Of a DNA stretch of 64,000 nucleotides, positions 1 to 64,000 are shown one piece after another. Source of the stretch: Desulfovibrio sp. JY (GTDB taxonomy: Bacteria; Desulfobacterota; Desulfovibrionia; Desulfovibrionales; Desulfovibrionaceae); contig CP082962.1 in assembly GCA_021730285.1 (NCBI GenBank), positions 3,605,501-3,669,500 on the forward strand. The letters are read 5' to 3'. The notes beneath the pieces are model-generated. The model ran no database searches, was not told the DNA's origin, and was given only the letters and a program-made list of their open reading frames with translations. Each line of letters begins with the position of its first letter. Within the stretch, counting starts at the first letter, position 1. Position numbers and translations under genes: made by a program.

Positions 1-632
1 GCCGCTTCCAGGGTATCCATGCCGGCGGTGGTCGGTTCGTCGATGTGCTGGGCGTGCAGCGACAGGATGGACAGGGCGGCGGTGACGATGCGCAGGGCTT
101 CCCGGCTGGCCGGGCAGAAGGCCGCGTCGATCACCGGGGTCAGGGCATGTTGCAGGCGGCTGACGGCCAGAGCCGCCTCGGTGCGCGAGACCACGGCCGC
201 CCGGAGATTGGTGTTGCGCCCGACAAGGCCGCGCAACGTCTCGTCGATGCGGGCCATTTCCGTAAAATCGGCGTCAATGGCGGCCAGTGCGGTTTTTTCC
301 TTGGCACTGCCGTCCTTGCCGATCAATGCCGTCAAGGCTTCCATTCCCTTGGCCAGGCTTTCCATGGCTTGGCGGGCTGCGGCCAGATTGTCTTTGGCGT
401 CGGCCTGGGTCGGGGAAATCAGGGCGCTTTTTTCGGCGCTGACGGCCAGGAGCAGATCGGTGCGGACCGCTTCGATCCGCTGCTGTTTTTCGTGTAGGAT
501 GCGCAGCCTGTCGTGCAGGTCGTCCCCGGAGCAGCCGGAAAGGGCTACGGCCGCAAGCAGCGCGGCAATGAGAGCCAGACAGGATGCGATGGGCAGGCGG
601 CGGCGGCGCGGCAGACAATGGGTGGTCGGCAT
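1..632 (-). CDS. Putative lipoprotein, C-terminal part outside the window
   Basis: The ATG at 632 follows an AGGAGGG ribosome site, and the frame stays open to the window edge, so about 210 N-terminal residues are visible. An Arg-rich start, a hydrophobic stretch and a lipobox LSGC (residues 31-34) indicate a lipoprotein signal peptide with lipidated Cys34. The rest is Ala/Leu/Glu-rich, probably helical, and has no domain I recognise. It is on the same strand as the lactate operon but lies beyond that operon's terminator, so it should be transcribed separately. A periplasmic sensor or chain-like helical lipoprotein is possible, but the function is unknown. Confidence 0.7.
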   Translation of the reverse strand, partial: MPTTHCLPRRRRLPIASCLALIAALLAAVALSGCSGDDLHDRLRILHEKQQRIEAVRTDLLLAVSAEKSALISPTQADAKDNLAAARQAMESLAKGMEALTALIGKDGSAKEKTALAAIDADFTEMARIDETLRGLVGRNTNLRAAVVSRTEAALAVSRLQHALTPVIDAAFCPASREALRIVTAALSILSLHAQHIDEPTTAGMDTLEA

Positions 633-713
633 GAGCCCTCCTTGGCGATGGCTTTTGCGGCGTTGTACCGCCGCCCCGACGGGGCGACAAGCGCAGGCTC
701 CCCGCCGGACATG

Positions 714-752
714 AAAAAAAGGAAAGGCCGCGACACACGCCGCGGCCTTTCC
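714..752 (-). terminator. Intrinsic terminator of the lactate operon
   Basis: A perfect 12-bp stem (GGAAAGGCCGCG, arms 721-732 and 741-752) with an 8-base loop is followed on the minus strand by seven T residues (714-720). It lies 24 bases after the last gene of the operon. This is a textbook rho-independent terminator. Confidence 0.92.
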
Positions 753-775
753 GTGATGTCTTCGCGGGCGGGACC

Positions 776-2935
776 TTATTTGCGCTTCAGGCGCTCGGCC
801 AGATATTCGGCCACGTGGCGCACCTCGAAGGTCGTGCCGTCGTGCTCGAAGCCGCCGCGAATCTGCATGATGCAGCCCGGGCAGTCGGTGGCCATGGCCG
901 TGGCGCCGGTGGCCTTGAGGTTGTCGATTTTCTTGCGCAGAAGTTCCTTGGACAGCTCCGGGAACTTGACCGAGAAGCTGCCGCCAAACCCACAGCACAC
1001 ATCCTCCTCGGCCGCCGGCAGGTAGTTGAGCCCGGCGTCCCGCAACAGCGCGCGCGGGGCCTCGGTCACGCCCAGTCCCCGGCACAGGTGGCAGGGCGCA
1101 TGGTAGGTGACGTCCTTGGCCGGGCCGGCGAAGGACTCGTCCGCCATGCCGAGCACATCGTGGACGAAGGAACTGAAGTCGATGACCCGGTCCGTGAACT
1201 GGGCGGCCTTGAAGGCCATGGCCGGATCGTCCTTGAACAGCCGCTTGTAGCCGTGCTTGAGGTAGGAGGCGCACGAGGCGCAAAGGGTCACGATGTAGTC
1301 GAAGCCCTGGGCGTCGATGGCGTTCATGTTGTGGGCGGCTAGCTCCTTGGCCGCCTTTTTTTCGCCGAGCATCATGAGCGGCAGCCCGCAGCAGGACTGG
1401 CCCATGGGATAGTCCATGGCCACGCCGGGACGGCTGGCGATGACGGCCACGGCCGCCTCCATCTGCTCGGGATAGACGAAGTCCTGCACGCAGCCCGAGA
1501 AGAGCGCCACCTTGACGTCGGCCTTGTCCACCCGGGGCCGGATTTTTTCCCAGCGTTCCCGAAAGGCCGTGTCGGCGATGGCCGGAAGGGCCCGGAAGTC
1601 GTGGTCCTTAAAGAGGAACATGGGCAGATGGCGCAGAAACGGCGTGCCGCCGGTCACTGGCTTCTGGGCCAGACGGGCCGATTTGAGCATGGTGTGGAAG
1701 AGCGTGCGGTTTTTAAGCACCTGCCCCACGGCCTTGGAATAGAGCGGATGTCCTTCCTCGTCCTGGATGCGGGCGTGGATCTCCTTGATAAGCGTCGGCA
1801 GATCGATGCCCGCCGCGCACACGGCCTTGCACGCGCCGCAGTTGAGGCAGTTTTGCACCAGATTCCTGGCCTTCTCCCGGCCGTGGAAGAAGTAGGTGGC
1901 CACGAGCCCGATGGCCCCGATGTAGACGTGGCCGTACTTGTGGCCGCCGACGAGGCGGTAGATGGGGCAGACGTTGGCGCAGGCCCCGCAGCGGATGCAG
2001 CGCAGCACCTGCTTGAATTCCGGGTCCCGGGCCATGGCCATGCGGCCGTTGTCCAGGAAGACGACGTGGTGGACCTTCTTACCGTCCTTGGCGCTCGCCG
2101 CCGGCACCGCGCCCGTGATCCAGGTGACGTAGGAGGTGATCGCCTGGCCGGTGGCGTTTTTGGGCAGACACTTGATGATGCGAAGCGCCTCGTGGAGCGT
2201 CGGCGCCAACTTGTCGATGCCGGCCAGGGCCACGTGGACCCGGGGCAGGGTGGTGGTCAGCCGGGCGTTGCCCTCGTTGGTAATGATGCCGATGGAGCCC
2301 GTGGCGGCGATGGCGAAGTTGGCCCCGGAAATGCCCATGTCGGCCTGGCAGTATTTGGGCCGCAGCTCGCGCCGGGCCACCTTGACCAGCTTTTGAATGT
2401 CCACGTCCTGCTGTTTGTGGGTGACCTCGGTGAAAAGGTCGGCCACCTGGTAGCGGGAAAGGTGGATGGCGGGCATGACCATGTGGGAGGGGCCTTCGTG
2501 GCGCAGCTGGATGATCCATTCGCCAAGGTCCGTTTCGGTGACCTCCAGGCCCTGTCCCTCGAGATGGTCGTTGAGGTGGATTTCCTCGGCCGTCATGGAC
2601 TTGGACTTGACCACGGTGCGCACGCCGTTTTCCTTGGCGATGGCACCAATGATTTCGTTGGCGTCGTGGGCCGTGGCGGCCCAGTGGACCTTGGTCCCGG
2701 CCGCTTCGGCGTGGCGCTTGAATTCCTCGAAGAGTTCGGGGAGATGGTCCACGGCGGCATCCTTGGCCGCGGCGATCTCGGCAATCAACTCCGGAGCGTC
2801 GATGCCGGCGAAGGCGTTGGAACGCGAGGTGCGGTAGGCCACGGCGAACTTGTCCAGGGCCTGGCGCTGAAATTCGTTTTCCAGGGCTTCCCGCAACTGC
2901 TTGCGGTAGTCCTTGAGGTTGGCGGCGTCTTGCAT
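776..2935 (-). CDS. LutB/LutA-like fused iron-sulfur lactate utilisation protein
   Basis: This 719-residue protein probably forms, with LutC, a lactate dehydrogenase complex in the cytoplasm that passes electrons through Fe-S clusters. The N-terminal ~300 residues are a LUD (LutB) domain. Two ferredoxin motifs follow (CIRCGACANVCP near residue 313 and CLNCGACKAVC near 364). The C-terminal third has two CCG domains of the LutA/GlcF/HdrB type (SCCGLPLM, CCGFGGSF, DCPGC). LutB and LutA are thus joined in one chain, as I recall for Desulfovibrio. The start codon touches the lutC stop (TAG at 2938-2936), which implies translational coupling. It is the last gene of the operon. The family is clear, but the exact stereospecificity for lactate is not visible. 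Confidence 0.88.
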   Translation of the reverse strand: MQDAANLKDYRKQLREALENEFQRQALDKFAVAYRTSRSNAFAGIDAPELIAEIAAAKDAAVDHLPELFEEFKRHAEAAGTKVHWAATAHDANEIIGAIAKENGVRTVVKSKSMTAEEIHLNDHLEGQGLEVTETDLGEWIIQLRHEGPSHMVMPAIHLSRYQVADLFTEVTHKQQDVDIQKLVKVARRELRPKYCQADMGISGANFAIAATGSIGIITNEGNARLTTTLPRVHVALAGIDKLAPTLHEALRIIKCLPKNATGQAITSYVTWITGAVPAASAKDGKKVHHVVFLDNGRMAMARDPEFKQVLRCIRCGACANVCPIYRLVGGHKYGHVYIGAIGLVATYFFHGREKARNLVQNCLNCGACKAVCAAGIDLPTLIKEIHARIQDEEGHPLYSKAVGQVLKNRTLFHTMLKSARLAQKPVTGGTPFLRHLPMFLFKDHDFRALPAIADTAFRERWEKIRPRVDKADVKVALFSGCVQDFVYPEQMEAAVAVIASRPGVAMDYPMGQSCCGLPLMMLGEKKAAKELAAHNMNAIDAQGFDYIVTLCASCASYLKHGYKRLFKDDPAMAFKAAQFTDRVIDFSSFVHDVLGMADESFAGPAKDVTYHAPCHLCRGLGVTEAPRALLRDAGLNYLPAAEEDVCCGFGGSFSVKFPELSKELLRKKIDNLKATGATAMATDCPGCIMQIRGGFEHDGTTFEVRHVAEYLAERLKRK

Positions 2936-3562
2936 CTAGTTGCCCTCCAGGATGAGAAGGTGCAGCTCCAGGGGGCCGTGCACGCCAAGGGCCAGTACGC
3001 GCTCGATGTCGGCGGTGCGGCTGGGCCCGGTGATAAACGCCGTGTAATCCGGCCCGGCCATCCACTCGGCCATCCGGTCCTCGAGGTCGTAGGAATCGGC
3101 GACGACGGCTCCGGCCGGCAGCACGGCGATATGGGTCTCGGCCACCATGGTGGCCAGACGGACTTCTTCGTCGGTGGAACGCACGACAATGGTGCCGGTT
3201 TCGGCGATGCCGGCGGCGGCCATGGTCAGGGCGATGTCGATGCCGCCAAGGCGCTTGCGCATGCCCTTGGTGATGACGGCGATGCCGCGCTCCTCGCACA
3301 GGGCGGCAAGCTTGGCCACGACGTCTTCCGGCATGTCCGGGGCACAGACGATTTTCTGCTGCTTGGTGCGGCAAAGTTCCTCGGCCGTGTCGGAAAGCGG
3401 CTCGGCGCAGCCCGAAGCCAGAATCTGGCAGGCTTCCTTGTTGGCGCACACGTCGGCCACGTAGGCGATGGCCTCGTCCATGGAGGCGACCTTGGAAACG
3501 ACGGCGGCCGCCAGGACGGCCTTCTCTTGCATACGGTCGACGAGGGAAAGGGAAGTCGGCAT
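2936..3562 (-). CDS. lutC: LutC/YkgG family lactate utilisation protein
   Basis: The 208-residue LUD-domain protein corresponds to LutC, the small partner of LutB in non-flavin lactate dehydrogenases. I chose the ATG at 3562 because AGAGAGG lies just upstream; the frame stays open further upstream only as read-through into the permease region. Visible family features are the GIAVITKGMRKRLGGIDIAL and AETGTIVV segments and the C-terminal ITGPSRTADIE motif. It ends directly against the next gene. There are no Fe-S cysteines of its own, as expected. The role is inferred from family and operon. Confidence 0.88.
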   Translation of the reverse strand: MPTSLSLVDRMQEKAVLAAAVVSKVASMDEAIAYVADVCANKEACQILASGCAEPLSDTAEELCRTKQQKIVCAPDMPEDVVAKLAALCEERGIAVITKGMRKRLGGIDIALTMAAAGIAETGTIVVRSTDEEVRLATMVAETHIAVLPAGAVVADSYDLEDRMAEWMAGPDYTAFITGPSRTADIERVLALGVHGPLELHLLILEGN

Positions 3563-3645
3563 GGGAACCTCTCTTGGCTGGCGGAAACGTCCCGGCCGGA
3601 CATACGGACGATGCCGGCCGGGACGTGGGAAGCTTTGCGCGGTGG

Positions 3646-5277
3646 TTACGGCAGCATCCATTTCAGGGGATAGGCCTGCAGCAGGGTCAGCACGCACACG
3701 AACAGGGTCATGGCCACGGAATGGCCCAGGGTGAAGCGGAAGATGTTGCCCTCCTGGCCGACCATGTCCGTGGCGGCGGTGGCCACGGCAATGGACTGGG
3801 GCGAGATCATCTTGCCGGTGACGCCGCCCGAGGAGTTGGCGGCCACGCACAGGTGCGGGTCCACGCCGATCTGCTGGGCAGTGGTCTTTTGCAGGGCGCC
3901 GAAAAGTGCGTTGGACGAGGTGTCGGAACCGGTCAGGAAGACGCCCAACCAGCCGAGTATCGGCGAGAAGAACGGGAACAAGGCGCCTGTGGCGGTAAAG
4001 GCCAGCCCCATGGACGAGCTCATGCCCGAGTAGTTCATGATGTAGGCCAGGCCCAGGATCAGGGCGATGGTCAGGATGGGGTAGCGCAGCTGCTTGATGG
4101 TGCGGAAAAAGCAGGCGATGGCCTTGCCGTAGCCGTAATTGGGCATGAAAAGGACCGCGATCAGGCCGGCGATAAGGATGGCCGTGCCGGCGGCGGAGCC
4201 GATGTTGACGTTGAACACCGCGCCATAGGGGGTGTTGGCGGTCACGATGGGTGCGGTCTTGATGACCATGTTGTGCAAATCGGGCCACTGGAAGGTGAAG
4301 CCAAAGGGCTTGAGCAACACCTTGACCGGGTCGAGGCCCCACAGGAAGACCATGATGGCCAGGACGATATAGGGCGACCAGGCGCGCAGGATCTCGCTGC
4401 CGGAGTATTCCGAGGCGACCTTGCGGTCGGACGCGGGCGGCTCGTCCGGGAAGTGCCAGACGTTTTTCGGCTTCCAGACCTTGAGGAACAGGCCCAGGCC
4501 GATGATGGTGATGATGGCCGAGACGATGTCCGGCAGGTAGGGGCCGACAAAGTTGGAGACCAGGAACTGGGAGCCGGCGAAGCACACGCCGGCCACGATG
4601 ATGGCGGGCAGGACTTCCATGGAGCGCTTGAAGCCGCACATGGTGACCGACAGCCAAAGCGGAATGATCACGGACAGAAACGGCAACTGGCGGCCGATGA
4701 TCTGGCTGATCTTCATCAAGTCGAGGTCGGTGACCTTGGCCGCGACCACGACGGGAATGCCGATGGCGCCGAAGGCCACCGGAGCGGTGTTGGCGATCAG
4801 GCAGATGCCGGCGGCGTAGAGCGGGTTGAAGCCGAGGCCCACCAGCATGGCGGCGGTGATGGCCACGGGCGTGCCGAAACCGGCCGTGCCCTCGATGAAA
4901 GAGCCGAAGGCGAAGGCGATGAAAATGGCCTGAAGCCGGCGGTCGTCGGTGATCTGGGCCAGCGAGTTTTTGATGATGTTGAATTCGCCCGATTCAACGG
5001 TCATGTTGTAGACCCAGATGGCCGTGACCACGATCCAGACGATGGGAAAAAGACCGAAGGCCGCGCCGTAGAGCGTTGCGTCAATGGCCAGGCCGACCGG
5101 CATGCCCCAGGCCACGATGGCCAGGATGACGGCCAGGGCCGTGGCCACCACGGCGGCCTTGTGGCCGGCCATGCGTTTGACGGCCAGCATGTAGAAAAGG
5201 ATGTAGAGGGGAATGCCTGCCACCAGCGCGGACAGGCCCACACTGCCAAGCGGTTGGTACTGTTGGACCCACGTCAT
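3646..5277 (-). CDS. lctP: L-lactate permease, LctP family
   Basis: This 543-residue inner-membrane transporter should import lactate (or glycolate) with protons. It has about a dozen hydrophobic helices and matches LctP length (~550). The ATG at 5277 has AAGGAGCG ahead of it; a longer reading upstream has no ribosome site. Family-typical stretches are GSFIEGTAGFGTPVAI, AANSSGGVTGKMISPQSIAVA and SDTSSNALFGALQ. It lies between the DRTGG protein and lutC, 84 bases from lutC. The 150-base gap on its upstream side contains a strong hairpin. Confidence 0.93.
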   Translation of the reverse strand: MTWVQQYQPLGSVGLSALVAGIPLYILFYMLAVKRMAGHKAAVVATALAVILAIVAWGMPVGLAIDATLYGAAFGLFPIVWIVVTAIWVYNMTVESGEFNIIKNSLAQITDDRRLQAIFIAFAFGSFIEGTAGFGTPVAITAAMLVGLGFNPLYAAGICLIANTAPVAFGAIGIPVVVAAKVTDLDLMKISQIIGRQLPFLSVIIPLWLSVTMCGFKRSMEVLPAIIVAGVCFAGSQFLVSNFVGPYLPDIVSAIITIIGLGLFLKVWKPKNVWHFPDEPPASDRKVASEYSGSEILRAWSPYIVLAIMVFLWGLDPVKVLLKPFGFTFQWPDLHNMVIKTAPIVTANTPYGAVFNVNIGSAAGTAILIAGLIAVLFMPNYGYGKAIACFFRTIKQLRYPILTIALILGLAYIMNYSGMSSSMGLAFTATGALFPFFSPILGWLGVFLTGSDTSSNALFGALQKTTAQQIGVDPHLCVAANSSGGVTGKMISPQSIAVATAATDMVGQEGNIFRFTLGHSVAMTLFVCVLTLLQAYPLKWMLP

Positions 5278-5383
5278 GTTCTTCGCTCCTTTGGTTTGGA
5301 TATGAGACCAGCCGCTCCCGTTCCCGTCGCCGAGGGCGGGTGCGGGCCGAAACCGCCCAGTACGGTAGGCCATGCGTTTCCAG

Positions 5384-5416
5384 CCCGAAGCGCGCCGGCG
5401 ACGGACGCGCTTCGGG
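5384..5416 (-). other. Intra-operon hairpin upstream of lctP
   Basis: Arms CCCGAAGCGCG (5384-5394) and CGCGCTTCGGG (5406-5416) form an 11-bp perfect stem with an 11-base loop. No T tract follows on either strand. It sits in the only sizeable gap within the operon, so it could be an mRNA processing or stability site. That is inference. Confidence 0.5.
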
Positions 5417-5427
5417 CATGGAACACG

Positions 5428-6492
5428 CTAGATTCCCAGGTTCTTTTTGAGAGCAGGCATGTTGAGCGCCTGCAACACGAGCTTGGAGCCGTGTTCGATG
5501 CGGGAGTTGTCGCGCAGTTTTTCGCGCGTCAGAATCAATTCCATTTTCTTGGCCACGGTGAAGGTATCGTCGCGCACCACGATGACCGGCACGCCCTTGT
5601 CCTCGGCCTTGGCCAGGATGATGTCGTTGGGGTAGAGGTTGCCGGTCAGGATCAGCGCCGCGCAGCCGCCTTCCAGGGCCACGAGTTGCAGGTCGGCCCG
5701 GTCGCCGCCGCAGAGGATGGCCACGTCCTTATGACGCTTGAAGAAGGTGACGAAGTTCTCCACCTGCATGGTGCCGATCAGGAAGTTGACCACCAGATTG
5801 TCGGTGCGACCACCCGTGGTGATCATGCGGCCGCCGAGGCCATGGGCCAGGTCGCCCGCGCGCACGGCGAACATGATGGGGTCGTGAGGCACGATGCCGA
5901 GCACGTCCACGCCGCGCCGCTTGAGGAAGGGCACGATCAGCGTCTCGGCTTCCTCGCGGAAGTGGTCGGGCACGTCGTTTAGGATGACGCCGACCAGGTC
6001 GTCGCCCAGGGCTTCCTTGGCCGCGGCCAGGTAGTCGTAGTTGTACTCCTGGATATAGCGGTCGACGAGCAGGACCTTGGCGCCGATGGCGCTGGCCACG
6101 GATACGCCGTCCACGCCGCAGTACTTGCCGGAGTACAGGAAGCTGCCCGAACCGCCGACCAGCATGAGGTCCTTGCCGGCGGAGAGCTTCTTATAGCTGT
6201 CGACGATGCCCGGCATCAGGTTGGCGCAATCCTCCAGGAAGGCGCGCATATGGAAATCCCGGGTGATGACCACGGGACTGACCAGCGAAGGGGACTCCGA
6301 CAGGCCCAGGGCCTGCTGCATGAAATGGGCGTCCTCGTCGCCGATCTGGTTGTTGATCTTGTGGGGCACGGCGCCGACAGGCTTCATGTAGCCGATGGTC
6401 TTGCCTTCGCGCTGAAACTGCTGCCCCAGGGCCAGCGTGACGAGGTTCTTGCCCGAATATCCCTGCGTGGACCCGATATAGAGACCGATCAT
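5428..6492 (-). CDS. P-loop (AAA_26) plus DRTGG domain protein
   Basis: 354 residues. The start (MIGLYIGSTQGYSGKN) is a CobB/CobQ-like P-loop domain and the C-terminal half is a DRTGG domain (RAGDLAHGLGGRMITTGGR region near residue 205). This two-domain layout equals the N-terminal regulatory half of long phosphotransacetylases, but the catalytic Pta domain is missing. A homologue sits in the lactate locus of other Desulfovibrio, next to pta-ackA. Here the neighbour is an ADP-forming acetate-CoA ligase. AGGAGG precedes the ATG. Its molecular role is unknown; sensing of an acetyl-CoA/acetate-pathway metabolite is plausible. Confidence 0.8.
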   Translation of the reverse strand: MIGLYIGSTQGYSGKNLVTLALGQQFQREGKTIGYMKPVGAVPHKINNQIGDEDAHFMQQALGLSESPSLVSPVVITRDFHMRAFLEDCANLMPGIVDSYKKLSAGKDLMLVGGSGSFLYSGKYCGVDGVSVASAIGAKVLLVDRYIQEYNYDYLAAAKEALGDDLVGVILNDVPDHFREEAETLIVPFLKRRGVDVLGIVPHDPIMFAVRAGDLAHGLGGRMITTGGRTDNLVVNFLIGTMQVENFVTFFKRHKDVAILCGGDRADLQLVALEGGCAALILTGNLYPNDIILAKAEDKGVPVIVVRDDTFTVAKKMELILTREKLRDNSRIEHGSKLVLQALNMPALKKNLGI

Positions 6493-6516
6493 AGGATTGT
6501 TCCTCCTGGATTCTGC

Positions 6517-8628
6517 TTACTTTGCGCTCAGGGTGATCCGCACGTCGGCGACCACGGCCTTTTCCGCGTTGACCAGCACCGGGTTGAACTCGGCTTCCTG
6601 GATCTCCGGGAAATCCAGAGCCAGTTCCGACATGGTGAGCAGGATGTCCTCGATGGCCTGGAAGTTGACCGGCGGCTCGCCGCGCACGCCCTTAAGGAGC
6701 ATGTACGACTTGATCTCGCGGATGATCCCCTTGGCGTCGTCGCGCCCGAGCGGAGCCAGGCGGAAGGCGATGTCCTTTAAGATTTCCACGTAGATGCCGC
6801 CGAGGCCGAACATCAGAAGCGGACCGAACTGGTCGTCGCGCTTGAACCCGATGATGATCTCCTTGCAGCCCTTGGGGGCCATTTCCTGGACCAGACAGCC
6901 GGCGATATACGCTTCGGGGCGCATACGCTGGGCTCGAGCCGTGATGTCGAAGAAGGCGTTTTTCACGGCCTCGGCGTCGGTGAGGTTCACCTTGACGCCG
7001 CCCACGTCCGACTTGTGCGAGATCTGCGGCGAGGCGATCTTTAAAACCACCGGGTAGCCGATCTTTTCCGCGCCGGCCACGGCCTCGTCCGACGAGCGGG
7101 CCAACACCGTGTTGGGGGTGGGCAGGTTGTAGGCGCGAAGCACTTCCTGGGCCTGGAACTCGACCACTTCGGTCGCGCCCTTGGACCGGGCCTCGTTGAT
7201 GACGAGGCGCGCCTTCTGGCGGTTGCGCCGGATCTCCGGGAACTCCTGGGCCGGGGTCTGCCGCCAGAGGTAGTACTTGTACATGGTCTCGATGCTGGCG
7301 ATCAGCGGCTCGGGGTAGACCGAGCAGGGGATGCTGGCGTCGTTTAGCATGCGCACGCCGGGTTTGGTGCGCATGCCGCCCATGTAGTTGACGAAGATGG
7401 GCTTCTTCGTGGTTTTGGCCACGTCGATGATGGCCTGGGCCGTCTCGACGATCTGGGCCGAGGCGGTCGGGGTCAAAAGGATCAGGATCGAGTGCACCTG
7501 CGGGTCCTCGACCACCACTTCGAGGGCCTTGCGGTAGCGCTCGGCCGGGGCGTCGCCCACGAGGTCGACCGGGTTGTAGAGCGCCGCGTAGGGCGGCAGG
7601 AACTCCTTGAACCGCTCGATGGTGTTCGCCGACAGGCGCGCCATGTTGAGGAGCTGCGACTTTTCGATGGCGTCGGCGGCCAGAATGCCGGGACCGCCGG
7701 CGTTGGTGACCACGCACACCCCGGGGCCTTCGGGCAGGGGTTGGGTGGAGAAGGCCATGGCCAGATCAAACAGCGTGCCCATGTCGCCCGCGCGGATGAC
7801 GCCGGTCTTGCGGAAGGCGGCGGTGTAGGCCGCGTCCGAACCGGCGATGGCGCCGGTGTGGGAGGAGGCCGCCTTGGCGCCGGCGGTGGTGGTGCCGGAC
7901 TTGATCATGATGACGGGCTTTTCCCGGCAGACCTTGGCCGCCTGCTCGATGAAGTCCGCGCCGTTGGAGACGTTTTCGATATAGCCCAGGATGACCTTGG
8001 TGTTCGGGTCGGTGCGCAGGTATTCCAGCATGTTGGCTTCGTTGACCACGGCCATGTTGCCCATGGACACGAACTTGGAAAACCCGACTTCCTCGCCGAG
8101 GGCCCAGTCGAGGATGGCGGTGCACAGCGCGCCGGACTGGGAGAAGAAGGCGATGGAGCCTTTCTTCGGATAGCCGGCGGCAAAGGAGGCGTTGTTGTCG
8201 TCATGGGTGCTTAAAAGGCCCAGGCAGTTGGGGCCGACCATGGCGATGTCGTTTTTCGTGCAGATTTCGATGAGCTGCTGTTCGAGGGCCGCGCCTTCGC
8301 GGCCGACTTCCTTGAATCCCGCCGTGATGATGATGACGGAACGGACTTTACGGGCAGCCAGGGCCTCCATGGAAGGCACGACCGCCTTCACAGGGACGAC
8401 GATGACGGCCAGGTCGAGGCCCTCGGGAAGGTCCTCGATGCTTTTGGTGACGGGAAGGCCCAGGATTGTATCGGATTTGGGATTGACGGGAATCAATGTT
8501 CCCTTGAATTCCGCATCCAGCATATTATGCACCACCGTATGGCCGACTTTTCCCGGCTTATCGGACGCGCCGATGACGGCTACGGTTTTGGGCGCAAAAA
8601 GCGCATGGATATTCTCTTTAAAACTCAT
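6517..8628 (-). CDS. Acetate--CoA ligase (ADP-forming), alpha-beta fusion
   Basis: 703 residues. It should convert acetyl-CoA + ADP + Pi to acetate + ATP + CoA in the cytoplasm, giving substrate-level ATP from lactate. The N terminus is a CoA-binding domain (VAVIGASDKPGKVG), followed by a succinyl-CoA-ligase-like domain containing the expected phospho-histidine His257 (SSHTGAIAGSD). The C-terminal ~220 residues are an ATP-grasp domain (SHKSDVGGVKVNL). All catalytic segments seem intact. It occupies the place of pta-ackA in the corresponding locus of D. vulgaris. 24 bases separate it from the DRTGG gene. Propionate or other acyl-CoA use cannot be excluded. Confidence 0.9.
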   Translation of the reverse strand: MSFKENIHALFAPKTVAVIGASDKPGKVGHTVVHNMLDAEFKGTLIPVNPKSDTILGLPVTKSIEDLPEGLDLAVIVVPVKAVVPSMEALAARKVRSVIIITAGFKEVGREGAALEQQLIEICTKNDIAMVGPNCLGLLSTHDDNNASFAAGYPKKGSIAFFSQSGALCTAILDWALGEEVGFSKFVSMGNMAVVNEANMLEYLRTDPNTKVILGYIENVSNGADFIEQAAKVCREKPVIMIKSGTTTAGAKAASSHTGAIAGSDAAYTAAFRKTGVIRAGDMGTLFDLAMAFSTQPLPEGPGVCVVTNAGGPGILAADAIEKSQLLNMARLSANTIERFKEFLPPYAALYNPVDLVGDAPAERYRKALEVVVEDPQVHSILILLTPTASAQIVETAQAIIDVAKTTKKPIFVNYMGGMRTKPGVRMLNDASIPCSVYPEPLIASIETMYKYYLWRQTPAQEFPEIRRNRQKARLVINEARSKGATEVVEFQAQEVLRAYNLPTPNTVLARSSDEAVAGAEKIGYPVVLKIASPQISHKSDVGGVKVNLTDAEAVKNAFFDITARAQRMRPEAYIAGCLVQEMAPKGCKEIIIGFKRDDQFGPLLMFGLGGIYVEILKDIAFRLAPLGRDDAKGIIREIKSYMLLKGVRGEPPVNFQAIEDILLTMSELALDFPEIQEAEFNPVLVNAEKAVVADVRITLSAK

Positions 8629-8665
8629 TCGGCTACCTCGCTCGCCTGTTTGCGACCGGATCTCG

Positions 8666-9970
8666 TTACCGCCCGGCCAGGGTCTCCGCGTAGATTTCCA
8701 CCGGATGCCGTATGGCCAAGCTGTCGCCGGCCTGGGACAGCATATCCCCTATTTGCAACATGCAGGCCGGGCAACTGGTGGCGACGACGGATGCACCGGT
8801 GGCCACGATGTTGTCCCGCTTGCGCTTGCCGATGCGTTTGGACAGGTCGTAATGCTGCAACGTGAAGCTGCCGCCGGATCCGCAGCAGGAATCCGCCCCC
8901 TCCATCTCGATAAGACGATAGTGGGGATTGGCCGCTATAAGGGCCCTGGGTTCGGCGGAGATACCCAGGGATTTTTTCAAATGGCAGGGATCGTGATAGG
9001 TGATCGTCACCTCCTTGCCGATGGTTGCGCCGACGGGGGGTGTCACGCCCACGTCCTGGATCAGGAAGGCGCTTATGTCCTTTACCTTGGCCGAAAGCTC
9101 CCGAATCCTGATCCTTGTGGATTCGGGCAGGCCGGTGGCCATAAGCGGCCATATCTTCTTTATGGTGGAAGTGCAGGTGGCGCAGGGCGTCACCAGCACG
9201 TCGAAGTCATGATCCCCGAACAGGGCCATATTGTCGGCTACAAGGGCCTCGAAGGTCTTGCTGTCGCCCGAGGACAGGGCCGGGATGCCGCAGCAGGCCT
9301 GGCCGTGGGGCATGTAGACCCCCACTCCATGGTGATCGCAAACCTGAAGGACCGCCTCGCCGATGCGCGGGAACATCTTGTCCACCACGCAGCCATAGAA
9401 GAACGCCACCTTGAGCCCGGAAGGGCCGCGAGGGGCGTCGCGTGCAACCTGGCTCGTATGCAGCGGGGTGCCTGCCAGGGGGGCGAAATGACGTCCCTCG
9501 AGCAGTTTGGAAAAGACCCTCGCGCACGAAGAGCCGATGGCGTCGTTGACAGGACGGGTGAAGATGCCCTGGAACTTGGCCGCGATGGCCATGACCGAGT
9601 CGAACAGCCGGGGATTTTTTAAAAGGCCCCGGAAGATGACCCGTTTGACCGGCGGCAGGCCGTAATAGCCCGTCAGAAAGGCCCGGGCCTTGAGGAAGAT
9701 GTCCAGGGCTTTGACGCCGCTTGGACAGTTGGCCTGGCACGAGCCGCACAGCAGGCAGGCGTCCAGGCGCTCCTTGACCCCGGCCGGGTCTTTGATGACC
9801 TCATCGGCCAGGCATTCGAGCAGGGCGATCTTGCCCCGGGCCACGTGGGCCTCGAGGCCGGTTTCCGCGTAGAGCGGACACACAGCCTGGCACATGCCGC
9901 AGCGCATGCAGGTGACCAGTTGGTCGTCGATTTGCTTGAGCAGCCCGACCAGTTCGCGCATCTCGCTCAT
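8666..9970 (-). CDS. GlcF-type iron-sulfur subunit of lactate dehydrogenase
   Basis: 434 residues. It has two N-terminal ferredoxin motifs (CMRCGMCQAVCP near residue 21 and CLLCGSCQANCPSG near 70) and two C-terminal CCG domains (CCGIPALSSGD, CCGSGGSFTLQ, TSCPACMLQI). The family is the Fe-S partner of GlcD/Dld dehydrogenases, passing electrons from FAD to the membrane or to other carriers. The chosen ATG lies one base after the stop of the FAD subunit gene (TGA at 9974-9972), with GGGGGA overlapping that gene's end, so the two are translationally coupled. A longer upstream reading would overlap the FAD gene and lacks a ribosome site. Confidence 0.9.
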   Translation of the reverse strand: MSEMRELVGLLKQIDDQLVTCMRCGMCQAVCPLYAETGLEAHVARGKIALLECLADEVIKDPAGVKERLDACLLCGSCQANCPSGVKALDIFLKARAFLTGYYGLPPVKRVIFRGLLKNPRLFDSVMAIAAKFQGIFTRPVNDAIGSSCARVFSKLLEGRHFAPLAGTPLHTSQVARDAPRGPSGLKVAFFYGCVVDKMFPRIGEAVLQVCDHHGVGVYMPHGQACCGIPALSSGDSKTFEALVADNMALFGDHDFDVLVTPCATCTSTIKKIWPLMATGLPESTRIRIRELSAKVKDISAFLIQDVGVTPPVGATIGKEVTITYHDPCHLKKSLGISAEPRALIAANPHYRLIEMEGADSCCGSGGSFTLQHYDLSKRIGKRKRDNIVATGASVVATSCPACMLQIGDMLSQAGDSLAIRHPVEIYAETLAGR

Positions 9971-9971
9971 A

Positions 9972-11351
9972 TCATTCCCCCGTGATCTTGCCGGGATTGA
10001 GAATTCCCTTGGGATCCAGGGCTGCCTTGAGTTTCTTGGCGTAGAGGATGGAGCCCTTGCCGACTTCCTTGACCATGTATTTCGACTTGGCCGTGCCGAT
10101 GCCGTGCTCGCCCGAAAGCGTGCCGCCAAGGGACAGGGCCACGTCGAAGATCTCGTCGATGGCCGCCTCGACCCGCTTCCACTCCTCGTGATCGCGCTTG
10201 TCGGTCAGGATGGTGGGATGCAGGTTGCCGTCGCCGGCATGGCCGAAGGTGCCGATGGTAAGCCGGTACTTGGCCGCGATGGCCTCCAGCGCGCCGACCA
10301 TGGCCGGGATTTGCGAGCGGGGGACGGTGGCGTCCTCGAGCACGGTGGTCGGGCGCACCCTGGCCAAAGCGGACAGTGCCGCCCGGCGGGCCTCCCAGAC
10401 CTTGTTGCGCTCGGCCGCGTCCTTGGCCACGTGGATACGGGTGGCCCCGTGGCGTCCGCAGATGGCCTCGACTTCGGCCGCTTCGTCCTCGACCTGGGCC
10501 GGATGGCCGTCGACCTCGATCAGCAGCAAGGCCTTGGCGTCGGTCGGCAGGCCGGCGTGGGCGAAGTCCTCCACGGTTTTGATGGTGAAGTCATCCATGT
10601 ATTCCAAAGTCGCCGGCACGATCTTGGCCGCGATGATGGCGGCCACGGCCTCCGACGCCTTTCCCAGGTCGTCGAAGATGGCCATCATGGCCTTGCTGGC
10701 CTTGGGCGGCGGCACGAGCTTCAGGATGATCTCGTTAAAGACCCCCAGCGTGCCTTCGGAGCCGACCATAAGGCCGTGCAGGTTCATGCCGGTGACGCAC
10801 TTGACGGTGCGCGAACCGGTTTTGACCAGTTCGCCGTCCACGTCATAGAGGCTAAGCCCCATGACGTAGTCCTTGGTGACGCCATATTTCAGGCCGCGAA
10901 GCCCGCCGGCGTTTTCGGCCACGTTGCCGCCGATGGTGGACACGGCCTGGCTGCCCGGGTCGGGCGGGTAGAAAAGCCCCCGCTTGGCCACCTCGGCCGC
11001 GAACTTGGCCGTGATGACCCCGGTCTGGACCACGGCGTACATGTCGGCTTCGTTGATCTCGATGATCTTGCTGAGCGCCCCGGTTAGGGCCACCACCCCT
11101 CCGACGGCGGGAATGGTGCCGCCGGAGAGATTGGTGCCCGAGCCGCGAACGGTCAGCGGCAAACCGAGTTCATTGCAGGTGGCGACCACCCGTCCCAGGG
11201 CTTCGGGCGTCTCCGGCCTGACAGCCAGGGCCGGGAGCTTGGGGGGAAGGACCGCGGCATCGTAGGAATACGCATGGCGGTCCACTTCGCTGGCCAGGAC
11301 GTTTTCCTTGCCGACGATTTCCTCGAACTTCTGGGACAGATGGTTGTCCAT
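9972..11351 (-). CDS. FAD-binding lactate/glycolate dehydrogenase, GlcD family
   Basis: 459 residues. It is a PCMH-type FAD oxidase with FAD-binding LTVRGSGTNLSGG near residue 72 and PPDPGSQAVSTIGGNVAENA near 130, and C-terminal FGHAGDGNLHP and SGEHGIGTAKSKYM segments with the metal and active-site histidines. It should oxidise D-lactate (or glycolate) to pyruvate (glyoxylate). It sits directly after por and is coupled to the Fe-S subunit gene. The D. vulgaris locus has the same order. The length and motifs are normal. The isomer used is inferred, not shown. Confidence 0.9.
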   Translation of the reverse strand: MDNHLSQKFEEIVGKENVLASEVDRHAYSYDAAVLPPKLPALAVRPETPEALGRVVATCNELGLPLTVRGSGTNLSGGTIPAVGGVVALTGALSKIIEINEADMYAVVQTGVITAKFAAEVAKRGLFYPPDPGSQAVSTIGGNVAENAGGLRGLKYGVTKDYVMGLSLYDVDGELVKTGSRTVKCVTGMNLHGLMVGSEGTLGVFNEIILKLVPPPKASKAMMAIFDDLGKASEAVAAIIAAKIVPATLEYMDDFTIKTVEDFAHAGLPTDAKALLLIEVDGHPAQVEDEAAEVEAICGRHGATRIHVAKDAAERNKVWEARRAALSALARVRPTTVLEDATVPRSQIPAMVGALEAIAAKYRLTIGTFGHAGDGNLHPTILTDKRDHEEWKRVEAAIDEIFDVALSLGGTLSGEHGIGTAKSKYMVKEVGKGSILYAKKLKAALDPKGILNPGKITGE

Positions 11352-11372
11352 GTGATTGCTCTCGCTTGTTAC

Positions 11373-15575
<4,203 letters not shown>

Positions 15576-16991
15576 TCAGTCCGGAACGGCTAGGTTGTTT
15601 TTTTTGAGCAGGGCGTAGAAGTGGGACCGGGAAAGTCCGGAAATAGCGATCATGGCGGCCACGTCCCGGCCGTTTTCGCGCAGTAACCCTTCCAGATAAC
15701 GCCGTTCCATGGCCTCCTTGAAGTCCTTGAGCGACTGTCGGGAAGACGGGGCTGCGGCGGCGGACGGCGCGGCCGATTCGGGAAGCGGGCGTTCCAGGGC
15801 CTGCCGGCCTTTTTCCAGACTGGATTTCGTCACCTTGATGCGCAGGTCCCGGGGCAGGTGCATGCTGTAGAGCGTTTTTTCCCGGCCCGAGGCCAGAAAG
15901 GCCCGCTCCAGGACGTTTCGCAGCTCACGCACGTTGCCCGGCCAGTCGTAGGCTTCGAGCATGGCCAGGAATTCCGCGTCGAAGCCCTTGGGTGGCAGGG
16001 TGTATTCGGCGCAAAGTCCGTCCACGAAGGACAGGGTCAGGGCTTTTATGTCCTCCGGGCGTTCGCGCAGCGGCGGCAGGGCGAGCCCGATGGTCTTCAG
16101 CCGGAAGTAGAGGTCGCGGCGAAACTGGCCGGTATCGACCATGGCTTCCAGGTCGCGGTTTGTGGCGGCGATGAGGCGGAAATCGCTCTTGCTTTCGGTG
16201 ACCGCCCCCACCGCGCGAAAGGTCTTTTCGTGGAGCACCCGCAAAAATGTCTTTTGCAGGCTCATCGGCATCTCGCCCACCTCGTCCAGAAACAGCGTGC
16301 CGGCGTCGGCCAGCTGCACGAGGCCCACCCGGTCGGCGTCGGCCCCGGTGAAAGCTCCTTTCCTGTGGCCGAAAAGCGTGCTTTCGACGAGGGTTTCGGT
16401 CAGTGCCGCGCAGTCCACGGTGACGAAGGACCCGTCCGTCCGGGCGCTGTTGGCGTGGATGAGCCGGGCGAAAAGCTCCTTGCCGGTGCCGGTTTCGCCG
16501 GTAATGAGCACGGCCGCGTTCGACCCGGCCGCGTGGGCCACCTGGTCGAGGCACGGCTGCATGCGGGGGCTTGCCGCCACGCATCCCGCCAGGGACAGCG
16601 ACACGGGCGAGCGGTCGCTGCGCCGTTCCTCGCGGTAGCGCAGCGCGCGCTGCAATGTCAGCATGATCTGCTTTATGGGTGAGGGCTTGACCAGATAGTC
16701 CCAGACCCCTTCCTGGATGGCCAGTTCCGCCCCGTCCGGGTCGCCGATGCCGGTGAGGATGATGACCTCGGGGGCGTCGGGCAGGCGTTTGATCGCGGGC
16801 AGGGCGGCCAGTCCATTGCCGTCGGGCAGGCGCACGTCCAGGAACAGCACGTCGAAATTGTCGCTGGCGAGCAGGTCCATACCGGCGGCAAGCGTGCCGG
16901 CCGATTCGCTGGTCAGGCGCATCTTGCGGGTGAGGCTGGCGATGGTGTCGCGGACTTCGGGGTCGTCGTCGATGATGCAGACGGATTTCAT
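15576..16991 (-). CDS. NtrC-type sigma-54 response regulator, likely lactate operon activator
   Basis: 471 residues. Receiver domain with phospho-acceptor Asp52 (VLFLDVRLPDG), AAA+ domain with Walker A GETGTGKE and the sigma-54 contact loop GAFTGA, Walker B DEVGE, then a Fis-type helix-turn-helix at the C terminus (SGLSRSHFYALLKKNN). The ATG at 16991 overlaps the kinase stop in an ATGA arrangement. Its position beside the sigma-54 promoter of por matches the regulator of the lactate locus known in D. vulgaris (LurR), so activation of the downstream operon is the likely job. The specific signal is not visible. Confidence 0.92.
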   Translation of the reverse strand: MKSVCIIDDDPEVRDTIASLTRKMRLTSESAGTLAAGMDLLASDNFDVLFLDVRLPDGNGLAALPAIKRLPDAPEVIILTGIGDPDGAELAIQEGVWDYLVKPSPIKQIMLTLQRALRYREERRSDRSPVSLSLAGCVAASPRMQPCLDQVAHAAGSNAAVLITGETGTGKELFARLIHANSARTDGSFVTVDCAALTETLVESTLFGHRKGAFTGADADRVGLVQLADAGTLFLDEVGEMPMSLQKTFLRVLHEKTFRAVGAVTESKSDFRLIAATNRDLEAMVDTGQFRRDLYFRLKTIGLALPPLRERPEDIKALTLSFVDGLCAEYTLPPKGFDAEFLAMLEAYDWPGNVRELRNVLERAFLASGREKTLYSMHLPRDLRIKVTKSSLEKGRQALERPLPESAAPSAAAAPSSRQSLKDFKEAMERRYLEGLLRENGRDVAAMIAISGLSRSHFYALLKKNNLAVPD

Positions 16992-19900
16992 GCGGCTTTG
17001 GTTTGCGGCTTGGCGTCGAGCACCTCGCGGATGGCCGCGGAGATGATCGCCTGGTTGTAGGGTTTGAGCACGATCTTTTTGATGTTGCCGGCCACTTCCC
17101 GCTGCTCGATGTCGCCCAGGCGGCCGGAAACGAGGATCACGGGCAGGTCGGACCGGATGGCGGCGATTTTTCCGGCCAGCTCCAGGCCGTTTAGGTCCGG
17201 CATGTCGTAATCGGTAATGCACACGTCGAAGGCCTGCGGGTCAAGGGCGAGCTTGGCCAGTGCCGACACCCCGCCGCCATGGGCCGAGACCTCGTGGCCG
17301 AGCTGGGCCAGGACGCGGGGGATGGTGATGCGCTGGTCCTCGTCGTCTTCGACGAAAAGGATGCGGTCGCGGCCCTTGTTGGGGGGGGCGACGGGGGGCG
17401 TCGGGACGGCGTCGGCTTCGGCCGGCAGCGGCAGATAGACGTCAAATCCCGTGCGCGTGCCGGGTTGGCTCACCACCCGCACCGCGCCGCGATGGCTTTT
17501 GACGATGCCGCGCACCACGGCCAGCCCGAGTCCCGTGCCTTCGCCCTTTTGTTTGGTGGTGAAAAAGGGGTCGAAAATCTTGTCCAGGATTTCCGGCGGG
17601 ATGCCTGGGCCGGTATCCACGATGGAGAGCCTTGCATAGCGGCCGGCCCGCACGCCGACCTGTCCGGCCTGGGCCTCGTCGAGATCGTCCTCGGCCAGGG
17701 ATACGGTCAGCGTGCCGCCGGTCTCGCGCATGGCCTGGAAGGCGTTGGTGCACAGGTTCATGACGATCTGGTGCAGCTGGGTGGGGTCGGCCCGGCAGGT
17801 CACGGCCCGCTCCGGCACGTCGAGCACGATCTTGATGTTGCGGGGCACGGAGGCCTTGATGAGTCCCGCCGCCTCGCTCACGACGTCGGCCACGTTGATG
17901 GCCGCGAATCCCGCCTGGGAGGGCCGGGTGAAGGACAGGATCTGCTTGACCAGCCGGCTGCCGCGATGGCCGGCCTTGAGCACCCGGCGCATGTCGTCCC
18001 CGATGGGCTCGTCTTCGGGCAGGTCGAGCAGGGCCAGTTCGGCCGAGTTGATGATGGAGGTGAGGATGTTGTTGAAGTCGTGGGCGATGCCGCCGGCCAG
18101 GGTGCCGATGGCCTCCATTTTCTGGGACTGGAGCAGTTGGCGCTCCAGGCTCACCTTCTGGGTCACGTCCTCGGACGTGGACAGCACGCCCACCACCGCC
18201 CCCCGATCGTCGTGGAGCGGCACCTTCTTGATTTCGAGCAGCACGTCGGCCCCGCGCACGTTGCGGGCGGCCAGCTCCCCGGCCACGGTGCGATTGTTGC
18301 GCATGACGTCGACGTCCGTGGCCCGCACGGCGTCCATGTCCTCTCGGCTGAGGGGCAGTGCATAGTCGTCGCGGCCCTTGAGATCGTCCAGGTCGGCGAA
18401 GCCGAAAAATTCGATAAAGGCGCGGTTGGCTCCGATATAGCGCAGGGCCTTGTCCTTCCAGGAAACGAGCTGCGGGATGTTGTCGAGGACAATGCGCAAC
18501 ATTTCCTGGGATTCCCGCAGCGCCCGCTCGGCCTCGTGGCGCTTGGTCACGTCCTCGACCACGCCTTCGACGTAGGCCAGGTAGCCTTCACGGTTGGCAA
18601 TCAGGCGCAGGTTGACGTTGGCCGTGATGATGCCGGCGTCTGGCCGGGCGAACCAGGTCTCGAAGGTGGCCGTGGCCTGCTCGTCCACGGCCGAACCGAT
18701 GCGCTCCTCGAAGCGTTGGCGACCGGAAAAAAGAACCTCGACCAGATTGCCCCGGCGTCTGGCCAGTTCGTCCAGGCTTTTGACGCCGAGCATGGCGAGC
18801 AGGGCCGGGTTGACGTCCACGGCCTGGCCATCCGGGGTCATGCGGAAGATACCCAGGGCCGAGTTCTCGAAGATGCCCCGGTATTTTTCCTCGGCCAGCC
18901 GCAGTTTTTCCGAGGCTTTCTTCAGCTCCGACACGTCGTAAAGCACGCCGACCAGCCCGGCGATTTCGGTTTTGGCGCTGGCGTAGACGGCCCGATGCAG
19001 GATGACCGAATGGGGCAGTCCCTCGGCGTCGAGGATCTCGGCTTCGCCCACGCGCACCCCGGGCTCGCGCAGAAGGGACGCGTCGTCGCGGTCCAGGAAG
19101 CGGGAAAGGGGGGCGTCGGGCACCTCGGAGAAGGCGCGCGGCGTCGCCTCGGCCTCCCCGGACAGGCCGCACCAGTGGCGAAAGGCCGGGTTGCAGCCCC
19201 GGTAGGCCCCGGCGGCATCCTTGAAATAGAGCGGAATGGGAATGGTGTTGACGAGCGTTTCCATGAAGGAAAGCTGGTCCTTGATCTTTTCCTCCACCGA
19301 GCGCCGCCGCAGGATGTTGGTCACGAGCAGGACCATGACGTAGCACAGGATGAGAAAGCTTATGATGATGGTCCAGAAGACGGCGATGTTGATGTGGTAG
19401 AAGGGGTAGGGCTCGTTTATGAGCGTATAGCCCGGCGGCAGCCTGTCCGTGGTGATGCCGAGCCGCAGCATCTCCTTGTAGTCGAAGACGTAGCTGTCAG
19501 CGGTCTTGGTGACGATGGGCAGGGAGGCGACGGGCGCGCCGTGGAGGAGTTTTTCCGCCATGTCCGCCACCAGCCGGCCTTCCTCGAAGCCGCTGTGCAG
19601 CCGGCCGCCGACAATACCGTGGCCGAGCATGAACCGCCAAGCGCTGTAGATGGGCACGTCGGAATTGGCTCGGATCGCGGCCAGGACCTCGGTGACCGAA
19701 TAGACGTCCTTTTGCGTATCCTTATAAAAAGGGATGAGGAAGATCATGGCGTCGTTGGGCAGGTTGCGCACGGTGTCGAGGATTTGCGGCAGGGTCAGGT
19801 TGTCCTGGAACTCGAAGCGCAGCCGGCCGGCGAAATCCGGCTCCACGGCCTTGATCTGGTTGCCGATGGCGACGCCCGTGACGGAAGTGTCGCCGAAAAT

Positions 19901-20401
19901 AAGGAGCCGGCGGCGGTCGGGATGGAAGCGCAGGGCCAATTCCAGGGTTTCGCGGATGTCGGGCTCTTCGAGAATGCCCGTGAAATTGGGATGGCCGGTG
20001 AGCCAGTCGGGATGAAAATCGTTGACGCCGCAAAAAACGACCGGCGTGCCGGGGAAAAGCTCGTTTTGGTATTGCCGCAGGAAGTTGAAGGCGAAGTTGT
20101 CCGAGGCCAGGATGACCTCGAAATGGGTATTGCGGTATTTGAGCTTGTAAAAGTCGTGGAGCATGTTGCGCAACACGGGATCGGTGTACTTCTTCGAGTC
20201 CATGTACTCGATTTGCAGATCCACATTGTATTCGGAATGCGCAAGTCCGGCCCGGATGCCGGAGAGGATTTCGTCGGACCACTGGTAGCCGTTCTGGTAG
20301 GAATTGAAATAGAGGACGTTTTTGCGGATTTTTTCGGCCGCGACCGAGCCTGGCCAGAGGGAGGCCGCAAGGAGCAGGCAGAAAATAAGCCGTCGGGCCA
20401 T
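16988..20401 (-). CDS. Hybrid sensor histidine kinase with ABC-substrate-binding-like sensor
   Basis: About 1137 residues from the ATG at 20401 (an ATG at 20443 is also possible; neither has a strong ribosome site). Order: signal peptide (1-22), periplasmic domain resembling ABC substrate-binding proteins (about 25-330), one membrane helix (337-361), three PAS-type regions (about 370-760), HisKA with the H-box GGIAHDFNN, HATPase, and a C-terminal receiver with the ITDYDMPDLNG aspartate. It should sense an extracytoplasmic ligand and phosphorylate the overlapping NtrC-type regulator, directly or through its receiver. Lactate or pyruvate as ligand is inference from the neighbourhood. Confidence 0.9.
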   Translation of the reverse strand: MARRLIFCLLLAASLWPGSVAAEKIRKNVLYFNSYQNGYQWSDEILSGIRAGLAHSEYNVDLQIEYMDSKKYTDPVLRNMLHDFYKLKYRNTHFEVILASDNFAFNFLRQYQNELFPGTPVVFCGVNDFHPDWLTGHPNFTGILEEPDIRETLELALRFHPDRRRLLIFGDTSVTGVAIGNQIKAVEPDFAGRLRFEFQDNLTLPQILDTVRNLPNDAMIFLIPFYKDTQKDVYSVTEVLAAIRANSDVPIYSAWRFMLGHGIVGGRLHSGFEEGRLVADMAEKLLHGAPVASLPIVTKTADSYVFDYKEMLRLGITTDRLPPGYTLINEPYPFYHINIAVFWTIIISFLILCYVMVLLVTNILRRRSVEEKIKDQLSFMETLVNTIPIPLYFKDAAGAYRGCNPAFRHWCGLSGEAEATPRAFSEVPDAPLSRFLDRDDASLLREPGVRVGEAEILDAEGLPHSVILHRAVYASAKTEIAGLVGVLYDVSELKKASEKLRLAEEKYRGIFENSALGIFRMTPDGQAVDVNPALLAMLGVKSLDELARRRGNLVEVLFSGRQRFEERIGSAVDEQATATFETWFARPDAGIITANVNLRLIANREGYLAYVEGVVEDVTKRHEAERALRESQEMLRIVLDNIPQLVSWKDKALRYIGANRAFIEFFGFADLDDLKGRDDYALPLSREDMDAVRATDVDVMRNNRTVAGELAARNVRGADVLLEIKKVPLHDDRGAVVGVLSTSEDVTQKVSLERQLLQSQKMEAIGTLAGGIAHDFNNILTSIINSAELALLDLPEDEPIGDDMRRVLKAGHRGSRLVKQILSFTRPSQAGFAAINVADVVSEAAGLIKASVPRNIKIVLDVPERAVTCRADPTQLHQIVMNLCTNAFQAMRETGGTLTVSLAEDDLDEAQAGQVGVRAGRYARLSIVDTGPGIPPEILDKIFDPFFTTKQKGEGTGLGLAVVRGIVKSHRGAVRVVSQPGTRTGFDVYLPLPAEADAVPTPPVAPPNKGRDRILFVEDDEDQRITIPRVLAQLGHEVSAHGGGVSALAKLALDPQAFDVCITDYDMPDLNGLELAGKIAAIRSDLPVILVSGRLGDIEQREVAGNIKKIVLKPYNQAIISAAIREVLDAKPQTKAA

Positions 20402-20709
20402 GAGTGCTCGCGGGATGGGGGGCGTTGGCGCAGGCTGGACCATGCTTTTTGATACTCTTGCCTTGGCCGCCCGGGAAGTCAAGGGAGCGGGCTTCGCATC
20501 GATCTTGGGGCGGGACACGCGCCTCGCGAATTTTGTCACGCTTTTTTATATTTTTAATATTAACTTTTTCGGTGTGTTGACAAAAGCATGGCAATTTCGG
20601 GCTGGTATGGGCTTGTACGGGCTTCCGATATGGGATAAATCTGGTTTCATTAATCTTATATCGGTAACCGGTCGATCAATCGATCGGACGCCGCCACAGG
20701 AGGTATGTC
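20402..20709. other. Divergent intergenic region, kinase/hemerythrin
   Basis: This 308-base region separates the leftward kinase gene from the rightward hemerythrin gene. It includes an AT-rich tract around 20540-20580 and a TTGACA at 20577-20582 without a well-spaced -10 box. AGGAGGT at 20699-20705 is the hemerythrin ribosome site. I see no RNA gene or terminator. Confidence 0.5.
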
Positions 20710-21117
20710 ATGACGTTACTCGCATGGAATGACCGCCTTTCAGTGAATATCGCGGAAATCGACTCACAGCACAAAAAATTGGTGGACATGGTCAATGAAC
20801 TCCATGACGCCATGAAAGCTGGGAAAGCCGAATCCGTGATGGTGCACATCGTCAAGGAAATGAAGCAATACGCGGCGACGCACTTCGGCGTTGAGGAGCG
20901 GTACATGAAATCGAACAATTATCCGGATTACAAGCCGCATAAAACAGAGCATGACAAGTTCGTCGCCAAGGTCGCCCAGGTGGAGCAGGACTGTAAGACT
21001 GGAAAGTGCGCCATGTCCATGGACATTCTCAATTTTCTTTCCAACTGGCTGGTGAACCACATCAAGGGGACGGACAAGAAGTATGCGCCGTTTTTAAACA
21101 ACTGTGGCATACACTGA
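20710..21117 (+). CDS. Bacteriohemerythrin
   Basis: 135 residues, the usual length for a single-domain bacteriohemerythrin that binds O2 at a di-iron centre. Visible ligand positions: His21 in [16 protein letters not shown] (His and Glu), HKTEHDKF (two His) and [10 protein letters not shown] (His and Asp). A strong AGGAGGT site precedes the ATG. The chemoreceptor gene follows after 7 bases, so oxygen sensing or delivery to an aerotaxis-type receptor is a reasonable idea; oxygen protection in an anaerobe is the alternative. Confidence 0.95.
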
Positions 21118-21124
21118 GGCGCCG

Positions 21125-22657
21125 ATGCATCTGCCATCACCTGCAACCTTCTATGCGCCCCTTGCCCTGGGCCTTGCCGTGGCGGCAGGGGGCGCTTTGT
21201 GTTGGGATGCGCGGTGGCGGCCAGGGGCGATTATCCTTCTGGGTTTATGCGCCATGGTCCAATTGGCAGCCCTTTTCGCCGCGCGCCGGGAAAAAAGGAA
21301 CTTGGTAAACGACCTCAACTCGTTGCTCCCACGGGGGTTGGGAACGGAGGGGATGGACGATCCCGTCCGCCTGATCGAGGCGCTGCGCAGCCATATGCTG
21401 TCTGTCGGCGAGGAGCTGGGCAGGATTCTCGACCTGCTCGCCCATCTGCCCTTTCCCTGCATGACGGTCATCTGTTCGGGGGAAGTGAGCTGGCAAAACG
21501 AATCCATGGAACACTTCCTTGAGGGGCAGGGGCTGACCGGAACGGCCGATCCGGTGGCGGCCTTTTGCGCCAGGACCAGCGCCGGGAGCTGGGAAAACCT
21601 CCGCAGTGGCGAGTGGACCGGTGCGGGCCTGCGTCTGGACGGTCCCCAGGGGGAGCGCCTGTTGCAAGCCGACGTGGTCCCGTTGGAAAAGGACGGCGGC
21701 TGTTATCTCTGCGTCTTGCAGGACGTGACGAAGCGTCACCGCGAAGCCGAGCGCTTGAAAGCCCGGCATGCCGCTCTCAGCGACGCCAATGCCCAGGTCG
21801 GCGCCCAGGCCGCCGCCTTGGAGGCGCTGGCCCGGGACATCGGGAGCTCCCTGGAGGGATTGGTCGCGACGATGGACCTGTCCAAGGTCCAGTCCGGCCA
21901 GGTGGCCCAGACCATCCAGGAAATGACCGACAACGTGCGCGTGATGGCCACCCAGGCGGCGGAGACGGCCCAGGCCGCGACAACGGCCGGCGATCGCGCC
22001 CGCGAGGGCCTCGAAACGGCCGATCGGACCGCGGCGGTTTCCCGTACCCTGGTCTCGTCGTATGACCAGCTGCAAACGATCCTGTCCCAGCTCGTGCGAC
22101 AGGTCGAGAGCATCAGCACCGTGGCCGGCCTCATCTCGGATGTCGCCGACCAGACCAACCTGTTGGCCTTAAACGCCGCCATCGAGGCGGCCCGGGCCGG
22201 GGAGGCCGGGCGCGGGTTCGCTGTGGTGGCCGACGAGGTGCGAAAGCTGGCCGAAAAAACCTTGACCGCCACCCGGAAAGTGCATGCGACCATCCAGGCC
22301 ATCGGCTCTTGCTCCAAGCAGGCGGTCGCATCCATGGCCAGCACCCGCCGGGAACTGGACACGTCGTTCGATCTGGTCCAGTCGGTGGAAAGCAAGTTCA
22401 AGGCCATCGCCGGGGCCATGGTGACCGCGTCGCGCGCCATCAAGGACATTGCCCAGCGGGCCGAGAAGCACTGCGCCACGGGTTTCGAGCTCAACATGTG
22501 CGCCATCAACGTGACGGACAGCACAGAGGATATGTGCGAACAGGTCCATGACGCCAGCCGGGAGCTGAGCCGGCTCGTCGGCGAAGCCGGCAAGGCGCGC
22601 CTGCTCGCGGCGGCGTCCGGGCCGACGGAGCCGGTCGCCCTGGCCGAAGCGAAATGA
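21125..22657 (+). CDS. Methyl-accepting chemotaxis protein
   Basis: 510 residues from the ATG at 21125, chosen because GAGGCG lies at good distance; an ATG at 21104 overlaps the hemerythrin gene and has no ribosome site. Two short hydrophobic helices near the N terminus (about 8-25 and 37-55), a PAS-like central part, then a coiled-coil signalling domain with the conserved hairpin tip ([20 protein letters not shown]). No large periplasmic domain is present, so the sensing part is probably cytoplasmic. Cotranscription with hemerythrin is likely. Confidence 0.93.
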
Positions 22658-22707
22658 CGGCGTCGACCGGCGGCCTTCAGGGGATTGCCGGCCGGGAAGA
22701 TCGTGAA

Positions 22708-22750
22708 AAAGGGCCGTGGCGGCTCGCAGACATCCGCCACGGTCCTTTCT
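22708..22750 (+). terminator. Intrinsic terminator after the chemoreceptor gene
   Basis: Stem GGGCCGTGGCGG (22711-22722) pairs with CCGCCACGGTCC (22734-22745) across an 11-base loop, followed by TTTCTTC. It lies 50 bases after the gene and before the tRNA promoter. Confidence 0.85.
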
Positions 22751-22807
22751 TCGGCCCAGTATGTCGGATGAATGCTTTCGGGCCTCGGCCCCATCAATTT
22801 CGATGGC

Positions 22808-22836
22808 TTGATCGAAATCCTGGAACCGGTTATTCT
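22808..22836 (+). promoter_or_regulatory. Sigma-70-type promoter of the tRNA-Sec gene
   Basis: TTGATC at 22808-22813, a 17-base spacer and TATTCT at 22831-22836 put the start about 5 bases before the tRNA. An 8-bp inverted repeat (ATTTCGAT...ATCGAAAT) overlaps the -35 box. Confidence 0.7.
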
Positions 22837-22847
22837 GGCCGACTCAC

Positions 22848-22941
22848 GGAAGCGTTTCGTCACCGGTGTGGCGCCTGGACTTCAAATCCAGTGTGCGGTC
22901 GAGAGGTCGCAGGTAGGTTCGACTCCTATACGCTTCCGCCA
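22848..22941 (+). tRNA. selC: tRNA-Sec (anticodon TCA)
   Basis: The 94-nt gene has an 8-bp acceptor stem (GGAAGCGT with ACGCTTCC), an anticodon loop CTTCAAA with anticodon TCA at 22882-22884, a long variable arm and an encoded CCA end. The long acceptor stem and variable arm are characteristic of selenocysteine tRNA. So the organism should read UGA as selenocysteine in some proteins. It is also the integration site of the island that follows. Confidence 0.95.
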
Positions 22942-22943
22942 TC
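22917..22943 (+). other. Putative attL: 3' end of selC
   Basis: The 27 bases consist of GTTCGACTCCT, four bases ATAC and GCTTCCGCCATC. They recur at 32151-32177 with only the central four bases changed. The integrase gene starts about 100 bases away. Integration at the 3' end of a tRNA gene is typical for tyrosine-integrase islands. Confidence 0.75.
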
Positions 22944-22984
22944 ATTGAATAATTTCAGATTTGTCGGTGCTTCCTCGTCCCACC

Positions 22985-23040
22985 ATTTCTCTCCATATTG
23001 ATTTTTTGCTCCAATTTTGCTCCACTTGCTCCAACAGAGA
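22985..23040 (+). repeat. Three direct TTGCTCCA repeats upstream of the integrase
   Basis: TTGCTCCA occurs three times at short spacing just before the integrase start. Short direct repeats next to an att core can be arm-type binding sites for integrase or a directionality factor. No such assignment can be proven from sequence. Confidence 0.4.
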
Positions 23041-23049
23041 GGTGGAGCG

Positions 23050-24114
23050 ATGGCTACATTTCGCAAGCGTGGAAACCTCCAGTGGGAGGCCCGGATTCGC
23101 AAGTGCGGCTATCCCACGACGTGCAAGACCTTTGGCACCAAGGCCGAGGCCGAGCAGTGGGCAAAAGGCGTTGAAACCGAAATGTCCAAGGGGCAATTCG
23201 TCTCGACCAAAGCGGCCGAGGGCTACACCCTGGCCGAATGTCTCGACCGATACAAAGAAGAGTACCTGCCACGGCTCAAAAATCCGCAAAGCGAGATATA
23301 CCGGGCTGACCGTCTCAAAAGACGTGCCCTGGGCCTTCGGATCATGGCGACGATCCGCTCTACAGATATTGCGGATTATCGGCGCGAACGGGAAACAGAA
23401 GGTGTTTCGGCCAACACGATCCGTTTGGAGCTGGCGCTACTTTCGCGTCTTTTCAACTTCGCCAAAAGCGATTGGGGCATGGAAAGCCTGACCAATCCCG
23501 TGCAACTTGCTGCCAAGCCAAAATTGCCGTCTTTGCGAGAAAGACGACTTGAACAAGGGGAAGAAGAAAAGCTTTTTGAAGCTATTGGCAATGACTTTGA
23601 ATTTTCTGCAATAATAAAAATCGCTTTGGAAACGGCCCTTCGCCGAAGTGAAATCGTCAGTCTTACGTGGAAAGATGTTGACTTGCGTAATAAGACCGTA
23701 TTGTTGCAAGATACAAAGAATGGAACATGTCGCACAGTCCCCTTGTCAAAAAAAGCTCTTGAGGTGTTTCAAGGACTCCATAGGCATATTTCAGGAAAGG
23801 TTTTTCCGAGTTGTACTGTCCCGCAGTCGCTTTCAAAAAAGATGGCAAAAGCCTGTCAAAGGGCCGGGCTGGCGGACCTTCGCTTTCATGATTTGCGCCA
23901 TGAAGCCACCAGTCGTTTTTTTGAGCATACCGACCTGGATGTGATGGAAATCAAGGCCATTACCGGGCATAAGTCCTTGCAAATGCTGGCGCGATATACG
24001 CATTTGCGAACAGCAAGCCTCGCGGCGCGCCTGGACGGGGCGAAGCGGGGAGAACTCAGGCCTGTACAGGACCAACGCGAACCCGACAGACATACCGGTA
24101 TGATGCAATACTGA
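23050..24114 (+). CDS. Tyrosine recombinase / phage-type integrase
   Basis: 354 residues from the ATG at 23050 with GAGAGGTGGAG upstream (a TTG at 23017 is a weaker option). N-terminal SAM-like core-binding domain followed by the catalytic domain with the Arg in TALRRSEIVSL, HDLRHEATSR, TGHKSLQML and the nucleophilic Tyr in ARYTHL. All active-site residues appear present, so it may be functional. It lies directly downstream of selC. Base composition is less GC-rich than the neighbours, notably around 23540-23840, in line with transfer. It probably integrates the island ending near 32177. Confidence 0.95.
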   Translation: MATFRKRGNLQWEARIRKCGYPTTCKTFGTKAEAEQWAKGVETEMSKGQFVSTKAAEGYTLAECLDRYKEEYLPRLKNPQSEIYRADRLKRRALGLRIMATIRSTDIADYRRERETEGVSANTIRLELALLSRLFNFAKSDWGMESLTNPVQLAAKPKLPSLRERRLEQGEEEKLFEAIGNDFEFSAIIKIALETALRRSEIVSLTWKDVDLRNKTVLLQDTKNGTCRTVPLSKKALEVFQGLHRHISGKVFPSCTVPQSLSKKMAKACQRAGLADLRFHDLRHEATSRFFEHTDLDVMEIKAITGHKSLQMLARYTHLRTASLAARLDGAKRGELRPVQDQREPDRHTGMMQY

Positions 24115-24134
24115 CCTTGGAGGATGCAGCAGCC

Positions 24135-25760
24135 ATGGCCACACTGGGGTTCGGCAACATCAGGAAGCTCCTTTTGGAGATGGCTCAGCACCATTGCGTG
24201 GAGGAGGTGCTGCATCTCGCCGTGGAAACGTTGGCGGATATGGCAAATGTCGCCCTGGTCCGGGTCTGGCTCATCGAAGCAGGCGACCGCTGTGTTGCCT
24301 GCGCGCACAACGCGCAATGCCGCGACAAAGGCCATTGTCTGCATCTCAAGGCCAGTTCTGGCAGATCTATCCTCTCCGGCGGTAAGGCCTGGGGGGAGAT
24401 CAAAGGCTCTGCTTTCAGCCGCTTTCCCATCGGCATCCGCAAGGTCGGGCAAATCGCCCAAACGGGAAGACCGCTCGAAATCTCGGAGATCAATGCCAAC
24501 GAGCAATGGCTGGCCGATCCGGCCTGGGCCCGTCGGGAAACGATCAAGGGGTTTGCCGGACAGCCGCTCATCTGCCGTGACGAAGTGCTCGGGGTGTTAT
24601 CTGTCTTCACGCGGGTGGTTCTGGAGCAGGACACCCTCGACATGCTGCGCATGGTGGCCGACCATCTGGCCTACGCCATCGCCAACGCCAGGGCGTTCGA
24701 ACTGGTCGACCAGCTCAAGCAGCAAGTCGAACTGGAAAATGCCTACCTGCGGGAAGAAATCAACGAAGTTCAGGCGTTCAAAGGCATTATCGGACAGACC
24801 GAGGGCATCGAGCACATCCGCAAGCTCATCCGCATGGTCGGTCCCACCGACGCCAACGTGCTCATTTACGGCGAGTCCGGCACAGGCAAGGAAATGATCG
24901 CCCGCGAGATACACAATTGCAGCGGGCGCCACGACAAGCCGATGATCAAGATCAACTGTTCCGCCATTCCCCGGGAACTGTTCGAAAGCGAATTCTTCGG
25001 CCACGCCCGCGGTGCCTTCACCGGGGCCGTCAAAAATCGCATGGGATACTTCCAGGCGGCCGATGGCGGCACCTTGTTCCTCGACGAGGTGGGCGAAATT
25101 CCGGTCTATCTGCAAAGCAAGCTGTTGCGCGTGCTCCAGGAGGGCGAGTACCAGCGGGTCGGCGAGGATGCCGTCCGTAAAGTCAATGTCCGGATCATTG
25201 CGGCAACCAACCGCGATTTGCAGGCGGAAATCCAAACCGGGCAGTTCCGCGAGGACCTCTATTATCGGTTGCAGGTGTTTCCCGTGACGGTGCCGAGCCT
25301 GCGCGAACGCAAAAAAGACATTCCGCTGCTTGCCGCGCACTTCATCGACCTGTGCAGCCAAAAGATGAACCGGCCGTGCCCGCGACTCTCCGAAGGGCAA
25401 CGCCAGCGCCTCGTTGCGTATGACTGGCCGGGGAACATCCGCGAACTTCAAAACATCGTGGAACGCATCGTCATCACGGCCCAGCCGGATCAGGTTCTGC
25501 TCGAACTCGACCGCTCTCCTGCGGCCGTCTGCGAAGAACTGGCGGACCCACCGGCCATGATCCTGCCCAAACGCGTGCTCACGGAACAGGAACTGCGCGA
25601 TCTGGAAAAAAGCAACATGCAGGAAGCCCTGCGCCAAATGAACTGGCGCATCTACGGACCGCGCGGCGCCGCGAAACTGCTCGGCATCAACCCGACGACC
25701 CTCATTTCCCGCTTGAAGAAACTCGGCATCTACGTCTCCCGGGTGCAACCGCAAGAGTAG
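24135..25760 (+). CDS. GAF-domain sigma-54-dependent activator with Cys cluster
   Basis: 541 residues. N-terminal GAF domain (about 1-190) containing four cysteines in C-X2-C-X5-C-X5-C spacing (CVACAHNAQCRDKGHC, near residue 56), AAA+ domain with GESGTGKE, the GAFTGA sigma-54 loop and DEVGE, and a C-terminal Fis-type helix-turn-helix ending near NPTTLISRLKKLG. There is no receiver domain, so it is ligand- or redox-controlled rather than phosphorylated. The Cys set could hold a metal or Fe-S cluster. Two sigma-54-type promoters lie in the same island ahead of lrgA and dsrA; these are its probable targets. Start at ATG 24135; TTG 24117 is the alternative. Confidence 0.9.
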   Translation: MATLGFGNIRKLLLEMAQHHCVEEVLHLAVETLADMANVALVRVWLIEAGDRCVACAHNAQCRDKGHCLHLKASSGRSILSGGKAWGEIKGSAFSRFPIGIRKVGQIAQTGRPLEISEINANEQWLADPAWARRETIKGFAGQPLICRDEVLGVLSVFTRVVLEQDTLDMLRMVADHLAYAIANARAFELVDQLKQQVELENAYLREEINEVQAFKGIIGQTEGIEHIRKLIRMVGPTDANVLIYGESGTGKEMIAREIHNCSGRHDKPMIKINCSAIPRELFESEFFGHARGAFTGAVKNRMGYFQAADGGTLFLDEVGEIPVYLQSKLLRVLQEGEYQRVGEDAVRKVNVRIIAATNRDLQAEIQTGQFREDLYYRLQVFPVTVPSLRERKKDIPLLAAHFIDLCSQKMNRPCPRLSEGQRQRLVAYDWPGNIRELQNIVERIVITAQPDQVLLELDRSPAAVCEELADPPAMILPKRVLTEQELRDLEKSNMQEALRQMNWRIYGPRGAAKLLGINPTTLISRLKKLGIYVSRVQPQE

Positions 25761-25863
25761 CCGTTTGCGCGCGCCGGCATGGGGCGACCGAATTCTCCCG
25801 GGTATTTTGGGGGCAGCAACAAAACGGCTTATACGGAACAAATATTGCAGAGAGCATTCCACT

Positions 25864-26814
25864 ATGTTGTACAAAAAAATGGAATGCCTTGTCATACTTT
25901 TTGTTATGGCAATAGTCTTTGTTGCCGAATACTTCCACATACACGATGTTATTTTTCCTGAAATAGCCGCCTTGGCATTCGGGGCATGGGTCCTGGAAAC
26001 GCGTCCCTGGCCCGGTCCGGTGTGGACAATATGGTTCTCGCCAACGCTTGGTGCGATTACTGGCGTTGCGATCTTGTATTTTGTACCCTATACATTCACA
26101 ATAATGGCGTTTATCGCCTTGATCTTCGTCTTAATCGAGCTCAAAATTGCACGATCCTCCATCTCACCTTCCATTTCGGCGGCCATTTTGCCAATGCTTA
26201 TCAATGCCAAAGGGTTGGTGTATCCTGTCGCTGTTTGTTTGACTACCGGAACTGTCGCATTGATCGCCGCGCATAGAGAAAAACAGCATATCCAGGTCGA
26301 AAGGCCATCTTGTGACAACAACGGCGAAACTGTTGCAAACAGTGACAGACTGACAAAGAAGTGCTTCCATTATAGCAAGATATTCCTGGCAGTCTTGGCC
26401 ATTACCTTGCTTGCCGACAAAACGAACGTTCTTTATATCGTCTCACCACCATTGATCGTGGTCTTTTTCGAGCTGGCGCATCCCCAAAGCGTTTTCCCCA
26501 AAGACGCCTCTAAAAAACTCTTCTTCATGCTGACCTGTTGTGCTTTGGAGGGCATGTTTTGGGTAGCGTTGGTTGTCGAGTTTTGTTCGGGGCCACGTTG
26601 GATTGCGGCGGGGCTCTCCATGGCAACGGCACTCTCCTTGTCGCGCCTCTTTCGTTTGGCGCCGCCACCAGCCTTTGCCTTGGCACTGTTGCCTCTTATT
26701 CTTCCGTCTCAAAAGCTCTACAGCTACCCGGCAAGCGTGGTTGTCGGCGCATTTCTTTTTATCGTGTTCGCAAGGTTTTTGTTCGACAAGAAAAGCATTC
26801 CGTTGCTCCCATGA
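25864..26814 (+). CDS. Multi-pass membrane protein of unknown function
   Basis: 316 residues from the ATG at 25864 (GAGAG upstream). About ten hydrophobic helices in two halves, separated by a polar stretch around residues 140-165. The first half contains IFPEIAALAFGAW and SPSISAAILPMLI, which look conserved in character but do not let me name a family. The composition is clearly more AT-rich than the neighbours, a sign of foreign origin. It follows the sigma-54 activator by 103 bases on the same strand and may share its transcript. A transporter or membrane sensor is possible. Confidence 0.75.
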   Translation: MLYKKMECLVILFVMAIVFVAEYFHIHDVIFPEIAALAFGAWVLETRPWPGPVWTIWFSPTLGAITGVAILYFVPYTFTIMAFIALIFVLIELKIARSSISPSISAAILPMLINAKGLVYPVAVCLTTGTVALIAAHREKQHIQVERPSCDNNGETVANSDRLTKKCFHYSKIFLAVLAITLLADKTNVLYIVSPPLIVVFFELAHPQSVFPKDASKKLFFMLTCCALEGMFWVALVVEFCSGPRWIAAGLSMATALSLSRLFRLAPPPAFALALLPLILPSQKLYSYPASVVVGAFLFIVFARFLFDKKSIPLLP

Positions 26815-26962
26815 GCAACATCCCAGGTGGTCTTTTGAGGCCGAGAAGGAGGGGATTGCAAAAAGGATTATAACGCTAAAAAATACAAATGAAAAATGCT
26901 GTCTTTATCGGCCGCCTCATCTGTGCCGCAACGTTGAAAGGAGAGAGAACGTTTCTGACCGA

Positions 26963-27658
26963 TTACACCACGCCCAAAAGCCAGACGCCCAACGGTGCGA
27001 AGGCCGCCGTAAGCATGCCGGCCAGAATCATGGCCAGTCCGGCCATGGCCCCCTGCTGCTCGCCCTCCAGCAGGGCCGTGGCCGTTCCCTGGGCGTGGGA
27101 TGTTGTCCCCAGGGCCAATCCCCGGGCCACGGGGTGCGTGATGCCCACGCGGGTCAGCAGCCAGCCGCCGAGCAGGGACCCCAAGGTTCCCGTGGCAACG
27201 ACAAAGGCCGCGCTCAGTGCCGGAATCCCCTTATAAATGCGCGCGATCTCCACGGCGAAGGGGATGGAAACGCCCTTGGGCAAAATGGAGACGACCACCG
27301 CCTGCGGCAGCCCGCCGACCTTGGCCGCATATCCGGCCGAAAGCATGGCCAGAAGCGATCCGGCCGCGACACTGGTCAGGATGGCCGGGCCATAGACGTA
27401 CAAGAGCCGGCGATGCCGGTACAGCGGTACGGCCAAGGCGACCGTCGCCGGCCCCAAGAGCATCGTCATGGCGTCCTTGGCCGGCACATAGGCCGCGTAC
27501 GGGATGTCGCAGGCGACAAGCAGGCCGATGATCACGCCGGCGCTCAGGGCCACGACGTTGAGCAGCGGATGGTTGAAACGGAGGGAAAGGCGCCGGATAC
27601 CCAGATACACGAGCACGGTACCGGCACTGTACCCGAGCAGGGAGAGGAGGTCCTGCAT
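26963..27658 (-). CDS. lrgB: LrgB/CidB family membrane protein
   Basis: 231 residues with about 6-7 membrane helices. Family-typical motifs are LLGPATVALAVPLYRHR, LPKGVSIPFAVEIA and GLALGTTSHAQGTATAL. The ATG at 27658 overlaps the lrgA stop by one base (TGATG), so the pair is coupled. LrgAB/CidAB proteins were first described as holin-like; several relatives transport pyruvate (Bacillus PftAB) or glycolate (plant PLGG1). In this lactate-using bacterium a three-carbon acid transporter is a reasonable inference. Confidence 0.92.
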   Translation of the reverse strand: MQDLLSLLGYSAGTVLVYLGIRRLSLRFNHPLLNVVALSAGVIIGLLVACDIPYAAYVPAKDAMTMLLGPATVALAVPLYRHRRLLYVYGPAILTSVAAGSLLAMLSAGYAAKVGGLPQAVVVSILPKGVSIPFAVEIARIYKGIPALSAAFVVATGTLGSLLGGWLLTRVGITHPVARGLALGTTSHAQGTATALLEGEQQGAMAGLAMILAGMLTAAFAPLGVWLLGVV

Positions 27659-28056
27659 CAACGTTTCCTGTGCAGCAAAAGTGTCACGAAGCCGACCGAC
27701 AGCAGCGGCAAAAGCGAACTGATCAGGATGGCTGCGAAAAGCACCATTCCGTAATGGCTGAAGACTTCTCCCCATTCCATGAGGCCGACGGCAATAGGGA
27801 TGAAAAAAAACACCAGGTGGCGCAAGAGAAAATCCGCTGTCCGCTCCACCTGCTCAAGCCTGATCACCCCGAGACACAGCAGGCTGAAAAGGACAAGCAC
27901 GCCGAGGACGTTGCCCGGCAGCGGCCAGTGGGCCCAGCCCACGAACCGGTTGCAGCCCCAGGATATCCCCCACAGGATCGCCAATTGTCCAAGGCAGCGC
28001 AGGATATTCGCTCCGTAGCGCCTGGGCCCCGATCCCGGCTGTTTTTCGCTTTCCAA
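27658..28056 (-). CDS. lrgA: LrgA/CidA family membrane protein
   Basis: 132 residues if started at the TTG at 28056, which has AAGGGG at proper spacing and gives the usual family length. An ATG at 28152 in the same frame lies upstream of the predicted sigma-54 transcript start and is therefore unlikely. Four hydrophobic helices; family features WPLPGNVLGVLVLF and FFIPIAVGLMEW. Partner of LrgB. It is transcribed away from dsrAB from its own -24/-12 promoter. Confidence 0.85.
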   Translation of the reverse strand: MESEKQPGSGPRRYGANILRCLGQLAILWGISWGCNRFVGWAHWPLPGNVLGVLVLFSLLCLGVIRLEQVERTADFLLRHLVFFFIPIAVGLMEWGEVFSHYGMVLFAAILISSLLPLLSVGFVTLLLHRKR

Positions 28057-28159
28057 AACATCCCCTTTTCGCGTTTGCCCCAATGACCGTGCAAACGCCT
28101 TGTCCGATACGCAACCACGCACCGGTTGACAATGGCTGCGGGCACAGGGCATTGGCGTT

Positions 28160-28174
28160 GCAATAGCCGAGCCA
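28160..28174 (-). promoter_or_regulatory. Sigma-54 promoter of lrgAB
   Basis: On the minus strand the bases are TGGCTC-GGCTA-TTGC, one mismatch from the -24/-12 consensus. The start would fall near 28148, leaving a leader of about 90 bases to the lrgA TTG. Confidence 0.75.
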
Positions 28175-28282
28175 GGCGCCTTGGTCGTTGCACCGGCGGC
28201 CTCGGCGCGGCCGACAGACGGGGGCCTGTGCTGCCCATGCCCCCGTCCCCAGAAGCGGTCCCTGCGGGCAAGCGCTGGAGTG

Positions 28283-28338
28283 ACAATGAAAGTTCGTTTA
28301 TAATGGTTTTATTCTATTATAAACAATGAATTTTCGTT
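28283..28338. promoter_or_regulatory. Operator-like repeats between lrgA and dsrA, putative enhancer
   Basis: ACAATGAAAGTTCGTT (28283-28298) and ACAATGAATTTTCGTT (28323-28338) are direct repeats exactly 40 bases apart; each is itself an imperfect palindrome AAYGAA-NN-TTCRTT. Between them GTTTATAAT (28296-28304) and ATTATAAAC (28316-28324) form a 9-bp inverted repeat. The block lies about 110 bases from the lrgA promoter and 125-180 bases from the dsrA promoter, the normal range for sigma-54 enhancer sites. A TATAAT at 28299-28304 lacks a good -35 box. Confidence 0.6.
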
Positions 28339-28461
28339 GTTTTCTTTTTTCCAACGCCCGTTCCTCCCTTCTTTTTGTGTGTATGCACTTGTGGTGTTGT
28401 CGTCGTAATATCATAAATTCATTTACTTTTTAGGACATGCTTTGGCCTAAGGCACAGACTG

Positions 28462-28476
28462 CGGCACTATCCTTGC
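28462..28476 (+). promoter_or_regulatory. Sigma-54 promoter of dsrAB
   Basis: CGGCAC-TATCC-TTGC followed by T differs from the -24/-12 consensus only at the first base. The predicted start near 28488 leaves a leader of about 155 bases. An alternative sigma-70-like pair (TTGTGG at 28389, CATAAA at 28412, 17 bases apart) is weaker. The remaining leader shows no obvious structure. Confidence 0.75.
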
Positions 28477-28643
28477 TTTGCCGCCGGGGAACATCTGGCT
28501 GGGCTCTGCCCGTTCGGCTGCCGTTCCCAAGTCTTGCCCGCATCCGGATTGCGGCGGCAACCCTGGCTGCGCGCAACGAACCCCACAGGCCTGTCCCAGT
28601 CGCGATATGCGCAACCACTCGCCAATGCGAAAGGAGAACGCCC

Positions 28644-29957
28644 ATGGCAAAACACCAGACTCCGCTGCTCGATCAGCTCGAAAGCGGGCCCTGGCCCAGC
28701 TTTGTGTCCGACATCAAGCAGGAAGCGGCCCGACGCGCCGCCAACCCTGACGGCATCGAATTCCAGATTCCCGCGCAATGCGCCGACGACCTGCTCGGCG
28801 TCCTGGAACTTTCCTTCAAGGATAAGGAGACCCACTGGAAACATGGCGGCATTGTCGGCGTCTTCGGCTACGGCGGCGGCGTCATCGGTCGCTACTGCGA
28901 CCAGCCCGAACAATTCCCGGGCGTGGCCCACTTCCACACCGTCCGTGTGAACCAGCCCTCCGGCAAGTACTACACCACGGAATACTTGCGCGGCGTCATG
29001 GATATCTGGGACATGCGCGGTTCGGGCCTGACCAACATGCACGGCTCCACTGGTGACATCGTACTGCTCGGCACCACGACGCCGCAGCTCGAAGAAGTCT
29101 ATCACGACCTGTCGCACAAGATGCGCACCGACCTCGGCGGTTCCGGCGGCAACCTGCGTACCCCGGCCGACTGCCTGGGCCAGTCCCGCTGCGAATTCGC
29201 CTGCTACGACACCCAGGACGTGTGCCACACCCTGACCAACGACTACCAGGACGAGTTGCACCGCCCGGCCTTTCCTTACAAGTTCAAGTTCAAGTTCGAC
29301 GGCTGCCCCAACGGCTGCGTCTGCTCCATCGCCCGTTCCGACTTCTCGGTCATCGGCACCTGGAAAGACGACATCCGCATCGATCAGGACCGCGTGCGCG
29401 CCTATGTGGCCGGCGAGTTCAAGCCCGGCGGCGGCTCCCACAGCAGCCGCGACTGGGGCGCCTTCGACGTGGTCAAGGAAGTCGTGGACCGTTGTCCCAC
29501 CAAGTGCATGCGCTACGACGGCGTCACGCTCGCCATCGACAACAGCAACTGCACCCGTTGCATGCACTGCATCAACACCATGCCGGCAGCGCTTAAGATC
29601 GGCAAGGAAACCGGGGCGTCCATCCTGCTTGGCGCCAAGGCCCCGATCCTGGACGGCGCGCAAATGTCCTCCCTGCTCGTGCCCTTCATCGTGGTGGAAA
29701 AGCCCTATGATGAGATCAAGGAAGTCATTGAGAACATCTGGGACTGGTGGATGGAAGAAGGCAAGAACCGCGAGCGCGTGGGCGAGACCATGAAACGTCT
29801 CTCCTTCCAGCGCCTGCTCGAAGTCACCAAAATCAAGGCCATGCCGCAGCACGTCAAAGAGCCGCGTTCCAACCCGTACATCTTCTTCCGGGAAGAGGAA
29901 GTGCCCGGCGGCTTTGCCCACGACGAAGCGGCCTATCGCCAGAGACACATGAGATAA
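28644..29957 (+). CDS. dsrA: Dissimilatory (bi)sulfite reductase alpha subunit
   Basis: 437 residues, the same length as D. vulgaris DsrA. With DsrB it forms the cytoplasmic alpha2beta2 enzyme reducing sulfite with siroheme-[4Fe-4S] centres. The cofactor cysteines are at canonical places: Cys177 and Cys183 (CLGQSRC), Cys221 and Cys225 (CPNGC). The inserted ferredoxin domain has Cys284, Cys288, Cys303, Cys306 and Cys309. AAGGAGAACG precedes the ATG; the frame is open further upstream but without a ribosome site. It appears intact and Desulfovibrio-like. Unusual are its place in an integrase-bearing island and its -24/-12 promoter. dsrB follows after 16 bases. Confidence 0.97.
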
Positions 29958-29973
29958 AGGGGGGAGTATACAG

Positions 29974-31137
29974 ATGGCGTTTATTTCTTCCGGGTACAAT
30001 CCCGCCAAGCCCATGGATGGCCGGATCACGGATATCGGTCCTCGGCATTTCGAAGAATTCTATCCGCCGGTTATCAAAAAGAACAAAGGCCAGTGGGACT
30101 ACCACGAGATCGTCAAGCCCGGCGTGCTCAAGCACGTAGGACTCTCCGGCGACGTGGTCTACACCGTACGCGCCGGCGGCGCCCGCCTCATGAGCGTCAC
30201 CCACGTCCGCGAGATCTGCGAGATCGCCGACAAGCACTGCGGCGGCCACCTGCGCTTCACCACGCGTAACAACGTGGAATTCATGGTCGATAACGAAGCC
30301 TCTCTGGATGCACTCATCGCCGACCTCGAGTCCCGCAAGTTCGCCGGCGGCAGCTACAAGTTCCCCATCGGCGGCACCGGCGCCTGCGTGTCCAACATCG
30401 TCCATACCCAGGGCTATGTGCACTGCCACACCCCGGCCACCGACGCCTCCGGCCCGGTCAAGGCCGTCATGGACGAGATGTTCGAGTACTTCCAGTCCAT
30501 GACCCTGCCGGCCATGGTCCGCATCTCGCTGGCCTGCTGCCTGAACATGTGCGGCGCCGTGCACTGCTCCGACATCGGCATCGTCGGCATCCACCGCAAG
30601 CCGCCCATCGTCGAGCACGACCGTCTGGACAACATCTGCGAAATCCCCCTGGCAGTCTCCGCCTGTCCCACCGGCGCCATCAAGCCGACCAAGGTGGAGA
30701 TCGACGGCAAGAAGGTCAACTCCGTCGCGGTCAACGCCTCGCGCTGCATGTACTGCGGCAACTGCTACACCATGTGCCCGGCCATGCCGCTCGCTTCCGG
30801 CGAGGGCGACGGCATCGTGCTCATGGTCGGCGGCAAGGTGTCCAACCGCATCTCCATGCCCAAGTTCTCCAAGGTCGTTGTGGCCTACATCCCCAACGAG
30901 CCGCCGCGCTGGCCGACGCTGACCAAGATGATCAAGCACATCGTCGAGGTCTACGCCGCCAATGCCATGAAATATGAGCGGTTAGGTGAATGGGCCGAGC
31001 GCATCGGCTGGGAAAAGTTCTTCGAGATGTGTGATCTTGAGTTCACCCACCACTGCATCGATGACTTCCGTGATCCGGCCTACTACACGTGGCGCCAGAG
31101 CACGCAGTTCAAGTTCACCAAGCACGTCGAGGCCTGA
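29974..31137 (+). CDS. dsrB: Dissimilatory (bi)sulfite reductase beta subunit
   Basis: 387 residues. Catalytic siroheme-cluster cysteines Cys151 (GYVHCHTPA), Cys188, Cys189 and Cys193 (LACCLNMCG) are at the expected positions. The ferredoxin domain carries Cys231 (SACPTGA), Cys258, Cys261, Cys264 and Cys268 ([11 protein letters not shown]). GGGGGAG lies before the ATG. It forms the active enzyme with DsrA. In sulfate reducers dsrD normally follows dsrB; here a hairpin, a terminator and a methyltransferase gene follow and no DsrD-sized reading frame is present. No frameshift or missing residue is visible. Confidence 0.97.
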
Positions 31138-31148
31138 GCATCAACCAT

Positions 31149-31177
31149 CCGGGCGGGGAGAAAAGCTCCCCGCCCGG
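31149..31177 (+). other. Strong hairpin directly after dsrB
   Basis: CCGGGCGGGGAG (31149-31160) pairs perfectly with CTCCCCGCCCGG (31166-31177) across AAAAG. No T tract follows, so on its own it is not an intrinsic terminator; it may protect the mRNA 3' end. Confidence 0.75.
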
Positions 31178-31180
31178 GTC

Positions 31181-31217
31181 AAAGCCAAGGTACGGGTGTT
31201 GTACCTGGCTTTTCTTT
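31181..31217 (+). terminator. Intrinsic terminator of dsrAB
   Basis: AAAGCCAAGGTAC (31181-31193) pairs with GTACCTGGCTTT (31201-31212) with one bulged base, followed by a T-rich tail (TTTTCTTT). Confidence 0.8.
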
Positions 31218-31379
31218 GCCAGGGAGACGACCGCGCGTGGATAGGGCCGTGAAGAGGCTGCTCTTCGCGTTTATCCTTGTCCGATGTGTTTGAAAGACAT
31301 CGGCGATAGGGGTATTGCCTGGGGCGCGATGCAGAGGCCCTGACCGAATCCGTTCACACCCATCAGGAGATTTTCCACA

Positions 31380-32126
31380 GTGGACATCCCACGGATATTC
31401 ACCATCACTGAAAGTGCTCACCGCATCCACAACCCGTTCACATCAGAAAAGCTTACCACTCTCGGCGCGGCGCTGCGTCTGGAACCGGGGACCCGGGTGC
31501 TCGACCTCGGCAGCGGTTCGGGGGAGATGCTGTGCACCTGGGCCCGCGATTACGGCGTCATCGGCACCGGCATCGACATGAGCCCGTTGTTCACCGAGCA
31601 AGCCAAACGCCGTGCCGGAGAACTCGGCGTCGCCGATCACGTCACGTTCATCCACGGCGATGCTGCCGGCTATGTCTCTGAGGAGAAGGTGCGTGTGGCA
31701 GCCTGTGTTGGCGCCACGTGGATCGGCGGTGGGGTCGGCGGCACCATCGAGCTTCTGGCGCGAAGCCTTCGCGCCGGAGGGATCATCCTTGTTGGTGAAC
31801 CCTTTTGGCGTCGGTTGCCGCCGACGGAAGATGTCGCCAAGGGGTGTCTTGCGGGCGCAATCTCCGACTTTCTCATGCTTCCGGAACTTCTCTCGTCTTT
31901 CGGCCACCTTGGCTACGACGTCGTGGAAATGGTTCTGGCTGACCAGGACGGCTGGGACAGATACGAGGCGGCCAAATGGCTCACCATGCGCCGATGGCTT
32001 GAGGCCAATCCCGGCGACGAATTCGCGAAAGAGGTTCGAGCCCAATTGACCTCGGAACCCGTGCGCTACGCCACGTACACACGTGAGTACCTGGGCTGGG
32101 GTGTGTTCGCGCTGATGGCGCGCTGA
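31380..32126 (+). CDS. Class I SAM-dependent methyltransferase
   Basis: 248 residues, started at the GTG at 31380, which has CAGGAG about ten bases upstream. The Rossmann motif I is VLDLGSGSGEML near residue 40, with an acidic residue in GTGIDMSP (motif II) and FIHGDAAGY (motif III). No substrate-specific domain is visible. It lies after the dsrAB terminator and is the last gene before the putative attR, so it belongs to the island. A methyl acceptor cannot be named; small-molecule methylation is the common role of this fold. Confidence 0.85.
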   Translation: MDIPRIFTITESAHRIHNPFTSEKLTTLGAALRLEPGTRVLDLGSGSGEMLCTWARDYGVIGTGIDMSPLFTEQAKRRAGELGVADHVTFIHGDAAGYVSEEKVRVAACVGATWIGGGVGGTIELLARSLRAGGIILVGEPFWRRLPPTEDVAKGCLAGAISDFLMLPELLSSFGHLGYDVVEMVLADQDGWDRYEAAKWLTMRRWLEANPGDEFAKEVRAQLTSEPVRYATYTREYLGWGVFALMAR

Positions 32127-32142
32127 TACCGCAGTGATGCGT

Positions 32143-32174
32143 TGGCGGAAGTTCGACTCCTCCAGGCTTCCGCC
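32143..32174 (+). terminator. Hairpin after the methyltransferase gene, overlapping attR
   Basis: GGCGGAAG (32143-32150) pairs with CTTCCGCC (32167-32174), and TTTTTCTCTTTTTC follows from about 32183. It could end the methyltransferase transcript. The right arm is part of the tRNA-like repeat. Confidence 0.5.
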
Positions 32175-32177
32175 ATC
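32151..32177 (+). other. Putative attR: degenerate copy of the selC 3' end
   Basis: GTTCGACTCCT, four bases CCAG, then GCTTCCGCCATC: 23 of 27 bases equal the tRNA-Sec 3' end at 22917-22943. No complete tRNA is present here. The fragment marks the right boundary of the island. The four changed bases may reflect the displaced original tRNA end or later drift. Confidence 0.65.
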
Positions 32178-32495
32178 CCTGGTTTTTCTCTTTTTCTTCT
32201 TTCACGAATTCCCAAGGGCATAGGCTGCTCGTCCCTCCCAGGCCGCACCGATGGGCCAGCCCCCAGCGTTCCCCCCTTCGCGCGACGTTCACTCTGGGCA
32301 GATGCCAGCATCTCCGGTCGCAAGCCGCTGTGCTCTCGCGCGCAGCGGCTTGCGACCAGTGCGCCATGCCGATCCGAGGGGGCGGGAACGAGGAATGTGC
32401 GTCTTCGCCGATTCTGTTTCTGGGCAAAACCATTTTTACCTGATAAGGGAATAACGCGTCCCTCCGCCTGAACGCTTAACAGCACGGATATAGAC
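32178..32495. other. Non-coding stretch with a 15-bp perfect inverted repeat
   Basis: No gene is visible here. GGTCGCAAGCCGCTG (32316-32330) and CAGCGGCTTGCGACC (32343-32357) are perfect inverted repeats around a 12-base centre. No T tract follows on either strand, so a protein-binding site, a mobile-element end remnant or an RNA structure are all possible. The rest shows nothing I recognise. Confidence 0.6.
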
Positions 32496-34349
32496 ATGTC
32501 CTTTGCCAAAACCGTCCGCAAGGCCCTTGTCATCGGCATCGACGGCCTTGATCCGAACCTGTGCCGCGCCCTGGCCGGCCAGGGGAAACTGCCCCATTTG
32601 TCCCGCCTGGCCGAAGTCGGGACCTTCGCCGACCTGGCGACCGTCAACCCGGCCCAGAGTCCGGTGGCCTGGACCTGCCTGGCCACGGGAACCAATCCCG
32701 GCGCCCATGGCGTCTACGATTTCATCGTGCGCGACCCGGCCACCTACCTGCCGCGCCTGTCCCTGACCAGACCGGGACCGGGCGGAACGCCGGCTCCCGC
32801 CTACGATACCCCGACCTTTTTCGATGTGGCGTCCGGAGCCGGGTTGCCGGTCACGGCTGTGCGCTGGCCCGTGACCTATCCGCCGGCCTTTGCCGGGGCC
32901 AAGGTGCTCTCCGGGCTTGGCGCGCCCGACGTCAAGGGGCGGCTTGGCAACTACGTCCACTACGTGGAGGTCCTTCCCGCCGGCGGCGGGGCCGGACGCG
33001 GCCGGGTGGAACAGGTGCGCTTTGCCGACGTCCGGGCGCGCATCGCCATAGAGGGACCGATGGCGATCGTGGCCGGCAAGCGGAGCATGGCCCGCACGGA
33101 GATGGCGCTTACCCGGCAGGACGGCAGACTCCATTACGCCGTTGGCGAGCAACACGGAGAACTTGCCCCTGGGGAGTGGTCGCCCTATCTGACGCTTTCT
33201 TTTCCCCTGGCCGACGGCCGGCTCGTGACCGGGGTGACGCGGCTTTTCTGCGGTCGCCTTGAGCCCTTGGAGCTCTACTGCGGGCCGGTGCAGGTCGACC
33301 CACGCGCGCCGAACCTGCCCGTGGCTTCGCCCGAGGGCTATGCGGCCGAATTGGCGGCGGCCCTCGGCGGCCCGTATTCCACCCTGGGCATGCCCGAGGA
33401 GACCAAGGGGCTTACCGACGGCGTGGTGACGGACGAAGCCTTTCTGGCCTTTTGCGACGACGTGACGGCCGAGCGAGAGGCCATGCTGGAGCATGAACTC
33501 GGCCGCTTCACCGAGGGCCTGCTTTCCGTCGTCTTTGACACCTCGGACCGCATCCAGCACTGCTTCTGGCGCTACCACGATCCGTCCCACCCGCTTTTCG
33601 ATCCCGCTGCGGCGGCGCGGCTCGGCCCGGTCATCGAAAACCACCTGGTCCGCATGGACGCCATGGTCGGCCGGGTAGTGGAGGCCGCCGGCGACGACAC
33701 GGCCCTTTTCGTCTGCTCGGACCACGGCTTTTGCTCCTACGCCCGGTCCTTCGATGCCAATGCCTGGCTGGCCCAGGCCGGCTACCTGAAACTCAAGCCG
33801 CATGATCCCGCCGATAATGGTGAGCTTTTCAAGTATGTGGACTGGTCGGGCACCCGGGCCTACGCCCTGGGTTTCGGTTCTATCTATTGCAACCTGGCCG
33901 GTCGGGAGCGAAGCGGCATCGTGGCTCCGGGGCAGCCCGCCCGGGATTTGGCCGACGAGATCGCGGCGCGCCTCACGCGGCTTGATGATGGCGGCCGGCC
34001 GGCCGTGGCCGCCGTGCACCGCAAGGAGGCGATCTACAGCGGCGAAAAGTTTGCCGCGGCCCCGGATCTGGTGGTCGGACTGCGACCGCCGTACCGCATG
34101 GCCTGGACCGCGGCCATCGGCGGCGCCTCGGCGGCAGTTTTCACGGATAACAGGCAGAAGTGGTCCGGGGACCATTGCGTGGACGCCTCGTTCGTTCCGG
34201 GCGCGCTTTTTTCCAACCTTCCCCTGCCGGGCGCGGCCGGCGGCGTGGTTTCCCAGACGCGTCTTGCGGCCACGGTCTGCCACGTCCTGGGGCTTGCGCC
34301 GGCGGACGGCATGGAGCCCGATCTGGTGGGTGGGGGAGAGCGTCCTTGA
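32496..34349 (+). CDS. Alkaline phosphatase superfamily phosphodiesterase
   Basis: 617 residues, type I phosphodiesterase/nucleotide pyrophosphatase fold. Metal and catalytic signatures: GIDGLDPN near the N terminus (metal Asp), SPVAWTCLATGTNPGAHG with the nucleophilic Thr, DTSDRIQHCFWRYHDPSH and CSDHGF (metal Asp/His). No signal peptide is visible, so it acts in the cytoplasm. It is the first gene beyond the island. Substrates of this family range from nucleotides to phosphonates and phospholipids and cannot be told from the sequence. Ribosome site is weak. Confidence 0.82.
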   Translation: MSFAKTVRKALVIGIDGLDPNLCRALAGQGKLPHLSRLAEVGTFADLATVNPAQSPVAWTCLATGTNPGAHGVYDFIVRDPATYLPRLSLTRPGPGGTPAPAYDTPTFFDVASGAGLPVTAVRWPVTYPPAFAGAKVLSGLGAPDVKGRLGNYVHYVEVLPAGGGAGRGRVEQVRFADVRARIAIEGPMAIVAGKRSMARTEMALTRQDGRLHYAVGEQHGELAPGEWSPYLTLSFPLADGRLVTGVTRLFCGRLEPLELYCGPVQVDPRAPNLPVASPEGYAAELAAALGGPYSTLGMPEETKGLTDGVVTDEAFLAFCDDVTAEREAMLEHELGRFTEGLLSVVFDTSDRIQHCFWRYHDPSHPLFDPAAAARLGPVIENHLVRMDAMVGRVVEAAGDDTALFVCSDHGFCSYARSFDANAWLAQAGYLKLKPHDPADNGELFKYVDWSGTRAYALGFGSIYCNLAGRERSGIVAPGQPARDLADEIAARLTRLDDGGRPAVAAVHRKEAIYSGEKFAAAPDLVVGLRPPYRMAWTAAIGGASAAVFTDNRQKWSGDHCVDASFVPGALFSNLPLPGAAGGVVSQTRLAATVCHVLGLAPADGMEPDLVGGGERP

Positions 34350-34397
34350 CGGCCGGGCGTACCGGATTTATTAATTTCTAAAATTAATTATTAGAAA
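34346..34397 (+). promoter_or_regulatory. Promoter and operator of the marR gene
   Basis: TTGACG (34346-34351), a 17-base spacer and TATTAA (34369-34374) form a good sigma-70 promoter. It abuts the inverted repeat TTTCTAA-N9-TTAGAAA (34375-34397), a plausible MarR operator that would allow autorepression. Confidence 0.75.
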
Positions 34398-34406
34398 GGC
34401 ACAACA

Positions 34407-34910
34407 ATGGCTGAAGATCTCAATGCCTGCGCCCGCGAGCTTTTGGAAGTCATGCCACTGGTGATGCAGGAGCTGCGGCAGACCATGCGCAGCCACAGCG
34501 CGCCGGATCTGCGCGTGCCGGAACTGCGCAGCCTGGCTTTTTTGCGGCACAGCCCAGGGGCCAATCTGACCGATCTGGCCGAATATATCGGCGTTTCCCT
34601 GCCGTCCATGTCCAAACTCGTGGACGCCCTGGCCTACCGCGGCTTTGTCGAGCGCAAGCCCGATCCCTCGGACCGGCGGCGGGTACGCCTGAGCCTGACC
34701 GAGGAGGGGACAACCGTGCTGTCCAAGGCCCGCGAGGCGGTCAAGGCCAAGTTCGTCACGCGACTTGCGCGCTTAAACGCCGAGGACCTCGCCCTTGTGA
34801 CCACGGGCATGGGGCTTTTGCGGGAACTCTTTTCCAATACGACCGCCGCGCCGGAAACGGGCGGGATCAAGCAGCCCGAGCCCGAAATCGCCGGAGCCAT
34901 CCGGGCCTGA
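34407..34910 (+). CDS. MarR family transcriptional regulator
   Basis: 167 residues with the winged-helix core: LTDLAEYIGVSLPSMSKLVDAL is the DNA-recognition region (about residues 52-73), followed by the DPSDRRRVRLSLTEEG wing. It lies 145 bases before an MFS exporter gene on the same strand, the usual layout for a repressor that controls its own operon and an efflux pump. An AT-rich palindrome precedes it. The inducing compound is unknown. Confidence 0.9.
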   Translation: MAEDLNACARELLEVMPLVMQELRQTMRSHSAPDLRVPELRSLAFLRHSPGANLTDLAEYIGVSLPSMSKLVDALAYRGFVERKPDPSDRRRVRLSLTEEGTTVLSKAREAVKAKFVTRLARLNAEDLALVTTGMGLLRELFSNTTAAPETGGIKQPEPEIAGAIRA

Positions 34911-35055
34911 CGCGTCAGCCTGGTCGCGACGCCAACCAGCCCACCTGGGTCTCGCCCGGGGGATGGCCGTGTTGCGCCCCTGCCGGGCCGGACCGTTCGT
35001 CCGGGTGCGCGCAGGCGGCCGGTGTCGGCCCCTCGAAAAAGAGGAATCGTTCTTC

Positions 35056-36345
35056 ATGGAACATGTCGTCAACGGGAAGAACGGTGGGGGGCTGCGCCTG
35101 CGTTCGCGGCAATCCCTGGACCGTTTGGCCCGATCGTTTCGCCATCGTAATTTCCGGCTTTTCTTCGCCGGGCAATTCATCTCCCTCGTCGGCACCTGGA
35201 TGCAGTCCGTGGCCGTCTCCTGGCTGGTCTACCGGCTCACGGGGTCGAGCCTGGCCCTGGGCCTGGTCGGATTCGTGGGCTATCTGCCCGTGTTCGTGCT
35301 CGGGCTCTGGGGCGGTTATCTGGCCGACCGGGGCAACAAGCGTTCCCTGCTGATCGTCACCCAGACGGCGGCCATGTTTCAGGCGCTGGCCCTGGCGGCG
35401 ATCACCCTGACCGATACGGCCACGGTGTGGCTGGTCGGCGCGCTGGCCATGGTCCTTGGCACCATTAACGCCGTGGATATGCCGACGCGGCAGGCCTTCG
35501 TGGTGGATATGGTGGGCAAGGAGGACCTGCACAACGCCATTGCGCTCAATTCCTCCATGTTCAACAGCGCCCGGGTGCTTGGTCCGGCCGTGGCCGGGAT
35601 ACTGGTGGCGACAGTGGGAGAGGGCTGGTGCTTTTTTATCAACGGCATAAGCTACCTCGCCGTCATCGCCGGCCTCTTGATGATGCGTCTGCCGCCGTCC
35701 CCGCCGCGCCCGAAAACGGTTTCCATGGCGGATCATATGCGCGCGGGCATCCGCTACGCCGCAAACGACCGGCCCATGCGGGCCATTTTGACCGGGCTTT
35801 GCCTGACAAGCCTTTTCGGCGCGTCCTACATGGTGCTCATGCCGATTTTCGTGGACACGATCCTGGCCCATGGCGCTTCGGGGCTCGGGTTTCTCATGGC
35901 CGCGACGGGGTTCGGCAGCGTGATCGCGGCGCTGACCCTGGCCGTGCGCAAGGAGAGCGCGGGGCTTGACCGGGTGCGGGTGTTCGCCGGCCTCGGCTTC
36001 GGCCTGGCGCTCATCGTCTTTGCTCTGTCCCGGTGGTTTTGGCTGTCCATGGCGCTGGCCTCGGTGCTGGGCTTTTGCCTGATCCTCTTTTTCGCTGCCG
36101 CCAACACCCTGCTCCAGTTGCGCAGTCCCGACGCCATGCGGGGGCGGGTCATGGCGCTTTATTCCATCACCCTCGTCGGCATGGCCCCCTTTGGCTCGCT
36201 TTTCGCCGGGACCATGGCCAGCCTGATCGGCGCGCCGGCCACGGTGCTCCTTTCCGGCGTCATCTGCGCCGTCGGTGTCGGCTGGCTGGCCCTCCGGCAG
36301 CCTGGAGCCGATCCCGCCACGGGCGACACACCCCGGACATCCTAA
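35056..36345 (+). CDS. MFS transporter, EntS/MFS_3-like exporter
   Basis: 429 residues from the ATG at 35056, with GAGGAA upstream; an earlier ATG at 34963 adds an unlikely Arg-rich extension. About 11-12 membrane helices. It begins with the DRLARSFRHRNFRLFFAG signature and has GTWMQSVAVSWLVYRLTGSS, typical of the EntS/MFS_3 exporters of siderophores or drugs. The MarR gene before it suggests inducible export of a toxic or secreted small molecule. Confidence 0.88.
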   Translation: MEHVVNGKNGGGLRLRSRQSLDRLARSFRHRNFRLFFAGQFISLVGTWMQSVAVSWLVYRLTGSSLALGLVGFVGYLPVFVLGLWGGYLADRGNKRSLLIVTQTAAMFQALALAAITLTDTATVWLVGALAMVLGTINAVDMPTRQAFVVDMVGKEDLHNAIALNSSMFNSARVLGPAVAGILVATVGEGWCFFINGISYLAVIAGLLMMRLPPSPPRPKTVSMADHMRAGIRYAANDRPMRAILTGLCLTSLFGASYMVLMPIFVDTILAHGASGLGFLMAATGFGSVIAALTLAVRKESAGLDRVRVFAGLGFGLALIVFALSRWFWLSMALASVLGFCLILFFAAANTLLQLRSPDAMRGRVMALYSITLVGMAPFGSLFAGTMASLIGAPATVLLSGVICAVGVGWLALRQPGADPATGDTPRTS

Positions 36346-36484
36346 AGAGGGCGCGACGCGCGGATCTTGTGGAACTGCCGAGGCGAACGAGCCCGGAGCA
36401 ACGCCCCGGACGCATGCCAAAGGGAGGATGGTGGCCGGAAGCGGGGAAAGGGCAGGCAACAAAAAAGCCCCATGGCATGGGGCT
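36346..36484 (-). terminator. Non-coding stretch ending in a minus-strand terminator
   Basis: AGCCCCATG (36466-36474) and CATGGGGCT (36476-36484) form a hairpin; on the minus strand it is followed by six T residues (36461-36466). It would catch read-through from the SRP RNA gene. On the plus strand there is no T tract after the MFS gene. The remaining bases 36346-36460 show no gene. Confidence 0.65.
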
Positions 36485-36563
36485 CCAAGCAGAAGATGCG
36501 GGCGTCGTTGTCGCGTCGGGGACTGGCCGGCGTCCCGTTATCTTTTGGTTGGCGGCATGCCCC

Positions 36564-36594
36564 ATAAAAAAAGCGCGAGTTGCCTCGCGCTTTC
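36564..36594 (-). terminator. Intrinsic terminator of the SRP RNA gene
   Basis: On the minus strand AAAGCGCGAG pairs with CTCGCGCTTT across GCAA, followed by a run of T residues (36566-36573). It starts a few bases after the ffs 3' end. Confidence 0.9.
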
Positions 36595-36597
36595 AAG

Positions 36598-36683
36598 GGA
36601 AGCCGGACACCCGGCAACAACCGTTACCGCTGCTTCCTTTCGGACCTGACGGGGTTGGCGGCGCAACCGCCGCCCGGCTTCCC
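36598..36683 (-). ncRNA. ffs: Signal recognition particle RNA, bacterial small type (4.5S)
   Basis: The minus strand contains the conserved SRP domain IV loop (GTCAGGTCCGAAAGGAAGCAG) around 36631-36652. The ends GGAAGCC and GGCTTCC pair to close the rod-like hairpin. With Ffh it targets membrane proteins to the membrane. It lies just downstream of tRNA-Ser and is followed by a strong terminator; both RNAs probably share one promoter. Confidence 0.93.
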
Positions 36684-36692
36684 CAAAATTCG

Positions 36693-36782
36693 TGGCGGAG
36701 AGGGAGGGATTTGAACCCTCGGTACCCGTTAAGGTACATACGATTTCCAATCGTACTCCTTCGGCCGCTCGGACACCTCTCC
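36693..36782 (-). tRNA. tRNA-Ser (anticodon GGA)
   Basis: 90 nt with CCA encoded. The 7-bp acceptor stem is GGAGAGG with CCTCTCC, the anticodon stem-loop CGATTGGAAATCG gives anticodon GGA, and a long variable arm as expected for serine is present. The SRP RNA gene follows after 9 bases on the same strand. Confidence 0.96.
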
Positions 36783-36795
36783 GCAAGAGCAAAGT

Positions 36796-36824
36796 TGTAT
36801 AGCTGTCCCTCCTGATTCTGGCAA
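36796..36824 (-). promoter_or_regulatory. Promoter of tRNA-Ser and ffs
   Basis: On the minus strand TTGCCA, a 17-base spacer and TATACA; the start falls about 7 bases before the tRNA. It sits in the 56-base gap after purC. Confidence 0.85.
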
Positions 36825-36838
36825 GCAAAAAAAGCGGG

Positions 36839-37732
36839 TTAGGCCAATTTTTTCCCGGTCAGCACCGCGTAGGCCGTCAGGTACTTCTCCCGCGTCTTGG
36901 CCACCACGTCCTCGGGCAGGCGCGGCGCGGGCGGCTTCTTGTCAAAGCCGACCGAGGTCAGCCAGTCGCGCAGGTACTGCTTGTCGTAGCTCGGCTGGGA
37001 GTTGCCCGGTTTGTAGCCTTCCGCCGGCCAGAACCGCGAGGAATCGGGGGTCAGGACCTCGTCGATGAGGATGAGCCCGTCATCGGTCTGCCCGAACTCG
37101 AACTTGGTGTCCGCGATGATGATGCCGCGCCCCCGGGCATAATCCCGGGCCTTGGCGTACATGGCGAGGCTCAGTTCCTCCACCTTGGCGCACAACTCGA
37201 CGCCGATCATGTCCTTGGCCTTGGCGAGCGTGATGTTCTCGTCGTGGGCGCCGAGGTCGGCCTTGGTCGAGGGCGTGAAAAGCGGTTCGGGCAGCATGTC
37301 CGATTCGACCAGTCCGGCCGGGAGCGCGTGGCCGCAGACCTTGCCCGTGGCCTTGTAGTCCTTGAGCCCCGAGCCGGTGATGAACCCGCGCACGATGCAC
37401 TCGATGGGCAGCGGCTTGGCCTTCCTGGCCACCACCGACCGGCCGGCGAGCTGTGCGGCGTAGGGCGCGCAGGCGGCCGGAAAATTCGTTACTTCCGTGG
37501 CCAGCAGATGGTTGGGGACCATGTCCTCGAACATGTCCATCCAAAAGAGCGTGATCTGGTTGAGGATGACGCCCTTTTGCGGGATGGGGTCGGGCATGAT
37601 CACGTCATAGGCCGAGATGCGATCCGTGGTGACGATTAAAAGGCTCTCCGGGGAGAGGTCGTAAATATCGCGGACCTTGCCCCGCGAGCGCAGGGTCAGG
37701 GCCGGCATATCGGTCTGGGCGACGGCGTCCAT
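36839..37732 (-). CDS. purC: Phosphoribosylaminoimidazole-succinocarboxamide synthase
   Basis: 297 residues. It ligates aspartate to CAIR with ATP in purine synthesis (SAICAR synthase). Family signatures are [27 protein letters not shown] and DTKFEFG. The ATG at 37732 has AAGGAACC upstream, overlapping the hisD stop region; the frame is open further but without support. It is 10 bases after hisD, so the two share a transcript, an unusual pairing of purine and histidine genes. Length is in the range of the longer, yeast-like PurC form. Confidence 0.94.
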
Positions 37733-37742
37733 GGCAGGTTCC

Positions 37743-39053
37743 TTATTTGTCGTTGAAGCGGCATTCCACGCTGCGGGCGTGGGCTTCCAGGTTTTCCAGC
37801 CGGGCCAGCCGGGCGATCTTCGCGCCATGGGCGGCGATATAGCCCGGAGCGGCGGCGATCAGGCTGGTTTTCTTGGTGAAGGTGGCAACCGACAAAGCCG
37901 AGGAGAACCGCGCCGTGCCCATGGTCGGCAGCACGTGGTTGGGGCCGGCGAAATAATCGCCCACCGGCTCGGGGCAGTGGTTGCCCATGAAAACCGCGCC
38001 GGCATGGCGCACCTGGCCGACGAGCGCCCAGGGATCGGCCACGCACAGCTCGAAATGCTCCGGGGCAATGGCGTTTATGAGCTCCATGCCGACGGAAAGG
38101 TCCGGCACGACGGCCAGCGCCCCGTAGTGGGCCAGGGATGCGGCGGCGATGTCGTTTCGCGGCAGATCGGCCAGTCGCCTGACCAGGGCCTCGCAGGTGG
38201 CGTCAAGGAGCTTTTCGTCCGAGGAGACGCAAACGGCCGCGGCCATGGGGTCGTGTTCGGCCTGGGACAGCATGTCCGCGGCCAGCCAGTCGGGATTGGC
38301 CGAGGTGTCGGCCAGGATGGCGATCTCGCTCGGGCCGGCGATCATGTCGATGCCGATCGTGCCGATCAGCATCCGCTTGGCCGTGGTCACGTAGATGTTG
38401 CCCGGCCCGGCCACCACGTCCACCGGCGCGATGGAGGCCGTGCCGTAGGCCAGGGCGGCAATGGCCCAGGCGCTGCCGACCCGGTAGATTTCGTCGATGC
38501 CGAGGACCTTGGCGGCGGTCAGGATATAGGGATTGAGCGATCCGTCCTGGCGTGGGGGCGAGACGACGACGATGCGCGGCACGCCGGCGACCTGGGCCGG
38601 GATGGCGTTCATGAGCAGGCTGGAGATAAGCGGGGTCTCGCCGCCGCGTCCGCCGGGCACGTAACAGCCGGCCGCGTCCACCGGGGTGACGATCTGGCCG
38701 AGCATGGTGCCATCGGCCGAGGGCATCCACCAGGAGCGCTCTTTTTGGGCGGCGTGGAAGGTGCGGATATTGTCCGCCGCCTCCTCGATGATGGCGCGGT
38801 CGGAAGCCGGCACGGCCGCAACGCCGGCGGCGATGTCGGCGGCGGAGACGCGCAGGCAGGCGGCGTCGAAGGTTTTGCAATCAAAACGGCTGGTCAGTTC
38901 GATCAAGGCTTCGTCGCCGCGCGTGGCCACGTCGTTCAGGATGTGGCGGACCTTGTCCTCCGCGTCCGAGGCGGCCGCCGTGCGTCCGGCGAGCATGTGC
39001 CGTAGCGCCCCGAAATCGTCGGGGCCGGAAATGGTAAATCGTGGGCAGGGCAT
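37743..39053 (-). CDS. hisD: Histidinol dehydrogenase
   Basis: 436 residues. It oxidises L-histidinol to histidine in two NAD-dependent steps with a Zn ion. Visible family segments: [19 protein letters not shown] (near residue 131), [26 protein letters not shown] and [10 protein letters not shown], and the catalytic EHFELC region. AAGGATAT precedes the ATG. It heads the hisD-purC pair. No truncation is visible. Confidence 0.95.
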
Positions 39054-39163
39054 AGGATATCCTTAGGGATAAGGCATTGCAGAGACGTGCGCCAACTCCC
39101 GGATTGGGGTCGCGCCGAACCTCCAGGCATGTAAGCGTATACCCGGCAAATGTCGAGAAGGCA

Positions 39164-39221
39164 TGGGGGAGGGGAGTTCTTCGGGGGCCAGGGGGAATTT
39201 TCCGAAAAGCTCCCCCCTGGC
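39164..39221 (-). repeat. Dispersed hairpin element, copy 1 (after acs)
   Basis: On the minus strand GCCAGGGGGGAGCTTTTC pairs with GAAAATTCCCCCTGGC (39187-39221), followed by a CCCC-GAAGAACTCCCCTCCCC tail. It lies 18 bases after the acs stop and probably ends that transcript. Its build equals the copies at 48083, 49923 and 55098. Confidence 0.7.
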
Positions 39222-39238
39222 ATCTTTACTACGACGTA

Positions 39239-41221
<1,983 letters not shown>

Positions 41222-41622
41222 GTTTTCCCCCCGGGTTGGGTGATGTGGTCGAATCGAAGGCGAGCTTGCCGAAAAGCAGCCGGCCCGGCCAGAATTTTTC
41301 GATGAAAGGCGGCTTGCAACCAATAAACCGATCGGCCCCTGGCGCAAAGGCCGTTTATCGAGAATTCCGCGCCGTTCGTCGAAAGAGGGCCGGATTTTGG
41401 GCGGTGCCGCATCCATAAAGCCGACCTGATGTGCGGCGGGGGATTGCCAAAGGCCCTCATCCAAAAAAAACACGCCTTGCCATCGAGCCCGGCCACCAGC
41501 CGCTTTGCAGCTATTTCCCTATTACACGAGCTGGTTACCCATGGGAAGCCCACGAATAGGCCCCTCCTGCCAGGGCAGCGCTCTCAAGAGATGGTTGCCG
41601 TGTCGATAAAATAAGACGATTC
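41222..41622. other. Intergenic region between acs and the Cys-rich gene
   Basis: About 400 bases lie between divergent genes. The part next to acs stays open in the acs frame but lacks coding character. A weak -24/-12-like match on the minus strand (CGGTTT-ATTGG-TTGC at about 41310-41324) is not convincing. I see no RNA gene. Confidence 0.45.
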
Positions 41623-41637
41623 TGGCATGATGAGTGC
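41623..41637 (+). promoter_or_regulatory. Possible sigma-54 promoter of the Cys-rich gene
   Basis: TGGCAT-GATGA-GTGC followed by A keeps the GG and GC core at the right spacing with two mismatches to the consensus. The start would be near 41649, 30 bases before the ATG. Confidence 0.5.
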
Positions 41638-41678
41638 ATGTTTTATCTCGACCCACCTTTGCTTCCGGAGGGCCAATC

Positions 41679-42029
41679 ATGCAGCCGAAAACCTGTGGCG
41701 AATGCGCGCAATGGATGTGCACCTTGCCAGGACGGCGCAAGGACGACGCGCCCATGGAACGGGTGTGCGCCAAGGGGGGCCGCTGTGTCTGCCACACCAT
41801 GCTGGCCGATCCGGCCTGCTTTGAGCCCGTTGTCGGGACCGCCTCCCGACCAGACGGAAACGAAGCGGCCACCTGCGGCGACTGCGAGGAATGGCGCCGA
41901 TCCCCTCATGGGCGTCGGCGGGAAGACTGCGAAGCATACCGGCTTTGCTCCAAAGGCGGCAGGCTCGTTTGCCGCACCATGCGCGCCGATCCCTTCTGCT
42001 TCGTTCACCGGGCGGCATGTGCCATGTAA
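41679..42029 (+). CDS. Cys-rich protein with two tandem modules, unknown function
   Basis: 116 residues, preceded by GGAGGG. Two similar halves: CGECAQW...CAKGGRCVCHTMLADPACF (about residues 6-48) and CGDCEEW...CSKGGRLVCRTMRADPFCF (about 66-108). Each module begins with CGxC and ends with a C-x-KGG-x3-C-x-TM-x-ADP-x-CF block, suggesting a duplicated small metal-binding fold (Zn or Fe-S). No signal peptide. I do not recognise a named family. It is followed after 149 bases by an ADP-ribosylglycohydrolase gene with its own promoter. Confidence 0.75.
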   Translation: MQPKTCGECAQWMCTLPGRRKDDAPMERVCAKGGRCVCHTMLADPACFEPVVGTASRPDGNEAATCGDCEEWRRSPHGRRREDCEAYRLCSKGGRLVCRTMRADPFCFVHRAACAM

Positions 42030-42125
42030 AGGCCGATGGGGCGCATTGCGAACCAGCGGTTCCCGCCGGCAAAAAATGCCTTTTGGGCTTTTCCCGCACA
42101 ACCTGCCTGCTTCCTCGCAAACATC

Positions 42126-42154
42126 TTGGACAATTCCGATGTATTTCGTATGAT
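42126..42154 (+). promoter_or_regulatory. Sigma-70-type promoter of the ADP-ribosylglycohydrolase gene
   Basis: TTGGAC (42126-42131), a 17-base spacer and TATGAT (42149-42154); the start is about 18 bases before the ATG. Confidence 0.75.
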
Positions 42155-42178
42155 GTTGCGCATAAAGCAGGAGGAAGC

Positions 42179-43087
42179 ATGTCCGACAACGCGACTGCCA
42201 TGGTTTTGGCCTCTTTTATCGGCGATGCTCTGGCCCTTGGCCCGCACTGGGAATATGATCCCGAGGCGCTCGCCAAGCGATTCGGCCTGGTGACGGGCTA
42301 CACCACCCCGGACCCCGACGGCTACCATGGCGGCAGGAAGGCCGGTGAGCTGACCCATTACGGCGATCAGACCCTTATATTGCTGCGTTCCCTGGCCGAC
42401 CGGAAGGGGTTCGACATCGACGATTTCGCCGCCAAATGGCGGCAGCGGATGGCGTCCTATGACGGGTACATCGACGGCGCCACCCGCATGACGCTCAAGA
42501 TTTTCGATTTCGGCGAGTCCCCCGAAAATTCGGGCTCCAATTCCAACGACCTGGCCGGCGCGAGCCGGGTGGCCCCCCTTGTCTTCGCCCTGCGCCACGA
42601 CCTGCCCGCCCTGGTCGAGGCGGCGCGTGCGCAGACCAAGATGACCCACAACCATGCCCAGGTCATCGAGGCGGCCGAATTTTTCGCCCGCGCCGCCTGG
42701 GCGCTTTTGTCCGGAAAACCCCTCGACGCCGCTCTGGACAGCGCCGCCGAAGCCGGCTACGCCAGCGCCCCCGTCGAACGTTGGCTGGCGCTTGGGCGCG
42801 AGTCGGCCGGTGAGGAGACCGTGGCGGCCATCGGCCGTTTCGGCCGGTCCTGCCACATCGACGAAGCCATGCCCGGCGTGATCCATCTCCTCGTCCGTTA
42901 CGGCGACGACCTGCGCACGGGCCTTGCGCAAAACGTCATGGCCGGCGGGGACAGCGCCGCCCGGGGCATGCTGGTCGGTATGCTGCTCGGCGCATCCCTG
43001 GGACGCGACGGGCTGCCCGAGGAGTGGGTCGGGGGACTCGCCGCCCGCGAAACCATCGAGCGGGATCTGGCGGCCATCGGAGCGTAG
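42179..43087 (+). CDS. ADP-ribosylglycohydrolase family protein
   Basis: 302 residues with AGGAGG before the ATG. The family removes ADP-ribose from proteins (DraG-like) or related substrates with two Mg ions. Relevant segments: FIGDALALGPHWEYD at the N terminus, THYGDQTLILLRSL, DGATRMTLKIF, and GGDSAARGMLVGMLLGA at the C terminus, where the metal-binding Asp of the family is expected (GGDSAAR). No drat/nif genes are nearby, so a role in nitrogenase control is not supported here. Substrate unknown. Confidence 0.85.
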   Translation: MSDNATAMVLASFIGDALALGPHWEYDPEALAKRFGLVTGYTTPDPDGYHGGRKAGELTHYGDQTLILLRSLADRKGFDIDDFAAKWRQRMASYDGYIDGATRMTLKIFDFGESPENSGSNSNDLAGASRVAPLVFALRHDLPALVEAARAQTKMTHNHAQVIEAAEFFARAAWALLSGKPLDAALDSAAEAGYASAPVERWLALGRESAGEETVAAIGRFGRSCHIDEAMPGVIHLLVRYGDDLRTGLAQNVMAGGDSAARGMLVGMLLGASLGRDGLPEEWVGGLAARETIERDLAAIGA

Positions 43088-43319
43088 GGGCGCCGCCGGG
43101 AAAAGAGGGCGTGTTCCTTTCGACGCCAACACGCGTAAATAGCAAATTATTTATTCCAACGCGCGGTTGCGTTTTGCAAGCGACGCCAGAGAACGCCGGC
43201 GCTTCACCGGATTTTACACCCGTTCCCTTCTGGGGTATGCAGTAAAAGATTGCGCCAAGTCCGCCGGCCCAGGCCGGAGCAAAAGGCCGTCTGCCCCGAC
43301 GGGCGGCCAGGGGGGGAAC

Positions 43320-43613
43320 ATGGAAAGCACCAAGGCGTGTTTGCCCGACATGTTTCAAAACCGGATCGAAGACCTGGTCAACGTCCAGACCACGGACGAG
43401 GAGATGACGGCCCACATGAAGGAGCTTACCTGCCGCATCCGCGAGCTGGAAGCCCTGGCCGGCGGCAGCGAGGATGATCAGGTGCGCCAGCTCGGCGAGG
43501 ACATCCAGCGCCTGTGCGACCGCATCCGCCGGGACTACGTGGCCATGGCCTACCACCAGGGATTCGTCGATGGGGCGCGCTTCAAGCAGATCGTCGATGA
43601 CCCGGAGGCATGA
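43320..43613 (+). CDS. Small helical protein, unknown function
   Basis: 97 residues with a GGGGGG site directly before the ATG. It is rich in Glu, Arg and Leu with heptad-like spacing (about residues 25-75), suggesting a coiled coil. No membrane segment or signal peptide. The frame is open further upstream but with no ribosome site. It is followed after 58 bases by another small unknown gene on the same strand; the two may be cotranscribed. Confidence 0.6.
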   Translation: MESTKACLPDMFQNRIEDLVNVQTTDEEMTAHMKELTCRIRELEALAGGSEDDQVRQLGEDIQRLCDRIRRDYVAMAYHQGFVDGARFKQIVDDPEA

Positions 43614-43671
43614 TTTCAAAACCGTTTTGCCGGCCCACCCGCCGTCAATACCTTGAGATGCTATCACCTCT

Positions 43672-43875
43672 ATGCCGCACAAGGATATCCAGGACATCGC
43701 CCACTGCGTCTACATGATCGATCTGGTGCTGCGCGAGATCATGAATTCGCCGCATATCACCAACAAGGCTTTCGCCACCCAGTGTATTATCGAAAGCTTT
43801 GTGCGCATTCTCCGCGAGGAAGGCTATAGCCTCACGGAAAACCGCCTCAAAAAGATGCTCGCCTACGCGCACTGA
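43672..43875 (+). CDS. Small conserved-looking protein, unknown function
   Basis: 67 residues, helical in character, with the segments IAHCVYMIDLVLREIMNS and FVRILREEGYSLTENRLKKM. A weak GAGATG lies upstream. Codon use resembles that of the neighbours. I recognise no family. A 7-bp hairpin (TGTCCGC...GCGGACA, 43877-43908) follows. Confidence 0.55.
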   Translation: MPHKDIQDIAHCVYMIDLVLREIMNSPHITNKAFATQCIIESFVRILREEGYSLTENRLKKMLAYAH

Positions 43876-44218
43876 TTGTCCGCGTCGGGTGTGTTCCAGA
43901 GGCGGACAGGCGCCGGTCGGCACAGCCTGCCCTTGATTGCGGCCTGCACCACGGGCCTGGCTGGACAAGATGAAGCACGCCGGATAGTAGCTCTTTTTTT
44001 CAACAGCACGGAGGTCCAGCCTGGACGCCACACGAAGGTGGGCGCGGTCGCTTGCGGCCTGCCCAGGGGACGCCCCGGCGAAACGCCATGCCAAGCCCAG
44101 TCCATCTGGGTATCTTCCATGAAATAGGCGAGCGGCCGCCGGCTGGCGGTCCCAACCATGCCCGCCCGCCATGGCGGCGACAGGCCGCTTTGCATCCGCC
44201 ACCGACCGGGAGTTTTTC
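43876..44218. other. Intergenic stretch before the acyltransferase gene
   Basis: About 340 bases. Apart from the short hairpin at 43877-43908 I see no gene, promoter of good quality or RNA. Confidence 0.4.
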
Positions 44219-45358
44219 GTGAGTACAGCCGTCAAACCCGCCTGGATGCTCGGGCCGGTCCGGGAACCCATCACCCCGGAAGTCTCCAAACGCATTGATG
44301 TCCTGCGCATTTTGCTCATGTTTCTGATCGTCCTCAACCATGGAGCCAAGGGCGTGACCGTGCGCATTGGCGACCCCGGGCCGCTCACGACCCTGATGGT
44401 GACGCTTTTCAACGACCATATCATCCTGGTGACCGTACCGCTTTTTTTCGCCATCTCCGGATTCTTGTTCCTGCGCAAGTTCGAGTTGTCCCTGGCCGCC
44501 TACGGCGAGATGCTGCGCAAGAAATTCTTCTCACTGTTCATTCCCTATGTGCTGTTCAATATTTGGATCGTCGCCTGGTTCTATTTCGTCGGCAGCATCG
44601 AGACGATGGGCTCCTGGAACTACTTTGTACAGCACGGCCTTTGGGCCAAGATATTCGGCGTCGGCGGCTATGCCACGCCCGTCAACTATCCCTTGTGGTT
44701 TTTGCGCGACCTGATGCTGGTGTTCGTCCTCTCGCCCGTCCTGCTCCTGTTTCTCAAGGAAGCCCCGGGGGTGGGACTGGTCACCCTCTTTGTCCTCTGG
44801 ACAGGGCTTGACCACGATCCCTACTCATACCACAGCTACTTCTTCATGTTCTACCTCGGCGGCTTTGTGGCCCGCTCCCGTCTGACCTTGTCCGGACGAT
44901 CCTGGTGGCAGCGCTGGGCGGCACTCGTTTTCATCGTGCTGACTGTCGTACTGGTCGCCCAAACTTCCTTTGGCATTACCGACCCAGTGGTGCAGCGCTT
45001 TGTTTTCAAGTGCTACCTCGTGATCGGAGTGGCCTTTTTCTGGTATGTCTCGTCGTTTCCCCGCATCCGGGACAGCGCCATGCTGCACCGCATGGCCCGG
45101 TTCAGCTTTTTCATTTATCTGGCCCATGAGCCCACGGTTTCCATTTTTCAGACGAGGCTCCTTTCCGTATGGGTGCCTGCGAGCGATGTGCAGCAAACCA
45201 TATTTTACTTTCTCACGGGAGTGGCCGTGACCTTCTTTTTATGGGGCGTGGGCGAAGTCTTTTCCCGGCTTCTGCCGCGCGTGTATGCTGTGGCCACGGG
45301 GGCGCGTCTGCCCAGGCGCAAACCGCTGCCAGCCGCCCTTGCGCCGCAAGGGCATTGA
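44219..45358 (+). CDS. Acyltransferase 3 family membrane protein
   Basis: 379 residues if started at the GTG at 44219, which has GGGAG at good spacing; an ATG at 44171 without a ribosome site would add 16 residues. About ten membrane helices. Motifs of the family: RIDVLRILLMFLIVLNHG near the N terminus with the catalytic-type His, PLFFAISGFLFLRKF, and a C-terminal FSFFIYLAHEP. Such proteins O-acylate surface sugars or lipids at the inner membrane. No polysaccharide genes are adjacent, so the substrate is unknown. Confidence 0.85.
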   Translation: MSTAVKPAWMLGPVREPITPEVSKRIDVLRILLMFLIVLNHGAKGVTVRIGDPGPLTTLMVTLFNDHIILVTVPLFFAISGFLFLRKFELSLAAYGEMLRKKFFSLFIPYVLFNIWIVAWFYFVGSIETMGSWNYFVQHGLWAKIFGVGGYATPVNYPLWFLRDLMLVFVLSPVLLLFLKEAPGVGLVTLFVLWTGLDHDPYSYHSYFFMFYLGGFVARSRLTLSGRSWWQRWAALVFIVLTVVLVAQTSFGITDPVVQRFVFKCYLVIGVAFFWYVSSFPRIRDSAMLHRMARFSFFIYLAHEPTVSIFQTRLLSVWVPASDVQQTIFYFLTGVAVTFFLWGVGEVFSRLLPRVYAVATGARLPRRKPLPAALAPQGH

Positions 45359-45463
45359 TCGATTTTCCTGTTTTACGGGAAAAGAGGATATTCGGACAGC
45401 TGGTATCATCCGTATTCATATTGGAATCATTGAAGAAAAAATAGAGAATATAACCAATTTGCA

Positions 45464-45478
45464 CGGCACGGAACATGC
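45464..45478 (+). promoter_or_regulatory. Possible sigma-54 promoter of the response regulator gene
   Basis: CGGCAC-GGAAC-ATGC followed by T: two mismatches to the -24/-12 consensus with correct core spacing. Start near 45490, about 19 bases before the ATG. Confidence 0.55.
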
Positions 45479-45508
45479 TTGGTCTCGCCAAGGGAGGAAC
45501 GACGCTCT

Positions 45509-45913
45509 ATGTTGCGTATCCTGCTTGCCGAGGATGATGCCAACCATGCCACCCTGGCCCGCCAGGCGCTGGAGGAAGAGGGACATGTCGTCACGACTGT
45601 TCCCGATGGCCGCGTTGCCTTGGAAACCATCGCCAAAGAGCCTTTCGACCTCATTTTGCTCGACATGCGCCTGCCGCAAGTGGACGGCCGCGAATTTATC
45701 GGCCAAGTGCGGGCCGAGAAGACCCGTCTGGCCGATATTCCCATCGTGGTCCTGACCGGCTACGGCCTGCGCCAGCACCTGGACTTTTTCAACCGCTTCG
45801 GCGTGCGCGACTATCTAGCCAAGCCGTACGACTGCGACGAACTCACAACCATCATCCGCGCCTACGACCACCCCGCGCCAAGCGGCGCTCCCAACACGCC
45901 GTCGGTGTCCTGA
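45509..45913 (+). CDS. Single-domain response regulator
   Basis: 134 residues, a stand-alone receiver. Acidic pocket in LLAEDDANH, phospho-acceptor Asp in LILLDMRLPQVDG, Thr in VVLTGYG and Lys in LAKPYD. There is no output domain, so it should act by protein contact, as CheY- or Spo0F-like proteins do. No kinase is adjacent. GGAGGAAC lies upstream, with a -24/-12-like sequence before that. Confidence 0.9.
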   Translation: MLRILLAEDDANHATLARQALEEEGHVVTTVPDGRVALETIAKEPFDLILLDMRLPQVDGREFIGQVRAEKTRLADIPIVVLTGYGLRQHLDFFNRFGVRDYLAKPYDCDELTTIIRAYDHPAPSGAPNTPSVS

Positions 45914-46093
45914 AAAGAAACCGCCGTCCTCGAAATTCGCCTGTACGAATCTCGGGGCACGACACGGGAAGCTCGTTGCCACTCGAGCCGCGCGCTCCCG
46001 GCTTCCCTACCGGGGCAGTGGACTTTCCCCGACTTTTTCCGTAGACCGCTCGGGTGACACTCACGCCATCCGGCGGCAACAAGCGAGGAAACC

Positions 46094-46855
46094 ATGCTTC
46101 GCATCGAAGACCTGCATGTGAAAATCGGCGACCGGGAAGTCCTCTCGGGCATCAACCTGCACATCGCCGAAAACGAGACGTTCATCCTGTTCGGCCCCAA
46201 CGGCTCGGGCAAGACCACATTGCTCATGACGCTCATGGGCTTCGGCAACTACGAGATCACCAAAGGCCGCATCCTTTTTCGCGGTCATGATATCACCAAC
46301 GCAACCATCTACGAGCGGGCGCGTCTGGGCATCGGCATGTCCTTCCAGCGACCGCCCACCATCCATGGCCTGAAGACGCGCCATCTGGTCACCATGTGCG
46401 CCCGGGGCGACGAAATCGACGTGGAAGAGCTGGCCAAGAAGGTCAACATGGACGAATTTCTCGACCGCGACATCAATGCCGGCTTCTCCGGCGGCGAGAT
46501 CAAGCGGTCGGAATTGCTCCAGCTCATGGCCCAAAAACCTTACCTGCTGCTTTTCGACGAGCCGGAATCGGGCGTGGACCTGGAAAATATGAAGCTGATC
46601 GGCTCGACCGTGCGCGAAGTCCTCACCGGAGGCATCGAGCCCCGGCCCGGGAGCAGCATGAAGCAGCAGCGGGTGACCAAGCGTCCCGTGTCCGGGCTCA
46701 TCATCACCCACACCGGCTACATTCTCGAATACGTCAACGCCGACCGGGGGCAGGTGCTCTATAACGGCCACCTGTGCTGCGAGGCCAATCCGCGCGACAT
46801 CCTGGACCACATCAGCCAGTACGGCTACCAGGAATGCGTGCGCTGCCTCAATTAG
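46094..46855 (+). CDS. sufC: SufC-type ATPase of Fe-S cluster assembly
   Basis: 253 residues, ABC ATPase with Walker A GPNGSGKTT (near residue 35), signature FSGGEIKRSE and Walker B LLLFDEPESGVD, all typical of SufC. It works with the SufB-type protein that follows after 17 bases. Together they form a two-gene SUF system, the form common in archaea and strict anaerobes. A ~20-residue insert around GIEPRPGSSMKQQRV lies before the switch His (THTGY). Confidence 0.93.
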   Translation: MLRIEDLHVKIGDREVLSGINLHIAENETFILFGPNGSGKTTLLMTLMGFGNYEITKGRILFRGHDITNATIYERARLGIGMSFQRPPTIHGLKTRHLVTMCARGDEIDVEELAKKVNMDEFLDRDINAGFSGGEIKRSELLQLMAQKPYLLLFDEPESGVDLENMKLIGSTVREVLTGGIEPRPGSSMKQQRVTKRPVSGLIITHTGYILEYVNADRGQVLYNGHLCCEANPRDILDHISQYGYQECVRCLN

Positions 46856-46872
46856 CCCAAGGAGCCTGCGTC

Positions 46873-48030
46873 ATGGAAAAGATCGATCTGCACGACTTTC
46901 GTTTCAGCGGTTCCACATTGGGCCAGATCCCCGATCTGCGCAATCTCGACCCGGCGGACAAGGCCGAGATGCTCATGTCCGGCGTGGATGTCGAGGAACA
47001 TCAACGCGCCGGCACCTATTTGCAGGTGGACCACGGCAGCGTTCACTGCAAGAGCCTGCAAAAGGGCGTGGAAATCCTCGACATCAAGGACGCCCTGAAA
47101 AAATACGACGGCCTGCCCGGCCACTTCTGGACACAGGTGGACAAGGACAAGGACGAGTTCACCCGGGCCGCGGCCGAGAATCTGCACGGCGGCTATTTCG
47201 TGCGCACCGAGAAGGGCGCCAAGATCACCGAGCCAGTGCAGTCCTGCCTGTTCCTCAAGTCCGACATGGTCGGCCAGAACGTCCACAACGTGGTCATCGT
47301 GGCGGACGATTCCGAACTGCATATCATCACCGGCTGCTCGGTGGCCCATGGCTCGAAGGGCGCGGCCCACTTCGGCATCTCGGAATTCTTCGTGGGCAAG
47401 AACGCCAAACTGACCTTCACCATGATCCACAACTGGGCCGACTCCACGGTGGTGCGGCCGCGCACCGGCGGTGTGGTGGAAGAGGGCGGGGCATTCATCA
47501 ACAACTACGTGCTGCTCAAGCCCGTCAAGGACCTGCAGTCCTATCCGGCCATCCGTTTGAACGGCCGGGGGGCGGTGGCGCGGTTCAATTCCGTCATCGT
47601 CGCGCCCAAGGGGTCCTATGTCGACTCCGGCAGCCGTATCGAATTAAACGCTCCGGACACCCGGGGCGAGATCATCGCCCGCACCATCGCCTCGGGCGGC
47701 ACCATCGTGTCGCGGGGCTTTATCGGCGGCAACTCCGTGCCGGCCAAGGGCCATCTCGAATGCAAGGGGCTCATTCTCGGCGGCGGCGTCATCCATGCCG
47801 TGCCCGAGCTGCTCGGCACCATGGACGGCGTGGAGCTGTCCCATGAGGCGGCCGTGGGCAAGATCGACCAGGAAGAGATCGAATACCTCATGGCCCGGGG
47901 CCTGGACGAGGATGAGGCGACCTCCACCATCGTGCGCGGTTTCCTCAACGTGGACATTATGGGCCTGCCCCAGGAGCTCCACGACGTCATCGAAAAGACC
48001 ATCGCCGAGTCCCAAAAGGACATGTTCTAG
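46873..48030 (+). CDS. sufB: SufB/SufD-type Fe-S cluster scaffold
   Basis: 385 residues, shorter than proteobacterial SufB (~495). It has the beta-helix SufBD core, with segments HIITGCSVAHGSKGAAHFG, HNWADSTVVRPRTGG and the C-terminal GFLNVDIM typical of the family. AAGGAG precedes the ATG. With SufC it should assemble clusters; no sufS, sufE or sufD is nearby, so sulfide or another donor may supply sulfur. Long hairpins follow the stop. Confidence 0.92.
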   Translation: MEKIDLHDFRFSGSTLGQIPDLRNLDPADKAEMLMSGVDVEEHQRAGTYLQVDHGSVHCKSLQKGVEILDIKDALKKYDGLPGHFWTQVDKDKDEFTRAAAENLHGGYFVRTEKGAKITEPVQSCLFLKSDMVGQNVHNVVIVADDSELHIITGCSVAHGSKGAAHFGISEFFVGKNAKLTFTMIHNWADSTVVRPRTGGVVEEGGAFINNYVLLKPVKDLQSYPAIRLNGRGAVARFNSVIVAPKGSYVDSGSRIELNAPDTRGEIIARTIASGGTIVSRGFIGGNSVPAKGHLECKGLILGGGVIHAVPELLGTMDGVELSHEAAVGKIDQEEIEYLMARGLDEDEATSTIVRGFLNVDIMGLPQELHDVIEKTIAESQKDMF

Positions 48031-48043
48031 TTACACCCGCCTT

Positions 48044-48099
48044 CCCCAAGACTTGGCCAATGACACGAATGCCTCATTGGCCCCGTAAAAGTTTTGGGG
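48044..48099 (+). other. Nested hairpin after sufB
   Basis: GGCCAATGA (48055-48063) pairs with TCATTGGCC (48074-48082), enclosed by CCCCAAGACTT and AAGTTTTGGGG (10 of 11 pairs, 48044-48054 and 48089-48099). It begins 14 bases after the stop. Confidence 0.6.
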
Positions 48100-48160
48100 A
48101 GGGGAGAGCGCGAGAGGGGGACCCTTTTTTCAAAAAGGGTCCCCCTCTCGCATTTCTTTT
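48083..48160 (+). terminator. Terminator of sufCB; dispersed hairpin element, copy 2
   Basis: A perfect 20-bp inverted repeat (48110-48129 with 48132-48151; GCGAGAGGGGGACCCTTTTT) is followed by ATTTCTTTT. The left flank AAAAGTTTTGGGGAGGGG belongs to the same modular element as the other copies but in inverse orientation relative to the gene. Bases 48161-48364 hold only a 14-bp palindrome (ACCGCAGCTGCGGT at 48203-48216). Confidence 0.85.
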
Positions 48161-48364
48161 CCCGCCGCCCGCCCTTGCCAGACGCGACCGGGTGGGGTAA
48201 GCACCGCAGCTGCGGTCGGCAGTTCACCCAGGCGTCGCCGCCCCGTACGGGGAGCTAAACCTGCCATTTCCTTTTTCCGCGCTGACACCTTATCCGTGCC
48301 GCGTCGGAAGCCGGCGACCACCGACATCCTTTTTACGGACAGGCACGCTTGATAAGGATAAGCG

Positions 48365-48937
48365 ATGTCCAGGACCGCCTTGCCTTTGGCTGTCGGCGAC
48401 ATAGCGGCCTTTGCCCGCGTGTTGCGCGTCAGAATCATGGAAAGCGAGACCGCGCCGAGCCATTTGGAACTTCTCAACTGGCTGGCCCGGGCCGCAGGCT
48501 ACAAGAACTTCCAGCATTTCCGGGCGACTGCCGCGCCCGCAGCCGTGCCGGTTTCCGAACCGCGCACGCCCCGGCTCGAACCGGTTGACGAAAACCGGCT
48601 CAAGCGCCTTGTCCGCCTTTACGACGCCGACGGACGGCTGGCGCGTTGGCCATCCAAGCGCGGCATGCAGCTGACCTGTCTGTGGACGCTGTGGGCCGCC
48701 TTGCCGCCCAGACGTGTTTTCGACGAACCGACCGTCACCGGGATTCTGGGTGCGGCGCACGGGTTCGGCGATCCGGTGCTTCTGCGCCGCGAGTTGTGCG
48801 ACATGGGGCTTCTCTGGCGCACGCCCGATTGCCGGGCCTATCGCCGCATCGAGCGCCGTCCGCCGCCCGAGGCCCTGGAACTCATCCGCCGGGTGCGCGG
48901 CGGACGCGGCCTTGCCCCGGCACTCTCCCAAGCATGA
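48365..48937 (+). CDS. DUF2087 domain protein
   Basis: 190 residues, with AAGGATAAGCG upstream. The N-terminal ~60 residues are helical (ELLNWLARAAGYKNFQHF). The C-terminal ~100 residues match the DUF2087 pattern (DGRLARWPSKRGMQL, DPVLLRRELCDMGLLWRT), a domain often found in putative regulators. No enzyme motif is visible. It stands alone between hairpins. A DNA- or RNA-binding role is only a guess. Confidence 0.8.
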   Translation: MSRTALPLAVGDIAAFARVLRVRIMESETAPSHLELLNWLARAAGYKNFQHFRATAAPAAVPVSEPRTPRLEPVDENRLKRLVRLYDADGRLARWPSKRGMQLTCLWTLWAALPPRRVFDEPTVTGILGAAHGFGDPVLLRRELCDMGLLWRTPDCRAYRRIERRPPPEALELIRRVRGGRGLAPALSQA

Positions 48938-49058
48938 TCCTCCGGAGGGAGGCGTCGTATCCGCAGCGCGTCCTTCCTTCCCCGGCCTTCCATGAAAAGC
49001 GCCCGGGACCGGCAACATGAACCGGTTCCGGGCGTTTTAACGTCCGTTGCGCATGACT

Positions 49059-49553
49059 TCAGGGTTTTGGGAGCTCGAAATAATCGGTCCGGTCGATGCC
49101 GGGAAATGTGAGCAGCACCGGGGTGCAGGTCCCCTGGCGAATGACGCGAAGCCGGCACGGGAAGACCTTGCCCGGTGCGATGCCGTATTTTTGCAGGAAC
49201 CTCGAGCCGGGAGCCATGCCGTTTATGAGCGTCAGCGTGTACGTCCGGCCGGGCGTATAGAGCGATTCGCCGGCAATCGGCGTGTCCGGGGTAAACGTGT
49301 ACGTCACGTCGAAGGCGGGATAGGGCGTGGGGATGGCTCTGGTCGCCGGCGTGTCCAGCGGTCGCGGCGTCACGGCGACGATGACCGCCTTGCCGGGAAA
49401 GTCCGCATAGGTACAGGGACCGCCGACGCGGGTGGCGGCAACGCCGGCCAGGGCGGTTGTCGGTTCGAAACACGGGGTGGCGAGCCAGGCGAAGGTCAAG
49501 GCAAAGGCCAAGGCCAGGGGCGGGATGACCAGGGGCGTAGGTGTCCGCGCCAT
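49059..49553 (-). CDS. Putative exported protein, unknown function
   Basis: 164 residues from the ATG at 49553 (AGGGGAACA upstream). The N terminus has a hydrophobic stretch (PLVIPPLALAFALTFAWLA) that serves as a signal peptide or membrane anchor. The rest is Pro/Thr-rich and predicted extended, with four cysteines. I recognise no family. It is monocistronic. Confidence 0.6.
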   Translation of the reverse strand: MARTPTPLVIPPLALAFALTFAWLATPCFEPTTALAGVAATRVGGPCTYADFPGKAVIVAVTPRPLDTPATRAIPTPYPAFDVTYTFTPDTPIAGESLYTPGRTYTLTLINGMAPGSRFLQKYGIAPGKVFPCRLRVIRQGTCTPVLLTFPGIDRTDYFELPKP

Positions 49554-49917
49554 TGTTCCCCTCCTCAAGGTTTTCAAGAAAATGAAGGGTTGAATAAAGC
49601 AGTATCGGCTGGTTGGTGAGCCGGTTCATTGGATGGTTCGGCTGGATTGTTGGATGTGGGGGCTGGATGGATGTTTGGGTTGGTGGGCCGGCGGGGGCAG
49701 GGCGGCCGCATGCGGCGCATATTTGAAGAATACGCCTTCGCGTCCGACCTGCCTCCCGCCGGCCCTGGCCATACGGTCCATGCCCGGAAGCGATTTCAAC
49801 TCCGGTCACGCGGTTTGGCCGCGCTGTCGCAACAGCAATTTCTCTCTTTTCTTTTGTTGAAACGACTGGCCTCCTGTTTCTCCCAACATAAAGAAACGTT
49901 CCAGGAGGGTTGGGATG
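49554..49917. other. Non-coding stretch with TGGAT-type low-complexity sequence
   Basis: From about 49600 to 49690 the sequence is built from short irregular repeats of GGNTGGAT/TTGG type. No gene or clear promoter is seen. It ends in the hairpin element at 49923. Confidence 0.5.
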
Positions 49918-49922
49918 GAACT

Positions 49923-49984
49923 CCCCCTTTAAAGTTTTTGAAGGGGGTCCCGGGGGAAACTTTTTTCAAAAAGTTTCCCCCGGG
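49923..49984 (-). repeat. Dispersed hairpin element, copy 3 (after the J-domain gene)
   Basis: Two hairpins in tandem: CCCCCTTTAAAG with its partner around TTTTTGAAGGGGG (49923-49947), and CCCGGGGGAAACTTTTTT with AAAAAGTTTCCCCCGGG (49949-49984). It lies 33 bases after the J-domain gene stop and likely terminates that operon. Confidence 0.75.
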
Positions 49985-50017
49985 CCGCCGGAGGCTCCCA
50001 AATCCTCTTCCTATTTC

Positions 50018-50845
50018 CTATTTGGCCAGCAGCCGCAGGTACAGGTCGCCGCGCATGGGGCCGATGCGCCGGCCCATGCCTTTGAGCCGTATGGGCCGGC
50101 CGACCACGAAATCCGGGGGCAGGGTCACTTCCACCATGGTGGGCTTGCTGTTGCCCAGGCCATGGCGGATGCCCACCCGGATGCGGGTGCCTGGAAAAAG
50201 GCTTGTCGTCGGCAGATGCACGGTCTGTTCGTCGTCGAGTTGTTTTTGAAAGTATCCCTTGAGGGATCCCCAAAAACCTTTGGTAATATCGAGCGATAGC
50301 GCCTTGTCTCCCCAGTGGAAGGAGACCTTGCGCGGTCCTTTGGCCGTGACCGGGCCGCTGCCGGCGGCGGACTTGTTGCGCACCTGCTGGTAGATGTCCT
50401 GGAACACCTGCCGGGCGAACGGGTCCTTGAGCAGGTCCTGGAGCACTTCCTCGCGGCGAAAATAGAATCCGGCATCGGCGTTTTGCTTGGACGCCTGGGT
50501 ATAGGCGGCCTTGGCCTGACGCTGGCGGTGGGCCTGACCGGCGGTCGGGTCCGGGCGCGGGCCGGTGCCGGCTTTTGTCGTGGTCTTTTGCCCGGGCTTG
50601 GGCCTGGGGCCGGTCTGGGAACCGGGCTCACGGTCGCGATTGGCATGGAAATGCCGCAGCAGCAGATAGGCTTCGTTTAAACGCTGGAATTTGCGCTTGG
50701 CGCCGGGGTCGTCGGGATGCAGGTCGGGATGCAGGGAAAAGGCCAGCTTGCGGTACGCGGATTTGATGGCTTCGAGCTCGTCCGTTCCCGAAACGCCAAG
50801 CAGGGCGCGCGCTTCGTCAAGACGCATCGCATCCGCAGGGGCCAT
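50018..50845 (-). CDS. J-domain (DnaJ-like) co-chaperone
   Basis: 275 residues from the ATG at 50845 (GGAGACGG upstream). The N-terminal J domain (about 5-65) contains the HPD motif in LHPDLHPDD needed to stimulate DnaK. A Gly/Pro/Lys-rich linker follows (about 70-120), then a C-terminal substrate-binding-like region (TLPPDFVVGRPIRLKGMG). No zinc-finger domain is present, so it resembles CbpA/type II proteins. Its start overlaps the upstream ykgJ-family gene by 29 bases, so the two are cotranscribed. Confidence 0.85.
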   Translation of the reverse strand: MAPADAMRLDEARALLGVSGTDELEAIKSAYRKLAFSLHPDLHPDDPGAKRKFQRLNEAYLLLRHFHANRDREPGSQTGPRPKPGQKTTTKAGTGPRPDPTAGQAHRQRQAKAAYTQASKQNADAGFYFRREEVLQDLLKDPFARQVFQDIYQQVRNKSAAGSGPVTAKGPRKVSFHWGDKALSLDITKGFWGSLKGYFQKQLDDEQTVHLPTTSLFPGTRIRVGIRHGLGNSKPTMVEVTLPPDFVVGRPIRLKGMGRRIGPMRGDLYLRLLAK

Positions 50846-51308
50846 GCTCCGTCTCCTCGGCTGGCTGTGGCGGCATGACGGCCAGGGCCTCGGGCGCTCC
50901 CACACCCTGGATCCGGGCCAGCCCATGGCGGCACAGGTATTCCATACCCTGGCGGGCGAATTCCGCGTGGTCCACTTCGGTATTTATGCCCGGGCAATCC
51001 TCGGCGGCCATGGCGTGGCTGGCGGCGTCGATGATGTTGCCCCGGAAATACGGCCAGGCCCGGCACACGTCGGGACGGGCCGGATGCACCGAGCACCCTT
51101 CGTCGTAGAAGATGCAGTAACCGTCTTTGCCCGTGGCCAGACGGTCCTTGCCGCCGACATGTTCGGCGAACCGCGCGAGCATCGCCTCCGGTGCGAGTTC
51201 CAGATGCGCGGCAAGGCGCGTGATGTCACTTTGGGCCAGCATGATGCCGCCCACTCCCTGGCAACAATGGCCGCAACGGCGGCAGATGAAAGCGGCGACT
51301 TGCGGCAT
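50817..51308 (-). CDS. YkgJ family Cys-rich metal-binding protein
   Basis: 163 residues. The N-terminal CRRCGHCCQG motif and the later CSVHPARPDVCRAWPYF segment are the signature of the YkgJ/UPF0153 Zn- or Fe-chelating family. A C-terminal tail with CGC is not usual. The biochemical function of the family is not settled. It shares an operon with the CoA-binding protein (9 bases upstream) and the J-domain protein. Confidence 0.87.
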   Translation of the reverse strand: MPQVAAFICRRCGHCCQGVGGIMLAQSDITRLAAHLELAPEAMLARFAEHVGGKDRLATGKDGYCIFYDEGCSVHPARPDVCRAWPYFRGNIIDAASHAMAAEDCPGINTEVDHAEFARQGMEYLCRHGLARIQGVGAPEALAVMPPQPAEETEHGPCGCDAS

Positions 51309-51317
51309 TGCGACTAC

Positions 51318-51731
51318 CTACCCCCAAAGACGCCGGTGTTCAACCATGATGCAACGATCTTCCACCACAACCATGCCGCTTGGCTGCAAAAGTGTCCGGG
51401 CCTCGGGACTGGCGATGCCGGACTGCATCCAAAAGCAGCGCGGCCTATGCGGCAGGGCCAGCGTTTCGGCGGCATGGGCCGGACAATGTTGCGCCGCCCG
51501 AAACAGGTTGACGATGTCCACCGGGACATCGATTTCGGCCAGGGTCTTGCGGGCGGGCAACCCCCAGACCACACTCCTGGCCGGATGCACCGGAATGACG
51601 GTAAAGCCCGCCTCGAGCAGATAGCGCCCGACCATGTCCACTTCGGTGCCGAGACGGTCCTTGGCCCCGAGAAGGGCAATGGTCGCGCCCGGGGCGAGAA
51701 GTTCCTTGAGCGGCGCATCGGCGTACAGCAC
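51318..51731 (-). CDS. CoA-binding domain protein
   Basis: 137 residues started at the GTG at 51731, which has GGAGG at proper distance; a longer reading from 51788 lacks this. Rossmann-like CoA-binding fold (TIALLGAKDRLGTEVDMVG, VIPVHPARSVVWG, CFWMQSGIASPEA), as in the YccU family. It may bind CoA or an acyl-CoA; no catalytic domain is attached. First gene of the three-gene operon. Confidence 0.87.
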   Translation of the reverse strand: MLYADAPLKELLAPGATIALLGAKDRLGTEVDMVGRYLLEAGFTVIPVHPARSVVWGLPARKTLAEIDVPVDIVNLFRAAQHCPAHAAETLALPHRPRCFWMQSGIASPEARTLLQPSGMVVVEDRCIMVEHRRLWG

Positions 51732-51811
51732 TGCCTGCCTCCGAGAGGTTTTCGTTTGCCGGAAAAAGGTGTATCCGCTTGGCGGCATTCATGCCCGGAG
51801 GTTTCGCGCGC

Positions 51812-52855
51812 ATGTCCGTTTCCGCCATTGATCGTATAAGCACTGCCCAGGCTCGGGCCTTGTGGGAGGACGCCGACGTTTTCGCCATCGGCAAAATGGC
51901 CCACACCGCGAGGCTGGCCCTCCATCCCGAGCCGGTCGTCACCTACATTGTCGACCGCAACATCAATTATACCAACATTTGCGCCTGCGGCTGCCGCTTT
52001 TGCGCCTTTTTCCGCCCGCCAGGACACGCGGAGGGCTATGTCCTTTCGCGGGAGGAGCTTGCGGCCAAAGTGGGCGAAACCGTGGCGCTCGGCGGCTGGC
52101 AGATCTTGCTGCAGGGCGGCATGCACCCGGACCTGCATCTCGATTTCTACACCGGCATGCTGGCCTTCTTGCGCGACCGCTTCCCGGAAGTGGCCGTGCA
52201 CGGCTTCTCGCCGCCGGAGATTGCCTTCCTGGCCAAAATGGAAGGGCTCTCCATAGCCGAGGTGCTGACCGAACTCAAGGCGGCCGGACTGGCCTCGCTG
52301 CCCGGTGGCGGGGCGGAAATCCTGTCCGATCCCATCCGGAGCAGCGTCTCGCCCAACAAGTGCCCGGCCGACGACTGGATCGAGGTCATGCGCCAGGCCC
52401 ACGCCTTGGGCCTTCGCACCACGGCCACCATGGTCATCGGCCTTGGCGAGACCATCGACCACCGCCTGGAGCACCTGTCGCGCATCCGCGACCTGCAGGA
52501 CGAAACCGGCGGGTTCACGGCCTTTATTCCCTGGACCTTCCAGCCCGGCAACACCGGGCTCACCGTCTCCGAGGCCTCGTCCTGGGAATATCTGCGCTGG
52601 CTGGCCCTTTCCCGCCTTTTTCTCGACAACGTGCCCAACGTCCAGGCCTCCTGGGTGACCCAGGGCCCCATGGTCGGCCAGATGGCGCTTTTTTTCGGCG
52701 CCAACGACCTCGGCTCGACCATGATTGAGGAAAACGTGGTGGCCGCGGCCGGGGTGCATTTCCGCATGGAGGAAGAGGAGCTTCGCCGGTTGGCCGTCCG
52801 GGCCGGATTCACTCCCGTGCGGCGCAACATGGACTATTCCCGGCGCGAGGATTGA
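51812..52855 (+). CDS. mqnC: Cyclic dehypoxanthinyl futalosine synthase
   Basis: 347 residues, radical SAM enzyme of the futalosine menaquinone pathway. The [4Fe-4S] motif C-X3-C-X2-C is CACGCRFC near residue 58. Other conserved parts: NINYTNIC, LLQGGMHPDL, SLPGGGAEIL and TATMVIGLGET. The ATG at 51812 is preceded by GGAGG at slightly long spacing; an in-frame ATG at 51791 is possible. It indicates menaquinone synthesis by the Mqn route. Its end overlaps the opposite DMT gene by 22 bases. No other mqn gene is in the window. Confidence 0.93.
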   Translation: MSVSAIDRISTAQARALWEDADVFAIGKMAHTARLALHPEPVVTYIVDRNINYTNICACGCRFCAFFRPPGHAEGYVLSREELAAKVGETVALGGWQILLQGGMHPDLHLDFYTGMLAFLRDRFPEVAVHGFSPPEIAFLAKMEGLSIAEVLTELKAAGLASLPGGGAEILSDPIRSSVSPNKCPADDWIEVMRQAHALGLRTTATMVIGLGETIDHRLEHLSRIRDLQDETGGFTAFIPWTFQPGNTGLTVSEASSWEYLRWLALSRLFLDNVPNVQASWVTQGPMVGQMALFFGANDLGSTMIEENVVAAAGVHFRMEEEELRRLAVRAGFTPVRRNMDYSRRED

Positions 52856-53736
52856 TTGTCCCGGCCGGAACGGGTGCTTAAGGCCACGCCGCCAAGGGCC
52901 AGTCCCCCACCGGTCCACTGGGCCGGGGTGAGGGTTTCATCCAGCATGAAGTAGGACAACAGGCAGGCGAAGACCGGAATGAGGTTGAGAAACGCCGCCG
53001 CCTTGTTGGCCGGGACCAGACTCACGCCGTAGTTGTAGAGCCCGTAGGCCACGAAGGTGACGCCAAGGCCGAGAAAGACCACGGCCAGGGTCGGTCCGAG
53101 CTCGATGTGTTCGGGAAAGGGCGTAAAAAGAAGTACGGGCGCGAAAAAGACCGTTCCGGTAAAGGCCTGCATGGCCGTGAGGTAGAGCGGCCTGTGCCGG
53201 GCGGCCAACCGCCTGGCCGTGACGATGTAGCCCACGGCGCAGCACATGGCGATAAATTCCAGAAAGTTGCCGAGCACGGGTCGGGGCGCGTCCCCGGTCG
53301 CCCCGCCGGACGCGCTCATGATCACCACCCCGCCCACTGCCAGCAGCAGCCCGATGCCCGCTTTTTTCTCAAGCTTTTCTTTAAGGAATAGCGCGGCGGC
53401 CACGGCGGTCAACAGCGGCAGCATGGCCGTGACCATGGCCGCTTGCGAGACCTGGGTGAGTGTGAGCGCCTTGGCCTCGAACACGAAATACAGGCACGGT
53501 TCGCAAAGGGCCATGAAGAGCATCCCCGGCCAGTCGCCCTTGGCCGCCCTGAATCCGCCCATGCGCCGCCAGATGAGCCCGAAGACCAGCGAGGCCAGGG
53601 CCATGCGGCAAAAGACCACCAGCAAGGGCGCGTAACCGCGCATGGCGATCTTCATGGCGATAAACGAGCCGCCCCATAAGAGCGTGCCCGCCGTGAGGGC
53701 GAGAACGGCCCGCCAGGGTGGTCTGTCGTTGGCCAT
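52834..53736 (-). CDS. EamA/DMT family transporter
   Basis: 300 residues with ten membrane helices in two EamA repeats (TLLWGGSFIAMKIAM at the N terminus; LGVTFVAYGLYNYGVS in the second half). The family exports metabolites or amino acids. It is transcribed towards mqnC and ends inside the 3' end of that gene. The ribosome site is weak. Substrate unknown. Confidence 0.9.
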   Translation of the reverse strand: MANDRPPWRAVLALTAGTLLWGGSFIAMKIAMRGYAPLLVVFCRMALASLVFGLIWRRMGGFRAAKGDWPGMLFMALCEPCLYFVFEAKALTLTQVSQAAMVTAMLPLLTAVAAALFLKEKLEKKAGIGLLLAVGGVVIMSASGGATGDAPRPVLGNFLEFIAMCCAVGYIVTARRLAARHRPLYLTAMQAFTGTVFFAPVLLFTPFPEHIELGPTLAVVFLGLGVTFVAYGLYNYGVSLVPANKAAAFLNLIPVFACLLSYFMLDETLTPAQWTGGGLALGGVALSTRSGRDNQSSRRE

Positions 53737-53864
53737 GCACCATATCCGGGGGAAGGTTGTGCGGCGCTATATCACTTCGACCGACAATCGGTCGCATTCG
53801 TGCGTCGCGACGGAGCGCCGCTATACCGTGTCGGGTCGTAAAAGAAAACACAAAGGGAGTTGTG

Positions 53865-55085
53865 ATGTTTGAAGCCCTGGAACGTTTGCCCGAAGAGGAA
53901 ATGACGTCCCGCCTGGCCAAGTGCCGGGCCGCATTGGCCAAGGTCGCGCCCGAAGCCGGCGGATTGCTCGTTTTTTCGAGGCTGGCCATCTACTATTTGA
54001 CCGGAACCTGGGCCAACGGCGTGCTGTGGCTGCCGGCCACCGGCAAGCCGGTCCTGGCCTGCCGCAAAGGCCGGGAGCGGGCGCTGCTCGAAAGCCCGCT
54101 GGAAACGATCGTCGGCTTCCGGTCCTACGGCGACCTCATGCCGCTTTGCGAAAAGGCCGGCAGCCCCATAACGCCCCTTTGCGCCGCCGAGCAGTCGGGG
54201 CTGTCCTGGAATCTGGCCGGACTTTTAACCTCGCGGCTCCCCGGCGTCAGTTTCGTACCCGGCGACGCGGCCCTGGCCATGGCCCAGGCGCAGAAATCGG
54301 CCTGGGAACTCGCCAAGATCCGCCTGTGCGGCGCGCGCCACGCCGAAGGCCTCATGGAACGCCTGCCGGCCGTGATGCGTCCCGGCATGAGCGAGCGCGA
54401 GATCGCCTGCAAGTGCTGGGACGTCTTTTTCGACCTCGGGCACCAGGGGCAGCTTCGCATGACAAACGGCGACGAAATCTTTCTCGGCCATATCGCGGCC
54501 GGGGACAGCGGCAACTACCCGAGCGTTTTCAACGGCCCGGTAGGACTGCGTGGCGAGCATCCGGCCCTGCCTTTTTCCGGTTACGCTGGCGCGATCTGGA
54601 AAAAGGGCGGCGTGCTCACCATCGACAACGGCTTTACCATCGAAGGCTACGTCACGGACAAGACGCAGGTCTATTTTGCCGGCAAGGCGGCCGATATTCC
54701 GGACAGCGTCCGGCGCGGCCACGACCTGTGCATGCGGGTGCAGCAGACCGTGGCCGCGGCGCTCAAGCCCGGCGCGAAGCCGAGCGAGCTTTACGCCCTG
54801 GCCCTGTCCATCGTCGCGCAGGCCGGCATGGACGAGGGATTCATGGGACTTGGCGAAAACAAGGTGCGCTTTCTGGGCCACGGCATAGGACTTGCCATCG
54901 ACGCCTGGCCTGTGATCGCCAAGGGCTTCGACGAGCCCCTCGAAGCGGGCATGACCCTGGCCCTCGAACCCAAGTTCGGCATCCCCGACGTCGGCATGGT
55001 GGGGGTGGAGAACACCTTCGAGGTGACCGAACAGGGCGGAAAATGCCTGACCGGCGACAGTTACGACATCATCTGCGTCGAGTAG
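53865..55085 (+). CDS. M24 family metallopeptidase (Xaa-Pro aminopeptidase-like)
   Basis: 406 residues, GGGAG before the ATG at 53865; the frame continues upstream without support. Creatinase-type N-terminal domain (about 1-160) and C-terminal pita-bread domain. Metal ligands: Asp in LTIDNGF, Asp in YVTDKTQ, His in GHGIGLAIDAWP, Glu in LALEPKFG and Glu in GVENTFEVT. It likely cleaves N-terminal residues before proline or small dipeptides in the cytoplasm. It stands alone and ends in a hairpin element. Confidence 0.9.
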   Translation: MFEALERLPEEEMTSRLAKCRAALAKVAPEAGGLLVFSRLAIYYLTGTWANGVLWLPATGKPVLACRKGRERALLESPLETIVGFRSYGDLMPLCEKAGSPITPLCAAEQSGLSWNLAGLLTSRLPGVSFVPGDAALAMAQAQKSAWELAKIRLCGARHAEGLMERLPAVMRPGMSEREIACKCWDVFFDLGHQGQLRMTNGDEIFLGHIAAGDSGNYPSVFNGPVGLRGEHPALPFSGYAGAIWKKGGVLTIDNGFTIEGYVTDKTQVYFAGKAADIPDSVRRGHDLCMRVQQTVAAALKPGAKPSELYALALSIVAQAGMDEGFMGLGENKVRFLGHGIGLAIDAWPVIAKGFDEPLEAGMTLALEPKFGIPDVGMVGVENTFEVTEQGGKCLTGDSYDIICVE

Positions 55086-55097
55086 GGAGGGAAGAAG

Positions 55098-55156
55098 CTG
55101 GGGGAAACTTTGTCTTACGAAAAGTTTCCCCCAGGCCCCCTTCAAAAGACTTTTAA
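55098..55156 (+). repeat. Dispersed hairpin element, copy 4 (after the M24 gene)
   Basis: CTGGGGGAAACTTT (55098-55111) pairs with AAAGTTTCCCCCAG (55121-55134), followed by GCCCCCTTCAAAAGACTTTT. It starts 12 bases after the gene and has the same two modules as the other copies. Confidence 0.75.
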
Positions 55157-55206
55157 TAGAACGGGTTGGCTGTTGGAGGGGACTTTGAGAGGGAAGAGGG
55201 CACTCG

Positions 55207-55830
55207 TCAGATTTTCTGCTCCACGGCCATAAAGCAGGGGATGCACAGGGTCTTGCCGGCAAAGCGCCGAGAGCGCGACTCCATCACGGATTCGCCGCAG
55301 GCCTCGCAGACGAGGCTCGACAGGATGGCCGCCCGCCTGGGGGCCACCCCGGCCGGCTCGGTGCGCGTGAAAAAGGTTTCGGGATCGCTTTCGAGAATCC
55401 GTTTGGCGCAGCGTAAGGCCAGCGCCGGCAGTTCGGCCTTGGCCTTGGCATTTTGGGGGTCGGCGTTGAGCGTCTCGCGCACGGCCGCGAACTCCGGGTC
55501 CACCAGCTTGTGCAGGTCCGGCCGGGCAAGCAAACGCACGGCTGCGCCGTCGCGACGACGGTGGAAGGTGAAGGCGTTTTTGCCGTAATCACGGTGGATC
55601 AGGTTGCCCTTGCCGTAGGTGCAGCCCATCAAAGCCTGGATGGCGTCCACGGCGCACATGTCCGTTTCGACCACGGCCACCACGTCCTCGTCGCCGTCAT
55701 GGCCGCAGACGGCGAGGCCAATGCGCGCCGCCTGGATGCCGATGGCCAGCCCCGGACACATATGCCCGTGGTAATCCACCGCCCGGGTCGTCAAGGCCGC
55801 CACATCGTCTCTTGCTCTTTCCGTTTCCAT
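55207..55830 (-). CDS. FmdE family protein with C-terminal zinc finger
   Basis: 207 residues from the ATG at 55830. The N-terminal FmdE core has DYHGHMCPGLAIGIQAA with the metal-binding His/Cys, DAIQALMGCTYGKGN and FTFHRRRDG. The C terminus has a CxxC-type zinc finger (CEACGESVM...CIPCF). FmdE was first seen in molybdenum formylmethanofuran dehydrogenase operons, but most members are of unknown function and many sit beside metal/siderophore-type ABC transporters, as here: the substrate-binding gene is 13 bases upstream. A role in handling the imported metal is inferred. Confidence 0.87.
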   Translation of the reverse strand: METERARDDVAALTTRAVDYHGHMCPGLAIGIQAARIGLAVCGHDGDEDVVAVVETDMCAVDAIQALMGCTYGKGNLIHRDYGKNAFTFHRRRDGAAVRLLARPDLHKLVDPEFAAVRETLNADPQNAKAKAELPALALRCAKRILESDPETFFTRTEPAGVAPRRAAILSSLVCEACGESVMESRSRRFAGKTLCIPCFMAVEQKI

Positions 55831-55843
55831 GTCTGTCCCCACT

Positions 55844-56971
55844 TTACGGCTGGGTGTTTTTGAAAAATGCCGGCTTTTGGCCAAGCGGCCCGAAATCGTG
55901 GGTCATTTCCGCGTAAACGGGCTTGCCGAGCAGAAACCGGTAGATTTCGTCGGCTTTGGCCACTGGATCGATGTCGGCGAAGGCTTGTGGATAGAGGATT
56001 TTCCCGGCCGCGTAGGCGTCGACCACGATGGTGTCCAGGTTGGTCAGATACATGACGAAAGGATAGAGCACAAAGACCTTCCCGTCCTTCACCGCGCGCA
56101 GGGACCCGACGAATTCGGGCTGCTGGCTGTATTCGTCGGCAACCAGCGGCAAGCCGCCGGCGTCGACGAAAAGGACATCCGGATTGAAGGCCAGGAGCTG
56201 TTCCTTGTCGATGAAGGCATGGCCGTCTTTCGTGACGCGGCTGGCCAGATTGTCGGCCGAAAGCCACTCCAGGGGGGCATACGGGTTGTCGGTGCTGGTA
56301 AGCCCATGCGTGCCGCGAAGGCCGGTGCCGCCGACGTAGACCGTGGGCTTGACGTAACCCGGCGCGGCCAGTCCTTTTTGCGCCCGGGCCCGCACGTCGG
56401 CCTCGGCCTTTTTCATGAAATCCGCCACCGCCGCCGCGCGGTCCGGGCAGCCGAGAATGTCTCCGGCCAGGGCCAGACTGTCCAGGACCTTGGGATCGTA
56501 GCGGGCGAACTGGCCATAGCTCAAAACCACCACGGGAATGCGCAGCTTGGCCTGCATGGCCTCGGCCACGGCGGCGTCCATGGCGGTTACGAAGATGATT
56601 TGCGGCGCGACGCCCAGCACGGCTTCCAGGTCAGGCTCCTGGTTGAGGCTTTTGGGGCCGCCCGGACCGATGACGGGGAGCTTGAGGAGCTCCGGATGGG
56701 CCAGGCTGTAAGGGCGGCCGGTACGCCTGTCCTTTTCGAAGCGCTCGATGCCGACCACCCGGTCCGTGGCGTCGAGATAGGCGATAAGCCGCAGCGTGCC
56801 CGGTCCGAGGCAGATGATGCGCCGGGGATTTTCCGGCACCGTGACCTGGCGTCCGGCTGCGTCGGTTACCTGCCGCGACCCGGCGGGCGTGTCCGGCGCT
56901 GCGGGTGCAAGGCCGGCGACCAGAAGGAGCAGGGCGCAACACAGGAAAAAAACGCGAAACGGGTGCGGCAT
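55844..56971 (-). CDS. ABC transporter substrate-binding protein, iron/cobalamin type
   Basis: 375 residues with an N-terminal signal peptide (FFLCCALLLLVAGLAPA). TroA/FepB-like fold: VTDAAGRQVTVPENPRRIIC near residue 36, later EPDLEAVLGVAPQIIFV and FNPDVLFVDAGGLP. AAAGGAACC is upstream. It should bind a metal chelate in the periplasm and pass it to the permease/ATPase encoded upstream. The ligand (iron siderophore, cobalamin, molybdate or tungstate complex) cannot be told from sequence. Confidence 0.9.
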   Translation of the reverse strand: MPHPFRVFFLCCALLLLVAGLAPAAPDTPAGSRQVTDAAGRQVTVPENPRRIICLGPGTLRLIAYLDATDRVVGIERFEKDRRTGRPYSLAHPELLKLPVIGPGGPKSLNQEPDLEAVLGVAPQIIFVTAMDAAVAEAMQAKLRIPVVVLSYGQFARYDPKVLDSLALAGDILGCPDRAAAVADFMKKAEADVRARAQKGLAAPGYVKPTVYVGGTGLRGTHGLTSTDNPYAPLEWLSADNLASRVTKDGHAFIDKEQLLAFNPDVLFVDAGGLPLVADEYSQQPEFVGSLRAVKDGKVFVLYPFVMYLTNLDTIVVDAYAAGKILYPQAFADIDPVAKADEIYRFLLGKPVYAEMTHDFGPLGQKPAFFKNTQP

Positions 56972-56994
56972 GGCGGGTTCCTTTTGCGGTCGGG

Positions 56995-57765
56995 TTAGGC
57001 GGCGTCGGCAACGCCCAGGGGCGCGGCCACGGGATGGCCACCCACCTCGCCAAAGGCCACGTCCACGCCGTAGACCGCGCGCACGATCTCGGGCGTCAGT
57101 CCCTTGGCGTCGACCCGGGCCAGGACCGCGCCCCGGGAAAGCAGCACGAAATCGTCGGCAAAGCGCATGGCCTGGGACAGGTCGTGGAGCACGGCGGCGG
57201 CGGCGACGCCCTGGCCGGCCACGGCCTGCCGGACGATGGCAAAGACTTCCAGCATGTTTTTGAGGTCCAGGCTGGCTGTGGGTTCGTCGAGGAGCAGCAC
57301 GTCCGGCTCCTGGACCAGGGCCCGGGCAATGGCGGTCTTTTGCATCTCGCCGCCGGAGAGCGCGTCGAGGCGACGAAAGGCCAGGGCGGAAAGCCCCAGC
57401 CTTGTGAGCACGCCTTCCACGATGCCCATGTCCCGTCTCGATGGACGAAGCCCCATGTGGGGGCGGCGGCCGAGCAGCACGGCCTCGAACACGGTCAGGC
57501 TTTCGGCCAGCTGGGACTGGGGCACATAGGCGATGCGCCGGGCCGCCTCGCGTCGGGACAAACGAGGCAGTTCCGCCTCGCCGAGGCACACCGCGCCCCG
57601 GTGAGGGCGGATCAGGCCGCCCAGGCACTTGAGCAGGGTGGATTTGCCCGCGCCGTTGACGCCGAGAATGGCGGTGACGCGCCCGGGCGCAAGCCGCAGG
57701 CTCACATCCGTAAGCACGGCCGCGCCGTTGTAGGCAAAGGAAAGATTTCGCGCCGACAGGCTCAT
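56995..57765 (-). CDS. ABC transporter ATP-binding protein, FecE/BtuD type
   Basis: 256 residues. Walker A GVNGAGKST near residue 35, signature LSGGEMQKTAIARAL, Walker B LLLDEPTASLD and the switch His in AVLHDLSQ. GGAGG is upstream; the ATG overlaps the permease stop (ATGA). It powers uptake by the neighbouring permease. Confidence 0.93.
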   Translation of the reverse strand: MSLSARNLSFAYNGAAVLTDVSLRLAPGRVTAILGVNGAGKSTLLKCLGGLIRPHRGAVCLGEAELPRLSRREAARRIAYVPQSQLAESLTVFEAVLLGRRPHMGLRPSRRDMGIVEGVLTRLGLSALAFRRLDALSGGEMQKTAIARALVQEPDVLLLDEPTASLDLKNMLEVFAIVRQAVAGQGVAAAAVLHDLSQAMRFADDFVLLSRGAVLARVDAKGLTPEIVRAVYGVDVAFGEVGGHPVAAPLGVADAA

Positions 57766-58859
57766 GTCCGACCTCCTCCCCGCAGCAAGAGAAATAAAAA
57801 CAGCGGCGCGCCCATAAAGGACGTGAGCACGCCCACGGGCAACGCGCCCGTCCCGGCCAGCAGCCGGCCGGCCGTATCGGCCCCGAGCAAAAGAAGCGCG
57901 CCCCAAAGCCCCGCATGGATGGCGAGGGGGCCGTGATCGCAGCCCACGGAACGTCTGGCGATGTGCGGGGCAAGCAGGCCCAGAAAGGCGATCACCCCGC
58001 ATACGGCCACCACCACCCCGGAACAAAGCGCCGCCAGCCCCATGCCGACAAGGCGCAGGAGCTTGGTGTTGACGCCCACACTCTTGGCCACGTCGTCGCC
58101 GGCCAGCAGGGCGTTTAAGTCCTGGCGGGCGTAGAGGCAAAATCCGCCGGTAACGGCGGCGGCAAGGCCCATGACGATAATTTGCGCGCCTCTGGCCCGG
58201 GACACATCTCCGAAGCTCCAGAAGACGATGGCCGCGAGCTGGAGTTCGTCGGCGTAGAACTGGATAAGGATGGTGCCGGCGGTGAAAAGCGAGGAGAGCG
58301 CTACGCCGCAAAGGATGATCGCCTGGGGCCCGAGCCGCTTGACCAGGGCAAGCCCGGTCACCAGGGCCGTGGTGCCGATGGCCCCGGCAAAGGCGCACAG
58401 GGACATGGTGAACACGCCGCCGATCCGGGCGAATTCGGCGCTGGACGTGGCCAGGGCGTTGCCGGAAAACGCGCCGGCTCCCAGGAAAACGATGCCGCAG
58501 GCCGCGCCAAAGGCCGCGCCGTGGCTGATGCCGAGGGTGAAAGGCGAGGCCAGCGGGTTGGACAGCAGGCTTTGGGTCAAAACGCCCGAAACGGCCAGAC
58601 CGAAGCCGCCGGCGATGGCGGCCAGGATGCGCGGCAGCCGGATGCCCGTGACCACCACCGCGCCCGGTCCCTGCCGGTTGCCGGCCAAAACGGCCAGGAT
58701 GTCGGACAGGCCGAGGTCGTAGCTGCCGGCGGCCAGGGCATAAAGGGCAAGGGCGAGAAGGGCGGCGCACAGGACGAGCGCCTTGACCTGCTTGGCTTTC
58801 TGGCGGGCCAGGTGCCCGCCGGCCAGGGACGTCGTGGGGGCCATGCAGGAAGACGGCAT
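57762..58859 (-). CDS. ABC transporter permease, FecCD family
   Basis: 365 residues, about nine or ten membrane helices. FecCD signatures are RLPRILAAIAGGFGLAVSG, NPLASPFTLGISHGAAFGA and GVIAFLGLLAPHIAR. The start at 58859 has no strong ribosome site; an ATG at 58844 is equally possible. It forms the import channel with the ATPase. First gene of the four-gene operon with the FmdE protein last. Confidence 0.92.
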   Translation of the reverse strand: MPSSCMAPTTSLAGGHLARQKAKQVKALVLCAALLALALYALAAGSYDLGLSDILAVLAGNRQGPGAVVVTGIRLPRILAAIAGGFGLAVSGVLTQSLLSNPLASPFTLGISHGAAFGAACGIVFLGAGAFSGNALATSSAEFARIGGVFTMSLCAFAGAIGTTALVTGLALVKRLGPQAIILCGVALSSLFTAGTILIQFYADELQLAAIVFWSFGDVSRARGAQIIVMGLAAAVTGGFCLYARQDLNALLAGDDVAKSVGVNTKLLRLVGMGLAALCSGVVVAVCGVIAFLGLLAPHIARRSVGCDHGPLAIHAGLWGALLLLGADTAGRLLAGTGALPVGVLTSFMGAPLFLFLLLRGGGRT

Positions 58860-59199
58860 GGAAGATGCGTAATACGAAATTAAATATTTTACAACACAGA
58901 GTGAACGATTTTCTATTTTCTATCCGCTTGGTCGGAAAGGAACGCGCGCCATCACCGTAGCGCGGGGGCCAAGAAAAAAATCAGATGCGGCCGATCAAAA
59001 GGCTTGGCCTGGGAATAGAGCCCGAGCCGCGCCAAGCCGACCCGGAACCGCTCACACGCGCCGCCCCGGCGGCAAGAGCCAAGGCAAAAAGAAGCAACCG
59101 CGGGTAAACCCGAAGCCGCCAGGGCGTCAGCAGCGCGTTTTTCACCGAGAGAATCCGGTCCGTCCACGATGCCGGGGCGCTCCGTTTCGTCGTGCCCGC
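58860..59199. other. Intergenic region upstream of the ABC operon
   Basis: Bases 58865-58925 are AT-rich, against a GC-rich background, and probably contain the operon promoter and a regulator site; I see no clear Fur box. Bases 58930-59199 show no gene. Confidence 0.45.
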
Positions 59200-59598
59200 C
59201 TACATGGAGTCCATTTTGAAGGTTATCAGTGACAGAAAAGCGCCCTGGGGGTCGCCTATCACGCAAAAGCGCCCGACGCCCGGGATGTCGGTCGGCTCCT
59301 TGTAGACGGTGCCGCCAAGCTCCACGGTTTTTTTCGCCGCCGCGTCCACGTCGTCCACGGAAACGTACGAGCCCCACACCGGCGGCATTTTCGCCGCTTC
59401 GGGCGGTATGGGCATGATGCCGCCGACCGCCGTGTCTCCGGCCTTGACGATGGTGTAGGTCATGCCCATTTCCGGCATGGGCTTATCCTCGGTGGTCCAG
59501 CCGAGCAGCTTGGCGTAAAAGGCCTTGGCCCCTTCCACATCGGTGGTCATCAGCTCGTTCCAGCTGAAAACGCCCTGCCTGGTGAAGTCCTCTCCCAT
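59200..59598 (-). CDS. VOC (glyoxalase/bleomycin resistance) superfamily protein
   Basis: 132 residues from the ATG at 59598, with GGGAGG upstream. Two beta-alpha-beta-beta-beta repeats: FSWNELMTTDVEGAKAFYAK at the start and WGSYVSVDDVDAAAKKTVEL in the middle, ending in GDPQGAFLSLI. The second repeat carries the usual Glu/His-type metal sites only partly, so it may be a binding protein rather than an enzyme. Monocistronic. Confidence 0.85.
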   Translation of the reverse strand: MGEDFTRQGVFSWNELMTTDVEGAKAFYAKLLGWTTEDKPMPEMGMTYTIVKAGDTAVGGIMPIPPEAAKMPPVWGSYVSVDDVDAAAKKTVELGGTVYKEPTDIPGVGRFCVIGDPQGAFLSLITFKMDSM

Positions 59599-59739
59599 GA
59601 TCGCACCTCCCGTTTTTTCGGGATGACCGCCAATCGGCATTCCCGCATGATTTCCCTACGAAAAAGGGGGCGGACTGGCAAGAAGGCGGGGGGTAGCGCC
59701 AAAGCACGATCCTCTCGGGCCGGATGTCGCATCGCCCAT

Positions 59740-59770
59740 AAAAAAAGCCCCCGCAAAAGCGGGGGCTTTG
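59740..59770 (-). terminator. Intrinsic terminator of the cytochrome c3 gene
   Basis: On the minus strand AAAGCCCCCGC pairs with GCGGGGGCTTT across a TTTT loop, followed by a T run (59740-59746). It is 26 bases after the gene. Confidence 0.93.
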
Positions 59771-59795
59771 TCGGCGGAGCCTTGTGAACCCTGCG

Positions 59796-60266
59796 TTACT
59801 TCTGGGCGACGTGGTGGCAGCCGTTGTTGGAACAGGGGGACACGGAAAGGGGCTTTTCACCCTTTTCCTTGCGGGCGATGTTGGTCTTCATGTGGCAGCC
59901 GAGGCAGCTGTTGGCGGCGTTCTTGTCGTGGAAGGCCCGGAAGTAGGACATGGGGTCCTGACGTTCCTTGAGGTTGTCGTGGCAACCCTCGGTGGCGCAG
60001 CCTTCGATCTTGCTCTTGCCGTCCCACATGTGGTGGCAGGTGACGCAGGGAATATTGCCGTGCTGGCCGTGGGAAAAAGTGACGGGCGCAAAGCTGGTCT
60101 TCAGCACCCCGGCCGGGCGCTTGAAGGTCAATTCCAGGGGATAGCAGACAGTGGACTTGGCATCGACGATCGCACTGAATTTGCCGCCCTCGCTGTAGGC
60201 CGCCGAGGCCAGCGCCAGGGTGAACACGAAAAGGACCAACATGGAAAACATGACCTTGGAACGCAT
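59796..60266 (-). CDS. Tetraheme cytochrome c3 (class III)
   Basis: 156 residues, periplasmic. A signal peptide (FSMLVLFVFTLALASAAYS) precedes four heme-binding sites in the class III order: CVTCH, CATEGCH (C-X4-CH), CLGCH and CSNNGCH (C-X4-CH). Extra His residues for axial ligation are visible in TFSHGQHG and CHHMW. It shuttles electrons between hydrogenases or formate dehydrogenases and membrane complexes. AGGAGGGAG precedes the ATG, and a good sigma-70 promoter lies upstream. Slightly longer than D. vulgaris type I c3. Confidence 0.95.
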   Translation of the reverse strand: MRSKVMFSMLVLFVFTLALASAAYSEGGKFSAIVDAKSTVCYPLELTFKRPAGVLKTSFAPVTFSHGQHGNIPCVTCHHMWDGKSKIEGCATEGCHDNLKERQDPMSYFRAFHDKNAANSCLGCHMKTNIARKEKGEKPLSVSPCSNNGCHHVAQK

Positions 60267-60373
60267 CCGACTCCCTCCTTAAAAACTCCAACAAACGGTG
60301 AATGGATCTTGCCGCTGCGAATACACAGGCGGCCGTCGCAGGCGTGAGCCCCGCCGCCGTAATTCAAGTGAAA

Positions 60374-60402
60374 AGCGTAAAATTTCACAAGTCGGAAGTC
60401 AA
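60374..60402 (-). promoter_or_regulatory. Promoter of the cytochrome c3 gene
   Basis: On the minus strand TTGACT, a 17-base spacer and TACGCT. The leader to the ATG would be about 100 bases. Confidence 0.6.
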
Positions 60403-60472
60403 CAGATTTTCCAAAAATACCGTTGTCCCAAAGCGGATGCGTTCGGTCGGCCAGAGGCCGTCTCAGCGCCTC

Positions 60473-60952
60473 TTACCGGTCATCCGCGTCGGACGCATCA
60501 TCGAGGTCATCGCCATCCAATTTTTCACTGGCTTCCAGGGCGTCCATGAGGTCGAGGCTTAAGCGGATGAAATCCGAGGCGGTGATGATGCCGACCAGCT
60601 TGCCGCTTTCGACCACCGGCAGACAGCCGTATTTCTGGGTCAGGAGCACCTCGGCCGCCTGGCGCAGGGGGAGTTCCGGCGTGGCCATGGCCACGTCGGC
60701 GCGCATGACCTCGGCAATGGGGATGCCGCCGTAGATTTCGTCCTCGGTGGTCTGGTCGATTTCGGCCAGCCGGGACACCGAGGCGGCCAGGATGTCGCGG
60801 TGGGTGAGCAACCCCACGAAGGCGCCGGCGACATCGATGATGGGAAGATGGCGGATGCGGGCATCTTCCATGGTCGTTTTGGCCGCAAGCAGGCTGTCGG
60901 TATCGCGCAGGGCAATGAGGTCCTCGGTCATGAGGTCGCGGGTGAGCAGCAT
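60473..60952 (-). CDS. CBS domain pair protein
   Basis: 159 residues from the ATG at 60952 with AAGGAGG upstream. Two CBS motifs (RHLPIIDVAGAFVGLLTHRD near residue 45 and GCLPVVESGKLVGIITASDF near 118) bind adenine nucleotides in this family. An acidic tail (DGDDLDDASDADD) ends the protein. There is no attached enzyme, so it may sense energy state and act on a partner. Monocistronic. Confidence 0.9.
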   Translation of the reverse strand: MLLTRDLMTEDLIALRDTDSLLAAKTTMEDARIRHLPIIDVAGAFVGLLTHRDILAASVSRLAEIDQTTEDEIYGGIPIAEVMRADVAMATPELPLRQAAEVLLTQKYGCLPVVESGKLVGIITASDFIRLSLDLMDALEASEKLDGDDLDDASDADDR

Positions 60953-61099
60953 GGAATCCTCCTTGTCTGCCGGAGATGGCATTGCCGGCTTGCCCTGTCA
61001 AGCCGGTCCGCGTTGACTTGAGGCGGAAATTCTGTTTTCCAAATAAGATCGCGCCGGCGCGCGGGATGGCCTGACATCGGGTCGGGCAGAGGGCGGAGG

Positions 61100-61759
61100 A
61101 TGAACGGGGCGGAGCCGACAATCGATTTGAAGCGCAATCGGGACCGCATGGTCCGGGACCAGATCGAGGCCCGGGGCGTGTCCGATCCCGAAGTGCTGCG
61201 GGCCATGCGCAAGGTGCCCCGGCACTTGTTCGTGGAAGAGGCGCTCATCCCGCAAGCCTACGAGGATCATCCCCTGCCGCTCGGCCATGGCCAGACCATC
61301 TCCCAGCCCTATGTCGTCGCCTGGATGACGGAACTGCTGGAGGTGAAACCCGGACTCCGCGTGCTGGAGATCGGCACGGGCTCGGGGTATCAGGCCGCGG
61401 TCCTGGCGGAGATGGGCGCGTACGTGTTCACCGTGGAGCGGGTGCGTCCCCTCCAGGCGGCCGCCCGCAAGCGTCTGGAGGGACTGCGCTACCTCAAGGT
61501 GTGCTTCAAGCTCGACGACGGCACGTTGGGCTGGCCCGATGCGGCCCCGTTCGACCGCATCCTGGTCACGGCCGGCGGCCCCAAGGTGCCGGAGCCGCTC
61601 ATCGAACAGCTCGCCGATCCGGGCCGCATGGTCATTCCCGTGGGCGAGACCAGACGCAGCCAGCGGTTGCACGTGGTGCGCAAGGAAAACGGCCGGGTCA
61701 TAGCCCGAAGGCTCGGCGAGGTGACGTTCGTGGACCTGGTCGGGGCCCACGGCTGGTAG
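61100..61759 (+). CDS. pcm: Protein-L-isoaspartate O-methyltransferase
   Basis: 219 residues. It methylates isoaspartyl residues in damaged proteins with SAM. Family motifs: [54 protein letters not shown] and [22 protein letters not shown] lies directly before the ATG, with AGAGGG a little earlier. It is followed after 18 bases by an Mrp ATPase gene. Confidence 0.94.
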
Positions 61760-61777
61760 CCGCAAGGGAGAAGGCGC

Positions 61778-62662
61778 ATGGCGCAAGGAAGTTCCTGCCG
61801 GTCCTGTTCCGGCAAGCCCGAAGCCCCGGGACGGGACGCCACCCGCGAGGGACGCATCGGCGAGACCCTGGCCAGAATCCGCTACAAGATTTTCGTCATG
61901 AGCGGCAAGGGCGGGGTGGGCAAGAGTTCGGTGGCCGTCAACGTGGCCTGCTCCCTGGCCGACGAAGGCGCCAGGGTGGGGCTTTTGGACGTGGACCTCC
62001 ACGGCCCCAACGTCACCCGCATGCTGGGCATTTCCGGAGCCATGGAAGCCCGGGGCGCGGCGGCCATCGCCCCCAAGCGCCTGGGCGACAATCTGCTCGT
62101 GGTCTCCATGCAGTCCCTGCTGACGGACCCGGACCAGGCGGTGCTGTGGCGCGGCCCCATGAAGACCACGGCCATTCGCCAGTTCATCGCCGACGTCGAC
62201 TGGGGCGAACTCGACTACCTGGTCATCGACTCCCCGCCCGGGACCGGCGACGAGCATCTGGCAGTGCTCAAAACCGTGCGCGACGCCCTGTGCGTGCTGG
62301 TGACCACGCCCCAGGAAATCTCCCTGGACGACGTGCGCAAGACCGTCAATTTTCTCCAGTACGCCAACGCCAACATTCTGGGCGTGGTGGAAAATATGAG
62401 TGGGCTCGTGTGCCCGTATTGCCACAAGGAAATCGAGCTCTTCAAAAAAGGCGGCGGCGAGACCCTGGCCCGGGCCTACGGCCTGGAGTTTCTCGGGGCC
62501 GTGCCGCTTGATCCGGCCACGGTGGTGGCCGGGGACCTGGGGCGGCCGGTGGTGCGCCTGGAAGAGGACTTCCCGGCCAAGCGGGCCTTTGTCGCCCTGG
62601 CCCGGTCCATTGCCGCCGCCTGCCACTCGAGTCTCGAAGCCGCCGCGTCGCCCTGTACCTGA
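61778..62662 (+). CDS. Mrp/NBP35 family Fe-S carrier ATPase
   Basis: 294 residues. Deviant Walker A MSGKGGVGKSS near residue 41, Switch I LLDVDLHGPNVTRM, and the CPYC motif (LVCPYCHKEI) that bridges a [4Fe-4S] cluster between subunits. An N-terminal CRSC pair could be a second site, as in NBP35. It probably carries Fe-S clusters to target proteins. It shares an operon with pcm and may cooperate with the minimal SUF system. Confidence 0.92.
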   Translation: MAQGSSCRSCSGKPEAPGRDATREGRIGETLARIRYKIFVMSGKGGVGKSSVAVNVACSLADEGARVGLLDVDLHGPNVTRMLGISGAMEARGAAAIAPKRLGDNLLVVSMQSLLTDPDQAVLWRGPMKTTAIRQFIADVDWGELDYLVIDSPPGTGDEHLAVLKTVRDALCVLVTTPQEISLDDVRKTVNFLQYANANILGVVENMSGLVCPYCHKEIELFKKGGGETLARAYGLEFLGAVPLDPATVVAGDLGRPVVRLEEDFPAKRAFVALARSIAAACHSSLEAAASPCT

Positions 62663-62819
62663 GACGGGACGGGCCGGCATTTTTCCAGGCCGCAACCGCC
62701 CCGGTCGTGCCGCGCGCGCCTGCCGCCGCCGGACCGAATGCCGCCCGAGGCTTTACGCCGGCCGATGATTGCTTTATTTGCCTGCGAGCCGTCCTTTTTA
62801 ACACCAAAGGCCAATCCCC

Positions 62820-63377
62820 ATGTTCAATCTCGCCAACAACCTGACCCTCGCCCGTATCGCGGCCGTGCCTATCCTGGTGATTCTGCTGTATTTCCCAGGA
62901 AGGATCACCTGCCTTGTGGCCTTGCTCTTTTTCATCGCCGCCTCGGTGACCGACATCATGGACGGGATGGTGGCCAGGCAGCGCAACCTCGTGACCACCT
63001 TTGGCAAATTTCTCGACCCGCTGGCCGACAAGCTGCTCGTGAGCTCCCTGCTCATCATGCTGACGAAGCTCGGCTGGGTGGAAGCCTGGATTTCGGTCAT
63101 CATCATCGGCCGGGAAATCGCCGTGACCGGGCTTCGGGCCATGGCCATCGACCATGGCGTGGTCATCGCTGCCGACCGGTTCGGCAAGCTCAAGACCATA
63201 TTGCAGATGCTGGCGCTGTGCCCGCTGGTGCTGCATTACCCCTGGTTCGGCTTCAATCCCGTGCCGCTGGGAAATATTCTTTTGTATCTGGCCGTGGTAT
63301 TGACCCTTGTATCCGGGGGCAATTACTTTTATGGATTCGGGAAAAAAGTGATCTGGGCCAAAGACGCCCCCCGGTAG
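62820..63377 (+). CDS. pgsA: CDP-diacylglycerol--glycerol-3-phosphate 3-phosphatidyltransferase
   Basis: 185 residues, about four membrane helices. It makes phosphatidylglycerolphosphate. The CDP-alcohol phosphotransferase motif is DGMVARQRNLVTTFGKFLDPLAD near residue 48 (D-G-x2-A-R-x8-G-x3-D-x3-D). The N terminus LANNLTLARIAAVPILV is typical of PgsA. The ribosome site is weak. Confidence 0.94.
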   Translation: MFNLANNLTLARIAAVPILVILLYFPGRITCLVALLFFIAASVTDIMDGMVARQRNLVTTFGKFLDPLADKLLVSSLLIMLTKLGWVEAWISVIIIGREIAVTGLRAMAIDHGVVIAADRFGKLKTILQMLALCPLVLHYPWFGFNPVPLGNILLYLAVVLTLVSGGNYFYGFGKKVIWAKDAPR

Positions 63378-63417
63378 GGCGACGGCCCGCCCGGACGGAA
63401 AAAGCAAGTACGACGCT

Positions 63418-63774
63418 ATGAAAGCCAAAAACATTTCCAAGCTGGCCAGACGCCGGGTCCGCGTGGCGCGGCCGGCCGGCGGTCGAGGGGCGCGCGGCGC
63501 GCATCGACGCGACGAGAACCTGTCGGCCCGCATCGAAAACTGCCTGCATACCATTCTGGAACTCGAGCCGGACCTGGAGCGCCTCCAGTTCGGCCACTAC
63601 CTGCTGCGCGACTTCAACATCCTCAAGATGTTCCTTTCCCATGTCGAGGAAATCGAGGTACAGGAGCAGGACGTGGCCCGCATCGAGGCGGCCACGGAAA
63701 ATTTCCTGAAGGAGCTCAAGGAACCCTTGGAGCAAAACGAGTACAAACGTTCGAAAAAGTACGTCGTGCAATGA
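63418..63774 (+). CDS. Small protein of unknown function upstream of an FtsB-like gene
   Basis: 118 residues. The first 30 residues are Arg-rich and basic; the rest is helical and acidic (ENCLHTILELEPDLERLQFG). I recognise no family. It ends one base before the FtsB-like gene (stop 63772-63774, ATG 63776), so the two are coupled. Codon use is normal. Confidence 0.65.
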   Translation: MKAKNISKLARRRVRVARPAGGRGARGAHRRDENLSARIENCLHTILELEPDLERLQFGHYLLRDFNILKMFLSHVEEIEVQEQDVARIEAATENFLKELKEPLEQNEYKRSKKYVVQ

Positions 63775-63775
63775 T

Positions 63776-64000
63776 ATGATCTGGCGACGGTTCCTGCTGA
63801 CGGGCCTTATCTTCTTCAATATCTTTCTGCTCTATAATCTTATATGGAGTGATAACGGTATTTTTGCCTATCTGGAACTCAAGACCCGCCATCAGCAACT
63901 CAAGGAACGCCTGGAAGCCATCAACGACCATTCCCTGGACCTCAGTCAGGAAATCCGCTGGCTCAAGACGGATCGCGCCTTTACCGAAAAGATGGCCCGA
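63776..64000 (+). CDS. FtsB/DivIC-like septum formation initiator, partial
   Basis: The ATG at 63776 opens a frame that runs off the window; 75 residues are visible. One N-terminal membrane helix (FLLTGLIFFNIFLLYNLIW) is followed by a coiled coil (residues about 35-75: LKTRHQQLKERLEAINDH), the layout of FtsB/DivIC division proteins. The cytoplasmic tail is short. The family call rests on topology and motif feel. Confidence 0.75.
   Translation, partial: MIWRRFLLTGLIFFNIFLLYNLIWSDNGIFAYLELKTRHQQLKERLEAINDHSLDLSQEIRWLKTDRAFTEKMAR

Follow-up and report, generated by a model that had tools for sequence, protein, structure and literature searches.

On an island inserted at the tRNA-Sec gene of Desulfovibrio sp. 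JY, an activator-bound enhancer lying between two divergent sigma-54 promoters very probably turns on a spare copy of the sulfite reductase genes dsrAB together with the lrgAB pair. This reading is drawn from the sequence of a 64,000-nucleotide stretch (contig CP082962.1, positions 3,605,501 to 3,669,500; hereafter the window), whose genus was taken as Solidesulfovibrio, and from comparison with 14 genus and 288 family genomes. Sulfate respiration has DsrAB as its core enzyme and marker, and a genome is commonly credited with a single housekeeping pair of these genes. The initial annotation of this DNA overlooked that the dsrAB pair in the window is a second copy: the ordinary dsrAB lies 2.75 Mb away on the same contig, in a genome of one contig and 4.69 Mb, and is without the dyad and -24/-12 sites described below. 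The predicted switch would thus not control the main sulfite reductase.

The tRNA-Sec island and its second dsrAB

The island comprises an integrase, an activator, a small membrane protein, lrgBA, dsrAB and a methyltransferase (Table 1). Its integrase adjoins tRNA-Sec and a repeat of the tRNA end lies at the far side, the arrangement of a tRNA-integrated island; no other 27-mer in the whole window, on either strand, matches the left repeat at 19 or more of its 27 positions. In G005, another genome of the genus, the MCP gene and tRNA-Sec of the window recur and the tRNA-Sec end is repeated twice more behind them: the first repeat precedes an integrase with 94% identity to that of the window, and the second precedes, by about 0.3 kb, the gene that follows the window island (617 aa, 91.5%). 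A relative (72%) of the gene behind the window island also has tRNA-Sec and an MCP gene within about 3 kb in G012. Taken together, the tRNA-end repeats and the arrangement in these two genomes place the island between the tRNA and position 32177, a length of about 9.3 kb. G005 itself carries two tandem islands at tRNA-Sec (L119-L121; G005:C1:137645, 189107 and 204499), the second opened by the 94% integrase, and its one dsrA is on a contig other than that of the tRNA-Sec islands. Transfer RNA genes also occur near a second dsrAB or activator at L025:12849-12925, L026:13184-13259, L056:9409-9484 and L058:9447-9523. Elsewhere in the window, an Rfam COG3860 RNA motif (76 bits) is found at 48213-48266.

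Table 1. Features of the island and of the region between lrgAB and dsrAB (window positions)
Feature	Position	Strand	Basis or remark
tRNA-Sec, island integration site	22848..22941	+	ARAGORN, Rfam RF01852
Left attachment-like repeat (tRNA-Sec 3' end)	22917..22943	+	24/27 identical to 32151-32177
Tyrosine integrase	23050..24114	+	Pfam PF00589, 103.4 bits
GAF-AAA-Fis sigma-54 activator	24135..25760 (open frame from 24117)	+	Pfam GAF, Sigma54_activat, HTH_8
Small membrane protein, HPP transmembrane family (marginal)	25879..26814	+	PF04982, 27.7 bits against a cut-off of 27.2
lrgB-like	26963..27658	-	PF04172, 212.3 bits
lrgA-like	27658..28056 (TTG start placed; open frame to 28152)	-	PF03788, 86.3 bits
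Sigma-54 -24/-12 promoter, lrgAB (predicted)	28160..28174	-	TGGCTCGGCTATTGC; GG-N10-GC; score 16.5, best in window
Putative activator dyad 1, AATGAAAGTTCGTT	28285..28298	.	genome pattern search and dyad matrix
9-bp perfect inverted repeat	28296..28324 (arms 28296-28304/28316-28324)	.	between the dyads
Putative activator dyad 2, AATGAATTTTCGTT	28325..28338	.	genome pattern search and dyad matrix
Sigma-54 -24/-12 promoter, dsrAB (predicted)	28462..28476	+	CGGCACTATCCTTGC; GG-N10-GC; score 14.4, joint second in window
dsrA, second copy	28644..29957	+	437 aa, no internal stop; 90% identical to ordinary copy
dsrB, second copy	29974..31137	+	387 aa; 95% identical to ordinary copy
Class I SAM methyltransferase	31380..32126	+	PF13649, 39 bits
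Right attachment-like repeat, island end	32151..32177	+	24/27 identical to left repeat

The lrg pair is recognised by LrgA and LrgB domains (PF03788, PF04172) in adjoining genes, and relatives of LrgAB/CidAB are known for the transport of small organic acids; three-carbon acids, as proposed initially, may be the cargo of this pair. The second DsrA aligns with 2v4j_A over residues 1-437 and keeps the expected cysteine spacing in its C-X5-C and C-X3-C motifs, which we take to hold the cysteines that bind the siroheme cluster; this spacing and the nearness to Desulfovibrio DsrAB mark the pair as the reductive bacterial type. What a second pair adds would appear to be a different regulation or a larger amount of enzyme, not a new reaction. 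Five linked Solidesulfovibrio DsrA proteins, that is, those encoded with the activator cluster, form one clade (support 100/97), and dN/dS among four of their genes is 0.05-0.12. In the second genus with such linked copies (g18), linked and unlinked DsrA do not form two groups, and the two copies of G056 pair (99/87; one filled to 47%). In G056 the dsrA linked to the activator is split into three overlapping pieces (L058:4259-5567), because the gene is either broken or wrongly sequenced. No dsrD match is present in the window; the gene occurs in g18, in L025 and in the ordinary Solidesulfovibrio loci, five in number, that were searched for it (L022, L030-L033), and fragments of it remain in L024 and L026.

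That the second dsrAB is a decaying passenger, hitch-hiking on a mobile island without a role of its own, is unlikely. The missing or fragmentary dsrD, the three-piece linked dsrA of L058 and the restriction of a cluster-linked second dsrAB to just 5 of the 14 genus genomes speak for decay, yet the window dsrA runs to its full 437 codons with both cysteine motifs, matches 2v4j_A over its whole length and has a dN/dS of 0.11-0.12 against three other linked copies.

The gene behind the integrase encodes, as the initial annotation had claimed, a GAF-type sigma-54 activator of the island's own, with a GAF domain, an AAA+ domain that carries the GAFTGA motif (PF00158, 238 bits) and a Fis-type helix-turn-helix (PF02954, 25.4 bits), the features of a bacterial enhancer-binding protein. 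In an alignment of 12 relatives all 12 share four invariant cysteines, and three of these are kept in 17 of 17 when distant relatives are included. The predicted model of the GAF domain has a mean pLDDT of 82.5, and the domain has weak sequence matches in the PDB, led by DevS GAF chains (E 0.011). By analogy with VnfA (PMC9542535), the domain may carry a metal or an iron-sulfur cluster.

Divergent promoters and the dyads between them

The two -24/-12 promoters that the initial annotation had described as facing away from each other are both present, each with GG-N10-GC inside TGGC...TTGC-like boxes. With a sigma-54 matrix compiled by hand, they rank first (lrgAB) and joint second (dsrAB) among the 38 window sites that score at least 8, the 14.4 of the dsrAB promoter being equalled by a site at 15099. 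When the intergenic stretch is simulated 2000 times with a first-order Markov model, 24 copies contain a plus site scoring 14.4 or more and 6 a minus site scoring 16.4 or more. The genome has a gene for RpoN. The implied +1 of the lrgAB promoter falls at about 28148, downstream of an ATG at 28152 in the lrgA frame, which was therefore rejected as the start; given this promoter position and the AAAAGGGG ahead of it, the TTG at 28056 is the likelier start of lrgA. A CATAAA stretch at 28412 had been named initially as a possible sigma-70 site. A sigma-70 scan of 28040-28660 returned no site, and since shuffled sequences average just 0.4 sites, this result neither establishes nor excludes a sigma-70 start.

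Between the promoters lie two ACAATGAA-NN-TTCGTT blocks (28283-28298 and 28323-28338), exactly 40 bp apart as first reported. The exact pattern AAYGAANNTTCGTT has two matches in the 4.69-Mb genome, both of them the window dyads, and its backward control pattern has one match per strand; because the pattern was derived from these two dyads, the informative part is the closeness of both matches, 40 bp. A further measure comes from a dyad matrix trained on 15 dyads, all from non-dsr promoters of other genomes, with which the window dyads rank first and second in the whole window (19.3 and 16.9 bits; the next site reaches 13.4). One dyad of at least 19.3 bits occurs in 1 of 2000 Markov copies of the intergenic stretch, and a pair in none. 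The dyads stand at -177 and -137 relative to the dsrA -24 box, and no middle dyad is recognisable between them. The 9-bp inverted repeat noted in the initial annotation is also found here and is perfect; it is AT-rich, with its centre about midway between the dyads, at the place where L025 and L026 carry a weak third dyad, and it was not seen by eye in the sequences of L025, L026 and L028.

Conservation of dyads, promoters and clusters in relatives

One argument for a common switch is the co-occurrence of dyad and activator. A dyad precedes dsrA in 7 of 7 copies that have the activator on the same contig (the window, L024, L025, L026, L056, L058 and L081), and in 11 of 11 when four assigned copies are counted (L028, which is joined to the cluster, L083, L084 and G053), as against 0 of 22 other copies. 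The assignment of L083 and L084, across contig ends, preceded their scoring, and that of G053 came after its score had been seen; all three share the protein start MSKFATPQ with L070, the same-contig copy that is also listed as L081. Scored with the non-dsr matrix, the best dyad before each of the 11 linked copies reaches 17.5-24.0 bits (24.0 in the G053 copy), and none of the 22 unlinked copies exceeds 9.8 (6.2 each in the other copies of G091 and G053). Relative to the dsrA -24 box, dyads lie at -183/-163/-142 in L025, at -183/-163/-143 in L026 (the middle ones weak in both) and at -184/-143 in L028. In L024 a pair of dyads with a spacing of 40 bp precedes dsrA, and the spacing before dsrA is 40-41 bp overall. 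Before the MSMEG_0572 gene, dyads stand at about -140/-120/-98, one of the three being unrecognised in L050 and L054.

Four of the five linked Solidesulfovibrio copies have a -24/-12 site upstream of dsrA, between -198 and -179, with scores of 11.9-14.4, and boxes like the dsrAB promoter of the window are found at -181, -198 and -179 in L025, L026 and L028. L024 has just a degenerate GG-N10-GC (CGGTTGTCCCTTTGCT) at -139, 112 bp from the nearer dyad, and two further GG-N10-GC occur in the same 270 bp. Of the 13 ordinary Solidesulfovibrio dsrA promoters, the 12 that were scored reach at most 8.4, and a search for the same sites before ordinary dsrA found none in the 12 Solidesulfovibrio copies scored; the ordinary dsrA of G008 was left out of scoring, its 5' end being cut and the start codon missing. 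The dsrA of G012 (74% identical) was considered as a further member of the unit and rejected, as just 20 bp of its upstream DNA are available and the activator is on another contig, and it is out of the counts. The dsrAB concerned, 74-75% identical to the island copy, comes from a Solidesulfovibrio MAG, where its contig measures 4.5 kb (L027; G012:C69), and may be foreign or contaminating. In g18, an activator relative stands beside a second dsrABD with the same dyad and without lrgAB. A GGC-N9-GA box is conserved before dsrA in 5 of 5 aligned g18 copies, and in the four measured it follows the start of the dyad by 98-101 bp; it is probably, not surely, a sigma-54 site, because its -12 element reads GA.

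The gene clusters around the activator vary. An orthologue (E up to 1e-190) is present in 5 of the 14 genus genomes and 16 of the 288 family genomes, and in four of these five genus genomes (the window's own, G004, G010 and G013) a second dsrAB lies beside it. G012 has an activator and lrgBA cluster, and no dsrAB match was found in the roughly 12.7 kb behind its OsmC gene. The second dsrA of G007 shares a 6.7-kb contig with the remaining cluster genes, to which it is joined; the activator is missing from this contig and gave no match in that genome at E up to 1e-190. A larger form is that of L024 and L025, with an ABC transporter ATPase, the activator, lrgBA and KASIII on the minus side and MSMEG_0572, an amidohydrolase, a radical SAM-GNAT protein and OsmC on the plus side, followed by dsrAB; the L026 cluster is shortened in its middle. 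Since the window island is without KASIII and without these plus-side genes, it is read as a further shortened form, with lrgAB and dsrAB around one enhancer. Outside the genus, G038 (g12), G100 and G101 (g18) and G136 (g21) have the activator with the plus-side genes and a single dsrA, and no lrgAB match beside the activator. Six other g18 genomes combine a 56-57% activator relative with a second dsrA: the two lie on one contig, activator beside dsrAB, in L056, L058 and L081, the activator is beside dsrB at a contig end in L055 and L059, and it is near a contig-end dsrA piece in G053. No lrgAB match was found beside the activator in the g18 loci L055, L056, L058 and L059, nor in any of nine loci of genera other than Solidesulfovibrio. 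G173 (g25) has a 57% activator relative and lacks a dsrA match.

It is improbable that lrgAB alone is sigma-54 controlled, with the -24/-12 box of dsrAB a relic and dsrAB itself read from a sigma-70 site that went unrecognised. The dyads and -24/-12 boxes have been kept before dsrA within otherwise poorly aligning DNA and the dyad also precedes dsrABD in the second genus, which outweighs the degenerate dsrA promoter of L024 and the activator clusters of G038, G100, G101, G136 and G012 without adjoining dsrAB; the CATAAA stretch could serve such a start, but the sigma-70 scan around it was empty, though against a shuffle average of just 0.4.

The distant activator relatives L092-L101 have no dsrAB, lrgAB or MSMEG_0572 matches above 45 bits and were therefore used for the dyad only. 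Among the seven of these loci scanned, a clear dyad triple is present in L092 and L100, directly before the activator gene, and weaker pairs in L093, L096 and L101; L095 and L098 have no dyad clusters. The L092 activator reads as two overlapping pieces. Binding of the dyads by another regulator, with the neighbouring activator acting elsewhere, is very improbable: the binding is predicted and the genome must hold other activators (a query with this one gave 46 first-look candidates, of which 4 were scored), but the dyad accompanies activator relatives in Solidesulfovibrio and in other Desulfovibrionaceae, and its triples stand directly before the activator gene in 2 of the 7 distant loci scanned.

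The predicted switch and its likeness to known systems

The single switch for lrgAB and dsrAB that had been proposed at the outset is thus supported by the co-occurrence of dyad and activator, by the kept -24/-12 boxes and by the presence of RpoN. On this evidence, the activator would sense a signal through its GAF domain with the four conserved cysteines and bind the spaced AACGAA-NN-TTCGTT dyads; DNA looping would bring it to RpoN-RNA polymerase, which would then open the two divergent promoters. In the larger set of relatives, KASIII and lrgAB would be read one way and the plus-side genes the other, followed by dsrAB with dyads and a promoter of its own; the window island would have arisen from such a set by deletion, leaving dsrAB directly opposite lrgAB. 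The likeliest use is a conditional extra sulfite-reducing capacity at times when the transporter-like pair is also needed. The second dsrAB may serve the use of sulfite-releasing organosulfur compounds or stand in for a main enzyme that has been poisoned, for example by cyanide, nitrite or NO, all of which bind sirohaem. Tentatively, and with rather less confidence, the whole could be viewed as a partly mobile sigma-54 regulon under a Cys-GAF activator, in which a spare sulfite reductase, switched on in the manner of alternative nitrogenases, serves as alternative isoenzyme; an LrgAB carrier would be turned on with it, as would a Nit1C-like nitrogen module in relatives, and the spare enzyme would act when the main one is poisoned or when the cell is flooded with sulfite from a specific compound.

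A close parallel in design is VnfA/AnfA of Azotobacter, where, in the parts of the study consulted, a spare metalloenzyme isoenzyme is under its own GAF sigma-54 activator with conserved cysteines (PMC9542535); the enzyme here, however, is a sulfite reductase, and the likeness is one of analogy, not of family placement. The sigma-54 regulons of D. vulgaris Hildenborough likewise involve many activators with sites conserved across the Desulfovibrionales, and the main text of that study contains no occurrence of dsr, lrg, sulfite reductase or sulfite (PMC4641369). Moorella thermoacetica is a cultivated organism with two dsr loci, but its second dsrAB is early-branching and lies beside dsrC and dsrN, and sigma-54 control is not mentioned in the portions consulted (PMC10504309). 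Among the matches listed for open-access PMC literature, titles and abstract openings announce no sigma-54-controlled dsrAB.

Two genera have a second dsrAB with its own predicted activator, and in one genome this copy lies on an integrase island. If the predicted control is true, the copy number, expression and horizontal movement of dsrAB become separable from basic sulfate respiration, and the defined activator, dyad and promoter offer a handle for finding the inducing signal. Two further systems share features with the activator or its clusters. In NCBIfam the activator matches NorR best, with 375.7 bits, which is below the cut-off of 476; NorR uses three spaced enhancer sites, and the window dyad differs from the site known for NorR. 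The clusters of relatives share the MSMEG_0572, MSMEG_0568 radical SAM and MSMEG_0567 GNAT families, which we take to be Nit1C genes, with the Nit1C nitrile/cyanide cluster, but a nitrilase is absent among those L025 proteins that were scanned. An ABC transporter ATPase, the GAF activator, MSMEG_0572, an amidohydrolase, a fused radical SAM-GNAT protein and OsmC form a recurring unit in L024, L025 and L050-L054, which resembles part of Nit1C with an obvious nitrilase absent; a sigma-54-like site precedes MSMEG_0572 in all seven of these loci, and KASIII is present in four of them.
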